Below are positions 1 to 64,000 of a stretch of DNA of 64,000 nucleotides, piece by piece. Under the pieces are notes generated by a model, which was not told where the DNA came from, ran no database searches, and was given only the letters and a program-made list of their open reading frames with translations. The DNA is from Bimuria novae-zelandiae CBS 107.79. Lineage: Eukaryota > Ascomycota > Dothideomycetes > Pleosporales > Didymosphaeriaceae. The first letter of the stretch is position 1. Each line of letters starts with the position of its first letter. The translations under genes were made by a program, and so were the position numbers. The stretch covers positions 186,001 through 250,000 of the forward strand of contig ML976682.1 in assembly GCA_010015655.1 (NCBI GenBank), read 5' to 3'.

Positions 1-92
1 TTAATATTATTATTTTTAGATTAAGAAAAATAAAGCTAGCGCCTTAAAAACTTTTTTAAATATTACTTTAAGTAATTATAGCCTTAAAAGTA

Positions 93-1402
93 CAGTACTA
101 GGCCAAAAGTTTGCCGACACTTTTGCCCCACCAAATTTTTAGCCGAGTTCTTTAACCCTCATCATTTACAGGGTATCCACCACGCCTAATTATATTAAAA
201 TACACCTAAATAGCTTAGTATTTTATATACTAACCCTAGGCTTTTATATAAGCTTTAATCCTACGTAGTATACTTTTAATAAGGTTATTAATAGCCTCCT
301 ATAGGATAGCATCTTATGCTACCTATACGCACTTAATAAACCTCTTATAAGCTATTTAGCTAAATTCTTCCCCCTTTAGATTAGAAAATAACTTAATAAT
401 CTTCTATTTTAATAGCTACTAGAGGTGTTTAATTAGGTTAAGATCTAGTAAGTAGGGAGGCTAGTTAATATAGTAGACATCTTTATTATCTAACTATACT
501 TATATATAAGCAGAGGTGTGTATAGGCGCGTTATTTGTTTAAAACTTATACGTAGCGTTCTATAGGAGAATTAAATTTCTAAGGGTATTAGTATATAATT
601 CTAAGTAGAATTTTTGTTAGCTACTTACCCTCTTTATAGCTATTAAGTCTATATAGCTGCCTTTTTAAATTGCTCTAAAGAATATCTACTTAAGTACTAC
701 TTGCCACGTTTTTTAAATTAATTATCTTGCTATCCTACTTCTGCTAAGGCGTATAAAATACCTAGATACGCTTCTTGCCACTCCCACGTTTAGCAGAGAC
801 CTCGTCAGAGAATTTAATCCACGCCTATTCGTAGTGTTAATAGATCTGGCACCACTTAAGGCGCTGTCGAGCGTCTCTAGGAGTAAGCTTTGGGCGTTTC
901 CTAGCCACCCAGTTACGTATCCCATGGCGTTTGAGCATTCTATAGAGTGTAGTCCTTGAGCACTCAATGCCGCGCGCAAGAAGCTGCAATTCAGCGTATT
1001 CAACCCGGGGGTTCCTAGGGACTATCCGCAAGACCCTACGCTCATCTCTCTGTGATAGAAGCTTTGGCCGGCCTATCCGGGGGCGCGATCGAATCTCTCC
1101 ATGGGTATCCTAGCGTTTAATTGTGTCGTACACAGCTTGGCGGCTCACATTGAAGGTTCGAGCAATTTTGGCCTTCAGTACGCGGTTCTCTACCTGGGCA
1201 AGGATTGCAGAGCGCACCTGCGGAGAAAGCTTAAACCTAGCCCTGCGATTGCTAGATATTTCTGCTAGTGGCCGCCGCATTATATACAGATCGAATAGCC
1301 GCTTCAAAATTGGTGGTTAGTGTGGGGTTGGCGTTGATGGTGGAGGATTCGGCTGAAAATTTGGTGGGGCAAGAGTGTCGGCAAACTTTTGGCGGGGCGC
1401 TG
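93..1402 (-). mobile_element. Tc1/mariner-type DNA transposon, partly RIP-degraded
   Basis: The element is bounded by about 55-bp terminal inverted repeats (93–147 and 1348–1402), each flanked by a TA dinucleotide (91–92 and 1403–1404), which is the Tc1/mariner target-site signature. The transposase lies on the minus strand. 1307–1110 encodes a helix-turn-helix segment (…VSRQAVYDTIKR) and 1031–837 a second one (SRTTLYRMLKRHG) followed by the PKLTPRDARQRLKW segment seen in Tc1-type proteins. One in-frame stop separates them. The half beyond about 780 is TA-rich and no longer codes. Mismatches between the two terminal repeats are mostly C-to-T or G-to-A on the damaged side. Length is normal for the superfamily. 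It is a dead copy. Confidence 0.88.
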
Positions 1403-1404
1403 TA

Positions 1405-2504
1405 GTAATAAAGCAAGGTAGGAACTTAATTTTAGTAATATACGTAATATAATTACGTATTAGATCCTTAGCTTAGCGCCTATACGCCTTCTTTAATAGC
1501 AAGAAACACTCTATATTTAGTAACTATAAGAGGTGCGAGAAATATAAAGATATATAAAGAGTAATAATTTTATTATTCTTATAGATTTGCTAGAATTTAA
1601 GCACGTTATAGCTTTTATAGCTATTAATAATAAGTAGTTAATAGCTACTAATAGTACGCTCTTTTACATACGCGTTAAAGTATTTTAACTACTATAAACT
1701 AAGTTTATTTATTATTTAGCTATTCTTAAAAACTATAATAACCTAATTATAAGGTAGATCCTTCTCTTTATACTAGATAGAGAGGTGGTGCTTCCCCTAA
1801 AAAATAAGGAAGGGTAGAATTACCTAGCCTATCGCATTAATACCCTAGATAGCTATAGTTTACTTTTAATTACACTACTACACGCTCTTTAGCCTACCTT
1901 AATATTTAAAACCTATAATAACTACTCCTGTTAATATTATGCCTATTATAAAGCTAGTCTTATTAAAGTTATAGGTATCTTTATCTAGGATACTATACTT
2001 GGCTTTAGTAATCTCTATAAGCCAGAACTAGTCCTATATAACCTTAGGATCTTTAGAGGGCTCTCTTATAGTTATATTTTTAATTAAACTTAACTTAGAG
2101 CTCTAGTTAGCGCTTTATAAAGTTTATAGCCTAGTTCTAGCTAATAGGCTCATAACGCTACTTAGCTAATAAAGAATTAGCTATATCTTTAATAATAATA
2201 AGCTAGTGCAGAAATCCTCGCGCGTTTAAATTAAATATATACTAAATAATTACCTACTTCTTTATTAGAAAAAGATTTATAAAATTAAGTATATAGTTAG
2301 ATTAAAAAGTTACTCTAGCGTGTCTTTATCTTAGTATTTTTTTTAATAATACTATAAACTACTATAGCGCGTAGAATTAAGAGTAGCGCGTCTCCTTTAA
2401 TAGCTTAAAGTATAAGTTATAATTAGGCTCCTTTTAATTCTAGTAGCTAGTTAGGTGGTTAAGACATCGCGTTATACTATAGGTAATAGAATATTTTAAT
2501 AGGA
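1405..2504. other. TA-rich RIP-degraded repeat relic
   Basis: Very TA-rich sequence with no sustained reading frame on either strand and few CpA/TpG dinucleotides, like the mutated interiors of the transposons elsewhere in the window. It abuts the Tc1/mariner element. It is probably an older repeat destroyed by RIP, but I cannot assign it to a family. Confidence 0.5.
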
Positions 2505-2865
2505 CCTTGACATTTCCGGCCACTCGCTTGTGCCGGCCACTCGCTTGTGGAGTACGTTAATTTAATACGCGATAATAATAAAACGTCTAAAAATAATAAG
2601 TAGAATATTAAAAAAAAACCTAATCTTTTTACTTAGTAGGTTTTGCTTTACTTATTAAAGAAGAAACACTAATTACTTAAAAGAACAGCCCTAAAATAAC
2701 TTACTACTAATTACTTAAAAAGGACTTTAAATATAAGGAGTTAAAAAGAATAAGTATAAGGATAGTTATCTATAAGAGCTAGAGGGAGTTAGGTTACTAC
2801 TATAAGCTCTAGTATGTAGTTAACGTAAAAAGGCCCTTTAGGCGAGTGAGCCGGGCGTAATAAAT
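2505..2865. mobile_element. Possible short transposon remnant with duplicated 17-mer end
   Basis: Two adjacent direct copies of CCGGCCACTCGCTTGTG occur near 2518–2552. A partly matching inverted sequence (GGCGAGTGAGCCGGGCG) is near 2840–2857, followed by a (AATC)n run at about 2863–2881. The interior is TA-rich and non-coding. The inverted ends suggest a small non-autonomous or internally deleted DNA transposon, but the match is imperfect and no target duplication is clear. Confidence 0.35.
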
Positions 2866-2881
2866 CAATCAATCAATCAAT

Positions 2882-3245
2882 ACCGGTCACCAATATAGAC
2901 CGACTCAGAATTTACAAAGTTGGAATGCGTGCACTTCTACTATCGAGACGTACTTCAAAGTGTGTAGCTGGCATCTTAAACGCTTACCAGTGGCACGGTT
3001 CAGACTTCATCACGAAGGAATTCCGAAACCGCGATGGGGGAACGGATGTATTTTTCCATGAAAGGTGCAACTAGTTTTAAAAAACGAATGACATAGCAAG
3101 GCCGTCCGGGCACACAGACCCCATCGTGAAATTGTGGCTTCCCCCCTCTTTACCCATGGGGAATCTTACACTGCTCGATCCGCTCTTGACCCGGACATAA
3201 ATTGCCGCATCTAATGCTCCTGATCCCCTTTGCCAAAAGATCTGC
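2882..3245. other. Non-coding stretch
   Basis: Base composition returns to normal here. I see no credible reading frame, RNA gene or repeat. It lies downstream of the first small secreted protein gene and may include its 3' end. Confidence 0.5.
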
Positions 3246-3655
3246 CTATCCAGGGTACTGGATGCCTATTATCACAGGGAAACCGCCGTTCTGACCGGCA
3301 CGGGAGCAGAAATCGCCGTTGAACGCATCGCAACTTGTGCCTGGGTCAGGCCCTATGGATCTGATGGTATCGTTTGCGTAGAGGGTAAAACAGGTTTGAT
3401 TCCGGTCATCAACGTTGATGGCCATTGGATGATTGAACCACTGGCACGGCGGCTTGAAGTCGTTGCCCTGGCAGACGTACCTGGGGATAAGTTAGATGGC
3501 AATTCTCTGGAGAGCAGCGAGATAGAGAGTGCTTACATTGCTCCATGAATACCGCAGCGTGCGGTGGTAGGTGGATGCGCTGCAGCAAAGCCAAGTAGGA
3601 CCAAAGAAACAACCGCACGCGGGACCGGAATCGTGCTTCCAAGAATGCAAACCAT
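3246..3655 (-). CDS. Small secreted cysteine-containing protein (effector-like), paralogue A
   Basis: Two exons, 3655–3537 and 3480–3246, with a 56-nt intron (donor GTAAGC, acceptor CCCCAG), giving 117 residues. The N-terminus carries a hydrophobic signal segment (VSLVLLGFAAA followed by HPP). The mature part has six cysteines and the pattern Y-x-C…PPC…SIGPDPGTSC…GGFPV, which resembles a widespread class of fungal small secreted proteins with a conserved GPD-x-GT-x-C core. A paralogue with the same intron position lies 226 bp upstream on the same strand, which strongly supports the model. The likely role is apoplastic or cell-surface secretion, with effector function only a guess. Neither exon is apparent as a long single reading frame, so the gene is easily missed. 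Confidence 0.75.
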
Positions 3656-3881
3656 AGCGAAATGAATTTCGCAACCATAGACTGTGCAGCTTTATACCAA
3701 CCAAAGATCAAAATTCGGTCAGTACTGCCGTGTCAAAAAGTGCAGTCTTTCACCGTTATATCAGGCTTTCCACTTCGCACATGTCCAAAACGAAAATCAA
3801 AAAATCAAAAATCAAAAATAAAAAATAAAAAAACCCTTTATGAAAAAAACCCTTCCCCGTGATACAAACAAGATGTATAAT

Positions 3882-4370
3882 TTAAGATCTATCCCACCAA
3901 CAACGCATACTCCTCCGCCCCTTACCAAGAAGGTTTGACAACCCAGGCCATTCCACAATGTCAAGAACCGGAAACCCGTACTCCGGGCCTTGTTTCTCGA
4001 AGTCCGTGGTACCATACGTTGCACATATCGTGCCATTGTCGGGACCAATGGACCCGACGTGTTCGAGAACGGAACCAACCATCTTCTCAAGAAGGAGGCG
4101 TTGGACGCGGTCTGGGTTCTTTTGTTTGTCCCCCCCAATGGTGCAACCAGGTGCAGGGCGGCGCCCAGTTGTTGCCCAGGCAGCCGTAGCTGGAGATGGA
4201 GTCTGTTAATGGCTGTCTTTTTCTTTCTCGTTCGTAGGCTGTGAGGAGCATGAACGGGATATAAGAGTTACTTACACGGCGCCTGGAATGCCGCGAGGGG
4301 CAATGGATGACGGATGCGCCGTGGAAAGGCCGAGGAGCACGAGGAGTACGGCCGCGCTTGGGGACAGCAT
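3882..4370 (-). pseudogene. Small secreted protein paralogue B, frameshifted at a 7-G run
   Basis: Exon 1 (4370–4276) encodes a signal peptide (LLVLLGLSTA). An 86-nt intron (4275–4190; GTAAGT…CTCCAG) leads to exon 2 starting at 4189 with Y-G-C…PPCTW, matching paralogue A at the same intron phase. The frame then breaks at a homopolymer (seven G on the minus strand, 4136–4130), and the original frame stops at 4089–4087. One frame over, the homology resumes (GSIGPDNGT-IC…YGFPV…EWPG) and runs to a stop at 3882. A single-base difference in the run would restore continuity, so this is either a young pseudogene or a sequencing error. It keeps only three of the mature cysteines seen in paralogue A. 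Confidence 0.7.
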
Positions 4371-5260
4371 GGTGTAAGTAATCTTTTCAAGTAATCTTTT
4401 CTGTCTTCGATATTTTCTTTTTGCACGTAAGCCGATTGTAGTGAAGCCGGGTAGGTAATGAAATAACTTGAAACTTTTTCCAGATTCGGGAAAACGGGAA
4501 TGGACTAGGCAACGAAGAAGGATGTGCACACTAAACGGTGTCGACTCGAGCATTGTGAAGACGCTTTTGTACCTTCACCTGTGGCACGGTTGGTTCCGTG
4601 CCACTGCTCCGCCTAAGTCTCAGTCCAAGCGTAGTCTAAGCCCAGCTCCGCGAATACTGAGAACACGTTAGTCTTGCCGTGTTCGTGCCGTGACCGAAAA
4701 TAGATTGCCCTCTCACGTATTGCTCAACTGGCCACTTGAGCGCGAACCATGGTCCCATCCTCTCGACTGCATTGCATCACCACCACGATACTGCTGCCCC
4801 TCGTTCGCATCGGACCCAAAAACCCAACTAAAAAGAAACAGAATCTGCTATCCGTGAAGATCTAACGGGACAAGACTCATGTTGCATGTCGAATGATCTG
4901 TTCAAGTTATCAATGGCGATAGAACAGAAGCTTAACAGAATCGCCGACTCACGAGCGATAGTATGTCCCTATCGTAATCTAGATCCTGCGTTAAACTCCA
5001 CAACGGATGTATCATCACCACACCGCATAACAGCGGCCTAACGATCATGCGCACGATTCCGACGGAGCACTATATATTGCAATCAGCATTCCCCTAAACG
5101 TCTGTGAATCCTCTAGGACCACCAGCGGACTGCCAAGAAGAATCCTTGCGGCTTGAATGATGAATTACTCCGTTTGAGCTTTCTCCCGTATTATGGTATC
5201 TCCATATCCCATTGCCCGCGTCTTACACAGTCTGCATCTCCCACCTCGGTCCCCAGCCAT
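4371..5260. other. Intergenic, nothing recognised
   Basis: Upstream region of the secreted protein tandem and 3' flank of the cytidylyltransferase gene. No convincing gene, RNA or repeat was seen. Confidence 0.5.
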
Positions 5261-6924
5261 CTACAACCCAAACTGTCTCTCCACCTCCCTCCTACTCTGC
5301 TCTCTCTGCAGTTCCTGTCTCCGCTTCTCCGCTTCCTCTGTGACGCCCTTCTCTCCTTTAATTCGCTGCCTCTCCTCATAAGCGGCCCTGCTCTTCATGA
5401 TCCTCTGCACAATCTCTCCCGCGTTGACGTTCTGGAAACTGTGATTTGCGATTTCTTTGTATATACCGAGGGTTTTTGCCGGCGCGTACGGGTCGTATGA
5501 GAGCGGCATGAAGGAGGTGACGCCGTGGTAGACGGCGGAGGGTGTGCCGTAGGGCATGGTGGTGAGGAAGGCTTTGGAGATGGAGAACGGGGCGCCGAAG
5601 ACGACGGCATCAACATACTACTACTGTCAGCGGGAGGGAAGTGAAGAAGGGGCATATAGAACGAACCTTGCATTGCAGAACGCAGAGACCGCGCTCGAAA
5701 ATGTTCATGATGGGGTAGTTGACGCCTTTCCAGTGGTTGATGACCTCGTCGTCGTGGATACCCGCGACCACGAAGACCGGGCCGTAGTCGGCGCCGGACT
5801 GTTCTATCCGCTGTTGCTTTGCTTCTTCGGTGTACCATCCTCGCTCTTTCGCAGCGTCTTCCTCGGTCTGGGTGACGAGCCGCAGAAACTCGATGTGTCC
5901 TGATGAGAACAGATCCCAGCCGCCGTCGACGTAGGCCACCGTCTGCCCGGGCCGCACGCCCTTGCCCTCTACCAGTTGGTGGAAGTTGCCCTTCTCTTCC
6001 TTGACGGCGGCATTGGTGCCCTCGGTCAGGGTGCGAGAAGTACCGGGACGCGGGGCACCGGATGACGGCGTCTGCGAAGTCGTCGTCCGCCTGTACTTGG
6101 CCGGCCGTGAAGCATGCCAGTACCACACATCGCACCCAGGTGCCAGCCCGGTCGCATCCGTCGCGTAGTCCTTGATCCTCTGCGTCATCTGAGCACCGGC
6201 TTCCTTGCGCTCATCCTCACCGCCGGGGCCCTCTTCGCCCGCTAACCGCTTCTCCAGCGATTGTATGAAGTGTGTTTTGGTGCATAGGAGCATTCGGCCG
6301 ACGAGATCGGTGGTAGAGATGCCAGGCGTGCGCTTGACGACCTTGAAGCGGCCGGCGGCTTTCACGTAGCGGTAGCAGTCTTGCCCGCTGGAGTCGGACG
6401 TGATGTCGTCGCCGTGCACGACATACCAGCAGCCGTAGTGCGAGATCCAGGGCAACGAGGTGACGTAGGGTGCTTTGGGGATGGCGCGCGTGGCCCAGCG
6501 GCAGGCTTCGACGGCGGTGACGCTATTGATATCAGCATTTCCCCTTCTCTAAGACCATCTGTGCATCGTACCGCTCGTCCAAACGCATTACCGTGGGGCC
6601 CTTGTTTTCGAGGATGGCTTCGTCGGAGTGCACGCCAACGAGAAGCTCAGTGCCGAGTTGACGGGCTTGTAGCATCGCGCCGGCATGGCCTACGCATGGT
6701 GTTAGGCATAGGAGGGACCGTTGGAGGGTTGCAAGTACCGTGATGGCTGAAGTCGAAGCAGCCGTCGACCCAGATGCGGCCCTTGTCTATCTCGACGTCT
6801 TCCTGCGGGTCAACGGGCCACTTGCCCTCGGAGGGGATCCATTCTCCCTGTGCAATCGCGTTAGAGAATAGTGCAGTGGTGGTTTGATCTACGGACGCAC
6901 CTTTGCGCTCTGTCTGCGTATCAT
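5261..6924 (-). CDS. ECT1: Ethanolamine-phosphate cytidylyltransferase
   Basis: Catalyses CTP + phosphoethanolamine to CDP-ethanolamine, the controlling step of the Kennedy route to phosphatidylethanolamine. Five exons: 6924–6901, 6847–6739, 6689–6572, 6522–5667 and 5617–5261, all with GT–AG introns of about 49–53 nt and consistent phases, giving 487 residues. The N-terminal cytidylyltransferase domain has the HxGH nucleotide-binding motif (HHGH, residues 43–46), then PWISHYGC, VVHGDDI and RTPGISTTD (near 149–156), all characteristic of this family. A second cytidylyltransferase-like domain starts near residue 280; its HxGH position reads SSGH (290–293), so that half is probably not catalytic. 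The start was chosen because the short first exon has a good ATG context (CCGCCATGA) and joins in phase. Confidence 0.92.
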
Positions 6925-7500
6925 GGCGGGGTGCGGTCGTCTAGACGGCAATTGGGAGACAGCACGACAGGCCGGGTCGCAGCGGATGGGCAGCAGGTCG
7001 TCGCTGTTCCCAGCGCCTTGGTTCTAGCACGCGCTGCTAGCGATGGCACGTGGAGATGAATGTCTTGGACAGCTCGCTAGGAGAGATACGTAATGATGTG
7101 AGCGGGTGACGGGCGGGGCAAGCCGTGTGGTCGCTCCATTGGCGCAGCTGTTGGTTCCTGCATCCAACTAGGGGTGGGTGGTCATGGCTGTTCCCTCAGA
7201 TAGTCGCGCGCGTCGCGAAAATGCACGATGCGGTGCCTGAGGCGGGCGTCTTCAAAACGTTGCCATGTCCGACGACTCCCTGCAAAGGTGGCTATAACGT
7301 CCGCCTCGCATATCGCACGCCTCTCCCTAGTAGCCCTTCTTCCCCCAACCTTTCCACGCCGCATTGCTTAATAGCCGTCTACATGCAAGCCATTGTTACA
7401 GCCGCACCCACTGTCCCGAGTAGTAGCCCCTGACCGTCCGCCCGCAGCTGCGGGTCCAGAGGCACGCAAGGAGAGCTTAAGCGGCCGATTTACTGCCACC
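6925..7500. promoter_or_regulatory. Divergent intergenic region
   Basis: Lies between ECT1 (leftward) and the conserved fungal gene starting at 7501 (rightward), so it must contain both promoters. No specific operator was identified. Confidence 0.45.
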
Positions 7501-9164
7501 ATGGCCGAGGACCTCTCCAGCGCGACTGCCTCGCCCCAGCAGGGAAGCATCTTCTCGCGCAGGCCGTCCTTCTTCGGTGGAAAACACAAGCACAACCCGC
7601 CCAAGACGCCCACGCACGCGTCCCACCTGTCCCCACCCGCGCGCAGCAACCAAAGCCCGCCGCCGGCCATCAACCTCTTGCCCGTGTCCCCCATCGGCGA
7701 CGCTGACGGCCTCCTGCCCAGCCAATACGAGTTCCCACCGAAAGTGCCTTCGACGCCGCCGCGACGGAAACACGCACCACGACACAGCATCTCGTCTACG
7801 CTGGGTGACATCGGCACGAGCCTGCAGCGAAGTAGGAGCGCGAGCCTGCGGACCAACGACTCCAGCGGCACCGCTAGCAACACCTCCACGTCGCGCACGT
7901 CCTCGCACAAGAGGACGCCGTCCGCCAATCTGGCCACCTCGCTGTCCCCCGAGAAGCCCTCCACCGCCAATGGCTCTGCCGCCGCGGGGCCGTCCCGCCC
8001 GGCCCTGTCCATATCGACCTTCGCACGCAGCACTAAGCAGCGCTCAGCAGAGAATGTAAGACCAGATACAGGCGCTGGGGCCGGTGGCCGGCAGGGGTAC
8101 GACAAGGAGCCGCTGTCAGCAGTGGACAAGCCGAAGACGCCCTTTGGCCGCGCGAGGTTCCCTTCAAATAACAACGACCCTCAACCGGGGCTGAGAAGGC
8201 AAGATACCGCAGGCACAACGTATGGAGGGAGCACCATGAACTACAACGCCGGTGGACTAGGTCCAGCAGCGCCAATACCGCTACCCACGGGTGCGAATCC
8301 GAACGTGATATTCCAGCATATACAGGAGATGGCCTCGAAACGAATCTCTACGTTGGACTACCTGCGGAAAGCGTATGGCGACCCCTCTACTCTATGCCAA
8401 GGGCAAAGCTAACAATTCCCAGACACGAAGGCCGCATATACTGGTTCAACACGCTCCTCTTCGCGCGCCCCGACCTCACCCGCCTTCCCGGCTTCACCCC
8501 GCGCAACCTCGCCCGTCGCGCAACCCACTACCTCCTCCTCGGCTTCTCACTCCCCACCATCCTCGACCTCAACTCCTCCTCGCCCTCCGACTACCTCCGC
8601 GCCCTGCTCTCGCTCCTCACAGAATTCGAACAGTACCAGTCGATCCACCCGGCCGACGGCTCTGCGCCCGCATCCCTCGGCCGTGGCAGATTAGGAATGG
8701 GCATGGGCGGTGTATTCAAAAGAGTCAACGTCAGCGTGGGCGGCAAAGGCAGAAGAAGTAGCTCGGTAGGCGGCGCATTCGATGGTGGAGGCTTGGAGGG
8801 GTTAGTCGGGAACGTGGATAGTCCGCCCGAGAACGATCTGCTGTTGCCGAACGAGTCGTATTCATACCTCCAGACACCGTCGCTGCCGTTCGACCCGGAC
8901 TTCTTCAGCACGTTCGCGACGCTGTGCGATGTGCTGATGGACAGCTACACCAAGATCCTCTCGCTACTATCTACACCGGAAAGCATCGTTGTAGCGGGAG
9001 GTGGAGTGCCGTCTGCCGTCGGCGAGCTGTTCAACAAGGCGGATGCGAAGGTGCGCAAGGTCATTCTCGCGGGCGTCGTCCGAGAGTTCGAGGAGGGCTG
9101 TCGGGGCGGTGTGCGCGCCGAAGTGGGAGGCGTGGGCAAGGTGGTGCTGGGTGGGCTGATGTGA
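7501..9164 (+). CDS. Conserved fungal protein of unknown function
   Basis: Exons 7501–8372 and 8423–9164, with a 50-nt intron (GTATGG…CCCAG), giving 537 residues. Residues 1–260 are Ser/Pro/Thr-rich and probably disordered (FSRRPSFFGGK, STPPRRK). Then comes a compact helical region starting near HIQEMASKRISTLDYLRKA and continuing across the intron as EGRIYWFNTLLFARPDL, and ending in VVLGGLM. This architecture is familiar from uncharacterised fungal proteins, but I cannot name a function. The ATG at 7501 sits in a strong context (CCACCATGG); an in-frame upstream ATG at 7393 would add 36 residues and is less likely. A basic N-terminal region and many SP/TP sites suggest phosphorylation, which is inference. 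Confidence 0.85.
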
Positions 9165-9419
9165 GACCGCAAAGATGACTCGTGTATTGGGCCGCGTAAA
9201 TGACGTGGGACGTTCTTGATGAAGGTTACGATTATGATACCAGCATTTAGAGCACGAGAGAGTGCAGCATTTATGGCGTTATGTTTAGCTCGAGTGCAGT
9301 GTAGCGCTTGCGAAGTGGGCGGGTAGACAGAATTGCAATACACAAATCACGTTTCTACTTTGCTCCTGGTTGACCGGCTGGTGATGCTCATCGGGTGTCT
9401 CCTAGATAGAGGAGAAGTT

Positions 9420-10280
9420 GAGGGTTGGGACTTGATTGAGTCACGCGTTCACAAACTACTCAACTTTGAACCCCAACAGTCGACTACTCCAATCGACGGT
9501 TTTGAATTGCCTATTGGAGCCCTTTTTGTAGGGGTGGACTCCATCTCAATCTTTATGCCGGGTGTTGTGATTCAATGTTGAACTCCCGCATTCAACCCTC
9601 AACCCTCAACCTTCCACCACTCTATTCGACGTAATTTTATGTTCCTGTTTGAGAATGTCGATGGAGCACATTGAACCGTAAGAGTGAGGCAGCGGTTGAG
9701 ATTGAGAAACTTTTGACGTGCGTGACTCAACATCGGGCTTCCGCATTCAACCATCGACTTCCGTGATCGACGGCTTTGCGTACTTGTCTGTTTGGGTGGC
9801 TGCAGTGTGGAACTCAAGTTTGAGGGGAAGTCTGCTCTGTCTAGCGGAGATTGAGGTTGAAGTTGAGGATCTGGAGCGGTTGGTAAAGTAGAAGGGCGCA
9901 ATGTGCGATGCCGAGCTCAACCATCAACCACAGCGTTCCACGGCTTTGTTATGCCTGCGTATTCGGGAAGCTTCTAATATGTGACTCGGATTCAACCGCA
10001 ACCTTGGAAGGCATTCCATCAAGTGACTCTACTTCTATTGCCCAACATTGAATTCTCGATGCTCAACCGTCAGCCACAGCGCTCGACAGGTTTTCCTTGT
10101 TGCTTTATTCGGGAGAGTCTGGAATTACCTGCGACGCATACTCAACGATGAGGTCTTGTTGGGGTGGAGTGGCAGGATGAGTGCTTACACCTGTTGGCGA
10201 GATATCGGTTGCTCAACATCGACCCCGCGATGCTCAACCTTCGACTGCCACAATCGACGCGTCCTGGTAATTGCCTAAAT
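9420..10280. repeat. Degenerate tandem array, about six units of 130–170 bp
   Basis: At least six diverged copies of a sequence built around CTCAACC-(A/T)TC…CACAGCG-TTCGACGG-CTTT recur with cores near 9490, 9625, 9767, 9937, 10083 and 10255. Several share a following TTGCCT or TATTCGGG segment and a preceding TCAACATTGA-like segment. No open frame spans them. Spacing is irregular (about 133–172 bp). The array fills the intergenic space between 9165 and the NAA10 promoter. Confidence 0.6.
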
Positions 10281-10946
10281 CAGCAGGTCAACTTGGTCAA
10301 TGTAAAGGTGTTAAGTTGTTGGAGTTAAGATGGTGAGGATCGAAGTGGCTGCGCGCATTGGAAAAAGGCCACTGTCTCAGTTATTCGCAACGCAGCCCTG
10401 TCCACTGACTGGTTTGGTGCCACGGCGAATTGTATTGTGGTTAGAATTTAGGAAAGCGAGCCGTTGAAAATACCACCCCCGCAGTAGAGGATTTAATCTT
10501 CTCTTCGACCCTAGACGACTGTTATGCCGAATGCCTTCCTATCGGCCTCATCTCAGCCTGTAAGCTGCGATGGCTTCTTCATTGCCGGAGAGCTGTCAAA
10601 CACAGTGGCCCACCAGGGAACCAGGAAATAGAAGTCGATAAATGAAACGCAATGTCAAACTCCTTGTGGTCGCAATTCACGAAAGCCGTTGATGATGGGT
10701 AGGATGTGATTCCAGCAAATTACGGGGTCCTCCTACCTCATTGGCCCACAGGGGTACCCCACAGCCCGCACGAGCCACATCCCAAAAGTCTCATTATCGG
10801 CGCCCACACATGCTACTAACACCAAAACGCCCTGCACCCAAGACGCCACCTTGCACCATCGATAAAATTTAGCGGCGGATCGTGTTCGATTCGAACAAAA
10901 TTAGCAATCAAGCAAACTTGGACAAAGGAAGAAAGAGCTGGGCAAA
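10281..10946. promoter_or_regulatory. Upstream region of the NatA catalytic subunit gene
   Basis: Non-coding region between the degenerate repeat array and the start at 10947. No defined element was recognised. Confidence 0.4.
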
Positions 10947-11887
10947 ATGGACATCCGTGCGTTGAAGCCGGAGGACATCCCGCACGTACAGTTGGCGAAC
11001 ATCACGAACTTGCCGGAGAACTACTTCTGCAAGTACTACCTGTACCATGCGATGAGCTGGCCGCAATTGAGCTATGTGGCTGTGGATGTGAGTGATACTT
11101 TCGCAGAATTCCCCTTTCCAATGAAGAGCAGCACAGACGCCCCGCGATCATGAAGCAAAAGCTGGAACTGAGGGACCTGATGTTAAGATCAATGGTCGCG
11201 GATTGAAGTGCTAAACTGCTATGAAGTTTTGCCGCGGTACAATCATTGCAAACATGCGCAAAGGCCAAGCACTTTGCATAGGTGCCAGCGCACTTGGCAA
11301 GAACCATAACCTCTACTTTATTACCCACGTTCGAATTATCCCACTAACAGATCAAGGTCTCCCGTCCCTCAAAAACCCCTTACGGCCCGCCAAAGATCGT
11401 CGGCTATGTCCTTGCGAAAATGGAAGAAGATCCCTCTGACGGTATCCCTCATGGTCACATTACCTCCCTCTCGGTGATGCGCACGCATCGTCGTCTCGGG
11501 CTCGCTGACAAGCTCATGCGCCAATCCCAGCGTGCCATGGCGGAGACCTTCGCCGCTCAATACGTTTCATTGCACGTGCGTGTATCTAACCAGGCTGCTT
11601 TGCATCTCTACCGCGACACGCTCGGCTTCAAGGTAGACAAGATCGAAGAGAAGTACTATGCGGACGGCGAGAATGCGTACAGCATGCGCATGGACCTGGC
11701 TGACCTGAAGGCGGAGTTGAGGTTGCAAGACGATAGTGACGAGGAGGAGGAGAGCGTTGGAAAAGATGAGGGCGATGCGGTTGGTAGCGAGGGAGCAGAG
11801 AAGAAAGAGAAAAAGAGACTGGTCAGGGTAGGACGGCAGCTGGGTGTGGGGGATCTAGTGGAGAGGAATGAGACGGCTGCTGCGTGA
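10947..11887 (+). CDS. NAA10: N-terminal acetyltransferase A catalytic subunit (Ard1/Naa10)
   Basis: Co-translationally acetylates protein N-termini in the ribosome-bound NatA complex with Naa15. Exon 1, 10947–11087, begins [15 protein letters not shown] and contains [15 protein letters not shown] 269-nt intron (long for this locus) leads to exon 2 at 11357–11887, total 223 residues. The GNAT fold is clear: [22 protein letters not shown], the acetyl-CoA loop RRLGLADK (R-x-x-G-x-A), [16 protein letters not shown] and [16 protein letters not shown] are hallmark Ard1 segments. The C-terminal tail is acidic (DDSDEEEES) and then basic, as in other Naa10 proteins. An alternative acceptor at 11350 (CAG) would add Ile-Lys. 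Confidence 0.95.
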
Positions 11888-12381
11888 GGGGTGAGCATGG
11901 AACACTCTTGTGGTCTTGTAAAGAGGCCATTTGCGCATGCGAAAAAGCGCTGGCTGAGTCCATTCGCAGGCGGAAGCCAATCACTGCGTTAAACAACATT
12001 TACATTCCCCAAAATCCATGAAAAATGGACCTTAAATAATTCATATGCCCATATGCGCAACCCGAATCGTCTCCTATCATCTCGTTGCTTTCTTGGCTGT
12101 CGTCGAGAGCCTTTTCAAACCATCCCGATATCGCTCGAACAGCACGTGGTCCGGCGTTTAGCTCGACGCGTCCTTAACCCCGCTCGCGCCTAATTTTCAA
12201 CGCGTCTCCCTACTCCAATTATACATTCCCAACACAATCAGAGCCCTGCGTGCACTTTCGCGTCTCTACCGGACCCAGATTTGTATCGGAAATATTTAGT
12301 CCTGGCGCCCAGAGGTTTTGTTTCCGCTCGTCGCGAAAACTCTTCAATCACTGACGACAACCCTCGTCGCTTGCCGCGACT
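11888..12381. promoter_or_regulatory. Intergenic between NAA10 and the Alba-like gene
   Basis: Contains the NAA10 3' end and the upstream region of the gene at 12382. No RNA gene or repeat was seen. Confidence 0.4.
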
Positions 12382-13206
12382 ATGAGCGCATCTGCTCCAG
12401 CTGAGCATTCTTCGGGTTCAGGTCCCGATGGCGTGGGCGACACGACCCTTTTCATCGCAACAGCAGCATCCTATGCCAGCGACGGCCCCACGCTACCTGT
12501 CATCGGCGGTGTGAGCGAGCATGCGGATCTCGTCAGACCAAGTAAAGCCACGAGTGACGCAAGACCGGCGAAGAAGCGGAAAACAGTCGACCAACCTGCG
12601 ACAGAGCCAACAGAAGAAGGAGCTGCGGCAAAGAAGCCGCAGGTCGATTTAGCGCCGTTGTACAAACCCTGGACCTTTCTTCCTCCGGAGCTGTTGCAGC
12701 ACATCGAGAAGAGATTAGGTAAATCGTGGGAAGAGAAGGTCGAGGCGGTGGTGTTCACGAAGAACCAGAATGTAAAATCTGGGATTAATCGTCTCAAGAA
12801 CCTCGTAGGCTTTGAAAAGACTCATGGATCTGATGAGACCCTTGAGGATAGTGCTAGTAAGAAAGATGGTGGACTTATCGCAGTTTCGGCTTGTAGTGAG
12901 GGTACGACGAAGCTCGTTGGCATTGTGGAGATGGCGAAACGAATTGTGGGTAGTGGAAAGGAGAAGAAAGATGGCGGAGAGCCGTGGTGCACATATACGG
13001 TTTTAACGGGGTTGGATATCCAGAAGCGGCAAGAAGAAGACGGAAGAGAGAACGTAGAAGACGACAAGGACAAGACGACCGACAAGGATACCAAAAGCAA
13101 GACTCCGGTTCTCACAGTGTGGTTCAGTCGAAAGAGCATCCCGGAGTTCAAGGCCGCTTTTGGAGAGCAGACGTTCACCGTCTTCCACCATGCCACCGAC
13201 GCCTGA
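12382..13206 (+). CDS. Alba-superfamily-like nuclear protein
   Basis: Single-exon gene, 274 residues. A disordered N-terminus contains a basic nuclear-localisation-type run (PAKKRKTV). From about residue 95 the pattern of an Alba-type nucleic-acid-binding fold appears: PPELLQHIEKRL, then a strand and helix (VEAVVFTKNQNVKSGINRLKNLV), then LIAVSACSEGTTKLVGIVEMAKRIV, and later strands TYTVLTGLDI and PVLTVWFSRKSIPEF, with an acidic insertion between. Alba-like proteins in fungi include the Pop6/Pop7 subunits of RNase P/MRP, but I cannot tell whether this is one of those or a different Alba-domain protein. A role in RNA binding is inferred from the fold only. Confidence 0.6.
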   Translation: MSASAPAEHSSGSGPDGVGDTTLFIATAASYASDGPTLPVIGGVSEHADLVRPSKATSDARPAKKRKTVDQPATEPTEEGAAAKKPQVDLAPLYKPWTFLPPELLQHIEKRLGKSWEEKVEAVVFTKNQNVKSGINRLKNLVGFEKTHGSDETLEDSASKKDGGLIAVSACSEGTTKLVGIVEMAKRIVGSGKEKKDGGEPWCTYTVLTGLDIQKRQEEDGRENVEDDKDKTTDKDTKSKTPVLTVWFSRKSIPEFKAAFGEQTFTVFHHATDA

Positions 13207-13378
13207 AACACGTTTCATTACAAGACACCGTTAAAATGTACTATCTGTAACGTCGAAAAGAGTGTTGAGGCAATCGTTATTTTGATTGGGAAGCTACTCT
13301 ACAGAGCTATATAGTGTGGATCACGTGCACAGGCCGCACGTACGCGGGTGGCCCAAGCTTCTATACTGAACCGTCACA

Positions 13379-14014
13379 CTATCCCACCAAGGCAATATCC
13401 TCAAGCCACCACAGATACCAGTTAATCCACTCTCTACCCCTAGTCACGCCTCGTTTCAGTATCAATACCCCATGAGCGTGCTGTTCGTTCGCCATAACTT
13501 CCGGGTACGAGACTTCTACACTCACATTTGCGCCAGCTTGGGAGTGAACCTGGGGAAGCCATCCGACTTTAAGCTGCAGCTCGTACAGCGCTCGCGCTGC
13601 TGATTCACAGATCAAACTCGGATTGCCTCTTGGCTTGATCGGGATTTCGAAACGCTGGTTTCCGGTCGCAAACATGAGGGCGTACAGTCTGGGGGGTTTG
13701 CAACTAGCGGACTTGTTACTGGAAGAATCTACCGGGATGGGGTAAAATCCGCTATGTGGATATGGTCTTCCGAAAAGGTTCGTGGCCGGCGAGTTGGCTT
13801 GGATTAAAGATAACCTGGGCGTCCCATGCCATGGAGAAGCCTGCGAAGTAGCCGGACTGGTACCAGGAGTGCACATTCCATGGAAAGAGAAAACTTCTAG
13901 TCTAGCAGGTGTCGATGCAGGCGTAGGGGCGTCTGACGAAGAAGAAGCCTCCGAACAGATGTACCGGGAATATTCTTCCGCCATAGGAATTAGGAAAGCG
14001 CCGATAATGCCCAT
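13379..14014 (-). CDS. Hypothetical protein
   Basis: Single open frame of 211 residues, convergent with the Alba-like gene (172 bp between stops). The first half is Ser/Thr/Pro-rich (SSSSDAPTPASTPARL). The second half looks more ordered (FEIPIKPRG-NPSLICESAARALYELQLKVGWLPQ). No family was recognised, and no signal peptide or membrane segment is convincing. It may be an orphan or a partial gene. Confidence 0.45.
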   Translation of the reverse strand: MGIIGAFLIPMAEEYSRYICSEASSSSDAPTPASTPARLEVFSFHGMCTPGTSPATSQASPWHGTPRLSLIQANSPATNLFGRPYPHSGFYPIPVDSSSNKSASCKPPRLYALMFATGNQRFEIPIKPRGNPSLICESAARALYELQLKVGWLPQVHSQAGANVSVEVSYPEVMANEQHAHGVLILKRGVTRGREWINWYLWWLEDIALVG

Positions 14015-14214
14015 GGTCTTATGTGAAAGCTAGCAACGTTTGCCCCGGGGCCTACACATGATCACGAGGTCTTGCACAACTCCAGCAACGGCACGAGAAC
14101 TACCCACATGATACTTCACTCCACCTACACTCTGACCATGACCATAATTACACATGTCAAAAAGCGATCCTGTCTCTGCATATCCACCGCACGTGCCTCA
14201 CCCCCCGAACATCG

Positions 14215-14243
14215 CACCTTCACACCTTCACACCTTCACACCT
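14215..14243. repeat. 8-bp tandem repeat (CACCTTCA)n
   Basis: About 3.6 perfect copies of CACCTTCA, just downstream of the small hypothetical gene that ends at 14267. Confidence 0.85.
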
Positions 14244-14266
14244 GAGCGCCCAAACCCTACTCCCAT

Positions 14267-14680
14267 CTACCGCACAACAACAACCTTTTCAATCCACCAA
14301 ACAGCCTTCCACATCTCCTCGCCCAGGTAAAACTCCACCGCCACCGGCCTCCCGTCCCCATTTCCCACATAATTCGCACCTGTGTCCACTCTCGAGCTCC
14401 GAGAAAATGACACCTCCGTCGCCACATCGCTGATGCAGTCCTTGACCTCCTTCTCGAGCTCCGCTCGCGCGCTACCGAGGCTGTAGTACGCTGATACCGT
14501 GTTGCCGTGCAGCGGGCGGCTGAGGAAGGACTTTGAGGACGCGGTGTAGTGCATTAGGATATAGTAGTACTGTTGGGGTGGGAGGAGCGAGGTGAAGGAT
14601 TCGGTGGTGGCGTTGAGGGGTGTTGTTCTAAGGTGAGGGGTGGTCATTTTGGAGGTTCTGGGTGTTTTGGGGTGGTTCAT
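14267..14680 (-). CDS. Hypothetical protein
   Basis: Open frame of 137 residues starting MNHPKTPRTSKM, with an in-frame second ATG at codon 12. It contains FTSLLPPQQYYYILMHYTA and ARAELEKEVKDCISDVATEVSFSR, and ends in FYLGEEMWKAVWWIEKVVV. The amphipathic patterns look protein-like, but no family was recognised. It could be a short accessory or orphan gene. Confidence 0.45.
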   Translation of the reverse strand: MNHPKTPRTSKMTTPHLRTTPLNATTESFTSLLPPQQYYYILMHYTASSKSFLSRPLHGNTVSAYYSLGSARAELEKEVKDCISDVATEVSFSRSSRVDTGANYVGNGDGRPVAVEFYLGEEMWKAVWWIEKVVVVR

Positions 14681-15176
14681 ACGTTTGGAGGGTGCTTTTG
14701 TAGGGGATGAAGGTCCGGAGTGCTGGGAGGGATATTTAGAATATTGGTCATTTGATCATTTGGTGTTTTCTTCATGTCTGCTTGATGTCTGCTTGTGAGT
14801 GACAAGCGGCAAGCAGCTCGAGTGCAAGTTGACGCGGGCAGATTTCGTCCTTGCGTATTCCTTGTCGTGAAATCCCAAAGGTTCCAAAAGCCTTGAGGCA
14901 GTGAGTCCTCTTCACCGGCAGTGAGGAATAACCAAAGGTGTTCTAACGCTCGGGAGATTCCGCATGGCTTCCTCTACAACACGGGACAGGTTTGTCACGG
15001 AGGATTTGACCGTGAAGGCTCTTGTTGGACACGGCGGGGATGTAACATAGAGTCGGACGCCACACTCAATGTCCTGCGCCTGTCCTGATCACTGAGTCTC
15101 TTGTTGAGCTTTTTGCGATACTTTCCTGGGCCCAGTCAGATATTTTTCGACGGGTGAAAAGCAAGAGGAAAATTGA
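14681..15176. other. Intergenic, nothing recognised
   Basis: No credible coding frame or repeat between the small hypothetical gene and the HET gene. Confidence 0.45.
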
Positions 15177-16406
15177 CTAACGGCTTGAGTTGCCTCGTGC
15201 CTTGCTTCGCCTGACCAGTTCCATTATGTGTGTCTGATTTTCCTCGCCCCTCACTTCTAGTCCTTCATCACTTGTTTGGAGATCTGCGCAAAAGCTATTA
15301 GGCGCAGAAGCCGAAAACCCTTCTAAGGTAACGGACGAGACTGGGTCTGTTGAAAAGGACGATGAGGTATAATGCAAGTGAGACTCAATCTCGTCATCAG
15401 AGCAGTCAACTCCCAATGTCTCCGCCATCATTCTTCCTAGACGAAGTAGCTCTTTCCTTCCCTTTTCGCTTTGTGACGCTCTGCATTTAGCGTGCCGCAG
15501 CAACGCGGTAAGAAGATCCCTGGGAGATGTACCGTAGTCGATGGGTAGATCTTGACTATCTTCCGCCAGTCCGTGAAGAGCATACACTTTGTCACGGATG
15601 TCAGTAGCCTCGTGGTCCCGATACACCTCCAAGAGCGTTAACAGCGACTGTTTTCTTTCACTTCGTGTTGATATTGCCTTTGCGATAACGATCGCAGGGC
15701 TCGCAAGGACTTCGCATGCACACCGTAGATAAGCACTCCTCGTATGCGCTAACCCCATATCAAATATTCTGCGGAGGTCGTCGATTAGTCCCTCAAACTT
15801 GGACCAGCTGACAAGCATGGAGCCACAGAAGATAGTAGCATTTTTAGCCAACATGACCTCCTGGACAATCCAGATTCGGCGCCAATAATTCCTTTGGCAC
15901 AAGCGCAGCACGCTTTCAGCCTGCTCAAGAGTCCAGATCTTCCCGAAGCTTATACTCCCAGAATCCAATGGTTTTCTTTCTGCGATAAATTGCATCGCGA
16001 CATTACTGGAGCTGTCAACTTCGCCAAGCCATATCGCCACCGATTGGGCCTTGGAGTAAATAGAACCCATCATCTGCACTTGGTGGTTTTGTTCCGCGAC
16101 GTCTGATTGATTGATGCAAAGCGCGTCAATCCAATAATAACCATGTCGCTCTTGAAGTCGCATGTGAAGCAGAAACCACCATAGGTTTCTGCCCACGGGA
16201 AACCGGGCATTATTCAGGTCAATTTCGCGGTAGCTTTGTGTTGGTCCCCATGAGTATGACAAGGCGATATATGGCGGACAATCGTTCAACGGATAGGAGC
16301 GCAGAATGCATGTGATCTTTCCTCGGTCCGAAGAAGATTGTAGTTGAAGCAATCGGAACTCTCTGTTTCCAAGGTCCAGTCGAGCTGTAGCGTAAGGATC
16401 TTCCAT
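15177..16406 (-). CDS. HET-domain protein (heterokaryon incompatibility)
   Basis: Single exon, 409 residues. The HET domain occupies about residues 40–200 with its diagnostic blocks: PPYIALSYSWG, YYWIDALCINQ, QVQMMGSIYSKAQSVAIWLGE and YWRRIWIVQEVMLAKN. Further on, DIRDKVYALHGLAED is the usual downstream motif. HET proteins act in fungal non-self recognition and can trigger programmed cell death, often by pairing with NLR-type or other partners; no NLR gene is adjacent here. It is shorter than many HET proteins, and the C-terminal 80 residues look unordered. Start at 16406 is the first ATG before the conserved region. Confidence 0.92.
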   Translation of the reverse strand: MEDPYATARLDLGNREFRLLQLQSSSDRGKITCILRSYPLNDCPPYIALSYSWGPTQSYREIDLNNARFPVGRNLWWFLLHMRLQERHGYYWIDALCINQSDVAEQNHQVQMMGSIYSKAQSVAIWLGEVDSSSNVAMQFIAERKPLDSGSISFGKIWTLEQAESVLRLCQRNYWRRIWIVQEVMLAKNATIFCGSMLVSWSKFEGLIDDLRRIFDMGLAHTRSAYLRCACEVLASPAIVIAKAISTRSERKQSLLTLLEVYRDHEATDIRDKVYALHGLAEDSQDLPIDYGTSPRDLLTALLRHAKCRASQSEKGRKELLRLGRMMAETLGVDCSDDEIESHLHYTSSSFSTDPVSSVTLEGFSASAPNSFCADLQTSDEGLEVRGEENQTHIMELVRRSKARGNSSR

Positions 16407-16972
16407 TAGCAGGAATGGCGATCGAACGTTTTGGGTGGTTGAGTATTATAGCACCGCGCATCAACGTCGGGGATGCTCTGCCGTCTCTTAAGAAGATCGC
16501 ATGGCGTTCGTGAAGCAAGTGCGGCGAAAGCAACAGCGGGAGATGGTGTTCGTCCTTCGTTGCCCTTGAGGCCAGGCTTGCAGAGAAGTCAGCTATGGCC
16601 TACATGCATCAGCTGGGGTACACAGCTGGTTGTAGACTAGCGCGTTTATTGAACCTGTGTAGATGATGAGAGAGCCCCTCAGGGCTGGGTCGTGAGGAAA
16701 CCGAGGCCATGGCAAGAGGCAGCGAAGATTTGTGGGGCAGTTGCCGAACAGCACCCCTGTCTCAAAAAGCGGGGCCGCAAGCCCAACGCTTTCTTTCCTT
16801 TTCGATGCACAAGATTGCTGAAACGAATATTTCTGGGCTTAACAATGTAATGGGCCTCCAAGACCCGCTACCTGTTACTTGTGTACACAAGTATACTTCA
16901 TAGGCTTCACAAGAGCATCACGATTTGAAAAACAGATGTACCAAGAATTTCAATAGCATAATGTGAGTCCTA
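16407..16972. other. Intergenic, nothing recognised
   Basis: Holds the upstream region of the HET gene and the 3' flank of the Zn2Cys6 gene. No gene-like frame was identified. Confidence 0.45.
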
Positions 16973-18837
16973 TTATGCAAGGCTTACCCACCGCTCATTT
17001 TCGTTCAAAGTCGCATCTTCTTCCCACGACTGTTGCAACACATCGCCATGCGATGTCAACCTCCTCTTAATATTCCTCTCCACTCTTCGGCGAGCATGGT
17101 GGAAGCTGCCTAAATAGCGTGACTGTTCCAGCTTTCTCAACCGACCAACCACAAATTGTGCCTGATCATTGTTATCCAGGTTCGATTTGCCAAGCACAAA
17201 CACCGGCCAGAGGGAGGCTCCACTGCTAACAGGGAGCTTTCGAATGACTTCGATGATAGCCTCACGAAGATTACGGGAGAACGCTGGCGAAGCGTTTGAA
17301 TGCGGCGCTATGACACGGTCGTGCAGGTAAAGCATCGCGGATAGCCTCTTGACCTCAACAATCTGTAACATGGTCTTAGCGTGCTCCACCTCCGTCCGTA
17401 ACGTTTGCTGGAGACCAGATAGCTGGTTCATGAGTTGCGTCGCTTTAGCTGCCAAGTCTTCAGTCGAAATGTCTTGCTGTCGATAATCCGCTGCCAGACG
17501 AGAGATTTGGCTGATCAGTGAGATGAAGTTCTCTTGAACAACCCATGATCGAATCGATCTGCGATAGTCAGCATGACTATCGCGATGACAAATGTTTGCG
17601 TTCCGCGCATTTCAGACCGCGGAGTAATGGGCTCCTGTCGTGCGGCTGGAACTGGTATCGTACCTCGGAAAAGTTTTCGTCTTGATCCCACTCATAATGC
17701 TCAAAGCCACTCACATCCTCCTCCCAGGCTGTTCGTCCCATCACATCGTGTGCTACGAAGTATATCTCGCAGAATTGTCGGAGGTCTTTGTCGATGTGGG
17801 AAGAACAAAGCAAGTCCTTCAACATACGCATGTCCATCTTCAGATGTGTGATCCAAGAAGGTTCGCACCCATCAGTGATCTAATCCTTTAGCTCAGTCTT
17901 TCGCAGGATAAGAAAATTAATTACATCTCGGAAGCAGAACATGACCATGGTTGCCAGGCTCTTCCAATCGACATTCGCTTTGCCGAGATGCATATTCAAA
18001 CCTCGAATAGCTTTTGATCGGTGGCGAAGAGAATGGAGCTCATATTGACGGTCTCCGCTGCAGTGATAAAGCTGGCAAGCGGACGCAGCAAGTAGTGTAT
18101 GGCGAAGCGGTTCGAATTCGTAAGCCACCGGAAGAAGGACTTTGAGGTAAGGATTGAGATGGACACTGATAGAGCATTTTGGAGAGAGCTCGTAGATGTA
18201 ATAGTTAAGGGGCCTAGAGTCGACTTCCGATAAAGAAAGGAGAGGTAGACAAGACCGGAGGAAGAACTGTGGTTGCACTTCGCCACAGGATAGGATGTGA
18301 CGGGTCGCAGATAGCTAGAGTGGATACTATCTCCTCATCCGCGGCTTCCTGGTCACTGGTGTTAATGGGCCCGTATGGTGCTCGGTACGGAATTTCGCTC
18401 GCTTCCAGTTCGGTAACGTTGTCGTGTGGTCTTTCTGTTTCAACATGTAACGTTGCCTCCGCTACAAATTCGTTTCTAAGTCCCAGTGGGAGACCGTCCA
18501 CGAAATCGTCAGGCGAAAAATTTGTGAATTCCCAACTTTCTCTGGCATCAAGTAGTATCCATACCAGCTCTTCCTTGACCTCGGAAAATTTTAGAGAGCC
18601 TGGGATCGGCTCCATCTTTCTTCCATCTCGGGTCCATACACCGGCCCTGCCATGCACAACATTTCGCTGAAGTGAGTCCTCTTCCCAAAGTAACTTGAAC
18701 TCATACTGGCAAGGCAGCGACAGACGTTGGCAGCGCTTGCACGATGGCCTTTCTTCTGTGCACTTTACGTGCGCCACCTTGCAGCTTGCGCAGCCGGTTC
18801 GTCTGCGGGGCGCCCTCTGCACTCTGCGCGGCGGCAT
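16973..18837 (-). pseudogene. Zn2Cys6 transcription factor with fungal regulator domain, one frameshift
   Basis: Four exons: 18837–18328, 18266–17925, 17879–17664 and 17558–16973, all joined in phase 0 by introns of 61, 45 and 105 nt. The DNA-binding cluster is near the N-terminus: GCASCKVAHVKC…CKRCQRLSLPCQY (six cysteines). The middle region matches the fungal-specific regulator domain: NPYLKVLLPVAYE, LLAASACQLYH, and LATMVMFCFRD spliced to ITDGCEPSWITHL. Exon 4 starts with the expected IDSIMGCSREL, but a single base (near 17525) throws it out of frame, with a stop at 17462–17460. The following frame (ISLISQISRLAADY … FVVGRLRKLEQSRYLGSFHHARR) continues the domain to 16973. It is a pseudogene or an indel error. 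The ATG used is 18837 (MPPRRVQRAP). Confidence 0.8.
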
Positions 18838-19918
18838 GTGAATGATGTAGTGACCGTATGGCCGATGCACGATCGGTGTTGACAACGCCTGGGGGTCGTG
18901 GGGTTAAAAAGGACCGGACAGTTGCGTGCGTGGCCCATTATAACCGCCTTGACAAGATCCTTGCTTGCTAGGTCCAGGCCATGCCTGGTACGGTTTCAAC
19001 CCCAGATTCTGGAGGAAGAGATGGTGCAATCGGGCCGGGCATACGCTAGAGCCGATGACGTTGGTGTCTCAGAAACCTAAAAATTAAGCTGCATGCATGT
19101 GTGCCGTAACATGTGCCACTGTGGTTCTTAGTACACGAAAAATTGCATCTGGGCAATGCAGATGGAAGATTATTTAGGCAGTTGAAGTCAATCAGGGCTA
19201 TAGGGGAGGAGCTCGTTATGCACAAGTTGTAGCCGTCATAGTACGCTCTGCCGTTCAGCATCACGCAAGATTCCAATTCCGAATCATCATCGATTGTCCA
19301 CAAGCTTGACCAGGATCTTCAAGATCGATGAGTTCGGTATTACAGGCCATCCAAAGCTCGGGCCCCGCACGTTGACACAGAAAAAGCGCACAGACCCCAT
19401 AGCTGTACGAATCCCGGACGAGTCCTTGTGCACGGTTATATTATTGAACATTAATTATCACCTTAAATATATGTAGAAGGAACTGAAATTAGTGCGAGGC
19501 AGGATGCGCAATCATTGAAAGAGTCACGCGCTAACCGGTCAGGTGTGAATGAATCCGCCCGGCACTTGGCCCACGTCGTGGCCATCCCAAACAACAATTG
19601 TCAAAGCAGGCGATATCTCGCTCCAAATGACTCATCTCAACAGAGTATACCCAGCGATTGTCTTTTTAAAACCATCAGCCAAATACATTGCCAGTGTGCT
19701 GCCGATCTCGACGGTTCCGCCCATCCTCAACATCCCCCTTCCACCCCACACGCTGCCGAGCCACGTGCGAAACAACCCGTCCGGGCGCCTGAATAGTGAG
19801 TCTCACTGCATACGCCCTCGCGAGGCATCTTAGTCGGCCCGAAAACATCGATATCAAAGGGGGCCTAGTTCGTGGGCACTACGCCCTGTCGGCACCCAAC
19901 CTCATAGTGTGCTTCCTC
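18838..19918. other. Intergenic, nothing recognised
   Basis: About 1.1 kb between the divergent start of the Zn2Cys6 gene and the 3' end of the transporter. Several short frames exist but none looks coding. The proximity of regulator and transporter makes co-regulation possible. Confidence 0.4.
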
Positions 19919-21578
19919 TTAAGTGGTGTACCTGAAACCCTCCTGGTTGAAGTCGGTCAGGTCGTTGAAGTTCTCCACCACCGTACCGTCGAGTTCGACT
20001 GCAGGCACAGTTGGGACAAACTTGCGGTTCATGGCGACGCAGAAGAACCGGCAGGCAGCTATCAAGCTAATGCACACGCAATAGCAGGCTAGCATGGCTA
20101 CCACGCCTCCTGTATAAGCTGGCGCTTGGTTCGCACGGAATGTCTGTGGTCCAATGAGATTCCCAACGGCGTAGCCAACGTATTGAATAGCGAATTGAAC
20201 GTTCTTTTTGGTGTGACCAGCAGTATTAGCCTGAGCAAGCGAGATGCCAACAACGTATGAACCGAAGTAGGTATAGCACAGGTACAAGCCGACTAGTTGG
20301 GCGGGTACGGCAGTGCGGGACACAGCGTACAGAACTGCGGTTCCAGCGATCGGTAAAGTGCAAGCTATCATAGTGACGAGGCAGCGGCGATCGTTCCACT
20401 TAGCGGCCAGGTAGGAGAACGTAAGGGCTGCCAAGGTGGATATGACACCCGTGGGCATTGCGAGGAGCGACGACTCAACGGATGTGAAGCCGAGATTTTT
20501 GATTATAATACCATTGAAGGTAATCGGGCCTGTAGTTGGGTTAGTTGCAATATCTTCAAGGGGAAAGGTTTAACTCCATTGGGGATATTGATAGCAATAT
20601 TGAAGAAAAAGATTAACCAAGTCTTGGGGTCTGGCACCGCTTCCAGGACTTGCTCCCACTTCCACACATTGTTCACGATACCGGTCTTGTTGCCTTCAAG
20701 TCTCTGAACCCAAAACACCTTCTCCTGCTGCGTGAGGAATATGGCGTTCATCGGCGTGTCTGGCAGGAAACTGAGAGCGAAAATAGACCACGCCATGGAG
20801 ATAGATCCGACTATTAAGTACAGATATTGCCACTTCGCGAGTGGCGAATCATCAGAGATATGGCTGTCCAATGTAAGCTTCGAGAGAAAGTGTGCTTGGA
20901 GAGATAGGACGCACCCTACGGCCCAACTAAGGAAGCCATTGACGACTGAACTCATAGCGGCGAACACGAATGCGTTACGTGGTGGTTGCTCGTTCTTCTT
21001 ATACCAACTATCAACTGTTAGTTGAGGTCACCGAATAAACAGTATAATACGTACCCAGAAATAATCAACGAGCTCCCTGGAACAATAATAGCTTCAGCAG
21101 CGCCCATTAAGAAGCGAAGAGCCATCAGTCCACCCCAATTGCTGCAAGCAGGCATAAGCAGAGCCATTACGCTCCATGCCACGGAGCATGTGCAGAGGTA
21201 CTTTGCTGCTGGGAATTTGTGAACTAGGTATGATGAGGGAAACATTCCCACAAGAGCGCCAAGTGATAGGATCGAGCCCAGCCACGAGTACTGCTGGCCA
21301 TGGAGACCGTTGTCTTCTTGCAGGCCATAAATCGCTGCGGTAGACAGGGCCACTTTGTCGACCGCACCCAGAGTTGCAGTGACAAACAGCATTGGAATGA
21401 TAATCCAGTCGATTTTTCTCTTCAATCGCTGCTCTTGTTCCGGAGTGAGAATCTCATAATCTCCAGCATGCGCAAGAAATAGTGCGGCTTTGTCGATGTT
21501 TTTAGTGTCCGCCGTCTCTTCAACAGCAACTGCAGTCGCTGCCATATGCATGTCGTTCTTGTCGCCAGTGCTTGTCAT
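19919..21578 (-). pseudogene. MFS transporter, allantoate permease (Dal5)-like, with a frame defect
   Basis: Exon 1, 21578–21055, encodes the cytoplasmic N-terminus and first helices (LTPEQEQRLKRKIDWIIIP, AAIYGLQ, LGALVGMFPSSYLVHKFP, GAAEAIIVPGSSLIISG). A clean 47-nt intron joins exon 2 (21007–20575: WYKKNEQPPRN, SWAVGC, LPDTPMNA-IFLT, FFFNIAINIPNG). Exon 3 (20529–19919) resumes at ITFNGIIIKNLGF and runs through MPTGVISTLAAL, LYLCYTYFGSYVVGISLAQANTAGHTKK and a normal C-terminus. The exon 2/3 junction does not work: with the only plausible donor (GTTAAA) and acceptor (CTACAG) the frame is off by one base. Members import organic anions or ureido acids across the plasma membrane. It is broken or mis-sequenced at that point. 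Confidence 0.78.
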
Positions 21579-22138
21579 CAAGGACAAAAGAGCAAGAAAA
21601 CAAAAAGTATAATATAGTAGACGACAAAACTCGATGGAGAGATACGACGCCGATGGCTAGCTATTGTGCGCACAAAGGGACGATGATATAGCGGTAGAGA
21701 TTTATGCATGACACCTGCCCCCAAGAAACGCTATTGTTCTTCGAGGTCCCCAACTTACTCCACCCCCTAGTACGATAGAACGCATCCGGATGCTATCAGT
21801 ACTAAATCATGAACCAGGTGTCCGGCATTGTTGGCGTCCGGAGTCCAGATTAGCTCAGATAACCATTTGCAGAAGATTCGTCGATGAGCGGATATCGGGA
21901 AGCTCGGAAAAGCAGGCAGAAGAAACTCGCTGAAGAGCCGCCGCGGGCTGCAAAATAGGATGGTCCATACGGCTCCACGTGACATGACTTGTGCCCATGT
22001 CTAACGTTGAACATAAGTAATCTCTGCAAAGGTCCCCACGTCGTCGGCGCGCCCTATTATGTGGAGTGCATACACTAGCCTGAGAGAACTCGGCAGAATT
22101 ACAAGACCATGAGCGTAGTCGAATATTGTATGATTTAT
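21579..22138. other. Intergenic, upstream of transporter
   Basis: Contains the transporter promoter and leads into the transposon nest. No gene was recognised. Confidence 0.4.
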
Positions 22139-22216
22139 AGGTGTGGTGGGATATTATATCATTCACAGGCGTGGTGGGATATTATATCATTCACAGGCGT
22201 GGCGGGATATTGAATG
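22139..22216. repeat. 28-bp direct tandem repeat, 2.8 copies
   Basis: Copies at 22139–22166, 22167–22194 and 22195–22216 (partial). The unit begins AGGYGTGGTGGGATATTATA. The first two differ at one position. It sits about 30 bp before the left end of the first pogo-type element. Confidence 0.85.
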
Positions 22217-22248
22217 TACATATATAGAAAATTTCGAGAATGACGCTA

Positions 22249-24331
22249 ACGTGTTTGTGCGCGTGCCGAGCCACTTCGCGTAACGAGCCACCCAACACCT
22301 AAAGACTGAATGACTCACTAACTTTGACGCGTCGTAACTCCACCAATATGGGGGCAATTGAAGATGCGATTNNNNNNNNNNNNNNNNNNNNNNNNNNNNN
22401 NNNNNNNNNNNNNNNNNNNNNNNNNNNNNNNNNNNNNNNNNNNNNNNNNNNNNNNNNNNNNNNNNNNNNNNNNNNNNNNNNNNNNNNNNNNNNNNNAACA
22501 AGAGCAGGAGCTTGTACGATATATCGAAGGACTCACAAAGAGACATACACCTCCTACTAGAGAGATGATACAGAATTTTGCCTCTACGATAGCAAAGGAG
22601 CCAGTCAGCGAGAGCTAGGTTACCCGCTTTATCAACCAACACAGCATTCATCTCATCTCCCAATGGACCGTCGGGATGGACAACAATCGCCACAAAGCTA
22701 ATTTAGTGGATAAATATCGCCTCTATTTTAACCTTCTACACAGTAAGATAGATAAATATCGCATAGATCCTCGTTATATCTACAATATGGATGAAAAAGG
22801 CGTCCTGATCGGTATTGTTGGTAGATCAAAGAGAATATTTAGCAGACGAATGTAGGAGAAGAAGGAGGTTAGGGTATTACTCTAAGATGGCAATCGCGCA
22901 TAGATCACGCTCCTGGCATGTATCTGCGCTAATGGATCAGCTCTGCCGCTAAGCCTTATTTATGAGGCCGCCAACAAGGGCATCCAATCAAGCTGGGTAG
23001 AGGATATTAAGGCAGGAGAATATGAAGTCTTTATCACCTTATTATCCTCTAGCTAGACAAACAACGATATCGGGCTTGCCTGGCTTAAGCAGGTGTTCGA
23101 TCGCTGTATAAAAGAGAAGACTTAACGATTATATTATCTTTTAATTATAGACGGCCACAGATCTTATGTTACTATAGACTTTATTAACTATTATAATAAG
23201 TATAAGATCCTGCTTGCTATCCTGCCTCCTTACTTAACTTATACGCTTTAGCTACTTAACGTTGCAATGTTTAAGCCTCTATTAATAGCATACTTAGCAG
23301 AGCTATTACGATACCTTTATAGAAGCTAAGGCCTAGCTTTTATTACTAAAGATAACTTCTTCCCCTTATTTTGGAATGCGTGAAAGGCCTCCTTTAAGGA
23401 ATTAACTATCCTTAGCTCTTTTAGAGCCATAGGCATATCGCCACCTGATTCTAATCCTATTTTAGATAGGTTCGCCCAGGATTAAGAATTAGGCGATAAC
23501 TCCTTATTAGGGCTTAGCGATCATGACTGGAGAAAGATAGATAGGCTTATATAATTAGTAGTAAAAGATTAGGGTAGTTAAGATATAAAGAAGCTTCGTT
23601 AATTGCTCCACCACCTATCTATCTAAAATGAGCTACTTAAGCATGAGATGGATAGGATTAAGTAGGCACTATCTATTAAGGAGAAGCGTAGAAAGAAGGG
23701 TAAGACTCTAGATCTTTAATAGCGCTAGGAGTATTAGAGTGGGGCTATCTTATAGTTACTAAGGAAGGTGAGGGAGGCACGTGTTTATTAATCTATTAAG
23801 AAATAAGAGGATAAGTAGTAATAGCTTTAAAAAGTAAAAATAGTAGAGCTAAAGAAGGTAGCTAAGCTATATAAGGAGAAAATATAACAGGAAAAGCGTG
23901 ATGCGCGAGAGGCAGCTAAGAAGGCGAAGGAGAAGGAGAGGGCTAAAAAGGCAGCTTAGCGCGCTGCCCAGAAGTCTGCCCGTAACGCAGAAAAAGCTCT
24001 ATAACTATCCTAAAGGTGTAAGAGAAAGGCTTCTCAGCCATCTACACAGAGCAGAAAGCGTCCAAAACGTGTTATTAATACTACAGATGTTAGGGAGGCC
24101 TCAGAGGGCGCATCTGCTGCCTTAAGTAAATCTACACGCAGCGGCCGCGACGTCAAGCTTCTAGATAGATTTAAGTAGTGCAAATTAATCGTAGCTATCA
24201 ATTAACTACTCTAGTAGAAAATCTTATAATAATATTATTTATAGGTAGTTCTGCAGCCTCATTCTTGCATAAGCTATTATGGTGTTGGGTGGCTCGTCAC
24301 GCGAAGTGGCTCGGCACGCGCACGGACACGT
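22249..24331 (+). mobile_element. Fot1/pogo-type transposon 1, RIP-degraded (contains assembly gap)
   Basis: Terminal inverted repeats of 51 bp (22249–22299 and 24281–24331) match at 48 positions; the three differences are all C-to-T/G-to-A in the left copy. TA flanks both ends (22247–22248, 24332–24333). The transposase runs on the plus strand from an ATG near 22348 and is interrupted by 125 N. Diagnostic DDE blocks remain readable despite stops: YNMDEKGVLIG, LACICANG, LIIDGHRSYVT and LPPYLTYTL followed by LNVAMFKPL. Many stops are TAG/TAA where CAG/CAA (Gln) would be expected, consistent with RIP. Non-functional. Confidence 0.9.
22372..22496. other. Assembly gap (125 N)
   Basis: A run of 125 N inside the transposase N-terminus of pogo element 1. 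True size is unknown. Apparent open frames crossing it are artefacts. Confidence 0.99.
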
Positions 24332-24333
24332 TA

Positions 24334-26460
24334 CCCTGCCGAGACAGTCAGTGCGCCGCGACACTAACGCGCCACCCCAACACCAGCACCGCAGCCAGCA
24401 ACATGAGGCTATAGAGTTTTACATAAAAGCTTTTATCGCGAAATTTTCTAGAGTTAAAATTTTATAAAGCTATAGAAGATTGCTAGCTAGTTAAATTATA
24501 AATATCTACTTAGTGTTCTAATTATTTAGCCACTACGCGATGCTAGCGCTAATAGCGTAGATATTATTATATTAACGCGTATAGATGCCGGCGTAGGCTT
24601 CTTCCTCTTTATAATTATATAAGTAGCTTTTAAAGCATTCTGGCTTCCCTTTTTAGTAATTTTAAGACGTTTTTAAAGTTATTATTAAGTCTTACGAGCC
24701 TATTAATAGAGGCGTTACTTAGTAGCCTAATTAGCTTTCTTCTTAGCGCGCGTATTTCTAACTATTACACGCATAACACGCTTCTCTTATAGTAAATAAG
24801 CTTTAAGCTGCCTATTTACTATCTAGATCTCTCTCTACTCACTTTTCTGGAGTTATAGTTGTTGCTTTTTAGCCTTTTATTGGCTAAGAGAATCGCGCGC
24901 CCTCTATACGCAGGCAGGTAACTAGAAAATAGATCTTTTATACTACTTATCTAGCTACTTAAAAGGTAGAGTCCTGCCCTTTATTTAATGCTATTTCTGG
25001 TTTATAAGGGCTTCTCGTAGCCCCTAATTCTTATGCTCTAGGAGCTACTTCTGTATAGAGATTAAGTATATAGTGCGACTTAGCTTCTTGGCCTTATTAC
25101 CTCCCCCTATATTAATAATAACCTTTAAAAGCTAATTAATTTTGCGCTAATTAGACACGTTAAGTACTAAAGTAGAGCTTTCGCGCGATCTCTATTCTAG
25201 AGACTTATCTCTATTAAATTAACTAAGGATTAGTGTAGGATCTAGCAGCGAGATACCTATATACTTAAAAGCTTTAGTAATTAATTACAGCGTAACTAAC
25301 GTTGTCTAGGCCCTCTAGAATAGTGTAAAGAAGTCTCTTTTAGTAATTATTAATAGCCCCTAACTTCTATACAGGTATGCGGAGAGCTCGTTAGAGTAGA
25401 TAGTAGAAAAAGACTTAAATATATAGACATCTAGAGGCTATAGCATATAAGTGGCGTAAGGGGGAAATATTGCAAGGAGGATCTTTTTCTAATTACAATA
25501 GTTAATAAAATCTATAGTAACGTGAGATCTATGCCTATTAAGGACTAGGAGTTGCCACTATCGTTAAGCCTTCTCCTTAGTATAGCGATTAAACACCTGT
25601 TTTAGCTATTAAAGCCCTATCTCGTTATTTAACTATTTAGAGGTTAATAAGGTAATAAAGACTCTATAAGAATTAACGTTAATTTCCTTAACCTAGCTTA
25701 ATTGTAGAGTCTCAGCGTTAGATTAATAGATTAGTAATAGATTAATAGTAGATCTATCGGCGCATATACATGCGATGAGCGAGATCCACTTATGACTACT
25801 ATCCTGGATAGATTGCCTCACTTAGCGACTCTTATATATAGGCCTGTCGAAGATCCTTTTTGACCTGCTGGTGATGCTGAGTAGGAAGCCTTTTTCGTCC
25901 ATATTATAGATATGCTAAGGCTCTATGCTATACTTTATAATTTTCTTATATAAAAGCTTAAAGTAGAGCCTATATCTTACGCCTAAATTAGCGTTATAGT
26001 AATTACTATCTAGCCTAGTCGTCTATCGCGAGATTAGGGAGTTAAAGTAGTGCCTAATAAAGTAATTAACCTATTACATAGAGATATCCTTTTTAGTAAT
26101 AATTAATATAAAGTTTTAGATTATCTAACGCGTAGGGGGTAGAACTTTCTAAGTAAGACGCTATATATACTATAGGAGCTTAGATTCTTATTATTAGTTA
26201 AGATTTTAGCAAGTTTATAGTAGCTATGTACGCGCCTGCATGGCGCGTCTATGCTAGCGCGTTAATGTTGACCGCACAACACCAAATTCTTCTGCAATTT
26301 TTCTATATAAGAAAGTTTCTCCAGGTTCTTGTGAGTCGATAGCGATGATTGCAGCCTTAATTGGATCCATATTGGTGGAGATGCGGCGCGTCAAAGTTGA
26401 GGTGCTACATCTGTTGGGGTGGCGCGTTAGTGTCGCGGCGCACTGACTGTCTCGGCAGGG
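24334..26460 (-). mobile_element. Fot1/pogo-type transposon 2, RIP-degraded interior with perfect ends
   Basis: Terminal inverted repeats 24334–24381 and 26413–26460 are identical over 48 bp. TA lies on both sides (24332–24333 and 26461–26462); the left TA is the same dinucleotide that borders the right end of element 1. The transposase is on the minus strand, beginning MDPIKAAIIAID near 26370 with a helix-turn-helix (KIAEEFGVVRSTLTR). Near 25900 the DDE hallmark NMDEKGFLLSITSRSKRIF is legible, with RIP-type stops beyond. The central part is TA-rich and dead. Confidence 0.9.
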
Positions 26461-26567
26461 TAGTAGCGCACGTCCCCCACAACCTCGGCCGGCCATTCTC
26501 ACGCTCAACACCACAACTTCGACGCGCCATTTCTTGTCCAAATCACGGCCGATTTTAATAAAAAGAC

Positions 26568-27937
26568 ATGCCTGCGACTCGCAGGAAGCCCCGCAAGACA
26601 GCGCCAGCAAAAACCCGCGTCCCGAAGACCGCGCGTCGCGAATTGCCGCCCGAAACGAAAGCCTACGCCGTCGGCGCGATGTCAGCCGGAGTATCTCAGT
26701 ACAGCCTCGCCAAACAACTTCCTGTGACTCAGGGAGCTCTCAGCAAGTTGCTCGCACGCACGCGAGAGCGTTCAGAGGCGTCAAAACTCCCTCTCTGGGA
26801 CCCGTATCTCTACGAAACAGAAGTCGGCCGAGGTGGCCAGGATATCGACTTTTCTCCAGAGCAAAAGGCCGCGATCATCGCCATCGCTACCCAGAACAAA
26901 GAAGCCCGTGAAAAGCAGAGCTGGCAAGCAGTCGCTGACGGCGATTTCGATCATCTACAGCTGCCCAGGCCTCTCAGCGTCAGCAGCTTCGAAAACATCA
27001 TGTATGAAGCTGGGTATGGCCGCAAAGCTCCGGGACGCAAACCGATGCTCGACAACGCGCAGAAAAAGCGTCGCCTTGAATGGGTGCTCGCCCACAACCC
27101 AGATCTTTATAAGTATGGCAATGGGCTGGGCTTCAACTTTCAGCGCGTTATTTTTACTGACGAAACACCAGCACGGGTCGGCGAGCTGCGCGGCAAGCTG
27201 CGCGCGTGGGCAAAGGACGACAAGATCTAACATCCTGACGTTGAACGGCCGAAGATTCGCAAGAATTGCGCCTCCAGTTCTACGGCAGCTTTACCTACGA
27301 TGCGAAGGGCCCCTATCACATCTACGGCACCGAGACGCCAGAGGCAAAAAAGCTGGCCAAACAAGCCTACGATGAGGAGAATCAGCGCAACAAAGAGCAG
27401 AGGCAACAGCTAGTCCCCCGGACCCGCGCTGTCCTCAGAGAGCTCGGCGATGCCGACGCGAACAGCAGAGCCTGGGCATGGGCAAAACACCATGAAATGA
27501 AGCGCGGAGATCGCTCACGCGGCGACATAGACGGTTACCGACACCGCGAGGAGGTGCTGAAGCCATTGCTGGTGCCGTGAATCAATTCTCTATATGAAGA
27601 AGGACGTACCCCGCTGCTCCTCGAGGACGGTGCCCCTACCCACACGAGCAAGATTGCGGTCGAATATCTCGAAGTTTCGCATATACAGAAGCTCTCCTGG
27701 CCAGGTCATTCGCCAGATATCAACGCGGAGGAGCATGCCTGGCCATGGATCCGGCGTCACATTACGCAGGACTTCATGCCGAGCACCTGCGAGGCCCAGT
27801 GCCGCGCGCAATAGGCATATAAGTGGGAGAATCTCCCCCTTAAAGTGATCAATAAATGGATAGACAGCATCCCGAAGGTTATACGGCAAATAATTAAGCA
27901 TGGCGGACACAATTGCTTTCATGACGGCGGGGGCTAA
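26568..27937 (+). pseudogene. Tc1/mariner DD34E transposase relic, normal GC
   Basis: Begins MPATRRKPRKTAPAKT and has a helix-turn-helix region (SQYSLAKQLPVTQGALSKLL). The catalytic triad is recognisable: FTDETPARVG (first Asp), LLEDGAPTHTSK (second Asp) and GHSPDINAEEHAWPWI (Glu, 34 residues after the second Asp), i.e. DD34E. The frame is broken by a stop at 27228–27230, a frameshift before 27266, and stops near 27578 and 27812. All three stops could be single C-to-T changes from Gln or Arg codons. Unlike its neighbours it keeps normal base composition, so damage is light. I could not find its terminal inverted repeats. Confidence 0.82.
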
Positions 27938-28629
27938 AACCTGCACTTAACACCAAATCTGAAGCTTCAAAAACTCCTAAATAAGCAATTAAGTGATTCT
28001 CTATCGTCTACATATCAAAAAACCCGAAGAAAATCGCTTTTGTATGAGGATTTATATGTGAGGGCGATATTTGATGGGGAACCAAGAATGCGCGCGTTGG
28101 CGCTATTCCTCATTCAAAACGAGTTCCTCGTAGCGGTGGAAATGGCATGCACAAGGGTGGCAATGGTGTCATTCACGATATGAAGTGCCGAGCCCCCTTG
28201 AAGTTTAGCGTCATCACGGAACGACGTGTGACCGAGCCGTACGGTATAAAGGGCGGCGAGAATAGTGGCCGCGGTGCAAACTACTGGGTCACAACCTTGG
28301 GCCGAGAAACATGGTCGCGATGGATACGAGCGATCGCTGTGTCATTTACACGCCTGGTCGCGGCGGCTTCGGTCCTGTAGGTTTGACACAGGGAAGGATG
28401 GTCAACGGCGCCGAGAAGATCCCGTACCCGCGAGCAGCGGGCAGTGTGGCTGCTTAAACGGAGACTCAAGCTCAAGCCAATTAGGGATTACGTGGAAGCA
28501 CTTGCGAGGAACGGTGAAGTGGACTGCACGAATGTAGGATAGCATCTTGTGGGGTAAGGATATCAAAGCATTGACAAGGCATGGTTGTTTTGATAGTAGT
28601 GACCCATCTATCTAGTAATCTAATCTCTA
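27938..28629. other. Intergenic, nothing recognised
   Basis: Between the Tc1-like relic and the 3' end of the membrane protein gene. It may contain the transposon's right end, but no inverted repeat was found. Confidence 0.4.
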
Positions 28630-30289
28630 CTACTTTGGCGTGGAATTCATTGACATTTTCCGTTGCCATCCTCGGTTAGACATGCCATCATCACGCTGGA
28701 TATATACTCGCACAGTATCCCAGTAAGTCCAACTTACTGTCGCACAGAAAATCAGCTGAAATAGAATAGCCATGAAAGTGATCCAAGGACAAACATGCTG
28801 AGTGTAGTACATCAGCTCCGGCATGACGTCTGACATCTGCGGCAGATGCAGACCTCTCATGCCCCACATAGACCAGCAGGCGCAGCTGTTCATGATGCCC
28901 CATTGAGTGATTACTACCAGGCCAATGTTGATGAGTGCAGCGATCAGGTCTTTGCAGTACACTGTCCAGAAGAGGCCATTTTGCAGCCACAACTCGAAGT
29001 TACATTCGAGGAGGAAACTGAGCAACCACACGAGAAGTCTTAATTTTGGTAAGTTGTAGTCCCAGGACGGTTGAACGGGCATCTTACATGACAGTTTGAG
29101 GGATATGGCGGCAATTTAGACCATGTGGAGGAACGGAGTACGACAGAACGATGGCCGTGATGTAACTAGCTGCAAGCACAACAACGGCGACGACGACGAA
29201 AGAGAACATGGTCCAGTTGTTTATCTCTAAGGAACGCTGACGGCTGCTCCATTTGCGAGGCCTCCAATTATTGAGTCCGCCATGGATAGCGCGTTCTTGA
29301 CCCATTTTGCACCATTGAGATTCTTCTCTATAGGTCGCAGATGGGCGTCGCGAAAGTTGTCCTTGGACCTGCGCAAGATCATATTCGAAAGCTTGGAGCA
29401 AGCGGGGAATGGATCCCTCGGTCTGGGAGGCACCGATCACGGATCCGAGTAGAACTGCCGAAGTGATCCAGAGATACATGCCAGAGAAGGCGATGCTGTG
29501 TACTTCTACATTCGGCCAGTTAGATGAGCTCGGCTCGGATGAAGCTGCCTTTATGAGCGCAATAAGCCATCCTGCAATGAAAAAGGTTTCGGCTACAAAG
29601 ATGGGGAGAGACTTGGTCGCTCTGTCGGCAGCTAAGGAGTTCGCCGTCTCTTCGTATATATGGCGTATCTCGGTTTCGAACTGCGGATGGTTACGAGATG
29701 TTATACTAATTGTATTCGTCAGTTCCTTCGAACACAGATTTAAGATTGGTGCTTACTAGTCTCTGCAGAAGCCCTGTACTTGGTCGGATTTTCCGCACTC
29801 GTCGTATGAAACCATGATGAGCGCTAGAGCCTTCCAGGTGAATTCGTATTTACGTTCTTCTTCTGTGATTCCAACGTCTTTGCATGTCGCTTTCGCCAGG
29901 CGAGCCCTGCAGTTACTAATAGCCAATGTGCACAGGAGACTCGTCATGGAATCAACCGGGTCACCGAGCAAGTGTAAAATCGTCGCGGTTTCAACGTTGA
30001 AGCCCAATGGTACTCGTGGAAACTGCACAGCAAGCTGAAACAGAGGGAGTTTCCATGTTACGATGCGGGTCCAAATATCTTCGATGGGGTATCGCGTCCA
30101 TCCGGTCCAAATGGAGTTTGTGGTACCTGTCATTATTCTGCACGTCTTATCGGTCAACATCCTGGTTCCTTTGAAGAATATGTCGCTTCCCGACGGACAC
30201 GTCGCATTGAGGAACGTATATTCCATATACAAGCCATCGAAGTTGAAACCAGCCAATGGCCTACCGATTGTTGCAAGCGAGCAATTCAT
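28630..30289 (-). CDS. Multi-pass membrane protein of unknown function
   Basis: Exons 30289–29757, 29705–29088 and 29038–28630, introns of 51 and 49 nt, phases consistent, 519 residues. An N-terminal extracytoplasmic-looking region with several cysteines (NATCPSGSDIFF, DKTCRIMTG) precedes KLPLFQLAVQFPRVPLGF and HLLGDPVDSMTSLL. Hydrophobic segments follow: FFIAGWLIALIKA, YLWITSAVLLGSVIGA, MFSFVVVAVVVLAASYITAIVL with SVPPHGLNCRH, LLVWLLSFLLECNF and CPWITFMAILFQLIFCATV. The layout recalls uncharacterised membrane proteins found in many filamentous fungi; no function is known to me. The 5' end is uncertain: coding could extend upstream through another exon. Confidence 0.75.
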
Positions 30290-31046
30290 CTTGAAGACGC
30301 TTAGAGCGTTATTGAGCCCCGTCCGTGGTTCGGCCTGCTCTCAACAACTTTGTTTTGGCACCTGAGGCCAGTCATTATTCCATCATCTTTTAAGGATATA
30401 TGTATGCGCAATAGTGCTTCAGCCTCGTACTCATTCAAAGGGCCGCTAGCGAAAGCCGTATTTGGACACCGCCTACATACAGCGAGGCCGCCAATTGCAA
30501 CCAACAAAAGATGTTGTCCGACCAATAGCTGAAATTTGCCCTTAGCCTGGAATGCGGGAATCTATGCAGCCGACTGCACCACCTGACAGGATGGTGTCAC
30601 AACGCTGTAAGGCAGCCATCGCCCTGCCTCATAAGGTCCTTAAATCCCTCAAATTTCGAAGTTGAATGGGAATCAGGGCCATTATTCCATGAGCCCAGCA
30701 GGTGAGAATGAGGGGTTGTAAGCCATGTGGCACATAAACGCGGCTGAGATAGGACCGGCTCAAACGACATTGGCTACTTCTCAAGCCTCCATGCACTCCT
30801 CAGTGGCTGTGCAGAAAACACCCGCCTACCTATCCGAATGTCGATATCCTCTTGACTTCATTAGCCCATTTTCATCTCGAAGAAGCAACAACCTGCTACG
30901 GGATGGGATCATGCGCCCCGCTAGCCCTTGTCGCTAGTTCAACAATACGACGACGTTGACGTCGCGGTTGTCGTTCCCCACGGAAGTACAACACACCCAA
31001 CCAAAGCCATAACTCGTAAACATTCTTGGCCACTTCCCCCACGCTC
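30290..31046. other. Intergenic, nothing firmly recognised
   Basis: Lies between the start of the membrane protein gene and the 3' end of the PDI-like gene. A minus-strand open stretch at 30525–30301 might be a missed upstream exon of the membrane protein but does not join cleanly. Confidence 0.35.
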
Positions 31047-32234
31047 TTACAGCTCATCGCGCTGCCCCTTCACAGCCTCCGCCTCCGCGCCCTCCATCTC
31101 GGGCGCGTTCGCTCCAAACACCTGCCCCGTCGTCGCCTTCCCCTGCAAGATAGTCATCAACATTCCTTCCACTACATCTACCCTTATCACCCTTCTCTGT
31201 AAATAAGTAAACACATTATCATTCATCGGCGCATGCACAGCCAGCGCCGGGAACCTCCCCTCCACCAACCCGAAGTTCTTCGCCATGGGCGCGTATTCCA
31301 CGGCGTCTGCCACGCCAAACGTAACATACTGCTCGAACTTCTTCGCCAGAGACGTAAGCTCGTGACGCAAAGCCCTAGCTTCATCCTCGGTGGTGGCGAA
31401 GATGTAGGCAGAAAGCTTGCCCGGCTAGCCCTGTTAGATGGAATTGAGAACGAGGGCGCACATGTAACTTACTGCCATGTATGCCTCCATATTCCGCTCA
31501 CTGAAGTCTCCGATGATCGTTTTTGTTGCTGTGGAAAGGAAGGCTTCTACGTCCGCTGCTGTGAAGGCGCCCTTGAGGAGTTTGTGGTCGCCGTCGGTGT
31601 TTTTGTAGCATTTTATGGAGGGGACGGTGACGGCTTCTTTCTCTGCAATGCTTGCGTAGTATGTGTAGCCGAACACGAAGTCTTCGTGGTGTTGTTCTGC
31701 GATGGAGTAGTATATCTGCAATGGGTCGTCCTGATCTGCTGGGAGGAATGCAACAATCACAACGTCGTCGACTTTCTTGAAATCACGCAGCTGGTCTTCA
31801 GAGCTGATGCGATATATTGTAGGGTATTCGTGTTTTGTGAGAAATGACCTGATAGCGTGCTCTGTCTTTCTCCCTCGATATCTTCCAATGGTTCTTGTTG
31901 TCGTTTCTTCGCTATCGGACCAATCCTTCGTCAATAACCGTATAGCTGGATACTCGTTTACACCGTATTCCCTACAAAGCTCGTCTTCGACGTCGCAGTC
32001 TATCAAGACAATTCGAGTGCGCATGGTTTTGTCATTCGCAAGCTTTTCGAGAACTTCATGGAATGGTTGGATGGGCTCAAACGTTCGCGATGAGAAAACG
32101 GTCAGAACAGGAGCATACTTCTCAAGCGCGAAGTCCAGATCTTTTTTTGTGGAGTTTTGCCACAAAGTGCGTGTAGCGAACGTCAATCGGACGGGTGCAG
32201 CGAACAGAAGAAACCGTAATGCTAACCGAATCAT
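31047..32234 (-). CDS. ER-resident PDI-like thioredoxin-fold protein lacking CxxC, ends RDEL
   Basis: Exons 32234–31473 and 31424–31047 (48-nt intron, GTAAGT…GCTAG), 379 residues. An N-terminal signal peptide (LALRFLLFAAPVRLTFA) and C-terminal RDEL mark an ER-luminal protein. The first thioredoxin-like domain (about 30–130) has APVLTVFSSR then IVLIDCDVEDELCREYGVNEYPAIRLL, a typical PDI layout, but the position of the catalytic CGHC reads without cysteines, so it should be redox-inactive. A second domain (about 145–255: EDQLRDFKKVDDVVIVAFL … VPSIKCYKN) and a third follow, the last carrying EYAPMAKNFGLVEGRFPALAVH. It is divergently paired with the P4H-like gene across 288 bp. A chaperone or subunit role is inferred. 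Confidence 0.88.
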
Positions 32235-32522
32235 GGCTGGTCAAGAAGCACAACGCGACTCCAATATGTTCAAAAAGAGGCCTTCGTAGACGTTGAAAGT
32301 AAGTGGGAGACTCTGTGGTCGGAGGCGCGATCCTAGATGCAGATCAGGCACATGTTGCCGTGCCGCGAGGTGCTGAAACCAACGTCGTTTCAGGACTGTG
32401 ACGAGCGTCAGCCTAAGAATATTTCCCCGCAATTGTCTCTCAACGTCATGACCTTCTGGTCCTACATAACCCAGGTAAAAGACGCCATCTAACGCAGCAA
32501 GACTTCGTATACGCAATCCACA
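32235..32522. promoter_or_regulatory. Bidirectional promoter between PDI-like and P4H-like genes
   Basis: 288 bp separate the two divergent start codons. Both products enter the ER, which suits shared control. I could not identify a specific element such as an unfolded-protein-response site. Confidence 0.55.
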
Positions 32523-33305
32523 ATGTTAAACCGCCTCCTACCACTACCACTCTTCGCTCTCCTTACCTCAGCTCTCTCAACACCTCAAAACTACACCTGC
32601 CCCCAGCACCTCTACAGCGTCCAAATCTTCTCCGAAGACCCCCTGATAATCTACATCGCTGGCTTCCTCACAGAGTCCGAAGCTTCCCACCTTGAATCTG
32701 TCTCCGCGGGCCGCTTCACCTCGTCACAAATCGCCAACCAATCCGGCCAGCAGCATCTCGCCTCGACACGAACCTCGCGATCAACATCGCTGCACAGTGA
32801 CGAAGTAGTCCGCTGCATCGAACAGCGCGCGCTGCAATTCCAGGGCTACGATATCCCGCGCACGCACCTGGAGCCGCTGCAAGCGGTGCAGTACAGTTTC
32901 GGAGAGAAGTACGCGCCGCATACGGATTGGTTTACTTCGTCTCTGCAGACGACTCCGGAGTACGGTGGGAATCGTCTGTCTTCGTTCTTCGTGTACATCA
33001 GCACTTCGGATGACATTGTCGGTGGAGGGACGCAGTTTCCTCTGCTCGATGCTCCGAGAGACGAGCGCTGGTGTCAGTTTGTGAACTGCGATGCTGGGTG
33101 GGAAGATGGAGTGACGTTTCGGCCGATCGCTAGGAACGCGGTGTATTGGCGGAATTTGAGAGGTGGGAAAGGTGGGAAGGCGAGGGTGGGAGATCGGAGG
33201 ACGCTGCACTCTGGGCAGCCGGTGCAGAGGGGTAAAAAGCTCGGCATGAATATTTGGACGAGGGAAGGGGAATTGGACGGAGCATATCGGAGTGAAGTTG
33301 TATGA
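32523..33305 (+). CDS. Secretory-pathway prolyl 4-hydroxylase alpha-like 2-oxoglutarate/Fe(II) dioxygenase
   Basis: Single exon, 260 residues, with a signal peptide (LLPLPLFALLTSALS) and no ER-retention tail (ends YRSEVV). The P4Hc fold is clear: AVQYSFGEKYAPHTDWF holds the iron ligands H133 and D135; FFVYISTSDDIVGGGTQFP is the conserved strand; TLHSGQPVQRGKKLGMNIW holds the distal ligand H229 and the 2-oxoglutarate-binding Lys at 239, ten residues later as in collagen P4H. The substrate would be prolyl residues of secreted proteins, though other residues are possible. It sits head-to-head with the RDEL PDI-like gene and tail-to-tail with the cysteine-rich GPI-type protein. Confidence 0.9.
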   Translation: MLNRLLPLPLFALLTSALSTPQNYTCPQHLYSVQIFSEDPLIIYIAGFLTESEASHLESVSAGRFTSSQIANQSGQQHLASTRTSRSTSLHSDEVVRCIEQRALQFQGYDIPRTHLEPLQAVQYSFGEKYAPHTDWFTSSLQTTPEYGGNRLSSFFVYISTSDDIVGGGTQFPLLDAPRDERWCQFVNCDAGWEDGVTFRPIARNAVYWRNLRGGKGGKARVGDRRTLHSGQPVQRGKKLGMNIWTREGELDGAYRSEVV

Positions 33306-33433
33306 ATATTTAGAAAGAAAAAGGACGCGTGATTGGGATGCAAAGTAGATAACGGAAAAGGCGCTGAACCACCCCAGGCTATATGATGAACAGAAACAAA
33401 AAGGATAACAGATTCGTCGCATACGGGCATCTC

Positions 33434-34911
33434 TCATAACATAATCATAGCGATTCCAATCCCAAAAGCGCTAGCAATCATCACGGATATCGGGATTGTC
33501 GAAGGTATAGTCGCAGCTCCAGTGGGTGCCACTTTATCCGCAACGCTCGCCCCTGATGTCGCCGTGCATTGCTCCCCGCAAGAGAAGCCATTTGGACAGC
33601 AGTTACCGCCTTGGCTGGCAGCACAGCTATACCAGGCACTCGGGCAGCTGCCGCCCTGTGAGGCGAGACTGGCACCACTTGGCGCGACCACGACCACACC
33701 ATTGGTGTTGACAATTGTAGTGCTCGCCGTAGGTATGCACGAACCAGTCGTCTGGCAGTCGCGACCAACGCGACAGCAACCAGACGGGTAGTATGCGCTG
33801 CAGACATAGAAGCCAGTAGGACATACGGAGTCGGTCAGTGAAGATGATGCGGGCGGCGCGGATGTAGTTCTAGAGTCGCTTGTTGGGCGAACTGGTGCTG
33901 AAGGCGCCATGGTACTTGTGGGATCATCCCCAAGACATGATGCCCCCGTTGCGCATGTTCTTCCATTCTGACAACAGCCTCCTCCGAGAGAGGCCGCGCA
34001 AGAGAACCAACCCGTACTACAAGTGTACGATGCTGATGGGGACGGCGACGGCGTCGATGTCGGTGTCGGCGACGAAGATGTAGATGAAGACGAAGACGAA
34101 GAGGATTGCGTAGTTGGGACTACAATGACACCGGTCGAAGAGGTGGTGCTGGATACTGGCGCAGACGTGGACGGCTGGACAAATGTTGTAGAGGTGCCAA
34201 GAGCGACGCCTGTATAGAGTCAATACCGATCTCCACATTCCTAATCGCCCTCGACTTACATCCGACATCGAGACAGCTGTACCCAGGCAGACAGCAGCCA
34301 CCGTTTGGAGACTCTGGGCAGCTGCTATAACCTGCATCAGTATCGCAAGTGATTCCACCACTGCAATTCTGGCCGTCAGGGCAGCAGCCTACAGGGCCAT
34401 ATCCTTGATCCGATATCTTAATGCAGGTGCTTCCCGAGCCGCAGCAACTGTTCGGTTGCCCGATCGATGAACAATCATTTGTCCCCGTAGGACACTTGAA
34501 GCCGCGCTTCAAGAGCGCATCTCTTGCGCGAAACCGCAGAAACCAATCTTGTCGCAAGCTTTCTTCGACCGGTCGCAATGCCGCCTCAAATTGTGCCGTA
34601 CCATTCGCTAGCTCTCTTCGTTCGTCCCCTGCGCGCTGATGCGTTTCTGCGTCTTCTAGATCCGACGCGAATATCCAATTGTCAAACATGAACATCTCGC
34701 CCTCATCGCTGCTCATCTTCTTGACTCCGATTGGTTTCTCTTTCCTTATTTTCTCTTGTATGTCTAAAATGCGTTTAACGTGTACTTCATCCTCCGGGAA
34801 GTACTTCATATGTCTCGGTAGGTTGTGCGGCCATTGCGACTCGGCGGTTTCGGCGGAAGCGCAGAGGAGGAGGATGGTTGGCGGGAGCGCCAGTAGGCTG
34901 GGTAGCTTCAT
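33434..34911 (-). CDS. Cysteine-rich, Ser/Thr-rich probable GPI-anchored cell-surface protein
   Basis: Exons 34911–34260 and 34209–33434 (50-nt intron), 475 residues. Signal peptide PSLLALPPTILLLCASA. An N-terminal charged region (residues 25–135) is followed by two or three CPxG…CC…C-type modules (KCPTGTNDCSS…NSCCG, GCCPDGQNCSGG, SCPESPNGGCCLPGYSC). A long Ser/Thr stretch spans the region just after the intron. Two further cysteine modules follow (GWFSCAASLGGGCCQNG, CPTGFYVCSAYYPSGCC, CPSAWYSCAASQGGNCCPNG). The C-terminus is hydrophobic (IPISVMIASAFGIGIAMIML), fitting a GPI signal. Such proteins sit in the fungal wall or plasma membrane; function is unknown. The Ser/Thr/Pro stretch could be O-glycosylated. 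Confidence 0.88.
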
Positions 34912-35678
34912 GACGTTCTATATTGGAGGCTTCAAGACTGTAGCATAAAAAATTGCAAGATCTGGATGCGGGATATGCAATTGAAAAGTCAAGTGTTGGT
35001 GGAACCGGTTCACAACTGCGGTATGAGATCACTTCGAAGGAGGTTGGGCTGACGTTCAGGCTTGCGAAATTGGCGAGGCTGGGATGCGTTGGCAGCACCA
35101 TTTCGGTGCCGAGGCAACGTGTACAAGGTACATCCTGAAGCCTTGACTCGAAGGTAGGCAGAAGAACTTGGAGCGGCAATGTGAGTTTGTTGCGGTGAAG
35201 GGAAGACGTGGTAGATGCCTTCAGTTCCGTTGATTCCGACTCGGCATGCGGGCCGGATATATCCCAACACGGTCATTTTTAATACCTTGCAGCTGCAGGC
35301 TAGGGTATATAATTCTAATCAACACTGGAGTACTCTTGCAAGATACCATAACCATTTTCACTCGTTAACGAGGTGTGGTCTACAATGCCTATTGAGAAGG
35401 GTGCTGCAGCGGGGTAGCAGGAGACATTATTCGCTCCACGCCGGCACTCACTGGACCAACACAGGATTATGGGTAACCGAAACACAATGTTGGATTCTTA
35501 TACCCATTGCATTAATTAGTCTAGTATTTGCTTGTGTACACAGTGGACCTGTATCGAGACTTGGGGAGGGCCTCGTTTATTCTTGCCATTCATGAATTTG
35601 AGCTATTCCCAATACGGCTAGCAAAGTTCCTATAGTTTCCCCTCCAAAGAGAAAGTTGTCCGCTTTACACTCCTCAAC
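34912..35678. other. Divergent intergenic region
   Basis: Holds promoters of the GPI-type gene (leftward) and the methyltransferase gene (rightward). No other feature was recognised. Confidence 0.4.
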
Positions 35679-36495
35679 ATGTCCGTCAGTGAAGACAATG
35701 GCCTATTTGGCGTGAGCGAGGACCTCGTTCCGCCTGCTGTCATAAAGTCTGCAGGGGTGTCAGAAGTGGATTTCGACGGACTCCTATCGCCACCACTGAA
35801 ACTCCAAGAAGACCTCAAGAATGGCTGTGGTGGGCAACTATGGCCGGCGGGCATGGTATTGAGCAAATACATGCTGCGGAAGCATAGGGACGATCTGGTT
35901 GGAAAACAAGTGTAGTTTCACCTGAGGGCAGTGATTGGACTCCGAACTGACAGGTTACAGGGTTGAACTTGGCGCAGGTGGCGGCTTCGTGGGGTACGTC
36001 TTCGCTCCATGTTTTGGATCTTGCATTGACAGATGAAGATGCGATCTTTCTTGACCGAGTTTCTGACCATGTCACAGCCTTGCAGTAGCCCTGGGCTGTA
36101 AAACCACCTCAACCCTCCACATCACGGATCAATTACCCATGTTCGAGCTAATGAAGCAAAACATCGTCCTCAACAACCTCACTTCTAAAGTCTCCGCTAA
36201 TATCTACGACTGGGGAACACCTACTCCTGTTGGCCTTCCAAAGCACCCAGACATTATCCTAGCCGCCGACTGTGTGTACTTTGAGCCTGCGTTTCCACTG
36301 CTGCAGGAGACGCTGAAGGATCTAATTGGAGAGAAGACAGTGTGCTACTTCTGCTTCAAGAAGAGAAGAAGAGCAGACCTGCAGTTCATGAAGGTGGCGA
36401 AGAAACTGTTCGATGTTAAGGAGGTGGACGATGATCTGGACAGGGAGGTTTACTCGAGGCAGAGCTTGTTCTTGTACGTCGACATGATACTATGA
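35679..36495 (+). CDS. METTL21/EFM6-type protein-lysine methyltransferase
   Basis: Three exons: 35679–35911, 35961–35993 (only 33 nt) and 36078–36495; total 227 residues. The class I SAM-binding motif arises by splicing: VVELGAGGGFVG from exon 2 joined to LAVALGCK. Then ITDQ, MFELMKQNIVLNN, the post-II block IILAADCVYFEPAFPLL (the ADCVY stretch typical of this family) and VCYFCFKKRR. This family modifies lysines on elongation factors and chaperones; yeast Efm6 acts on eEF1A. Assignment to Efm6 rather than another METTL21 member is likely but not certain. Cytosolic; no targeting signal. Confidence 0.85.
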
Positions 36496-37010
36496 GTACA
36501 AGTGTGTTTGTGCTCACGTGAAATAGGTATCGCATGACGAAGAAATCGTGAGTCAGACCCACAGCGTAGAGACTCCTAAATGAAAATATCTGTCAGAATT
36601 CAGGGCCAAGTTCGACGGTACTAACTGTGTTAATGCCTAGCCCACTGCCCATTTTCAGTCCTCGCAACTCTGTGAAACCGTATATGATGACAGCTGCATG
36701 TGCGTAGATTGAAAGCGCGCGCTAACATTGTGGTAAGTACACCCTGCAAACTTTGGCGCTAAGAAGCGACAAGCATGGTTGTAGGGTGCGATGTCTGTGA
36801 CATCGCATCAGAATCTTCAGTGCACTGTGCGATTATTGCACGAGAGAAAACCAAATTCTGTGCCACCCGCAGTGCAGTTCCTGGTATGTATGTTTGATCA
36901 ATGCGGCGCAGCAAAGAGCGAAGCATATCAATGTTTGCATGGAGTCATTTCGACACCATCCCTCATCTTTCACTTCCTCTTTGTTTTATAACATTGACCT
37001 TACGGAAAAA
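36496..37010. other. Intergenic, nothing recognised
   Basis: Includes the upstream region of the coiled-coil gene; a TATA-like TTTTATAACA lies about 30 bp before its ATG. Confidence 0.4.
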
Positions 37011-38223
37011 ATGAGCTATATTACTAGCACGAGTGGTGGATTGGGAGTGATTTGCGATGATATTTTCAGGCTGTGGGAGATTCATCAACCGTGGAATATA
37101 CATCCGCCGCCATGCCAACACATCATACCCGAGACAAATTTGCGTTGCGCTTCGACCACGTCTACTGCCTTATCTTTTGAGAGTCTTCGGAAGCTTGTGA
37201 AGCAACGGATAGAACAGGATTTTTTTGATCATCGCGTGTGGGTGTCGGCAAAAAGAGGACCTTCAGCCTATCCACTCGATGAGGATCTTATCCACAGCCT
37301 AGCTTCAATCAGTCTTTGTGATCAGCATGGGAACTACGAAAATTCGAATATATTGATGGAGACCTGGGAGCGCGCGATACCTTACTTCTTTTCGATGCCA
37401 AAGACAAACGGAGGGCGCAAACGAGACAGTCAGCTAGCACGCAGGAGGAAACAAGAAAGAGGAAAGCATTACTCAGTTCAGCCGCGCAATTGGAAACTGA
37501 AATGCGACAACTGAAAGCACGCAATGAGGAGCTACAAACTGCTGCAGAGAAGGATACCGCCATCAGGAAGAAGCTGGAATTCGAACTTGATTTGGCCTCA
37601 TACGAAACCAGAAGATCCAAGGAGGCACTTGAGGCAGAAAAGAAAAGGGTGGCTCAGTTAAAAGGGGTCATCGACATTAAGCAGCGCATGACAAAGTTGC
37701 TTACGACGAAGAAGGACGCACTGCAAGTACAGAATCATGATCTGTTTCGCAAGCAGCAACAATACGAAACAAAGTTCCGTAATATCGCGTCGCAACTTGA
37801 CTGGGCATTTCCTCAGATCGGGATCGAAGAGACAAAATCGCGAGAACGGACTCCGTGTGCGAAGACGAGCCCCAATCCGGCGTTGCTGGTCTCATCCACG
37901 AGGCGGATCCAAACAGAATCGATCCTCCAATCTGCAGCCAATGCGCTGATTATGCTGTCGCTAGTCGTGTTGAAGACCTCAAACAAGATGTCAAATACCT
38001 TGAAACACAGTTACTCTTCTCTGAAGCAGTGCAAGCCAATATGGAAGCTTTGGCGCTCACGACGATGGAAGAGAAAGCGTATCTCCAACATGAGCTCCAG
38101 GAGTTACGTACGAGGCTCGAGGAGGAAGCGACACAGAAAGATAAGGTCGCGGCAAGTGTGGCCGAGACACTGCGACATTGTAGGGAGGCCTTGGGGGTTA
38201 CCCTAATCCAGGCGGCAGCTTGA
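37011..38223 (+). CDS. Coiled-coil protein of unknown function, tentative three-exon model
   Basis: Starts MSYITSTSGGLGVICDD. Three long coding segments lie in successive frames: 37011–about 37307 (RLWEIHQPWNIHPPPC, SFESLRKLVKQRIEQDFF); then about 37358–37776, a coiled coil (QLETEMRQLKARNEELQTA, EALEAEKKRVAQLKGV); then about 37815–38223 (PPICSQCADYAVASRVEDLK, YLETQLLFSEAVQANMEAL, LQHELQELRTRLEEEATQ). Frame changes fit a 50-nt intron starting GTCTTT and a very short one starting GTAATA and ending CTCAG, but both are weak sites, so indels are possible. No family was recognised. Heptad-rich segments suggest a structural or scaffold role. Confidence 0.5.
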
Positions 38224-38500
38224 GCCAGGGAATGGATCAAAGTCATGCGGAACTTGACGCCACGACACGCTATGCTTCTGCCCTTCCTGAACTCGGACAG
38301 GCAATCTCGACTTTCGAATTTAGCGGATACCCCGTGCATGTAGCGCGGATCACTTTGGAAGAATTTTGAATGAAGTAACGATCACCTATTGCACTGTCAT
38401 TTGATGCTTTCCCCCAAACTGTGGAATGTAACTACTGCCTGGAGTAAAAGGCGACACAGAACATTCAAATACCTTTCCAATGACTTGATGTGTACGCCTG

Positions 38501-39430
38501 CTATTCTTCCATTTCAGCAGCGTATCGTCGCTCCTCCATAAGCTCATATGCTGCTCGTGATTGCTCTTTTCTGCTCTTTTCTAACTCCTTTCGGGACGCG
38601 TCGACATAGTAATCGCTCCTACACATTCGCTTAAAGGCTTCACCACCCGGGGTTTCAGTAGTAACGGTCCAAGCGTACTTGTTGTAGCTGGCCATGGCTC
38701 GAAGGAGAAAGCTGTGCGGCAAATCGGGAGATAAGTTCTTTGGGACATGAAGCTCGGGCTCCCAGAGCCCGCCAGAGATTATTTCTTCTTCGGTCTGTCC
38801 TTCCCAGAGTTCGCAGTGAAGATCCACCCTATCAAGGCGTTGTACATTAGCTCATCGTCCGTGTAATAGACACATGGATCACTCACATCAAGGCAAGGAT
38901 GGAGTTGCTCTCTGGTAGGTTTTCGAACGCCTATACCTCAGTGACAAAAGACCCAGCGGAGGAGATTCCATTGGACGCACATATATGATGGCTTCCTCGT
39001 GGAACCTTCTATGTGGTCTAGGACCGTGACTGAAAGTATCGTCCACAAGCTGCCTGTTTATTTCCTTTTCGAACTCTGAAGAAAAAAGTAGTCTATTTAC
39101 GAGAGATAGGACTTCAAGCCGTTCAAGGTCAGGTTGTTTCCAATCTTCGACGTCGCTGGAGTTTCCAAAATCTACGCCCGGCCATTCCTTTGGCAAAGTT
39201 CGTCTGTACATCCAATTCACGAAGACATCAAATGCGTATGTCTCGATGTCTTCGAGGCGGACCGTCTTGTCCTCCGACTCTGCCCAGTGACCGCCCAGAG
39301 CGATTCAGAAGTAGTCGGAATGATGCATGAGTAGCTTCCTGTGGATCTCATATCGCTTATGCTCCTCTCCAATTTTAATTGCCACCATGTCATTCTCCTG
39401 AGTGAGCGCGCTAGGACATAGTAAGCCCAT
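38501..39430 (-). pseudogene. BTB/POZ-domain protein with one in-frame TGA
   Basis: Exons 39430–38981, 38930–38887 and 38828–38501, with introns of 50 and 58 nt and consistent phases, would give 273 residues. The BTB domain is well preserved: DMVAIKIGEEHKRYEIHRKLL, MHHSDYF-stop-IALGGHWAE, VRLEDIETYAFDVFVNWMYRR, then SLVNRLLFSSEFEKEINRQ and LPESNSILALMVDLHCELW after splicing. Codon 42 is TGA (39307–39305), exactly where BTB proteins have Arg (YFRxAL); CGA-to-TGA is a single transition. No other lesion was seen. BTB proteins of this fungal type often act as adaptors; this copy should yield only 41 residues unless the stop is read through or is an error. Confidence 0.8.
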
Positions 39431-40143
39431 GTTGAGGAGTGGCGGAATGCCTTCGGCGCATGCATGCTGAGCGCTACGGAAAACCTCGGACGATTTTAAG
39501 GAAAGACAGATGTCGCATACCTAAAAGAAGGCGACTCGCTTCTCTGCCTTCCAAATTTCCGTTCTTGCCCTTCTCTTCCCCTGCGAGCATTTGCCTGTCT
39601 GTCTATGTCCATCTGAATAAGACGCGGCTCTCCTGGAAGCCATTTCAGCGACCCGTCCATGGTGCACAGATGGTAGAATTGGGGATTCGGGCAAGCTGAT
39701 CGCGCCTAGCGATGAAATGAATTCAATGTTAGGACAATTTTGTGACGTATTTGAGAGGAGTGGTGTTCCAAATACCGATGAGCCGCGATGGCTGGTATTA
39801 CGCTGATCAACGTCAACTGAGGTGAACTGAAACCACGACGCCGAGACGCCCCGCAGACGCGCTAATTAGATCGCCTCCGCGTGGAGCCCATTACGCGCAC
39901 GCGACGCGAAATTTGGCCCGCGGGAGCAATACATACAAGACCCGGCAAAATATTGATACGATTGGCGATCGACTAGCTCGCTGTTGCATACATATTTCCA
40001 AGGTTACGTCACTTTGACCGGCGATAGGATCACTTCACGCTCACACGTGGAACCTCGAAACACTTCAGAACCTCGACCGCTTCGTTGGATATTTGATTGA
40101 CGATAATAACAATAATGATGGCCTCTCCCAACCTTCTCCTTTT
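39431..40143. other. Intergenic, nothing recognised
   Basis: Between the BTB pseudogene start and the UstYa-like 3' end. No coding signal was recognised. Confidence 0.4.
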
Positions 40144-41078
40144 CTAATCTTGAGGAATCACGACCGTAGGCGTCAACGACACCTTCCGTCGCATACTCCA
40201 GCCTTCCACCTGGCTCCAATCCACGCACTTCCTCGGCGTCTTCGAATGCGCATCCAAGAAATCGGATTTCTCCTTCTCCGGCCAAGTGAAAGTGTACAAG
40301 CTGAGGTCGGCGTTGCACATTGCCGAGAGCCTGAGTACCTCGATACAATGATCGAGATGAGAGTGCCAGTAACTGCTGCCTTTCGCCCGCAGATTTTCCG
40401 GAGCGGAATCGAGGTAGAGAAAGTTCCGCAGTTGGTTCTATATTCGCGGTATCAGCAAATGACCAAAGGAGGACAGTGTATGTCATGATGAGCGAATGGG
40501 AGCTTACCAGGCAGTGCAGTTCGTGGTAGACGCCGAGACTGGCGAGGAAACCTCCATCTTTGACCTGTATGGCTGTCGACGGCGACACATCGGCTGTAGA
40601 AAGTTCGTCGACTGAGATGTTGAAGTAAAAGGCTATCCAAAGGTTAGTTTTGCTCATCTGGATACTATTGCCTGGAACACTGACGTTGTAAGAGCGCAGT
40701 CCAGGCTGCACCCGTAACATTGTTAGGTGGTCCCTGGAACTCGCTATGCATTATTCCGTGTTCTACATGTTCTAACAGTATTTTCTCTTTCAAGCTTTCA
40801 AGCTCTGGAACTACAAAGCTCGTCAGAAGTGATAGTCGAGTCTACGCTCGAGACTTACATATCGTTATACGTGTGGTATAGCCCCTCGCATGCAGTGCTT
40901 GGAAGACGTTTGTTGTTGCAGAGGCCACTAGAAGAAGCGGTATTAGAACCGTAAAAAGCCAGGAATGTTCGACAAATGGTCCGCTTCGACGTCGGTTCCT
41001 GCTGACTTCGTAGGGAGCATCGCTCTCAACATCGTCGCCGGTGAGCAGTCGCTGTTCCTCGTCCGTGTATCCGCCCAT
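40144..41078 (-). CDS. UstYa-like (DUF3328) oxidase
   Basis: Exons 41078–40859, 40810–40685, 40632–40508 and 40437–40144; introns of 48–70 nt with branch-like ACTAAC before one acceptor; 254 residues. A single N-terminal membrane segment (WLFTVLIPLLLVASATTNVF) follows a cytoplasmic stretch, as in this family. The two copper/iron-binding-type HxxHC motifs are present: GVYHELHC (152–156) and SHLDHC (184–188). UstYa-type proteins tailor ribosomally made and other fungal peptides (ustiloxin, cyclochlorotine) by oxidative cyclisation or hydroxylation. A small secreted protein with a Lys-Arg site starts 599 bp away, divergently. A substrate cannot be named from sequence. Confidence 0.88.
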
Positions 41079-41676
41079 TGTCAACACAGCGTGCGCTCCG
41101 CTGACCTTGATTCTTGGTGACTTGATACAATCTCGGGGATCGTTATCGAAGCCGTGTTGGGCAAATTGTTTGGAGCCAGTGGCGTTCGCAAGATATTGAC
41201 TTCAGCAAGCCGCCGACAACCTGTATCTTACGATCGGGAACGGTTTGGCCAATTCGATCGCTGAATAGGGTATTTTCATATGGCGAATACCGAACGTAAT
41301 TCCTGCTGCAATCGGGCTTGGGCGGTGGGACGCCTGAGCGGAGTTGCTGGATTTGGCCCCCAGCCACAATTGTATATTTGTATAATGGTCCCAGGGCTGT
41401 GTCACCTGTGTGGACCCACATTGGCAATCTAGCCGCGCATCCTGTCAATCACTGAACTTAGTCCAGATGCTGAGAGCCTTACAGACGCATGCAGTACGCT
41501 AACGGTGAAGCTTACGGGCGACCCTTGCCCTATACCTCCCATAGGAATGACCTGGACATCTACATAGTCTTGTCGAATCCGATATACTGTACGATACGTC
41601 CGGACTGACTCCTTCTTCATCGTACTTTCGAAATCTCTGGCAGCGCATCTCTCAGAAGTCAAATAATCCTGTCAAT
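41079..41676. promoter_or_regulatory. Divergent region between UstYa-like and small secreted protein genes
   Basis: Contains both promoters if the two genes are real. Short minus-strand open frames (for example 41448–41143) show no family similarity and were not accepted as genes. Confidence 0.4.
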
Positions 41677-41966
41677 ATGTTGCGCTTCTACGTTCTCATG
41701 ATGGTCGCACTAGCTGGACTTTCTCTGGCAGCACCAGTACCGAGTATGTAACACTGTGTTTAATTTTGATCCACTTAAAGTTAACTGGAACAGAAGAAAA
41801 ACGGGATCTTGAGATCACGCTCTCTCCCGAATGCGACGAAGTAATTTGTGAGTATCGCAGGATGCTTTCCACGACCAGGCCGCTCATGATTGTTCCAGCC
41901 AGACGGTTCCCATCAGCGTCAGATGAGACGCGAAAAATTCTTCTTCCAAGAATCTGCGCAAACTAG
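41677..41966 (+). CDS. Small secreted protein with a Lys-Arg processing site
   Basis: Exons 41677–41743 and 41794–41966, 50-nt intron (GTATGT…AACAG), 79 residues. Exon 1 is a near-perfect signal peptide (MLRFYVLMMVALAGLSLAAPVP). Exon 2 begins KEKRDLEITL, giving a Kex2-type KR site immediately after the signal region, so the mature part would be about 54 residues with three cysteines (SPECDEVICEY … PRICAN). The first acceptor in the region (41780) gives an early stop, so the CAG at 41793 is preferred. Divergent from the UstYa-like oxidase. It could be an effector, a pheromone-like peptide or a tailored peptide precursor; none is proven. Confidence 0.65.
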
Positions 41967-42951
41967 ACGTGCTTGGTGGACTGGATTTTGCTCTGGGGCT
42001 AGACAACTGGAAGGTTCCGCGTCTCTACTATCGCTATCATAATCAAATCAATCTTAATCTACAATCTGATAGTAATGTAAGCGTTTTTTTTTGAGGTGCC
42101 TTGCTACTTCCTTGTTCGTGCATAACGCTAATAAGCCATGCGAGCATCATGTCAAGCCGGTCAAGCTCAACATTTTCGGCAAGAGGTGAGCTGCCCCAGT
42201 GTGAGCGTGCTAGAAAATTTAGGCTTACCAAGAAAGGGAAATATGACGGTAGATTGTTCTACCAGGGTTCTACGTTTTCGTGATTAGTTTGGCCCCCGTC
42301 GCACAGCCGTAAGCACTATAAATGGACTTCGGCGATTTGCTACACCTGCATGGTTGTCTGTGCGGCTGTGCGGGCCTCGTCTACACCGACCCCACAGCCC
42401 ACTGTCCTAATCGGGTTGCAATCGCAATACAAGGATTCTTGGGTTGCGTTATTGGCCATGCGAATGCTAGGATGCACGTGCTTCCAGATGTCCACCCGAG
42501 CTACGCGCCTACTCGGCCTCATTGGTCTGCGGTCTAACACGACTTAGAGTGCGGGGCGCTTTTGGCTTGCACCATGCCTGCTCCGCCCTCAGCCTTGCAG
42601 AACACATGGAATGAGTCCCCAGGAATACCTCCAGCGAATGCATACATTTCGCCGGAGTAAAGGTCGCTTGTACGGTGATAGTGCCTAGGTGGGACATTGC
42701 GTACCTATGGTACCTATGGTACCTATGGTAGGCTTCTAGATTTCTTGTGATATGTGAGACGGGACGCACAGACTTATTCTTCAGTGTCCTCGCCTTTTCA
42801 GAATCGGTATTCGGAGGTCCGCAGAAGCTTCTCCTTGGTCCCCCCTATCATTGCTACCATAACTTTACTTGATCACCTCGAGTAAGATCAGCATCTTTCA
42901 ACATCCACTCGACATCAATCATCCTTTAACAAGTCTTGTTCGACTGTCATC
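41967..42951. other. Intergenic
   Basis: Upstream of the rhodopsin-like gene; contains a short 9-bp repeat at 42703–42729. No gene-like frame was accepted. Confidence 0.4.
42703..42729. repeat. 9-bp tandem repeat (ACCTATGGT)x3
   Basis: Three perfect copies about 220 bp upstream of the rhodopsin-like start codon. Copy junctions create the palindrome GGTACC. Confidence 0.9.
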
Positions 42952-44112
42952 ATGTTCTGGGACACGCCTTCTATTCCTGCCCTCTATGGGTCTATCATTC
43001 CTTTCCTCGTCCTAGATGTCGTTGTCATCATCCTGCGCTTCGTTGCGCGAAGACGCCTCGGCCAGAAACCCCAGGTAGATGACTGGCTCATGATTCCCGC
43101 CTTCATCGGAGTCATTGCGCTGGCAGGAATGTACTTCTGGGGGCTCGCATCGAAGTCCCTGGGTTACCGATACATGTTGCTCCCACCTCCGGGAGTTGAC
43201 ATGATGAGCCCGGATTTTGTCCCTGAATTTGCTGGTCCCGAGTCGCGCATCGTCGCAACGCGAAGAGTAAGTTTCCGGCACGCCCATGTCGCGGAAAGTG
43301 TGTGCTGACGAAACTAGCTTGAATACTCTTCTCTCATTATCTACACGGCAGTGGCAGGCCTCATTAAGATCAGCGTCCTTATTTTCTACCGCCGTATCTT
43401 CACCGTCACGCAGTCCCGGAAAGACTGGCGCAACTGGTTCTTCATCGCAATGATCGTTGTGATCACCGCCTGGGCTCTTTCATGGATCTTCGCGTTCGTA
43501 TTCATGTGCAGGCGCAATGTCCAAACGTTATTCACCAGTCCGGAGAACTTAGCCGCCAACTGCGTGGATACTTTGGCGGTTGGCTACGGACACTCCGTGT
43601 CTGATTTCATTACGGATGCACTGATTATTGTCATTCCAATTCCGTTTGTATGGAAACTTCACTTGCCGACGGGACGCAAACTTGCAGTCTGCGGCGTCTT
43701 CCTCCTTGGTTCTCTCGCTGCGGGAAGTTCTTTGGTGAGAATGGCATGGATGACGTGGAACCAAGAAGTGGGCTTCGGTATGGAAACTGACGAAGAGCGT
43801 AAGTTGCCCACTACGTCCTGGAAACTTCGTTGCTAATTGCGAACAGTGATGATCACCACGGAGCTGTACTGGATGATGCTCGCCATCATCCTTGGAGTCC
43901 TCGCAGCCTGCCTACCGACACTTCGCGGACTCTTCAGAACCAAGTCCGTGGAGAGTATGGCGAAGAGCATGCGCACTGTGTTCTCGCTCGGTTCTACGTC
44001 CTGGTCTGGATCGAGGAAGGGCACCAGAGGCGATTCTATGGACGAGAGCCTCAGGTCAAAAGAGTCTACCACTGGCAAAGTGAACAGCCAACATACTGTG
44101 GTTGAAGTCTAA
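42952..44112 (+). CDS. Seven-transmembrane rhodopsin-like (Pth11-type region) integral membrane protein
   Basis: Exons 42952–43266, 43318–43798 and 43847–44112, introns of 51 and 48 nt, 353 residues. Hydrophobic helices and conserved blocks of the fungal rhodopsin-like domain are clear: IIPFLVLDVVVIILRFVARRR, VDDWLMIPAFIGVIALAG, IYTAVAGLIKISVLIFYRRIF, the WALSWIFAFVFMC helix, CVDTLAVGYGHSVSDFITDALIIVIPIP, LAVCGVFLLGSLAAGSSLVR and ELYWMMLAIILGVLAACLP. A Ser/Thr-rich cytoplasmic tail follows. Proteins of this class are orphan membrane receptors or sensors, abundant in plant-associated fungi. It lies between two small secreted protein genes. Confidence 0.92.
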
Positions 44113-44995
44113 GGTCACGACGACGCTTGTATTGCCATGGGTATTGTTTCTTCTAGTCATAGATCTCATCATCATCCGTAGCGTCCTCATTGTATCTAGA
44201 TAGCGTTTACGAATTAATCTTGAAGTTGCCTTAATCTTCAAAATCTCCGTGGTCGCAAAGATTGTGTCTATCATCGAAAACCAACCCTCACCAAATTACA
44301 TCGTCTCCACGACTCTGCTGCCACTTACGCTCGCATATTGAAGCCTAGATGCACACTTCCAATGAACTGATACCTACGCGCGTGGCGTCTCGCCTAGAAG
44401 CATACTCGAAACCCGTATTCCTACAACGGTTTGAACGGGTGTATCCAAGAAACAATGGGAGAGTGCCTCGTATCGCCAATATCGGTGTTCTAAACTCCAA
44501 ATGCACTCACATTCAATAATGCAGCCATCATGCGGGAACCCTTGCAGATGGGCTGTGCAATGTACGCGATCACGTACATCATGGATCTAGCCTACAGCAC
44601 AAATTGCGCTAGCATAGCGCTTACGTTACTATATTGTTCTCTTACTGTAAAATCTGACCGCATGGTCCGACCCTGCTTCCTTGGCCATCTTTTCGCCCCA
44701 TCGAGTGCATGTTCCGGGGTGTCCTTGCTCGCCAATTATTGCCTTGCAGTAGAAGGCAAAAAACCCAAGCCCCATCCTACACCTATGGTAGATATTGCAA
44801 CAACTATTTTTGAACCTACCTTGGTCTAGGTCTGATGGAGAGAATGGGACGGGGAAAAGCTGGTCACGCTAGATCAGATAGGCGCAAGCAAGGGTACACA
44901 GCTCGGGGGCCTAACTTGGGCAGACGTATCACACCCACAACATATACTGCTTGACCGCGAGCGTACACAGATGCACGCTCTCTACGGCTTTCACA
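44113..44995. other. Intergenic, nothing recognised
   Basis: A plus-strand open stretch at 44530–44829 has no recognisable features and was not accepted. Otherwise non-coding. Confidence 0.4.
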
Positions 44996-45477
44996 ATGGT
45001 CCAGCTTCTGTCCTCAATCATCCTGGCCCTGGCGTGGGTAGCACCAACCGTCGCGCTGCCTGAAGATACATCGGCTGTACGACATGTAATGTTCCACGTG
45101 AGCGTACCACTACCACCTACATCCGACCTTGAAAAACGTACGTATATCCCCATCCTCTGATGTGTGAGAGAGGTGTCTAAGTAGTAAATGCAGGTCAAGA
45201 AACCAGCGTCGAGACCCACTGCTACTGTATCAACAACCATGACCCCGACCGCGACGCCGCGGCCAACGGTATCGCAAATTACCTCGATGGGCTCCCCGCC
45301 AGCACAAAATGCGGCCTCGACAAGAAGCAGAGCTACTACAATCTCGCTACTGCTAACATTAACGGCAAATTATACGAGGCGAATGTCTTCTTCACGGGGA
45401 GGGTTCCGCAGACGATAAAGGCGGACTATTCTTGGTATGTTGCGTCCCTCCCGAAGATCAGATTGACCCGGAACTGA
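44996..45477 (+). CDS. Small secreted protein with a Lys-Arg processing site
   Basis: Exons 44996–45137 and 45194–45477, 56-nt intron (GTACGT…TGCAG), 141 residues. The N-terminus is a signal peptide (LLSSIILALAWVAPTVA). A short propeptide ends in DLEKR, whose Arg codon is created by the splice, then QETSVETHCYCINN. Three cysteines lie in the mature part (HCYC, TKCGL), with YYNLATANINGKLYEANVFF near the end. The 3' end is less certain: a different frame stays open beyond 45477, so a further exon is possible. As in the gene at 41677, the KR site lies right at the exon junction. No family was recognised. Confidence 0.68.
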
Positions 45478-46088
45478 CGGTGCGGGTTTATAGCAAAGAT
45501 CTTGCAAGAGAGCTCCGGTTGCTGCAAACGCGATGTCAGAATTCGTGCAAGTCGGACCGGGTACTTGAGTGGTCCTGGCTGATCAATTGTATCTCGACAC
45601 CTCAGTTCTCCTCGCAGCCGCCGCAGCCGTATGTAGAAGGCGGGGTGGGACTGGAATTTAGGGAAGCGGGTGTGCAGGCTTCGCCGCCGAATCATTCCTA
45701 AGCGGCAGGAGTGATGCAGTAGTCGGTGCTAATTCTTATGCCTGCATGATTGAGAAACCGACTGTAATGCCATAGCATCTTCATAATCTTAGACAATCGT
45801 AATCACATACCAAGTGCCTGATCTCAATCCGTCGTGCAATCTCTATCGCTAGTCTTCTCTACATGGTTTGGCGTAAGGTCCTCACGCTTGCCCAGCCATG
45901 TCGCTGGCACCAGTAGTGAATTGCTCACAATCCGCTGTCCTGCTATTAGTCTCGACATAGTTGCAGATGTACTGACATAGCTTCAAACCATCGCCCTTGG
46001 GAATGTGATGTCTACCATGAGTAGCACCATATTGTATACAAGGCCTTGAGGTCCGCTATGAAGACAGTATAATACAAGTGGGCCAGCT
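45478..46088. other. Intergenic, nothing recognised
   Basis: 3' flanks of two convergent genes. An open frame at 45432–45701 continues past the secreted protein stop and may be a missed exon. Confidence 0.35.
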
Positions 46089-46932
46089 CTACTCCGACAG
46101 GGCTGCGGCGATTTTCGTTCGCCGCGTTTGCGACTGCCCCGCGAGCTCCTTGCCCTTGTTCTTGTTTTGTTCCAGAATTTCCCGCACTTTCTTGATCGGC
46201 GTTCCCTTCTCCAACACCCCGCCATGCAACAGCTTTACGGTATTCGGTAGCTGACCGTCATTGACCGGTTCTGGTAAATGCATCTCTCTGACGTTCCTTT
46301 CTTCTAGCAGGTATACCCTCTTCGGGCCCAACAATGTTCTGTTGTCCCAGTTCTTCCTCTTGCCTTCCCTCATCTTGGCGACCATATCCCGCAGCTGCTT
46401 TGCACCATCTTTCCGGAACTGAGTGACCTTTTTGACATTCTGGGCTGTGAGCTCGTTCATAGACATGGTCTCTGGGATATTCGACAGCGTCTTTGCCGTC
46501 ATGGCAAACCGCATGTCCTTGGGCGAATCCACTAATTCGAGGATGGCGGACTCCGCTTGGTCCTCCTTTACAGGCTCGATGCGGAGAACGCGTGTGTACC
46601 CGCCAGGTCGCTCGAGGTAGCGCTCTCTTATGGGGCCGAAAAGCTTGGGAACTAGGTCATTGGGTTCCTATTGAGCGTAAGATTGCAGTTTGTAGGACCC
46701 AATTCAAGTCACATACGAAGAATATCTGATGCGCTCTCCGCCTCGTCGCTTCCGTATTCTTCTTGCCCAGTGTTATGAGCTTCTCGGCCAATCTTTGCGC
46801 TTCCTTTGCCTTGTGCCATGTTGTTGTGATTGTTTCGTGCTTGAAGAGCGATGTGACGAGGTTTCGCAGGAGGGCTTGTCGATGCGACGACGACCGGCTG
46901 AGATGGCGGTACTTTGCGTGCCCGCCTGCCAT
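46089..46932 (-). CDS. Mitochondrial large-subunit ribosomal protein bL17m
   Basis: Exons 46932–46717 and 46667–46089 (49-nt intron), 264 residues. The bacterial L17 core is unmistakable: [42 protein letters not shown], then [22 protein letters not shown] after the intron and [15 protein letters not shown] fungal C-terminal extension of about 120 residues follows and is rich in Lys/Arg. It is the counterpart of yeast Mrpl8. The conserved core begins within a few residues of the ATG, so any import signal must be internal or very short, as in other L17 proteins. Confidence 0.93.
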
Positions 46933-47296
46933 CGTGGGCTAATCAAAGAAGAACAACAGAAAAAGGAGCAAGGGGTAACTCCAGGTTCTGACGCGACGCT
47001 CCTCAATTGCCTCAATGCTGCCGCCGTCGGTCGCCCTCACGTTCCTGAAAAGAGTCGAAGCTTGCGACGTTTGGGCGAAACCCTGCGCCTAGCGCGAAAT
47101 GGCACGTGCGCTGACCAAGCAACCACTTTCCACTTTAAGTGGCGAGGCGCGTTTCACGGCCGTGCGTTCGCGCGCGTGTTTTGCATCAACGCGTCTTGAT
47201 TTAAAAGCCACCCACCCCTCCGCTCCTTCTCCGCTTCCACGCCACCCCTTCACGAGCGAGATACCCATATACTTTTAATTTCTTTACGCCATCACC
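46933..47296. promoter_or_regulatory. Bidirectional promoter bL17m / RNR1
   Basis: 364 bp between divergent start codons. It includes an MCB-type site (see 47189–47194) and a T/A-rich stretch (GATTTAAAAGCC) close to the RNR1 start. Confidence 0.55.
47189..47194. promoter_or_regulatory. MCB-like element ACGCGT upstream of RNR1
   Basis: The palindrome ACGCGT lies about 103 bp upstream of the RNR1 ATG. In yeasts this box binds MBF (Mbp1/Swi6-type factors) and drives G1/S expression of ribonucleotide reductase. Conservation here is suggestive, not proof. Confidence 0.55.
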
Positions 47297-50159
47297 ATGT
47301 TTGTTCACAAGCGCGGTACGTGCAATCTGCATGCATCTTCCAATTGCGATTCCTATTCCTGCCCGTCTCTGCATAACGTCGACAGAACTGACATTACTTC
47401 AGATGGACGTAAGGAACGCGTCCAGTTCGACAAGATCACAGCCCGCGTGTCTAGGCTATGTTATGGACTTGATCCGGATCACGTCGACCCGGCAGCTATC
47501 ACCATGAAAGTCATTTCTGGCGTGTATCATGGTGTAACTACGGCTCAACTGGACGACTTGGTATGTCGGCCATTCTGAACCCAGAACAGATGGATGGACT
47601 ATATCTAACAACGCAAAGGCCGCTGAGACAGCAGCATACATGACTGTTACCCACCCAGACTACGCGATTCTCGCCGCACGTATCGCCGTGTCGAACCTCC
47701 ACAAGCAGACAAAGAAACAATGGTCTGCCGTGGTAGAGGACCTGTACAACTATGTCAACCCCAAGAACGGCAAGCACCAGCCAATGATCTCGGAGTCAGT
47801 CTACGAGATCGTACAAAAGCACGCCGATGAGCTGAATTCGGCTATTGTCTATGACCGCGACTTCAACTACCAGTTCTTCGGTTTCAAGACCCTGGAGCGA
47901 TCATACCTCCTCCGCATCAATGGCAAGGTGGCTGAGCGTCCCCAGCACATGCTCATGCGTGTTGCTGTCGGCATCCACGGCGAGGACATCGAAAAGGCTA
48001 TCGAAACATACGACATGATGTCCCAGAAATACTTCACACACGCGTCGCCCACCCTTTTCAATGCGGGCACACCTTCCCCTCAGATGTCGTCATGCTTCCT
48101 CATCGACATGAAGGAAGACAGCATCGAGGGCATCTACGATACCCTGAAGACCTGTGCCATGATTTCCAAGACCGCTGGCGGTATTGGTCTGAATGTGCAC
48201 TGCATCCGCGCCACTGGCTCTTACATTGGAGGTACCAACGGGACTTCGAATGGCCTCATTCCCATGCTCCGTGTCTACAACAACACTGCTAGATACGTCG
48301 ACCAAGGAGGCAACAAGCGTCCTGGTGCCTTTGCCATCTATCTCGAGCCCTGGCACGCTGACGTGTTCAGCTTCCTTGACCTGCGAAAGAACCACGGAAA
48401 GGAGGAGGTGCGTGCGCGCGACTTGTTCTACGCCCTATGGGTCCCGGATCTTTTCATGAAGCGCGTTCAGGAAAATGGTGACTGGACACTGTTCTGCCCC
48501 AGTGAAGCGCCTGGTCTCGCCGATGTCTACGGTGACGAGTTTGAAGCTCTCTACGCCAGGTATGAAGCTGAAGGTCGCGGACGTGAGACCATCCGCGCCC
48601 AGAAGCTGTGGTATGCGATTATCGAGGCCCAGACCGAGACGGGAAATCCTTACATGCTGTACAAGGATGCTTGCAACCGCAAGAGCAACCAGAAGAACCT
48701 CGGCACCATCCGTAATTCCAACCTCTGCACTGAGATCATTGAGTACACCGCCCCAGATGAGGTTGCCGTGTGCAATCTTGCCTCTCTCGCCCTTCCTAGG
48801 TTCATCGATGAGAAGAATGGCGTATTTGATTTCCAGAAGCTTCACGAGGTCACCCAGATCGTCACTCGCAACTTGAACAAGATCATCGAGGTCAACCACT
48901 ACCCCGTCCCGGAGGCCCGCAAGAGCAACTTCAGGCACCGACCAATCGGTCTCGGTGTCCAAGGTCTTGCCGATGCATTTTTGGCTCTTCGCATGCCTTT
49001 CGACTCTGCGGAGGCCAAGAAGCTAAACATTCAGATCTTTGAGACCATCTACCATGCTGCTTTGACCTCTTCGTGCGACCTGGCCAAGGAGTTCGGTCCG
49101 TATGAGACATACCAAGGCTCTCCTGTTTCGCAGGGTATCCTGCAGTACGACATGTGGAACGTCACTCCCACTGATCTCTGGGACTGGGCTTCTTTGAAAG
49201 CGAAGATTGCCGAGCACGGCGTGCGCAACTCCCTCCTCGTTGCCCCCATGCCGACAGCATCTACTTCCCAGATTCTTGGATACAATGAGTGCTTCGAGCC
49301 TTACACTTCCAACATCTATTCGCGCCGTGTATTGGCGGGCGAGTTTCAAGTGGTCAACCCATGGCTGCTCAAGGACTTGGTCGATATGGGCCTCTGGTCT
49401 GACAACATGAAGAACCGTATCATCGCTGACGGCGGTTCCATCCAGCGGATCCCCAACATCCCTGACGAGACCAAGGCTCTCTACAAGACCGTGTGGGAAA
49501 TATCGCAACGTAACATCATTCAGATGTCTGCCGACCGTGGTGCTTTCATCGACCAGTCTCAGTCGCTCAACATCCATATGAAGGAGCCCACCATGGGCAA
49601 GATCACATCTATGCACTTTGCCGGCTGGAAGCTTGGCCTGAAGACTGGTCTCTACTATCTCCGCACCATGGCCGCCTCTGCTCCTATCCAATTTACCGTT
49701 GACCAGGAGCAGTTGAAGGTCGAGGACACGAACGTTGCTCGCGCTCTGACGGGTAAGCGACGAGGCTTCGGTGGCAGCATGTCCCCGTCGCCGACTGCTG
49801 TTCCTCGCCCAATGATGGCATCTAAGACGCCCAACGGTACCGCCGACACATCACCGAACGGTGTCCCTACCCCGTCGGCAACACCGCCTCCTGTCTTTGA
49901 GAAAACGCAGCCGAACGGCGTATCTACGGAAGCCCTGAACCCCAAACCTATTCAAGCTGACGTTCCCGAGGGTGAAAGCCCTAAGATCGTTGCGGCTGAT
50001 TCTGCTGAGCAGCCTGACGATGAAGCTCTTGCCGAAGGTGGTTCCAAGCAGGAGGAAGACGGTAAGGAGAGCGCTGACCGCGAAGGAGACATCTATTCTG
50101 ATGCTGTTCTTGCGTGCTCAATAGAGAACAAGGAGGCCTGCATCATGTGCAGTGGTTAG
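47297..50159 (+). CDS. RNR1: Ribonucleoside-diphosphate reductase large subunit
   Basis: Reduces ribonucleoside diphosphates to deoxy forms with the small (Rnr2-type) subunit. Exons 47297–47315 (MFVHKR, then a split codon), 47403–47560 and 47619–50159, 905 residues. The N-terminal ATP-cone domain ([21 protein letters not shown]) is followed by the catalytic barrel: [18 protein letters not shown] with the redox cysteine, [30 protein letters not shown] carrying the active-site cysteine region, [20 protein letters not shown] and [10 protein letters not shown] disordered Pro/Ser-rich linker leads to the C-terminal shuttle dithiol EACIMCSG. A short first exon followed by an intron is common for this gene in ascomycetes. 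Intact. Confidence 0.97.
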
Positions 50160-50758
50160 ATGCAAGAGGTCACGACGTGATGAGTATAGGTTATCTTTGG
50201 ACTGGGGTGAGGAGACATTCGACTGTCTTGTATTATTCCCTCGTCATGTGTATGGATACGGCGTTCTTCGGTTTGGCTTTTGAGTAACGCGGAGGAAATG
50301 AGCGTTTCACGAAGTTGGCATCCTATTTGGCTTGAGCATAGTTAATACAAGTAGCGGCCTCTACTTCTCATAACGTATCCTTGCATATCAATTCCTTGCT
50401 CGTGTTCAAGAACCTCGATTTCAGTGTTGCGAGGACATACCTCGGACCTTCCTATTTCCGTCACCCCCGCATCCTACTCCGCGGTCGCTGCCCCACGCCC
50501 TACCGCGTACATGTACCACACGCGTTCTCGCCTTTCGAGCTATAACCGTTGTGCATACGTATCGCCCTACAAAAACCAATTGGTCTTCCCAGTCTCCTCT
50601 GAGCATAAAGCCCGTAATTCTCCGGCCGTCTTGCCCCGTCTTACAGCGCAAGCGCTCACGCCAGCACCACCACCACCAAGCTCCCCTCTGCCAGGCACGC
50701 AATAGACCAGAGCCAGGACCCCACACCCCAATACGCCTCTACCTTACCACAGCTCCGC
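50160..50758. other. Intergenic, nothing recognised
   Basis: RNR1 3' end and upstream region of the YciI-like gene. Confidence 0.4.
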
Positions 50759-51324
50759 ATGCCACCCTCCTCCCTCCTCCGCCTCACCCGCCTTCCCTCG
50801 ACCGTCCGACCACTCGCCCCACGCCCAAGCTTCGCAGCACAATCAACTCCGCTTATCAGACAGGGGGTTACAATCAGAACAATGGCATCTGGAAGTCCCA
50901 GCGCGCCCTTGCCAGAATGGCTCGTCATCGCACCCGACTACGACGGCGCGCTCGAGAAGCGTCTCGCAGTGCGACCCGAGCACATTGCAGGGCTGAAGAA
51001 AGATGATGAGAGTTTTTGGCTGTGGGGTGGTACGTCTGCCCCCTCCTCTCTATCTCCTTCCCCCTCTACCCTCCTCGTCTCTTCCTCTCTCCCGGAGCAC
51101 GGGTATAATGTTACTAACAAAGCGGGACAGGAGCCATGCTCGCCGAGCCCATAAAAGACGGCGAAACCCCCAAGATGACGGGCTCCGCCATGCTCATCGG
51201 CGCGGCAACAAAAGAGGAGGTCCTAGAGCGGTTGAAGCGCGATGTTTACGTCAAGGGCGGCGTGTGGGATTGGGACAAGGTGCAGGTTATTCCGTTTAAG
51301 AGCGCGTTGAGGAAGGCGTTGTAG
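50759..51324 (+). CDS. YciI-like (YCII-related) domain protein, probably mitochondrial
   Basis: Exons 50759–51029 and 51131–51324, 101-nt intron, 154 residues. The first 40 residues are rich in Arg, Ser and Pro without acid (SSLLRLTRLPSTVRPLAPRPS), fitting a mitochondrial presequence. The YCII domain follows from LPEWLVIAPDYDGALEKRLAVRPEH through WLWGGAMLAEP, PKMTGSAMLIGAATKEEVLERL and VKGGVWDWDKVQVIPF. The second Met (50882, MASGSP) would give a cytosolic form, so dual start use is possible. Catalytic role is unknown; the bacterial fold resembles dimeric alpha/beta-barrel enzymes. Confidence 0.86.
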
Positions 51325-51963
51325 GACCTAGCATATGCCCAATACTGAGATAATTTGGCATAAACAATATATGCTGATCACGAGTGGGCCTTGTTGTAAA
51401 TATGTCCATGTTTTGAAGGCTTGCACGGAGTGAGCATCGGGCCTAGATCATGAGCACGCACCATGGGAAGGATAGGTCGCGATAGTGTTCACTAGATCTG
51501 AGACAGACAGAGGAATTGGAGTGTGCAGATTACGACTAGTATACTTGATCTCTCGACTTGCTTGTGAGTAAGACGTATCTAGTAGACCAATTATCAAGAG
51601 AAATAGCATCAAAGAACACCCAAGAGTAGTCACGGAATCCATTGTGTTAGACTATCAAGAGTTCACATGGAAGTTTGCTTTCCCAAATCGTATCTTTTCG
51701 AATGGAGATCCTCGAGTGATTTATGTCCTTCACTATGATAGCTGTGCAGGACCTAGACCTATCATGCAAGCATAGAGCTATCTCCGTACCAATGGTCGGT
51801 AAAGCAAGCTTCTGAAATAAACCCCCAATACTAATCCATCGCCCTGGTACGATAGGTGCAAATCCAACCACGTAGAAATACTCCAAGCATTTCCTGAGTC
51901 GATGGTCGGGGCATCGGTGGTGGCAGTAGACGGTATCGTAGAAGGGATCGCAGGTGCTGATGC
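51325..51963. other. Intergenic, nothing recognised
   Basis: Between convergent 3' ends. No gene accepted. Confidence 0.4.
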
Positions 51964-53721
51964 CTAGTTCACGGCCTCGTGGTCGAGCTCTTCGATATCG
52001 TCTGTGACGGTGTGGCCCCCCAGTGAGGCGTCTTCAGCGTCGAAGAACTCATCCTCATCGTCAACATCATGGTCGTAGCCGCTGTCTTGGGCGTTGTTCG
52101 CCTTATCGCTCGTGTTGTTCTGTGCAATCGGGGTGCGTGCGGGGGCCTGCGACTTCAAGGGCATAGATGCGACGCGTGTAGTGGGGATATTCGAATCTGC
52201 CACAGTTAGTAAGACGTTCAATGCTTGACTATTTATCGGGTCTTCTTACCTTTAGAGGGACGAATGCCTCGCCTAGTACGGTGGCTACCCTTGGCCACGT
52301 CCATTGCCTTCTTCTCCTCGCGGTACTTGTTAAGAATGTCGCGGCGAACAGATGAGGGGCCCATCCAAGAGTAGTACCTAGTCCTTGTCAGCATTTCTTG
52401 TTGCACGGAATGGATTTGTAAACTGAAACCCACCAAGAAGCGCGACCGTGGCCGAAGCGGCAGTCAATATCCCAGCAACCCTTAAAAGGCGTGTTCTTCT
52501 CAAGGAAAGTCTGGCGCGTCTGGCCGTCCACATGATCGATCTGGCTGCGCTCCATGCAGTCCAAGCAGAGACCGTCAAATGCATACTTTGCCCTACGTAT
52601 AGCGATGTTTACGGAGTTCTTGAAGTCGTGGGCGCAGATGCCAGAGCTGCATTTGATGGTTTTCGGTGTGAACTCGAATTTCTCGAGCTCATCAATGATT
52701 TCACCAATGGGGTACTGCTGCATAGCGCGATCGATCGGCCAGCAGTCGAGAGCTCTCAAAGCATCCTCATAGTCGAAAGCAGTCTCCTTGCGGCAAGGGC
52801 AAGTAGCTCTATGGAGCTTGTCAATAGGAAAGGTGAGCTCCGTCTCGAGAATAGACTGGATGTGCGCTCGGGCGGCCGTGAGTGGGCCTTAGAAGTTAGC
52901 TTCTCGCACTGTTTCTAACGAAAGAAGGCGGGCTTACCATCAAGGACACGCGCGTCATGATTGAGATGATGGAAGCTGGACGGATTATTCGTGAAGAGAC
53001 TTCCGTTGGTGTGATAAGCCAAGTACTTGGTGAGCTTCATGAAGCCCTCGGCATGGTCAAAAACGCTGCAGGGGAAGGCGAGGCAGCAAGCAACGAATGG
53101 AGTGAGGCCGCCATTGTCAAGAGCGTACTGATAGCACTCCAGAAACCAGGGCTTGATCTTGTCAATGTGGTTGGGTGCGAAACCAAATTGCTCACCCACA
53201 CCAATGGCGACCCAAGCCCGCTCCATGCGAGTGGCCTTGAGATTGTTCGGGAGCGTGTGGGGTCCATTGTGGATGGCGCGAAGCCAGATCTCAAGAGCAT
53301 GCCCAAAGCCGCCGCCCTTGTTCTCGAAGGTGATGTCGGCCTATTCAAAGTCAGCAAGGCCAAGTTCGATCTGTGGCGAGAGCACCTTTACGGCTCTGGA
53401 AGTCGATGCACACAGCGGTGAGGAGACAAGCCACCACAAGCGTGGAAAGGCAACGCAACATACCAAATTGGGACGGCTTCCCAGGATAGTCTGGAAGAAG
53501 CTCGAATTCTCCTGAAGCACCGCGCGAGAGACGCGAAACTGGACCACGCGGGCACGCTGTGCCGCCGCATTGGCGGGCTTCTCGACAAGAGGTTTCGCAG
53601 CCGGTGTGAGCTGCACGACGAAGTCGCTGTTGGGAACAACGACGATCTGGAGAGGACCGCCGGCGAGCTTGGGCTTAGCCGTAGCCGCGGCGGGTGCGGA
53701 TGCGTTGGTAGTGACGTCCAT
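51964..53721 (-). CDS. BTB-like domain protein of unknown function
   Basis: Five exons: 53721–53464, 53340–52938, 52887–52434, 52377–52250 and 52196–51964, all in consistent phase, 491 residues. The first exon has LQIVVVPNSDFVVQL and RVVQFRVSRAVLQENSSFFQTIL, a BTB-style start; exon 2 has ADITFENKGGGFGHALEIWLRAIH and then helical segments (PWFLECYQYALDNGG). Exon 3 holds TCPCRKETAFDYEDALRAL and a cysteine-rich patch (CSSGICAHDF, GLCLDCMERSQ, GCWDIDCRFGHGR). The tail is acidic (DVDDEDEFFDAEDAS). The 122-nt first intron is the least certain join. Such proteins are conserved in filamentous fungi, and the function is unknown to me. Confidence 0.8.
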
Positions 53722-54521
53722 GGCTGCTGCGAGGTGCGGTGTGCTGTGTTGCAAAGGAGTGTGGTGGAGGTGAGGTCAGAGAGAGGTCGGCGGAAAATAA
53801 GGCAACAGCGGGCAGTTAAGGAAGGCGCGGCACGTTGTTATGACAAAGCAGAACAATCGGGTGTAGACGAACAATAAGTAAAGGTGAAGACGAAGTGCTC
53901 AACTGCCTGCTGTTAGCCACGTCAGTAGTTCGTGCCTATACACTATGAACCTTTTACCGCTCAACTGCCGGTATCTTGTATGCCGGGCTCGTTTCTAGTT
54001 TGTTCTTTTAACATTCCGAATACGCTATTCTGCCAATTGTTGCGTTATCATGCGCCAGAGTACGGAGTGAAGAGACACATCTTTCTACCTTTCTTACACG
54101 CCCACCTTGGACATGTTCTAAAATTTCGGTATGGCGAATGGCCCCGTTGCCTGACAATTCGTTGAGAAAACAAGGATAAGGCAGGGAAATGGGAAGACAG
54201 GGGCAATATCTTCAGATAACTGGCCATGGCTGAGAAGAATGAAAGTGAGAGGTTCAGCAGCATTACTAGTGGCGTCCAATTTGACAAACTCACCAGAGGC
54301 AGGTCTATGCGCTCATGGCACCTAGGGTATAATGGCACGGAACAAAAATGCCGTACTTTGACTCCAAGAATTCCAAATAACGCCGGTCGATGCAAGACCT
54401 GTGTACCACCACGAGAAACCAACCCCGGTTGCACCTGACCTTACTCCATCCCGTCTACTTGGTATCATCCTTGAACCGAACCCTGCACCCAACCCAATTC
54501 GTGACTATGACATACCCCCGA
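53722..54521. other. Intergenic, nothing recognised
   Basis: Upstream region of the BTB-like gene and 3' flank of the next leftward gene. No gene or RNA was recognised. Confidence 0.4.
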
Positions 54522-55733
54522 TCAACTCGCTTTGCTCTTGCCTTTATCGTCATGCTCAGCCGAGATGGGACTGGCTGGGACATCTGCCTCATCTCCCGCA
54601 TCCTGCCAGTCTGAGCTCCGTCGACTGATCTTTCCAGGCCCTGTCGCTTCCCTGGGACTGGCAAGCGGGCTTGCAGGGTTAGGTCCGATGCTGCCGTTGA
54701 TACTATCTGTGCGACCATGGCCTAGCAACCCGCTGCGGACGCTCATGCCGTCCGTGTTCTGCTTGTTCGCGTAATAGCTGTTGCGCTCGCTGGGCAAAGC
54801 AGGCGCGGCGACCCCTGACGACGAATAGACACTCGCACGTTCTGCGGTGGCGAAACCCCCAGCAACACCTGGCCTGTTGGCCGGGCTATAGATGGTATCG
54901 GCGGTGCCGGAAAGCACGCTCAACGGGAGTGACTCGCGACTTCCTCCCCATACAGAGGACGGAGCCAAAGCGCGCACGGACGCATTCGTGTCCAGGGAGT
55001 TTCGACGTCGGCGCTTCGAGGAAGACGCCAGCGTCAGAATGGACGCGTTGTCTGTGAGAATGTTGTTTGCCGTGGCAGCCTGGTAGCTGTGAGGGTGTGA
55101 CTGTTGCGGGGCAAGATGTGGAGGTATTGCTGACGGGGGAGGCGAGGTCGGGAATTGGTGCGAGAACTGCACAGGAGGGGCGTTTGCAGCTTGCGCATTC
55201 TGGGCATGTCCGCCACCCAATGCATTCGACGGCGCGGTTGATTGTATCGTTGTCAGCGTCGTAGTAAGCGAGCGCTCTGAATGATTAGGCGACGAAAAGG
55301 TGCTGTTGTTGCCCAAGTTGCTGAAGCCAGTGTCTGCCTTGGACCTTCCCGAATGGACCGTCTCGGGGTTGGTTGCTACGGTCGGCGCAGTGGATTTGTT
55401 ACTTTTCGCAAGGACACGATGTTGCGCGGCATCGTTGCTCTCCTCTACTGAAGTGAAACTCTCGGCCGACCGTGGGGTGACGGGGCTGGAAAAGGAGAGA
55501 CGGCGTCCATCACTATGGCCGTTGCCATTGCTGTTGCCGTTGACGTGGCCAGACTCTGGGTATGGGTTGTTCTTCGCTGCCGTCTTCTTCGACTTGGACG
55601 GCGTGCTACCCTGCTTCTTGTTGGAGGAGTTGGGCGAGTCGGACGAGGACTTGAGGTTCGCGAGGCGCTTGATGAAGCCCGCAAAGGGCCGCTTGCGCGC
55701 TTGCCGATCTTTGGTCAGGTACATTAGTCCCAT
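54522..55733 (-). CDS. Conserved fungal low-complexity protein
   Basis: Single exon, 403 residues starting MGLMYLTKDRQARKRPFAGF, a start block I recognise from uncharacterised fungal proteins, followed by IKRLANLKSSS. The rest is Ser/Asn/Pro-rich with a few conserved-looking patches (NPYPESGHV, TAPTVATNPETVHSG, RSLTTTLTTIQS, NNILTDNASILTLASSSKRRRRNSLDTNASVRALAPSS). The pattern suggests a disordered phosphoprotein. The function is unknown. An in-frame non-ATG extension upstream was ignored. Divergent from MLH3. Confidence 0.82.
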   Translation of the reverse strand: MGLMYLTKDRQARKRPFAGFIKRLANLKSSSDSPNSSNKKQGSTPSKSKKTAAKNNPYPESGHVNGNSNGNGHSDGRRLSFSSPVTPRSAESFTSVEESNDAAQHRVLAKSNKSTAPTVATNPETVHSGRSKADTGFSNLGNNSTFSSPNHSERSLTTTLTTIQSTAPSNALGGGHAQNAQAANAPPVQFSHQFPTSPPPSAIPPHLAPQQSHPHSYQAATANNILTDNASILTLASSSKRRRRNSLDTNASVRALAPSSVWGGSRESLPLSVLSGTADTIYSPANRPGVAGGFATAERASVYSSSGVAAPALPSERNSYYANKQNTDGMSVRSGLLGHGRTDSINGSIGPNPASPLASPREATGPGKISRRSSDWQDAGDEADVPASPISAEHDDKGKSKAS

Positions 55734-56452
55734 GTTCAATTAGTGGTTGCAAAAGGAAAGGGGAAGATCTTTCGCAAGACAATGGCTGTGCTCGAGTCGG
55801 AGCTAGTCAACGTACCATGGGGCCTCGACGCCGGTTCCGCGGTCTCCATCCCGCTTCACTAACTTGGGTTCCCGCGGAGAGCAGAGAGGTCACAATCTCC
55901 TGGCTCGCAAGTCGATGGTCGTGGGCGGGTAATCCACAGGCTGGCGCTACTCCACGTAGGATAGATTGGGCGATTGGGTGGGTGACGCGGCGACGAGGGG
56001 CTGATTACTGCAATTGCGCAGTGTAAGACGCGCAGTTGGGCGCAAGCTGCGGACTGTAGCCTTGCTTAAAGATACGGACTGCTTTGCAAAACTGAGACGC
56101 GCGAGGATTCATGCGCGTGCTTGATGGGAGATGTAAGGCTGAGTGTTGAGGCGGCAGTTGCTGGTTGGATTGTGGAGCATCTTGCGTTGCGCCGGGTTCT
56201 TTGGGAGCTCGCTAACGATGACGATGCGGCAGCTCCACGCATGCACAGCGATCACTACGCGCCACCAGCCACCCACTGTCACGAGCGCCCGCGCTTTCGG
56301 CCATATACACGATTTTGAGGATTTTGTCAAACATTCCGGACCAACACGACACTGTAGCTCTTGGCACCGCCCCTGCACAGATGGCCGCTTCTGGTCTACT
56401 GAGCACCCACCTCGCAGGCGGTTAACGCGAGCTAAAGCACGCTTCGAGGGGC
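55734..56452. promoter_or_regulatory. Divergent intergenic region upstream of MLH3
   Basis: 719 bp between divergent start codons; no specific element recognised. Confidence 0.4.
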
Positions 56453-59430
56453 ATGGCAACGGCCCGCCACAAGCCCATTCTACCGCTTCCCGAGGATGTG
56501 GTTGCCCAGATCAAGTCGTCCACTGCTATCGTCTCTCTGACTGGTGCGGTCCTGGAGCTTCTGAAGAACGCCCTGGATGCCAGAGCCTCCAAAGTAGAGG
56601 CGACGGTTGACTTTGCTCGCGGCGGATGTCTGGTCGAGGACAATGGTCTGGGCATCTCTCCCTCTGAGTTCCGCGAGGAAGGAGGTCTGGGCAAGCTTTA
56701 CTGTACGTGCACTTAGTGACTAGAAACGGGCAATCACTGATGGTACCAGGCACTTCCAAGTACTATTCTGAAGAGGAATGCCTCGGCCGCAATGGCACCT
56801 TCCTCGCTTCTCTCGGGGCCATGTCCCTTCTTACCATTGCCTCTCGTCACCACGAACACCGGTCGCATAATCTGTTGACGTTGCACCACTCCAAGGTCAT
56901 CGATCGGCAGCTGCCAGCAACATCTCAACATGAGATCCATGGAAAGCACGGTACACGCATAACCGTACGGAATCTGTTTGGGAATCTCCCCGTGAGGGTC
57001 AAACAAAGGGGAGTCGCGACAGAACAAAAGGCCGAATACGATCGATTGTGGGAAGGCCTGAAACGAGAAATCACAGGTCTCATGCTGAGCTGGCGGGAGC
57101 CCGTCTCCCTGAGAGTTCGAGATGCGGACGGTAAAATGGCCATCAGCCTCTCAGCTGCAGCTCATAACGGGCATGAGACAAGAACACGGTCTGCTGGACT
57201 ACATGCTATCCTCAGTCTGCTCACGCAGGCGGGCTACATTTCCCATGATGCGTGGTCTTCATGGGTTCCTGTATCTGCGTCCACGTCTACCGTCTCTATA
57301 AAGGGCGCTATCTCGCTCGACCCGGCGCCCAACAAGCGTGTTCAATTTGTCTCTCTCGGACTCGGTCCTTTGTCTACGGAGAGTGGGCATAACGAGCTCT
57401 ATGATGAGATCGATCGTATATTCGCCTTATCTAGCTTCGGCAGTGTTGAAGATGATGCAGATGTAGATGACAATGAGAAGCTCCGCGGCCAAGGTGACAA
57501 CCGGTTTAAAATTGATGGATACACCAACCGACAACTAAAGGCTCGAAAGGGCGTTGACCGATATCCAATGTTCCACTTGCGTTTGTCACTGGAACAACAC
57601 GGTAGCGGCAAATACAGCCGACCTGAAAATCTTTTCACCGGCAATGAAGCAAGCCTCAGCTCTGTGCTGGAGGTTCTAAAGGCCATGATCACTGAATGGC
57701 TAGCCGCTCACCACTTTCGACCTCGAAAACCTCGTGTTCGTCGACCAATCTCAGCCACTTCGCCCCTTATTACTATTAGCGACGATACTACTACATCGAA
57801 CCAGTCGATCCTGAGCCATCGTCACGACCCTAACTCTCGTATCGCACCGACTTCACCAGCCGTCCAGTCGGCGGATGCGCATAACCGTAAGAGAAAGAGG
57901 ACAACCCCAAAATTAAATGAGCAGAAATCGGATCGGAAGCACCATTTGGTATTTTCCGACTGGTCTCGCATCAAAAGTGGTAATGCTAGTTTTCTGGACG
58001 CTCTTGGCAGGAAGAGAAACAGTCGCCCAATGACAGAAGGCATGGACCGCCCCGCTTCAACCATCCAAACCCCTCCCGTTCCCCTAAAAACTACATTGGG
58101 CGTACCGCCTGTACATGTGGGGTCTTTGGATGATGGCATTCGGTCAGATCACCAGCCAGCAGAAGTTGAAATGTTGGAGGACAGATATGGTGAAGCAGTC
58201 CCCTGGACCGACCCGACGACCAAGCAGACCTACTTGCTCAATGCGCGAACAGGCTGTGTTCTCCCTCGTCCTCCTTCCAGGCCCCATACGGACCCGTCCT
58301 TGGGCATTCGAGGAAGCACACTGGGTAACTTCAAAAAGTCTTTGCGGCTTCCGCCGCAAAAGACCGCACTAAGCAATGACTCAGGCACATGGCTCCACGG
58401 GTTATTGGGAACTTGGGATAATCCAATTTATAAGCCCGCCGAGACAAGCATCCAGCAAGCTCTTCCACACGAGGATCAGCACGGTCATGAACTCAAGTAC
58501 AGCAGTCACTTTCCAAAGCAAAACGATGGGAGATTCAACGCCTTTTCGGCAGCCAGTGCTAGCAAGCTCTCCAGGGCTGCACTTGAAAACGCAGTAGTTA
58601 TAGCCCAACTAGACAGGAAATTCATCTTCATCAAAATGAAAAACTGTAAAGAGGCCGGCGCAGGTCCGTGGGAAGGCAGCGATCTTCTTGTCTTGATTGA
58701 TCAGCACGCTGCGGACGAACGCATACGTCTAGAGGCTCTTCTTGCAGACCTATGCAAACCAATACTCATCAGTACTGGATTGTACCGTTCGAACCTGGGC
58801 CACCACTCACTTGTGGCCTTTACTGTTTTAGAGCAGCCAATTCAATTCACGCTATCAGCCCAAGACCAACGTCAGTTCGAGAGACATGCTGCAAGATTCG
58901 CAGCCTGGGGTGTCCTTTTCGACATCACAGTACCAGAAGCGCTTATCGGTCGGCCTCAGTCTGTTCTCGCTGTGACAGCCTTGCCACCAGCGATATCCGA
59001 GCGATGCAAGGCGGATTCGCAGGTACTCATCCAATTCCTCCGCACCGCTGTGTGGAAATACGCGGAGGCTCCATCTCTGCCTCCTGTGCCCGACGAAACG
59101 GATTTCGGAGGTGACTCAGCGGCATGGGTTAGACGGATTGCTAGTTGCCCGTATGGTCTCATCGACTTTGTCAACTCTCGTGCCTGTCGCTCAGCGATTA
59201 TGTTCAATGACGAGCTGAGCCTGGAAGATTGCAGAGAGCTGGTGCGCAACCTGTGCAAGTGCGTTTTCCCGTTCATGTGTGCGCACGGGAGACCGAGTAT
59301 GGTACCCTTGGTCGACCTTGGTACAGTTGGGGCACCGGAACATATTTCCGGTCCAGGCATAGAACCCACCAGAACCGCGGAAACAGAAGGTAGTTTCGTT
59401 GCCGCTTGGAAGCGGTCACAGAAGAAATAG
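56453..59430 (+). CDS. MLH3: DNA mismatch-repair/meiotic MutL homologue Mlh3
   Basis: Exons 56453–56702 and 56750–59430 (47-nt intron), 976 residues. The N-terminal GHKL ATPase has motif I (LELLKNALDA, with the MutL Glu/Asn), motif II (VEDNGLGI) and GTFLASLGAMSLLTIASRH; the intron falls in GLGKLYC/TSKYY. A variable linker spans roughly 350–650. The C-terminal domain has the endonuclease motif DQHAADERIRLE (from D734), ACRSAIMFND and CAHGRPSMVPL, the metal-binding set that marks the nuclease-competent PMS/MLH3 class. Mlh3 pairs with Mlh1 in meiotic crossover resolution and repair. The absence of a GFRGEAL-type loop and the overall pattern favour Mlh3 over Pms1. Confidence 0.9.
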
Positions 59431-60044
59431 GATAAAATAGAATATTTTCATACCAATTTTTGGTACGCAAGAATTATAGCATGGAAAATGGAGATGTATG
59501 AACGCAATGAGACCTGAATAGCCATGTGATTGAGGCCGCCAGGTCAATTAAACGCTCTTTTGCTCTTGGAACGTCCATAGAGGGCCTGTGTCGAAATGGG
59601 AGAATTCGAACAAGCGTGACAATTTTATTCCGTGGTTCTGCTGAAAATTCGCAGCTTTGAGGCTGATTGTGGCAGCATGCGCAAATTTTGTATGCGTCCA
59701 TACACAAAAAGAAAGCCATCGACTGTTCAATCAGGTCAGATTCTTGCATCACAAGGATTGACCGATGTGTCTATTCGTGCCCTTGAGTTGGGCACTTCAT
59801 AATGCGTGAAGATGAGAATCACCGGTATTTGATGGCGCGGTCGGGTTTTTGAGTTTGGGAATATTTAAGCGGACTAAGGTCACGTGGTGCGCTATTCTTC
59901 TTTCAGCTAGATCCCGCAGGGGCTCCATTTCCCTATCAACCTTGGAAATGCTCCTGCCGTTCCGAGGTTCCATCAATCAAGCGCTATCAACAGCATGTAT
60001 GCTCCCTTCGCACTTTCTCCTTAAGATAAGATGTCCCCCTCACA
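59431..60044. other. Intergenic, nothing recognised
   Basis: MLH3 3' end and upstream region of the deacetylase gene. Confidence 0.4.
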
Positions 60045-60890
60045 ATGCCACGTCCCTCTATCCGCCTTTTCCGGTACCCACCGAGGCTGTCCCGGAGAGC
60101 GCGCCGCAGCCGCTGGATCACCATGCTTGTCGCCCTCGTGGTTGTGATCAACTTCTTCTGGCCATTTTACATAATTTACAAACCACCTTCGCTCCTAATT
60201 CAGTACTTTCAAACTCGATGGCCGGATGTGTTGTTCCACGCGGATGTGAAAGAGAAAGTCATCGCGTTGACCATTGACGACGCGCCGAGCTACTACACGG
60301 ACCAAATCTTGGAGCTCTTGAAGGAAAATGATGCGAAAGCCACATTCTTCGTAATCGGCGGTCAGGTCGCTGGGAGAGAAGCCCCCCTTCAGAAATTAGT
60401 GGAGGCGGGTATGGAACTGGGAAACCATGCTATGCACGACGAGGCCTCGCGCTCACTTTCCGACACTGAACTCCAAATGCAAATGCAACAGGTGGAATCC
60501 ATGATCGACAAAGCGTACTTAGATGCGAATCTTGCTAAGCCAGCGCGATATTTCCGCCCTGGTTCAGGATTCTTCTCAGGACACATGCGCAAGTTGATGA
60601 AAGAGATGGGGTACAGGCTCGTGCTAGGCGATATCTACCCGCACGACCCGCAGATCTCGTATTGGCGGATTAACGCAAGGCACATCCTGAGTATGCTGAA
60701 GCCGGGTGGAATCGTTATTTGTCATGATCGGAGGAGTTGGACGGTGCCGATGTTGGCAAAAGTCCTTCCTGAGATGAAGAAGCGAGGGTATACGATCACG
60801 ACTGTGTCGGGGCTGCTCGAGCAGGCTGAGAAGGAAAAGAACCAAGATCTCCCATTCGCAGCAGAGACGGTGCTTCAGGCCAAATCGTAG
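60045..60890 (+). CDS. Polysaccharide (chitin-type) deacetylase, membrane-anchored
   Basis: Single exon, 281 residues. A basic N-terminus (RYPPRLSRRARRSR) and one helix (WITMLVALVVVINFFWPFYII) predict a type II membrane protein with the catalytic domain in the lumen or outside. The NodB domain has all family motifs: ALTIDDAPS (metal-binding Asp-Asp), GNHAMHD (H-x-x-x-H), RYFRPGSGFFS, and VICHDRRSW near the end. It is a small family member without a chitin-binding module. Deacetylates N-acetylglucosamine polymers; the exact substrate is not predictable. Confidence 0.92.
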   Translation: MPRPSIRLFRYPPRLSRRARRSRWITMLVALVVVINFFWPFYIIYKPPSLLIQYFQTRWPDVLFHADVKEKVIALTIDDAPSYYTDQILELLKENDAKATFFVIGGQVAGREAPLQKLVEAGMELGNHAMHDEASRSLSDTELQMQMQQVESMIDKAYLDANLAKPARYFRPGSGFFSGHMRKLMKEMGYRLVLGDIYPHDPQISYWRINARHILSMLKPGGIVICHDRRSWTVPMLAKVLPEMKKRGYTITTVSGLLEQAEKEKNQDLPFAAETVLQAKS

Positions 60891-61588
60891 TTGACCTCAC
60901 ATGTATGAGATGTCTACGGACGTCCATAAAGCACACTATTAGGGGACCATCAATGCGGAAGCCGAGGAGCAGCTCCGTGCACCCTATATCTGAACGACCT
61001 TCCCTGGCACGCATTTTAATGGATTGACCATGCCCAAAGGGCCAACTAGTCATCATCGTATTGTACCCACATGCTGATTCAACGGCAATGCACGAATTCA
61101 GCTCCGAAAGCAACTGTTCTACCAAACGAGGAGATGATACTGCGCAAGTCATCCGCCCCTGTACATACAAATCCAAATAAATAAGCCACGCTGCGGTAGT
61201 GGTATGGTGGGCGGGTGCTTGAAGGCGCTCTGTAGCCTCGTCGCGCATCTCGCCTCTACCTGTCGATTCCATCCCCTTGCACTTCCACCCCTGCAGTGTC
61301 CTGCCAGCCTCACTACTGCTCGCGTCGCTCAGCGTCGACATTGAATAATACGAAGTTCAGCGAAGAATGATAGCCCACCATTACGCAAAAGTGCCCGCGG
61401 GTAGCGAAGTTGTGTTCTTCTAACCCCCTGTCTGCAGGATGACCTGCAGGAAGGCGCAGCCGAATGTGCGATGACGTGAGCCACTCTTTCCTCTCCCTCG
61501 ACGCATTGCTGGCGAGGAAACGACGACGTATCATTTGTCCCTTCGCGATGATCCGACCACTTGAAATGTTGGCCTGACCTATTCAACT
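60891..61588. other. Intergenic, nothing recognised
   Basis: Between the deacetylase and HET genes. Minus-strand open stretches here look like chance frames. Confidence 0.4.
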
Positions 61589-63197
61589 ATGAGTGATCTA
61601 ATATCTGACGCCCGAGCGCGCTTTGCATACAAGCCTCTTGACCACACAACTGACGCAATTCGTCTGGTCAAAGTACTTCCTGTTCTCTCTCCCGAAGGCC
61701 ATCTTCAACTGGAATTGTGGCACAGCGTTCTGCTAGCCAAGTATCTCTGCGTGTCATACCAATGGGGAGAACAAGCCATTCAACACGAGGTCCTCATCAA
61801 CGGCTCCGTCTTTACGGTTGGATCAAATTTATACGGCTTTCTGCAGAAGATATACACGTGGGCGCAAGCGGGATTCAAAGAACCGCTTTGGGTAGATGCT
61901 ATATGCATTAACCAGAGCTGTCTTTCGGGGCGCGGCCATCAGGTACAGCGTATGGGCGCTATCTATTCCGAGGCGCAGGAGGTATTCGTATGGCTAGGAG
62001 ACCATAGAGAACTTGCCGGTGCTTTTTATGACTGGTTGCATTCTGCACAAACTCATCAATGTCCGATACATCTTCGCCAGCAGTGGGACAGAATTCGCTT
62101 CAATCCGTACTGGAGTCGAGCTTGGATCAAGCAAGAAATCTTACTGGCGAAGAGAGTAACCGTCGTGCTGCGAGGCGCAAAGATCGAGTGGACCGTCCTA
62201 GGCAATGCTATTGCAAAATCTGGTAACCTCGACGGCTTGGATCGTGAGCACGCAGCTCATCTATGGTCTTTCTGGGGCGAACGCTGGAGGAGTAAACATT
62301 ACTGCCAGAGCAAAGCCACAGTATCGTCGAAAAATGACCTGTTTTCTTTCTGGTCGCTGATGTACATGCACAGAAGTTCCGAGTGCACCGACAAACGCGA
62401 CAGAGTCTACAGCTTACTAGGACTCCTCGAAGAAGACCATGACTTTACGGTGAGCTACGAAGAGACTGTGGCAGATCTGTTCTGGCGGGTTGGCTTCTAC
62501 TTCGATGCCTGGACACCGGAGCTCATGGACATTTTAAAAGCCGCTCTGCTCGAAGACGATGACCGTGGCCAACATCAAGCACAACGGCCTGTCGTCGATC
62601 CATGGCGTCTCATACAATCAGTACGATGGAGACCTGACATGCATCTACGCATCCCGATCTGCCGCGTCACGCCAACGAACTCCTTCACACGCCGAATTAG
62701 AAGAAGCGTTAAATGCAAATTCAGCAACTGTAAGCAATCACCGCGCTTACCATGCGACCGCGACGATCTTCTGATTTGCACCAACGCGCTGTCCGACGAA
62801 CCTACAGAGCATGGCTGCATCCACGCCACCGCGCATCCTCGACAAGCCTGCAGCCGAACCATTCGAAATCAGACTCGTGACTCATCACCGTGAGCAGGTC
62901 GTCACCACCACTCTTCTGTCAAGTGCCACACAAGTTTACGACGTTGGCACCGATACCTGGGTCGGGATCTCAACATGGTCGTCTCTCGAGAGGGCTCTTA
63001 CAACTCCAAATCTCGATCGTGTCGACCGTGTGAAGCTGTCTGTATCTGCCTCTTACGCGATATGGATCTGGTTTGGCGTCCATCCGAGTCAGTTGGACGA
63101 AGCGTATACATTGCATGACACTGAGCTGTCTGCTCATCACGCGCTGCCTAGTGGGACGAAGATCACGAAGAACTCGGTAGAGCTGCCTGCGACATGA
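61589..63197 (+). CDS. HET-domain protein, reading frame changes once before the C-terminal exon
   Basis: Starts MSDLISDARARFAYKPL. The HET domain is typical: LCVSYQWGEQ, EPLWVDAICINQSC, QVQRMGAIYSEAQEVFVWLGDH, YWSRAWIKQEILLAK and RDRVYSLLGLLEEDHDFTVSYEE. Around 62555 the coding signal moves to the next frame (MTVANIKHNGLSSIHGVSYNQ … HAELEEALNANSAT, to 62729), then a clean 78-nt intron (62730–62807, GTAAGC…CTACAG) joins exon 62808–63197 (SMAASTPPRILDKPAAEPFEI … WIWFGVHPSQL). The first shift needs either a 52-nt intron with a weak GTTGGC donor or a one-base indel; reading straight on gives a different 434-residue end that looks unnatural. A role in non-self recognition is inferred from the domain. 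Confidence 0.75.
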
Positions 63198-63330
63198 TCG
63201 GCGGAACTAATTTAAAACTTGAGTTACTTGTATACACTACGAAATCCACCACAAACGCCACTGGTCGCGCTCTACACAACCTTAGGAAAAAATCCTTCCG
63301 GTCCGAGGTTTACAACCCCACACCTAAGAC

Positions 63331-63956
63331 TCACTGCGGTCGTGCAGCGTAGTAGATATACATGAAGAGACAGACCAGCACCACCGCCAACACCCAAGTC
63401 GCCTCAGCAGTATGCGTAGGAGACGCAACACTCCTTACCCTTATCGTTACCCTATTTTCCCGCTCAGCCGCGCCTTCAACCATGTTCTCATCTCCAGGAT
63501 CTCTCACCATTTTACAAACAGGGCCCCTCATCTCTGGGGCCCTCTGAATCTCAGCCTCCCTCCGAAGCTGCGGTTCCCGCTCTAGCTCATCCTCCGGATC
63601 ATCCCTCGGACTGTTCTTCCGCATCGCCGCCTTACGTCTAGCCTTCGAACCCGAACGGTTCCTCACTTGCGGGTACCCTTCATCCTCGTCGTCCCCTATG
63701 CTTCCCTCGCCTTCGTCGTAGTCCGGATCCTCCGTTTGGGAGTCTTGGCAGTTTGTCATGCCCGAATAATGCACATGGCTGGGGACATTACAGTCAGTAT
63801 GGGCATGTTCCTCGAGAGAGTACATACATACTGTCTTGGACGGTTTGAGCGCCTGGTTGGGCAGGTGCAGTCTTCGTTATCTTGAGGTGTGGTGGTAGTG
63901 GATGTTTCTGGAGCGGAGCGTGCGGGTGCTGCGTGGATGTTGTGTGTATGTTTCAT
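63331..63956 (-). CDS. Tail-anchored protein of unknown function
   Basis: Exons 63956–63832 and 63778–63331 (53-nt intron, GTATGT…CCCAG), 190 residues. The N-terminus has TPQDNEDCTCPTRRSNRPR; the middle is highly charged (DPDYDEGEGSIGDDEDEGY, SGSKARRKAAMRKNSPRDD, LEREPQLRREAEIQ). A single hydrophobic helix lies at the very C-terminus (TWVLAVVLVCLFMYIYYAARP), the layout of a tail-anchored membrane protein inserted by the GET pathway. No family was recognised. The intron removes an alternative start (63825) that would otherwise look natural. Confidence 0.68.
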
Positions 63957-64000
63957 TCTGTACGAGGCACTTGGAGTAGTGATGTCGTGCTGGGTAGGCA

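Follow-up and report, generated by a model that had tools for sequence, protein, structure and literature searches.

Animal collagen prolyl 4-hydroxylase (C-P4H) is an α2β2 enzyme whose β subunit is protein disulfide isomerase (PDI) (7ZSC). Could a fungus encode, side by side, a hydroxylase and a PDI-fold protein that work together in a similar way? The question is raised by a locus of the Pleosporales ascomycete Bimuria novae-zelandiae CBS 107.79, at which a gene for a P4H-type dioxygenase and a gene for a PDI-like protein lie head-to-head. The locus sits in a stretch of 64,000 nucleotides, hereafter the window, which belongs to a 77-Mb assembly. An original prediction, made from the window itself, proposed that the two genes may encode a two-subunit P4H, in which the PDI-like protein would be a dedicated, non-redox partner that holds the hydroxylase in the endoplasmic reticulum (ER). 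In the literature on fungal P4H, PDI and bidirectional promoters, surveyed by title and the start of the abstract and with subscription journals mostly outside the scope, we found no such pair. The available text of two papers touches on fungal P4H: a predicted P4H gene of Cladosporium fulvum is mentioned in passing (PMC10823647), and collagen work in Aspergillus niger relied on introduced P4Hs (PMC12333218).

A divergent pair of P4H-type and PDI-like genes

The coordinates of the two genes (Table 1) agree with the predicted head-to-head arrangement across a gap of 288 bp. We do not regard the pair as a product of chance, because each of the two proteins has conserved relatives in a large number of species and each family gave a confident structural model.

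Table 1. Features of the divergent gene pair and their positions in the window
Feature	Position	Strand	Remarks
P4H-type 2-oxoglutarate/Fe(II) dioxygenase, 260 residues	32523..33305	plus	putative signal peptide; no ER-retention tail
Intergenic stretch, 288 bp	32235..32522		between both start codons; genes head-to-head
PDI-like exon 1	32234..31473	minus	encodes a putative signal peptide, an a domain that is redox-dead, the b domain and the beginning of b'
PDI-like intron, 48 nt, GT..AG	31425..31472	minus	same-species database protein P0002 spans the junction without an intron
PDI-like exon 2	31424..31047	minus	remaining b', GKAxxGQVFG tail motif, acidic linker, RDEL, stop

The intergenic stretch presumably serves as a shared divergent promoter. 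Three TGACG/CGTCA pentamers lie inside it, at 32399-32410 and 32444-32448, and possibly represent bZIP-type sites. Tail-to-tail with the P4H gene, on the minus strand at 33434-34911, lies a gene for a cysteine-rich predicted secreted protein, of which two open reading frames were scanned with no Pfam match. A Pfam scan for a larger cluster, covering ten of the 60 open reading frames listed for the window, revealed only Zn2Cys6, fungal rhodopsin and ribonucleotide reductase domains, and an Rfam scan of the window returned nothing at the gathering threshold.

The P4H-type enzyme

The P4H-type protein matches the Pfam family 2OG-FeII_Oxy_3 (1.9e-7), and the model of the window protein has a mean pLDDT of 87.2. 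Its N-terminus carries a hydrophobic stretch that is compatible with a signal peptide, as judged by Kyte-Doolittle hydropathy only. All seven active-site residues checked are present, with the spacings of the human enzyme: H133, D135, H229, K239, Y124, T170 and Y130, which correspond to His430, Asp432, His501, Lys511, Tyr421, Thr467 and Tyr427 of human C-P4H-II, respectively (PMC9676403). The first three are the iron ligands, the lysine, Tyr421 and Thr467 bind 2-oxoglutarate, and Tyr427 belongs to the substrate loop. The set includes the ligands H133, D135 and H229 and the lysine named in the original prediction, which was also right about the missing retention tail. In the 54 aligned sequences among the 121 P4H rows (the window protein plus the 120 matches listed), six of the seven residues are invariant and Y130 is kept in at least 90%, and the pattern H.D...H...[KR] occurs in 118 of the 121 rows. 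The window enzyme is predicted to act on peptides in the secretory pathway, as a hydroxylase of the P4H type.

A K/H/RDEL ending is absent from all 121 P4H rows, including those of fungi without a detected PDI-like partner, and for most P4Hs of other fungi no such partner was detected. The retention argument of the original prediction is therefore weaker than stated: retention of the hydroxylase by the PDI-like protein is plausible but not forced, since the P4Hs of these other fungi are tail-less too. Three P4Hs from outside Pleosporales, P0125 (Patellaria), P0120 (Amylocarpus) and P0108 (Mytilinidion), end in EDEL, ENEL and FSEL, respectively, which are possibly retention tails of their own.

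Residues 23-25 of the window P4H (window 32589-32597) form a possible N-glycosylation sequon N-x-T/S directly before the invariant C26; among the 34 P4H rows taken as Pleosporales, N is found in 32 and T/S in all 34. In addition, the genome has a second P4H-type gene (G000:C38:625375-625899, L008), 45% identical, on whose contig a search of the genome itself found no PDI-like match.

The PDI-like protein and its family

The spliced PDI-like product translated from the window has 379 residues, ends in RDEL and contains no CxxC, as had been claimed, and its hydrophobic N-terminus is likewise compatible with a signal peptide (Kyte-Doolittle only). It consists of three thioredoxin folds in the order a-b-b' and ends after b', the a' domain being absent. 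Pfam assigns it to Thioredoxin_6 (2.5e-22) and Thioredoxin (5e-8). The family model, with a mean pLDDT of 90.0, is that of the orthologue P0007 and not of the window protein. The hypothetical protein P0002 of the same strain, Bimuria novae-zelandiae CBS 107.79, is 100% identical to the PDI-like protein and covers 82% of the query; this database model begins late, and its 309 residues are the last 309 of the protein.

Of the features used to assign proteins to the PDI family, PDI homology and multiple thioredoxin folds were found in the window protein, and ER retention is read from its tail alone. The redox-active CxxC, which only catalytic members need, is missing from the PDI-like family: none of the 38 rows with letters at the former site has a cysteine there, and a CxxC occurs anywhere in two of the 72 PDI-like rows, namely P0192, a fragment of canonical PDI, and P0017, with CSLC elsewhere. 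Among the 72 C-termini, 45 are HDEL, six RDEL, one HEEL and one HTEL, so that H/RDEL is kept in 51; of the 19 rows without these tails, 16 end before b' finishes and three reach the end of b'. Since the same genome also encodes a canonical PDI, with two CGHC sites and HDEL and about 31% identical to the window protein, the PDI-like paralogue is an extra one. At the level of sequence, these data support the PDI-like proteins as a redox-dead, ER-retained lineage separate from the canonical PDI of the fungus.

A second PDI-like search, which scored only the 7,997 candidates with most words in common, gave one candidate outside Pleosporales, at the edge of this word-based search. This protein, P0193 of Rhypophila decipiens (Sordariales), has the same build, with no CxxC, no apparent a' and HDEL, and scores 87 bits against the family profile and 36.9 bits against the best PDI, two scales that are not comparable. 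The family may accordingly extend beyond Pleosporales. Viral contigs scanned for the PDI-like family gave 30 pattern matches and no relative among them.

Linkage of the two genes in relatives

The P4H search found 336 proteins, and the 120 matches listed were used for pairing. PDI-like and P4H rows were taken to lie on the same contig if their longest contigs had exactly equal size in bp. In this way, at least 22 of the 72 PDI-like rows match the exact longest-contig size of a P4H row among the 120 matches listed, compared to a mean of 0.16 and a maximum of two matches expected by coincidence when the sizes were shifted by 1-500; five more pairs with contig sizes within 100 bases were left out of the 22. 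Fourteen of the matches are named species, including Kalmusia, Melanomma, Trematosphaeria, Curvularia, Ophiobolus and Ampelomyces.

Nineteen of the 22 matches lie on contigs of at least 20 kb, and they are weak evidence because genes of Dothideomycetes tend to keep their chromosome while their order is shuffled, a pattern termed mesosynteny (PMC3219968). The weight of the linkage case rests on the other three pairs, on short contigs of 4,056, 6,537 and 7,507 bp, and on Kalmusia, in which the pair has the consecutive locus tags N0V90_008318/008319. In Curvularia, the tags are 22 apart (E8E13_002050/002072), and adjacency may be broken. The head-to-head orientation is presumably kept in relatives.

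The Pleosporales rows of the P4H tree split into two deep clades, and linked pairs occur in each of them. One clade, which we take to be Pleosporineae, includes the 4,056- and 7,507-bp contigs, and the other includes the 6,537-bp contig, Kalmusia and the window. Identity to the window PDI-like protein is 38-39% on the former two contigs and 68% on the 6,537-bp contig. The PDI-like protein diverges much faster than the P4H, with a mean identity of 44% versus 70%. A mirror-tree correlation (r = 0.77, 253 species pairs, 0 of 2000 permutations) was not taken as support, because shared phylogeny alone produces such a correlation.

The divergence of these short-contig pairs bears on the idea of neutral retention, by which the genes are unrelated neighbors that recombination has not yet separated. 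Mesosynteny, which keeps Dothideomycetes genes on the same chromosome, speaks in its favor; earlier fungal comparisons found no synteny, or only blocks of usually five genes or fewer (PMC3219968). Gene order is otherwise randomised, yet the two genes are still found together on contigs as short as 4.1 and 7.5 kb in fungi with only 38-39% PDI-like identity to the window, and we consider neutral retention improbable.

Linkage is nevertheless patchy in our data. Among the matches listed, 14 of the 24 named Pleosporales P4H rows have a size match and ten do not (Lindgomyces, Clohesyomyces, Aaosphaeria, Dendryphion, Lojkania, Zopfia, two Pyrenochaeta, Setomelanomma and Epicoccum); these ten are nine of the 32 Pleosporales rows in the tree plus P0131, a partial Pyrenochaeta protein outside it. 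On the PDI-like side, 14 of the 24 named rows are matched among the P4Hs listed, and ten, including Bimuria and Rhypophila, are not. Bimuria is a known false negative, for its own P4H lies next door, 288 bp away, yet is missing from the 120 matches listed, so that an unmatched row does not equal an absent gene. The annotation of both Bimuria genes is unreliable, as the PDI-like model starts late and the P4H is not among the matches listed. The gaps in linkage can reflect missing gene models, 90% clustering, the use of the P4H matches listed, or real absence.

Close linkage and co-occurrence in many Pleosporales, in line with the original prediction, are supported by the linked rows, and qualified by the unmatched named species on either side and by Curvularia. 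The opposite distribution, with the PDI-like protein mostly where the P4H is lacking, was not seen among the matched species, and the unmatched ones could still hide it. Microsynteny of PDI genes has been used before, with caveats, to read function (PMC5722932). The conserved linkage points to the PDI-like protein as a helper dedicated to the hydroxylase, but falls short of proof.

The b' pocket and a candidate ligand

For mapping of the b' pocket we used a human PDI sequence that we take to be the proper reference and that agrees with the six numbered residues of the published human enzyme. These residues, Phe240, Phe249, Ile301, Phe304, Phe305 and Ile318, surround Ile324 of the hydroxylase (PMC9676403). 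Their equivalents in the window protein are F244, M253, M301, N304, F305 and H318, polar at two of the six positions, and are kept in 51, 50, 53, 46, 51 and 53 of 53 aligned rows, respectively (52 of the 72 database rows plus the window protein). The pocket has a mean pairwise identity of 0.92, compared to 0.50 across 130 b' positions, and only 3 of 10,000 random sextets of b' positions equalled it. At these positions, the genome's own canonical PDI reads V, M, H, N, L and Q. Such strong constraint, together with the difference from the general PDI pocket, fits a specific ligand; part of the conservation may stem from packing of the domain core or from the GQVFG tail, which could cap the pocket within the same molecule.

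A short N-terminal segment of the P4H, N-x-T/S-C-P-x-H-L-Y (residues 23-31), could be this ligand, as P4H residue 27 aligns with human residue 323, near Ile324. In the 34 aligned rows taken as Pleosporales, P27 and H29 are kept in all 34 and L30 in 29, compared to 4 of 20 for P27 and 5 of 20 for H29 in the other rows, a contrast that is confounded by relatedness.

Comparison with known systems

The fungal pair resembles animal C-P4H in three respects: the hydroxylase has the same His-X-Asp...His, Tyr, Thr and Lys set, the retention tail is on the PDI-fold protein, and the b' pocket positions are conserved in the PDI-like family. The two systems differ in the parts that hold the animal enzyme together. 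According to the available text on the human complex, its catalytic domain is held to PDI by Cys311 with the CGHC of a', Cys529 with the CGHC of a, and Ile324 in the b' pocket; the α subunit contacts PDI via an N-terminal extension (residues 284-328) and the C-terminal tail, and both cysteines matter for the formation of a functional tetramer (PMC9676403). The fungal PDI-like protein is a separate paralogue that lacks CGHC and a', whereas the fungal P4H is too short for the dimerization and peptide-binding domains and has no counterpart of human residues 284-322, including Cys294 and Cys311. A counterpart of Cys529 is absent as well, the last cysteine of the window P4H being C189, and a cysteine within the last 40 residues occurs in 5 of the 121 P4H rows. 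The linkage of the fungal genes is a further difference.

Membership of the pair in the animal C-P4H kind is thus contradicted at the interface level, and the originally proposed equivalence to the animal two-subunit enzyme fails with the missing a', both CGHC sites, the N-terminal extension and both cysteines. In favor of a fungal enzyme truly equivalent to animal collagen P4H, and assembled in the same way, are the P4H domain, a PDI-fold protein with the retention tail and the conserved pocket positions; given these missing parts and the weak collagen-repeat matches in the genome (three for PF01391, the best of 28.1 bits, one above the cut-off), this reading is extremely unlikely. The pair, not a fungal C-P4H, may work similarly through b' alone or through another interface. 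Mutagenesis by Vuori in 1992 is said to stand behind the claim of the original prediction that the role of PDI in animal P4H does not need CGHC.

In sequence, fold and a-b-b' order, the window protein is closest to canonical fungal PDI (for example that of Chaetomium, seen in its heterodimer with EDEM, 8pko_B), which is itself the partner subunit of another enzyme. Compared to this canonical PDI, it lacks both CGHC sites and the entire a'.

The solved structure nearest to the window P4H, in fold and sequence, is that of Chlamydomonas Cr-P4H-1 (3GZE/2JIG). We know of no linked PDI relative for this algal enzyme. It is a monomer (PMC9676403). As for the PDI-like protein, ERp27, built as b-b', and calsequestrin, with its three thioredoxin folds, are likewise thioredoxin-fold proteins of the ER that work by binding. 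Both of them lack CxxC. ERp27, for instance, contacts ERp57 (PMC7763558).

There are two further readings. In one, the products would be co-regulated but unbound, both serving one secretory programme from the divergent promoter, the PDI-like protein acting as a general non-catalytic chaperone like ERp27 and the hydroxylase alone as in the alga. Such a chaperone has no obvious need for lasting adjacency to one hydroxylase gene or for so fixed a pocket, and we regard this reading as somewhat unlikely. In the other, the PDI-like protein would have a separate ER role, as a calsequestrin-like calcium buffer or a scaffold, with the P4H adjacent by an accident of shared regulation, which we consider very improbable. 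ERp27 and calsequestrin themselves come from other lineages, in animals; the window protein differs from them in retaining PDI's a-b-b' order and in the linkage of its gene to that of a hydroxylase.

Proposed role of the gene pair

We tentatively favor an inherited Pleosporales head-to-head pair, in which the PDI-like protein would be retained in the ER as a non-catalytic partner and would bind either the hydroxylase or its client via b'. The divergent promoter would drive co-expression of the two genes, the b' pocket would bind the hydroxylase or the hydroxylase's client, and the H/RDEL tail of the PDI-like protein would keep the partners together in the ER. Of the original proposal of a dedicated non-redox partner, this model retains what linkage, the separate redox-dead lineage and the conserved b' pocket argue for, and lays less weight on retention. 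A bolder version, a second and independently evolved two-subunit P4H, would have a PDI paralogue stripped of redox sites and a' as its ER anchor, with P4H residues 23-31 taken up by b'; we consider it rather doubtful.

On the role of an ER P4H in organisms without clear collagens, we found little in the fungal P4H literature by title and the start of the abstract. If the two proteins form a complex, it would mean that a PDI can give itself over to a purely structural role, as the dedicated subunit of a single enzyme. It would also mean that the partnership of hydroxylase and PDI was invented more than once or is achieved via another interface. Moreover, with such a complex, culturable fungi would offer a clean pair of genes for studying the function of an ER P4H in species that have no clear collagens.
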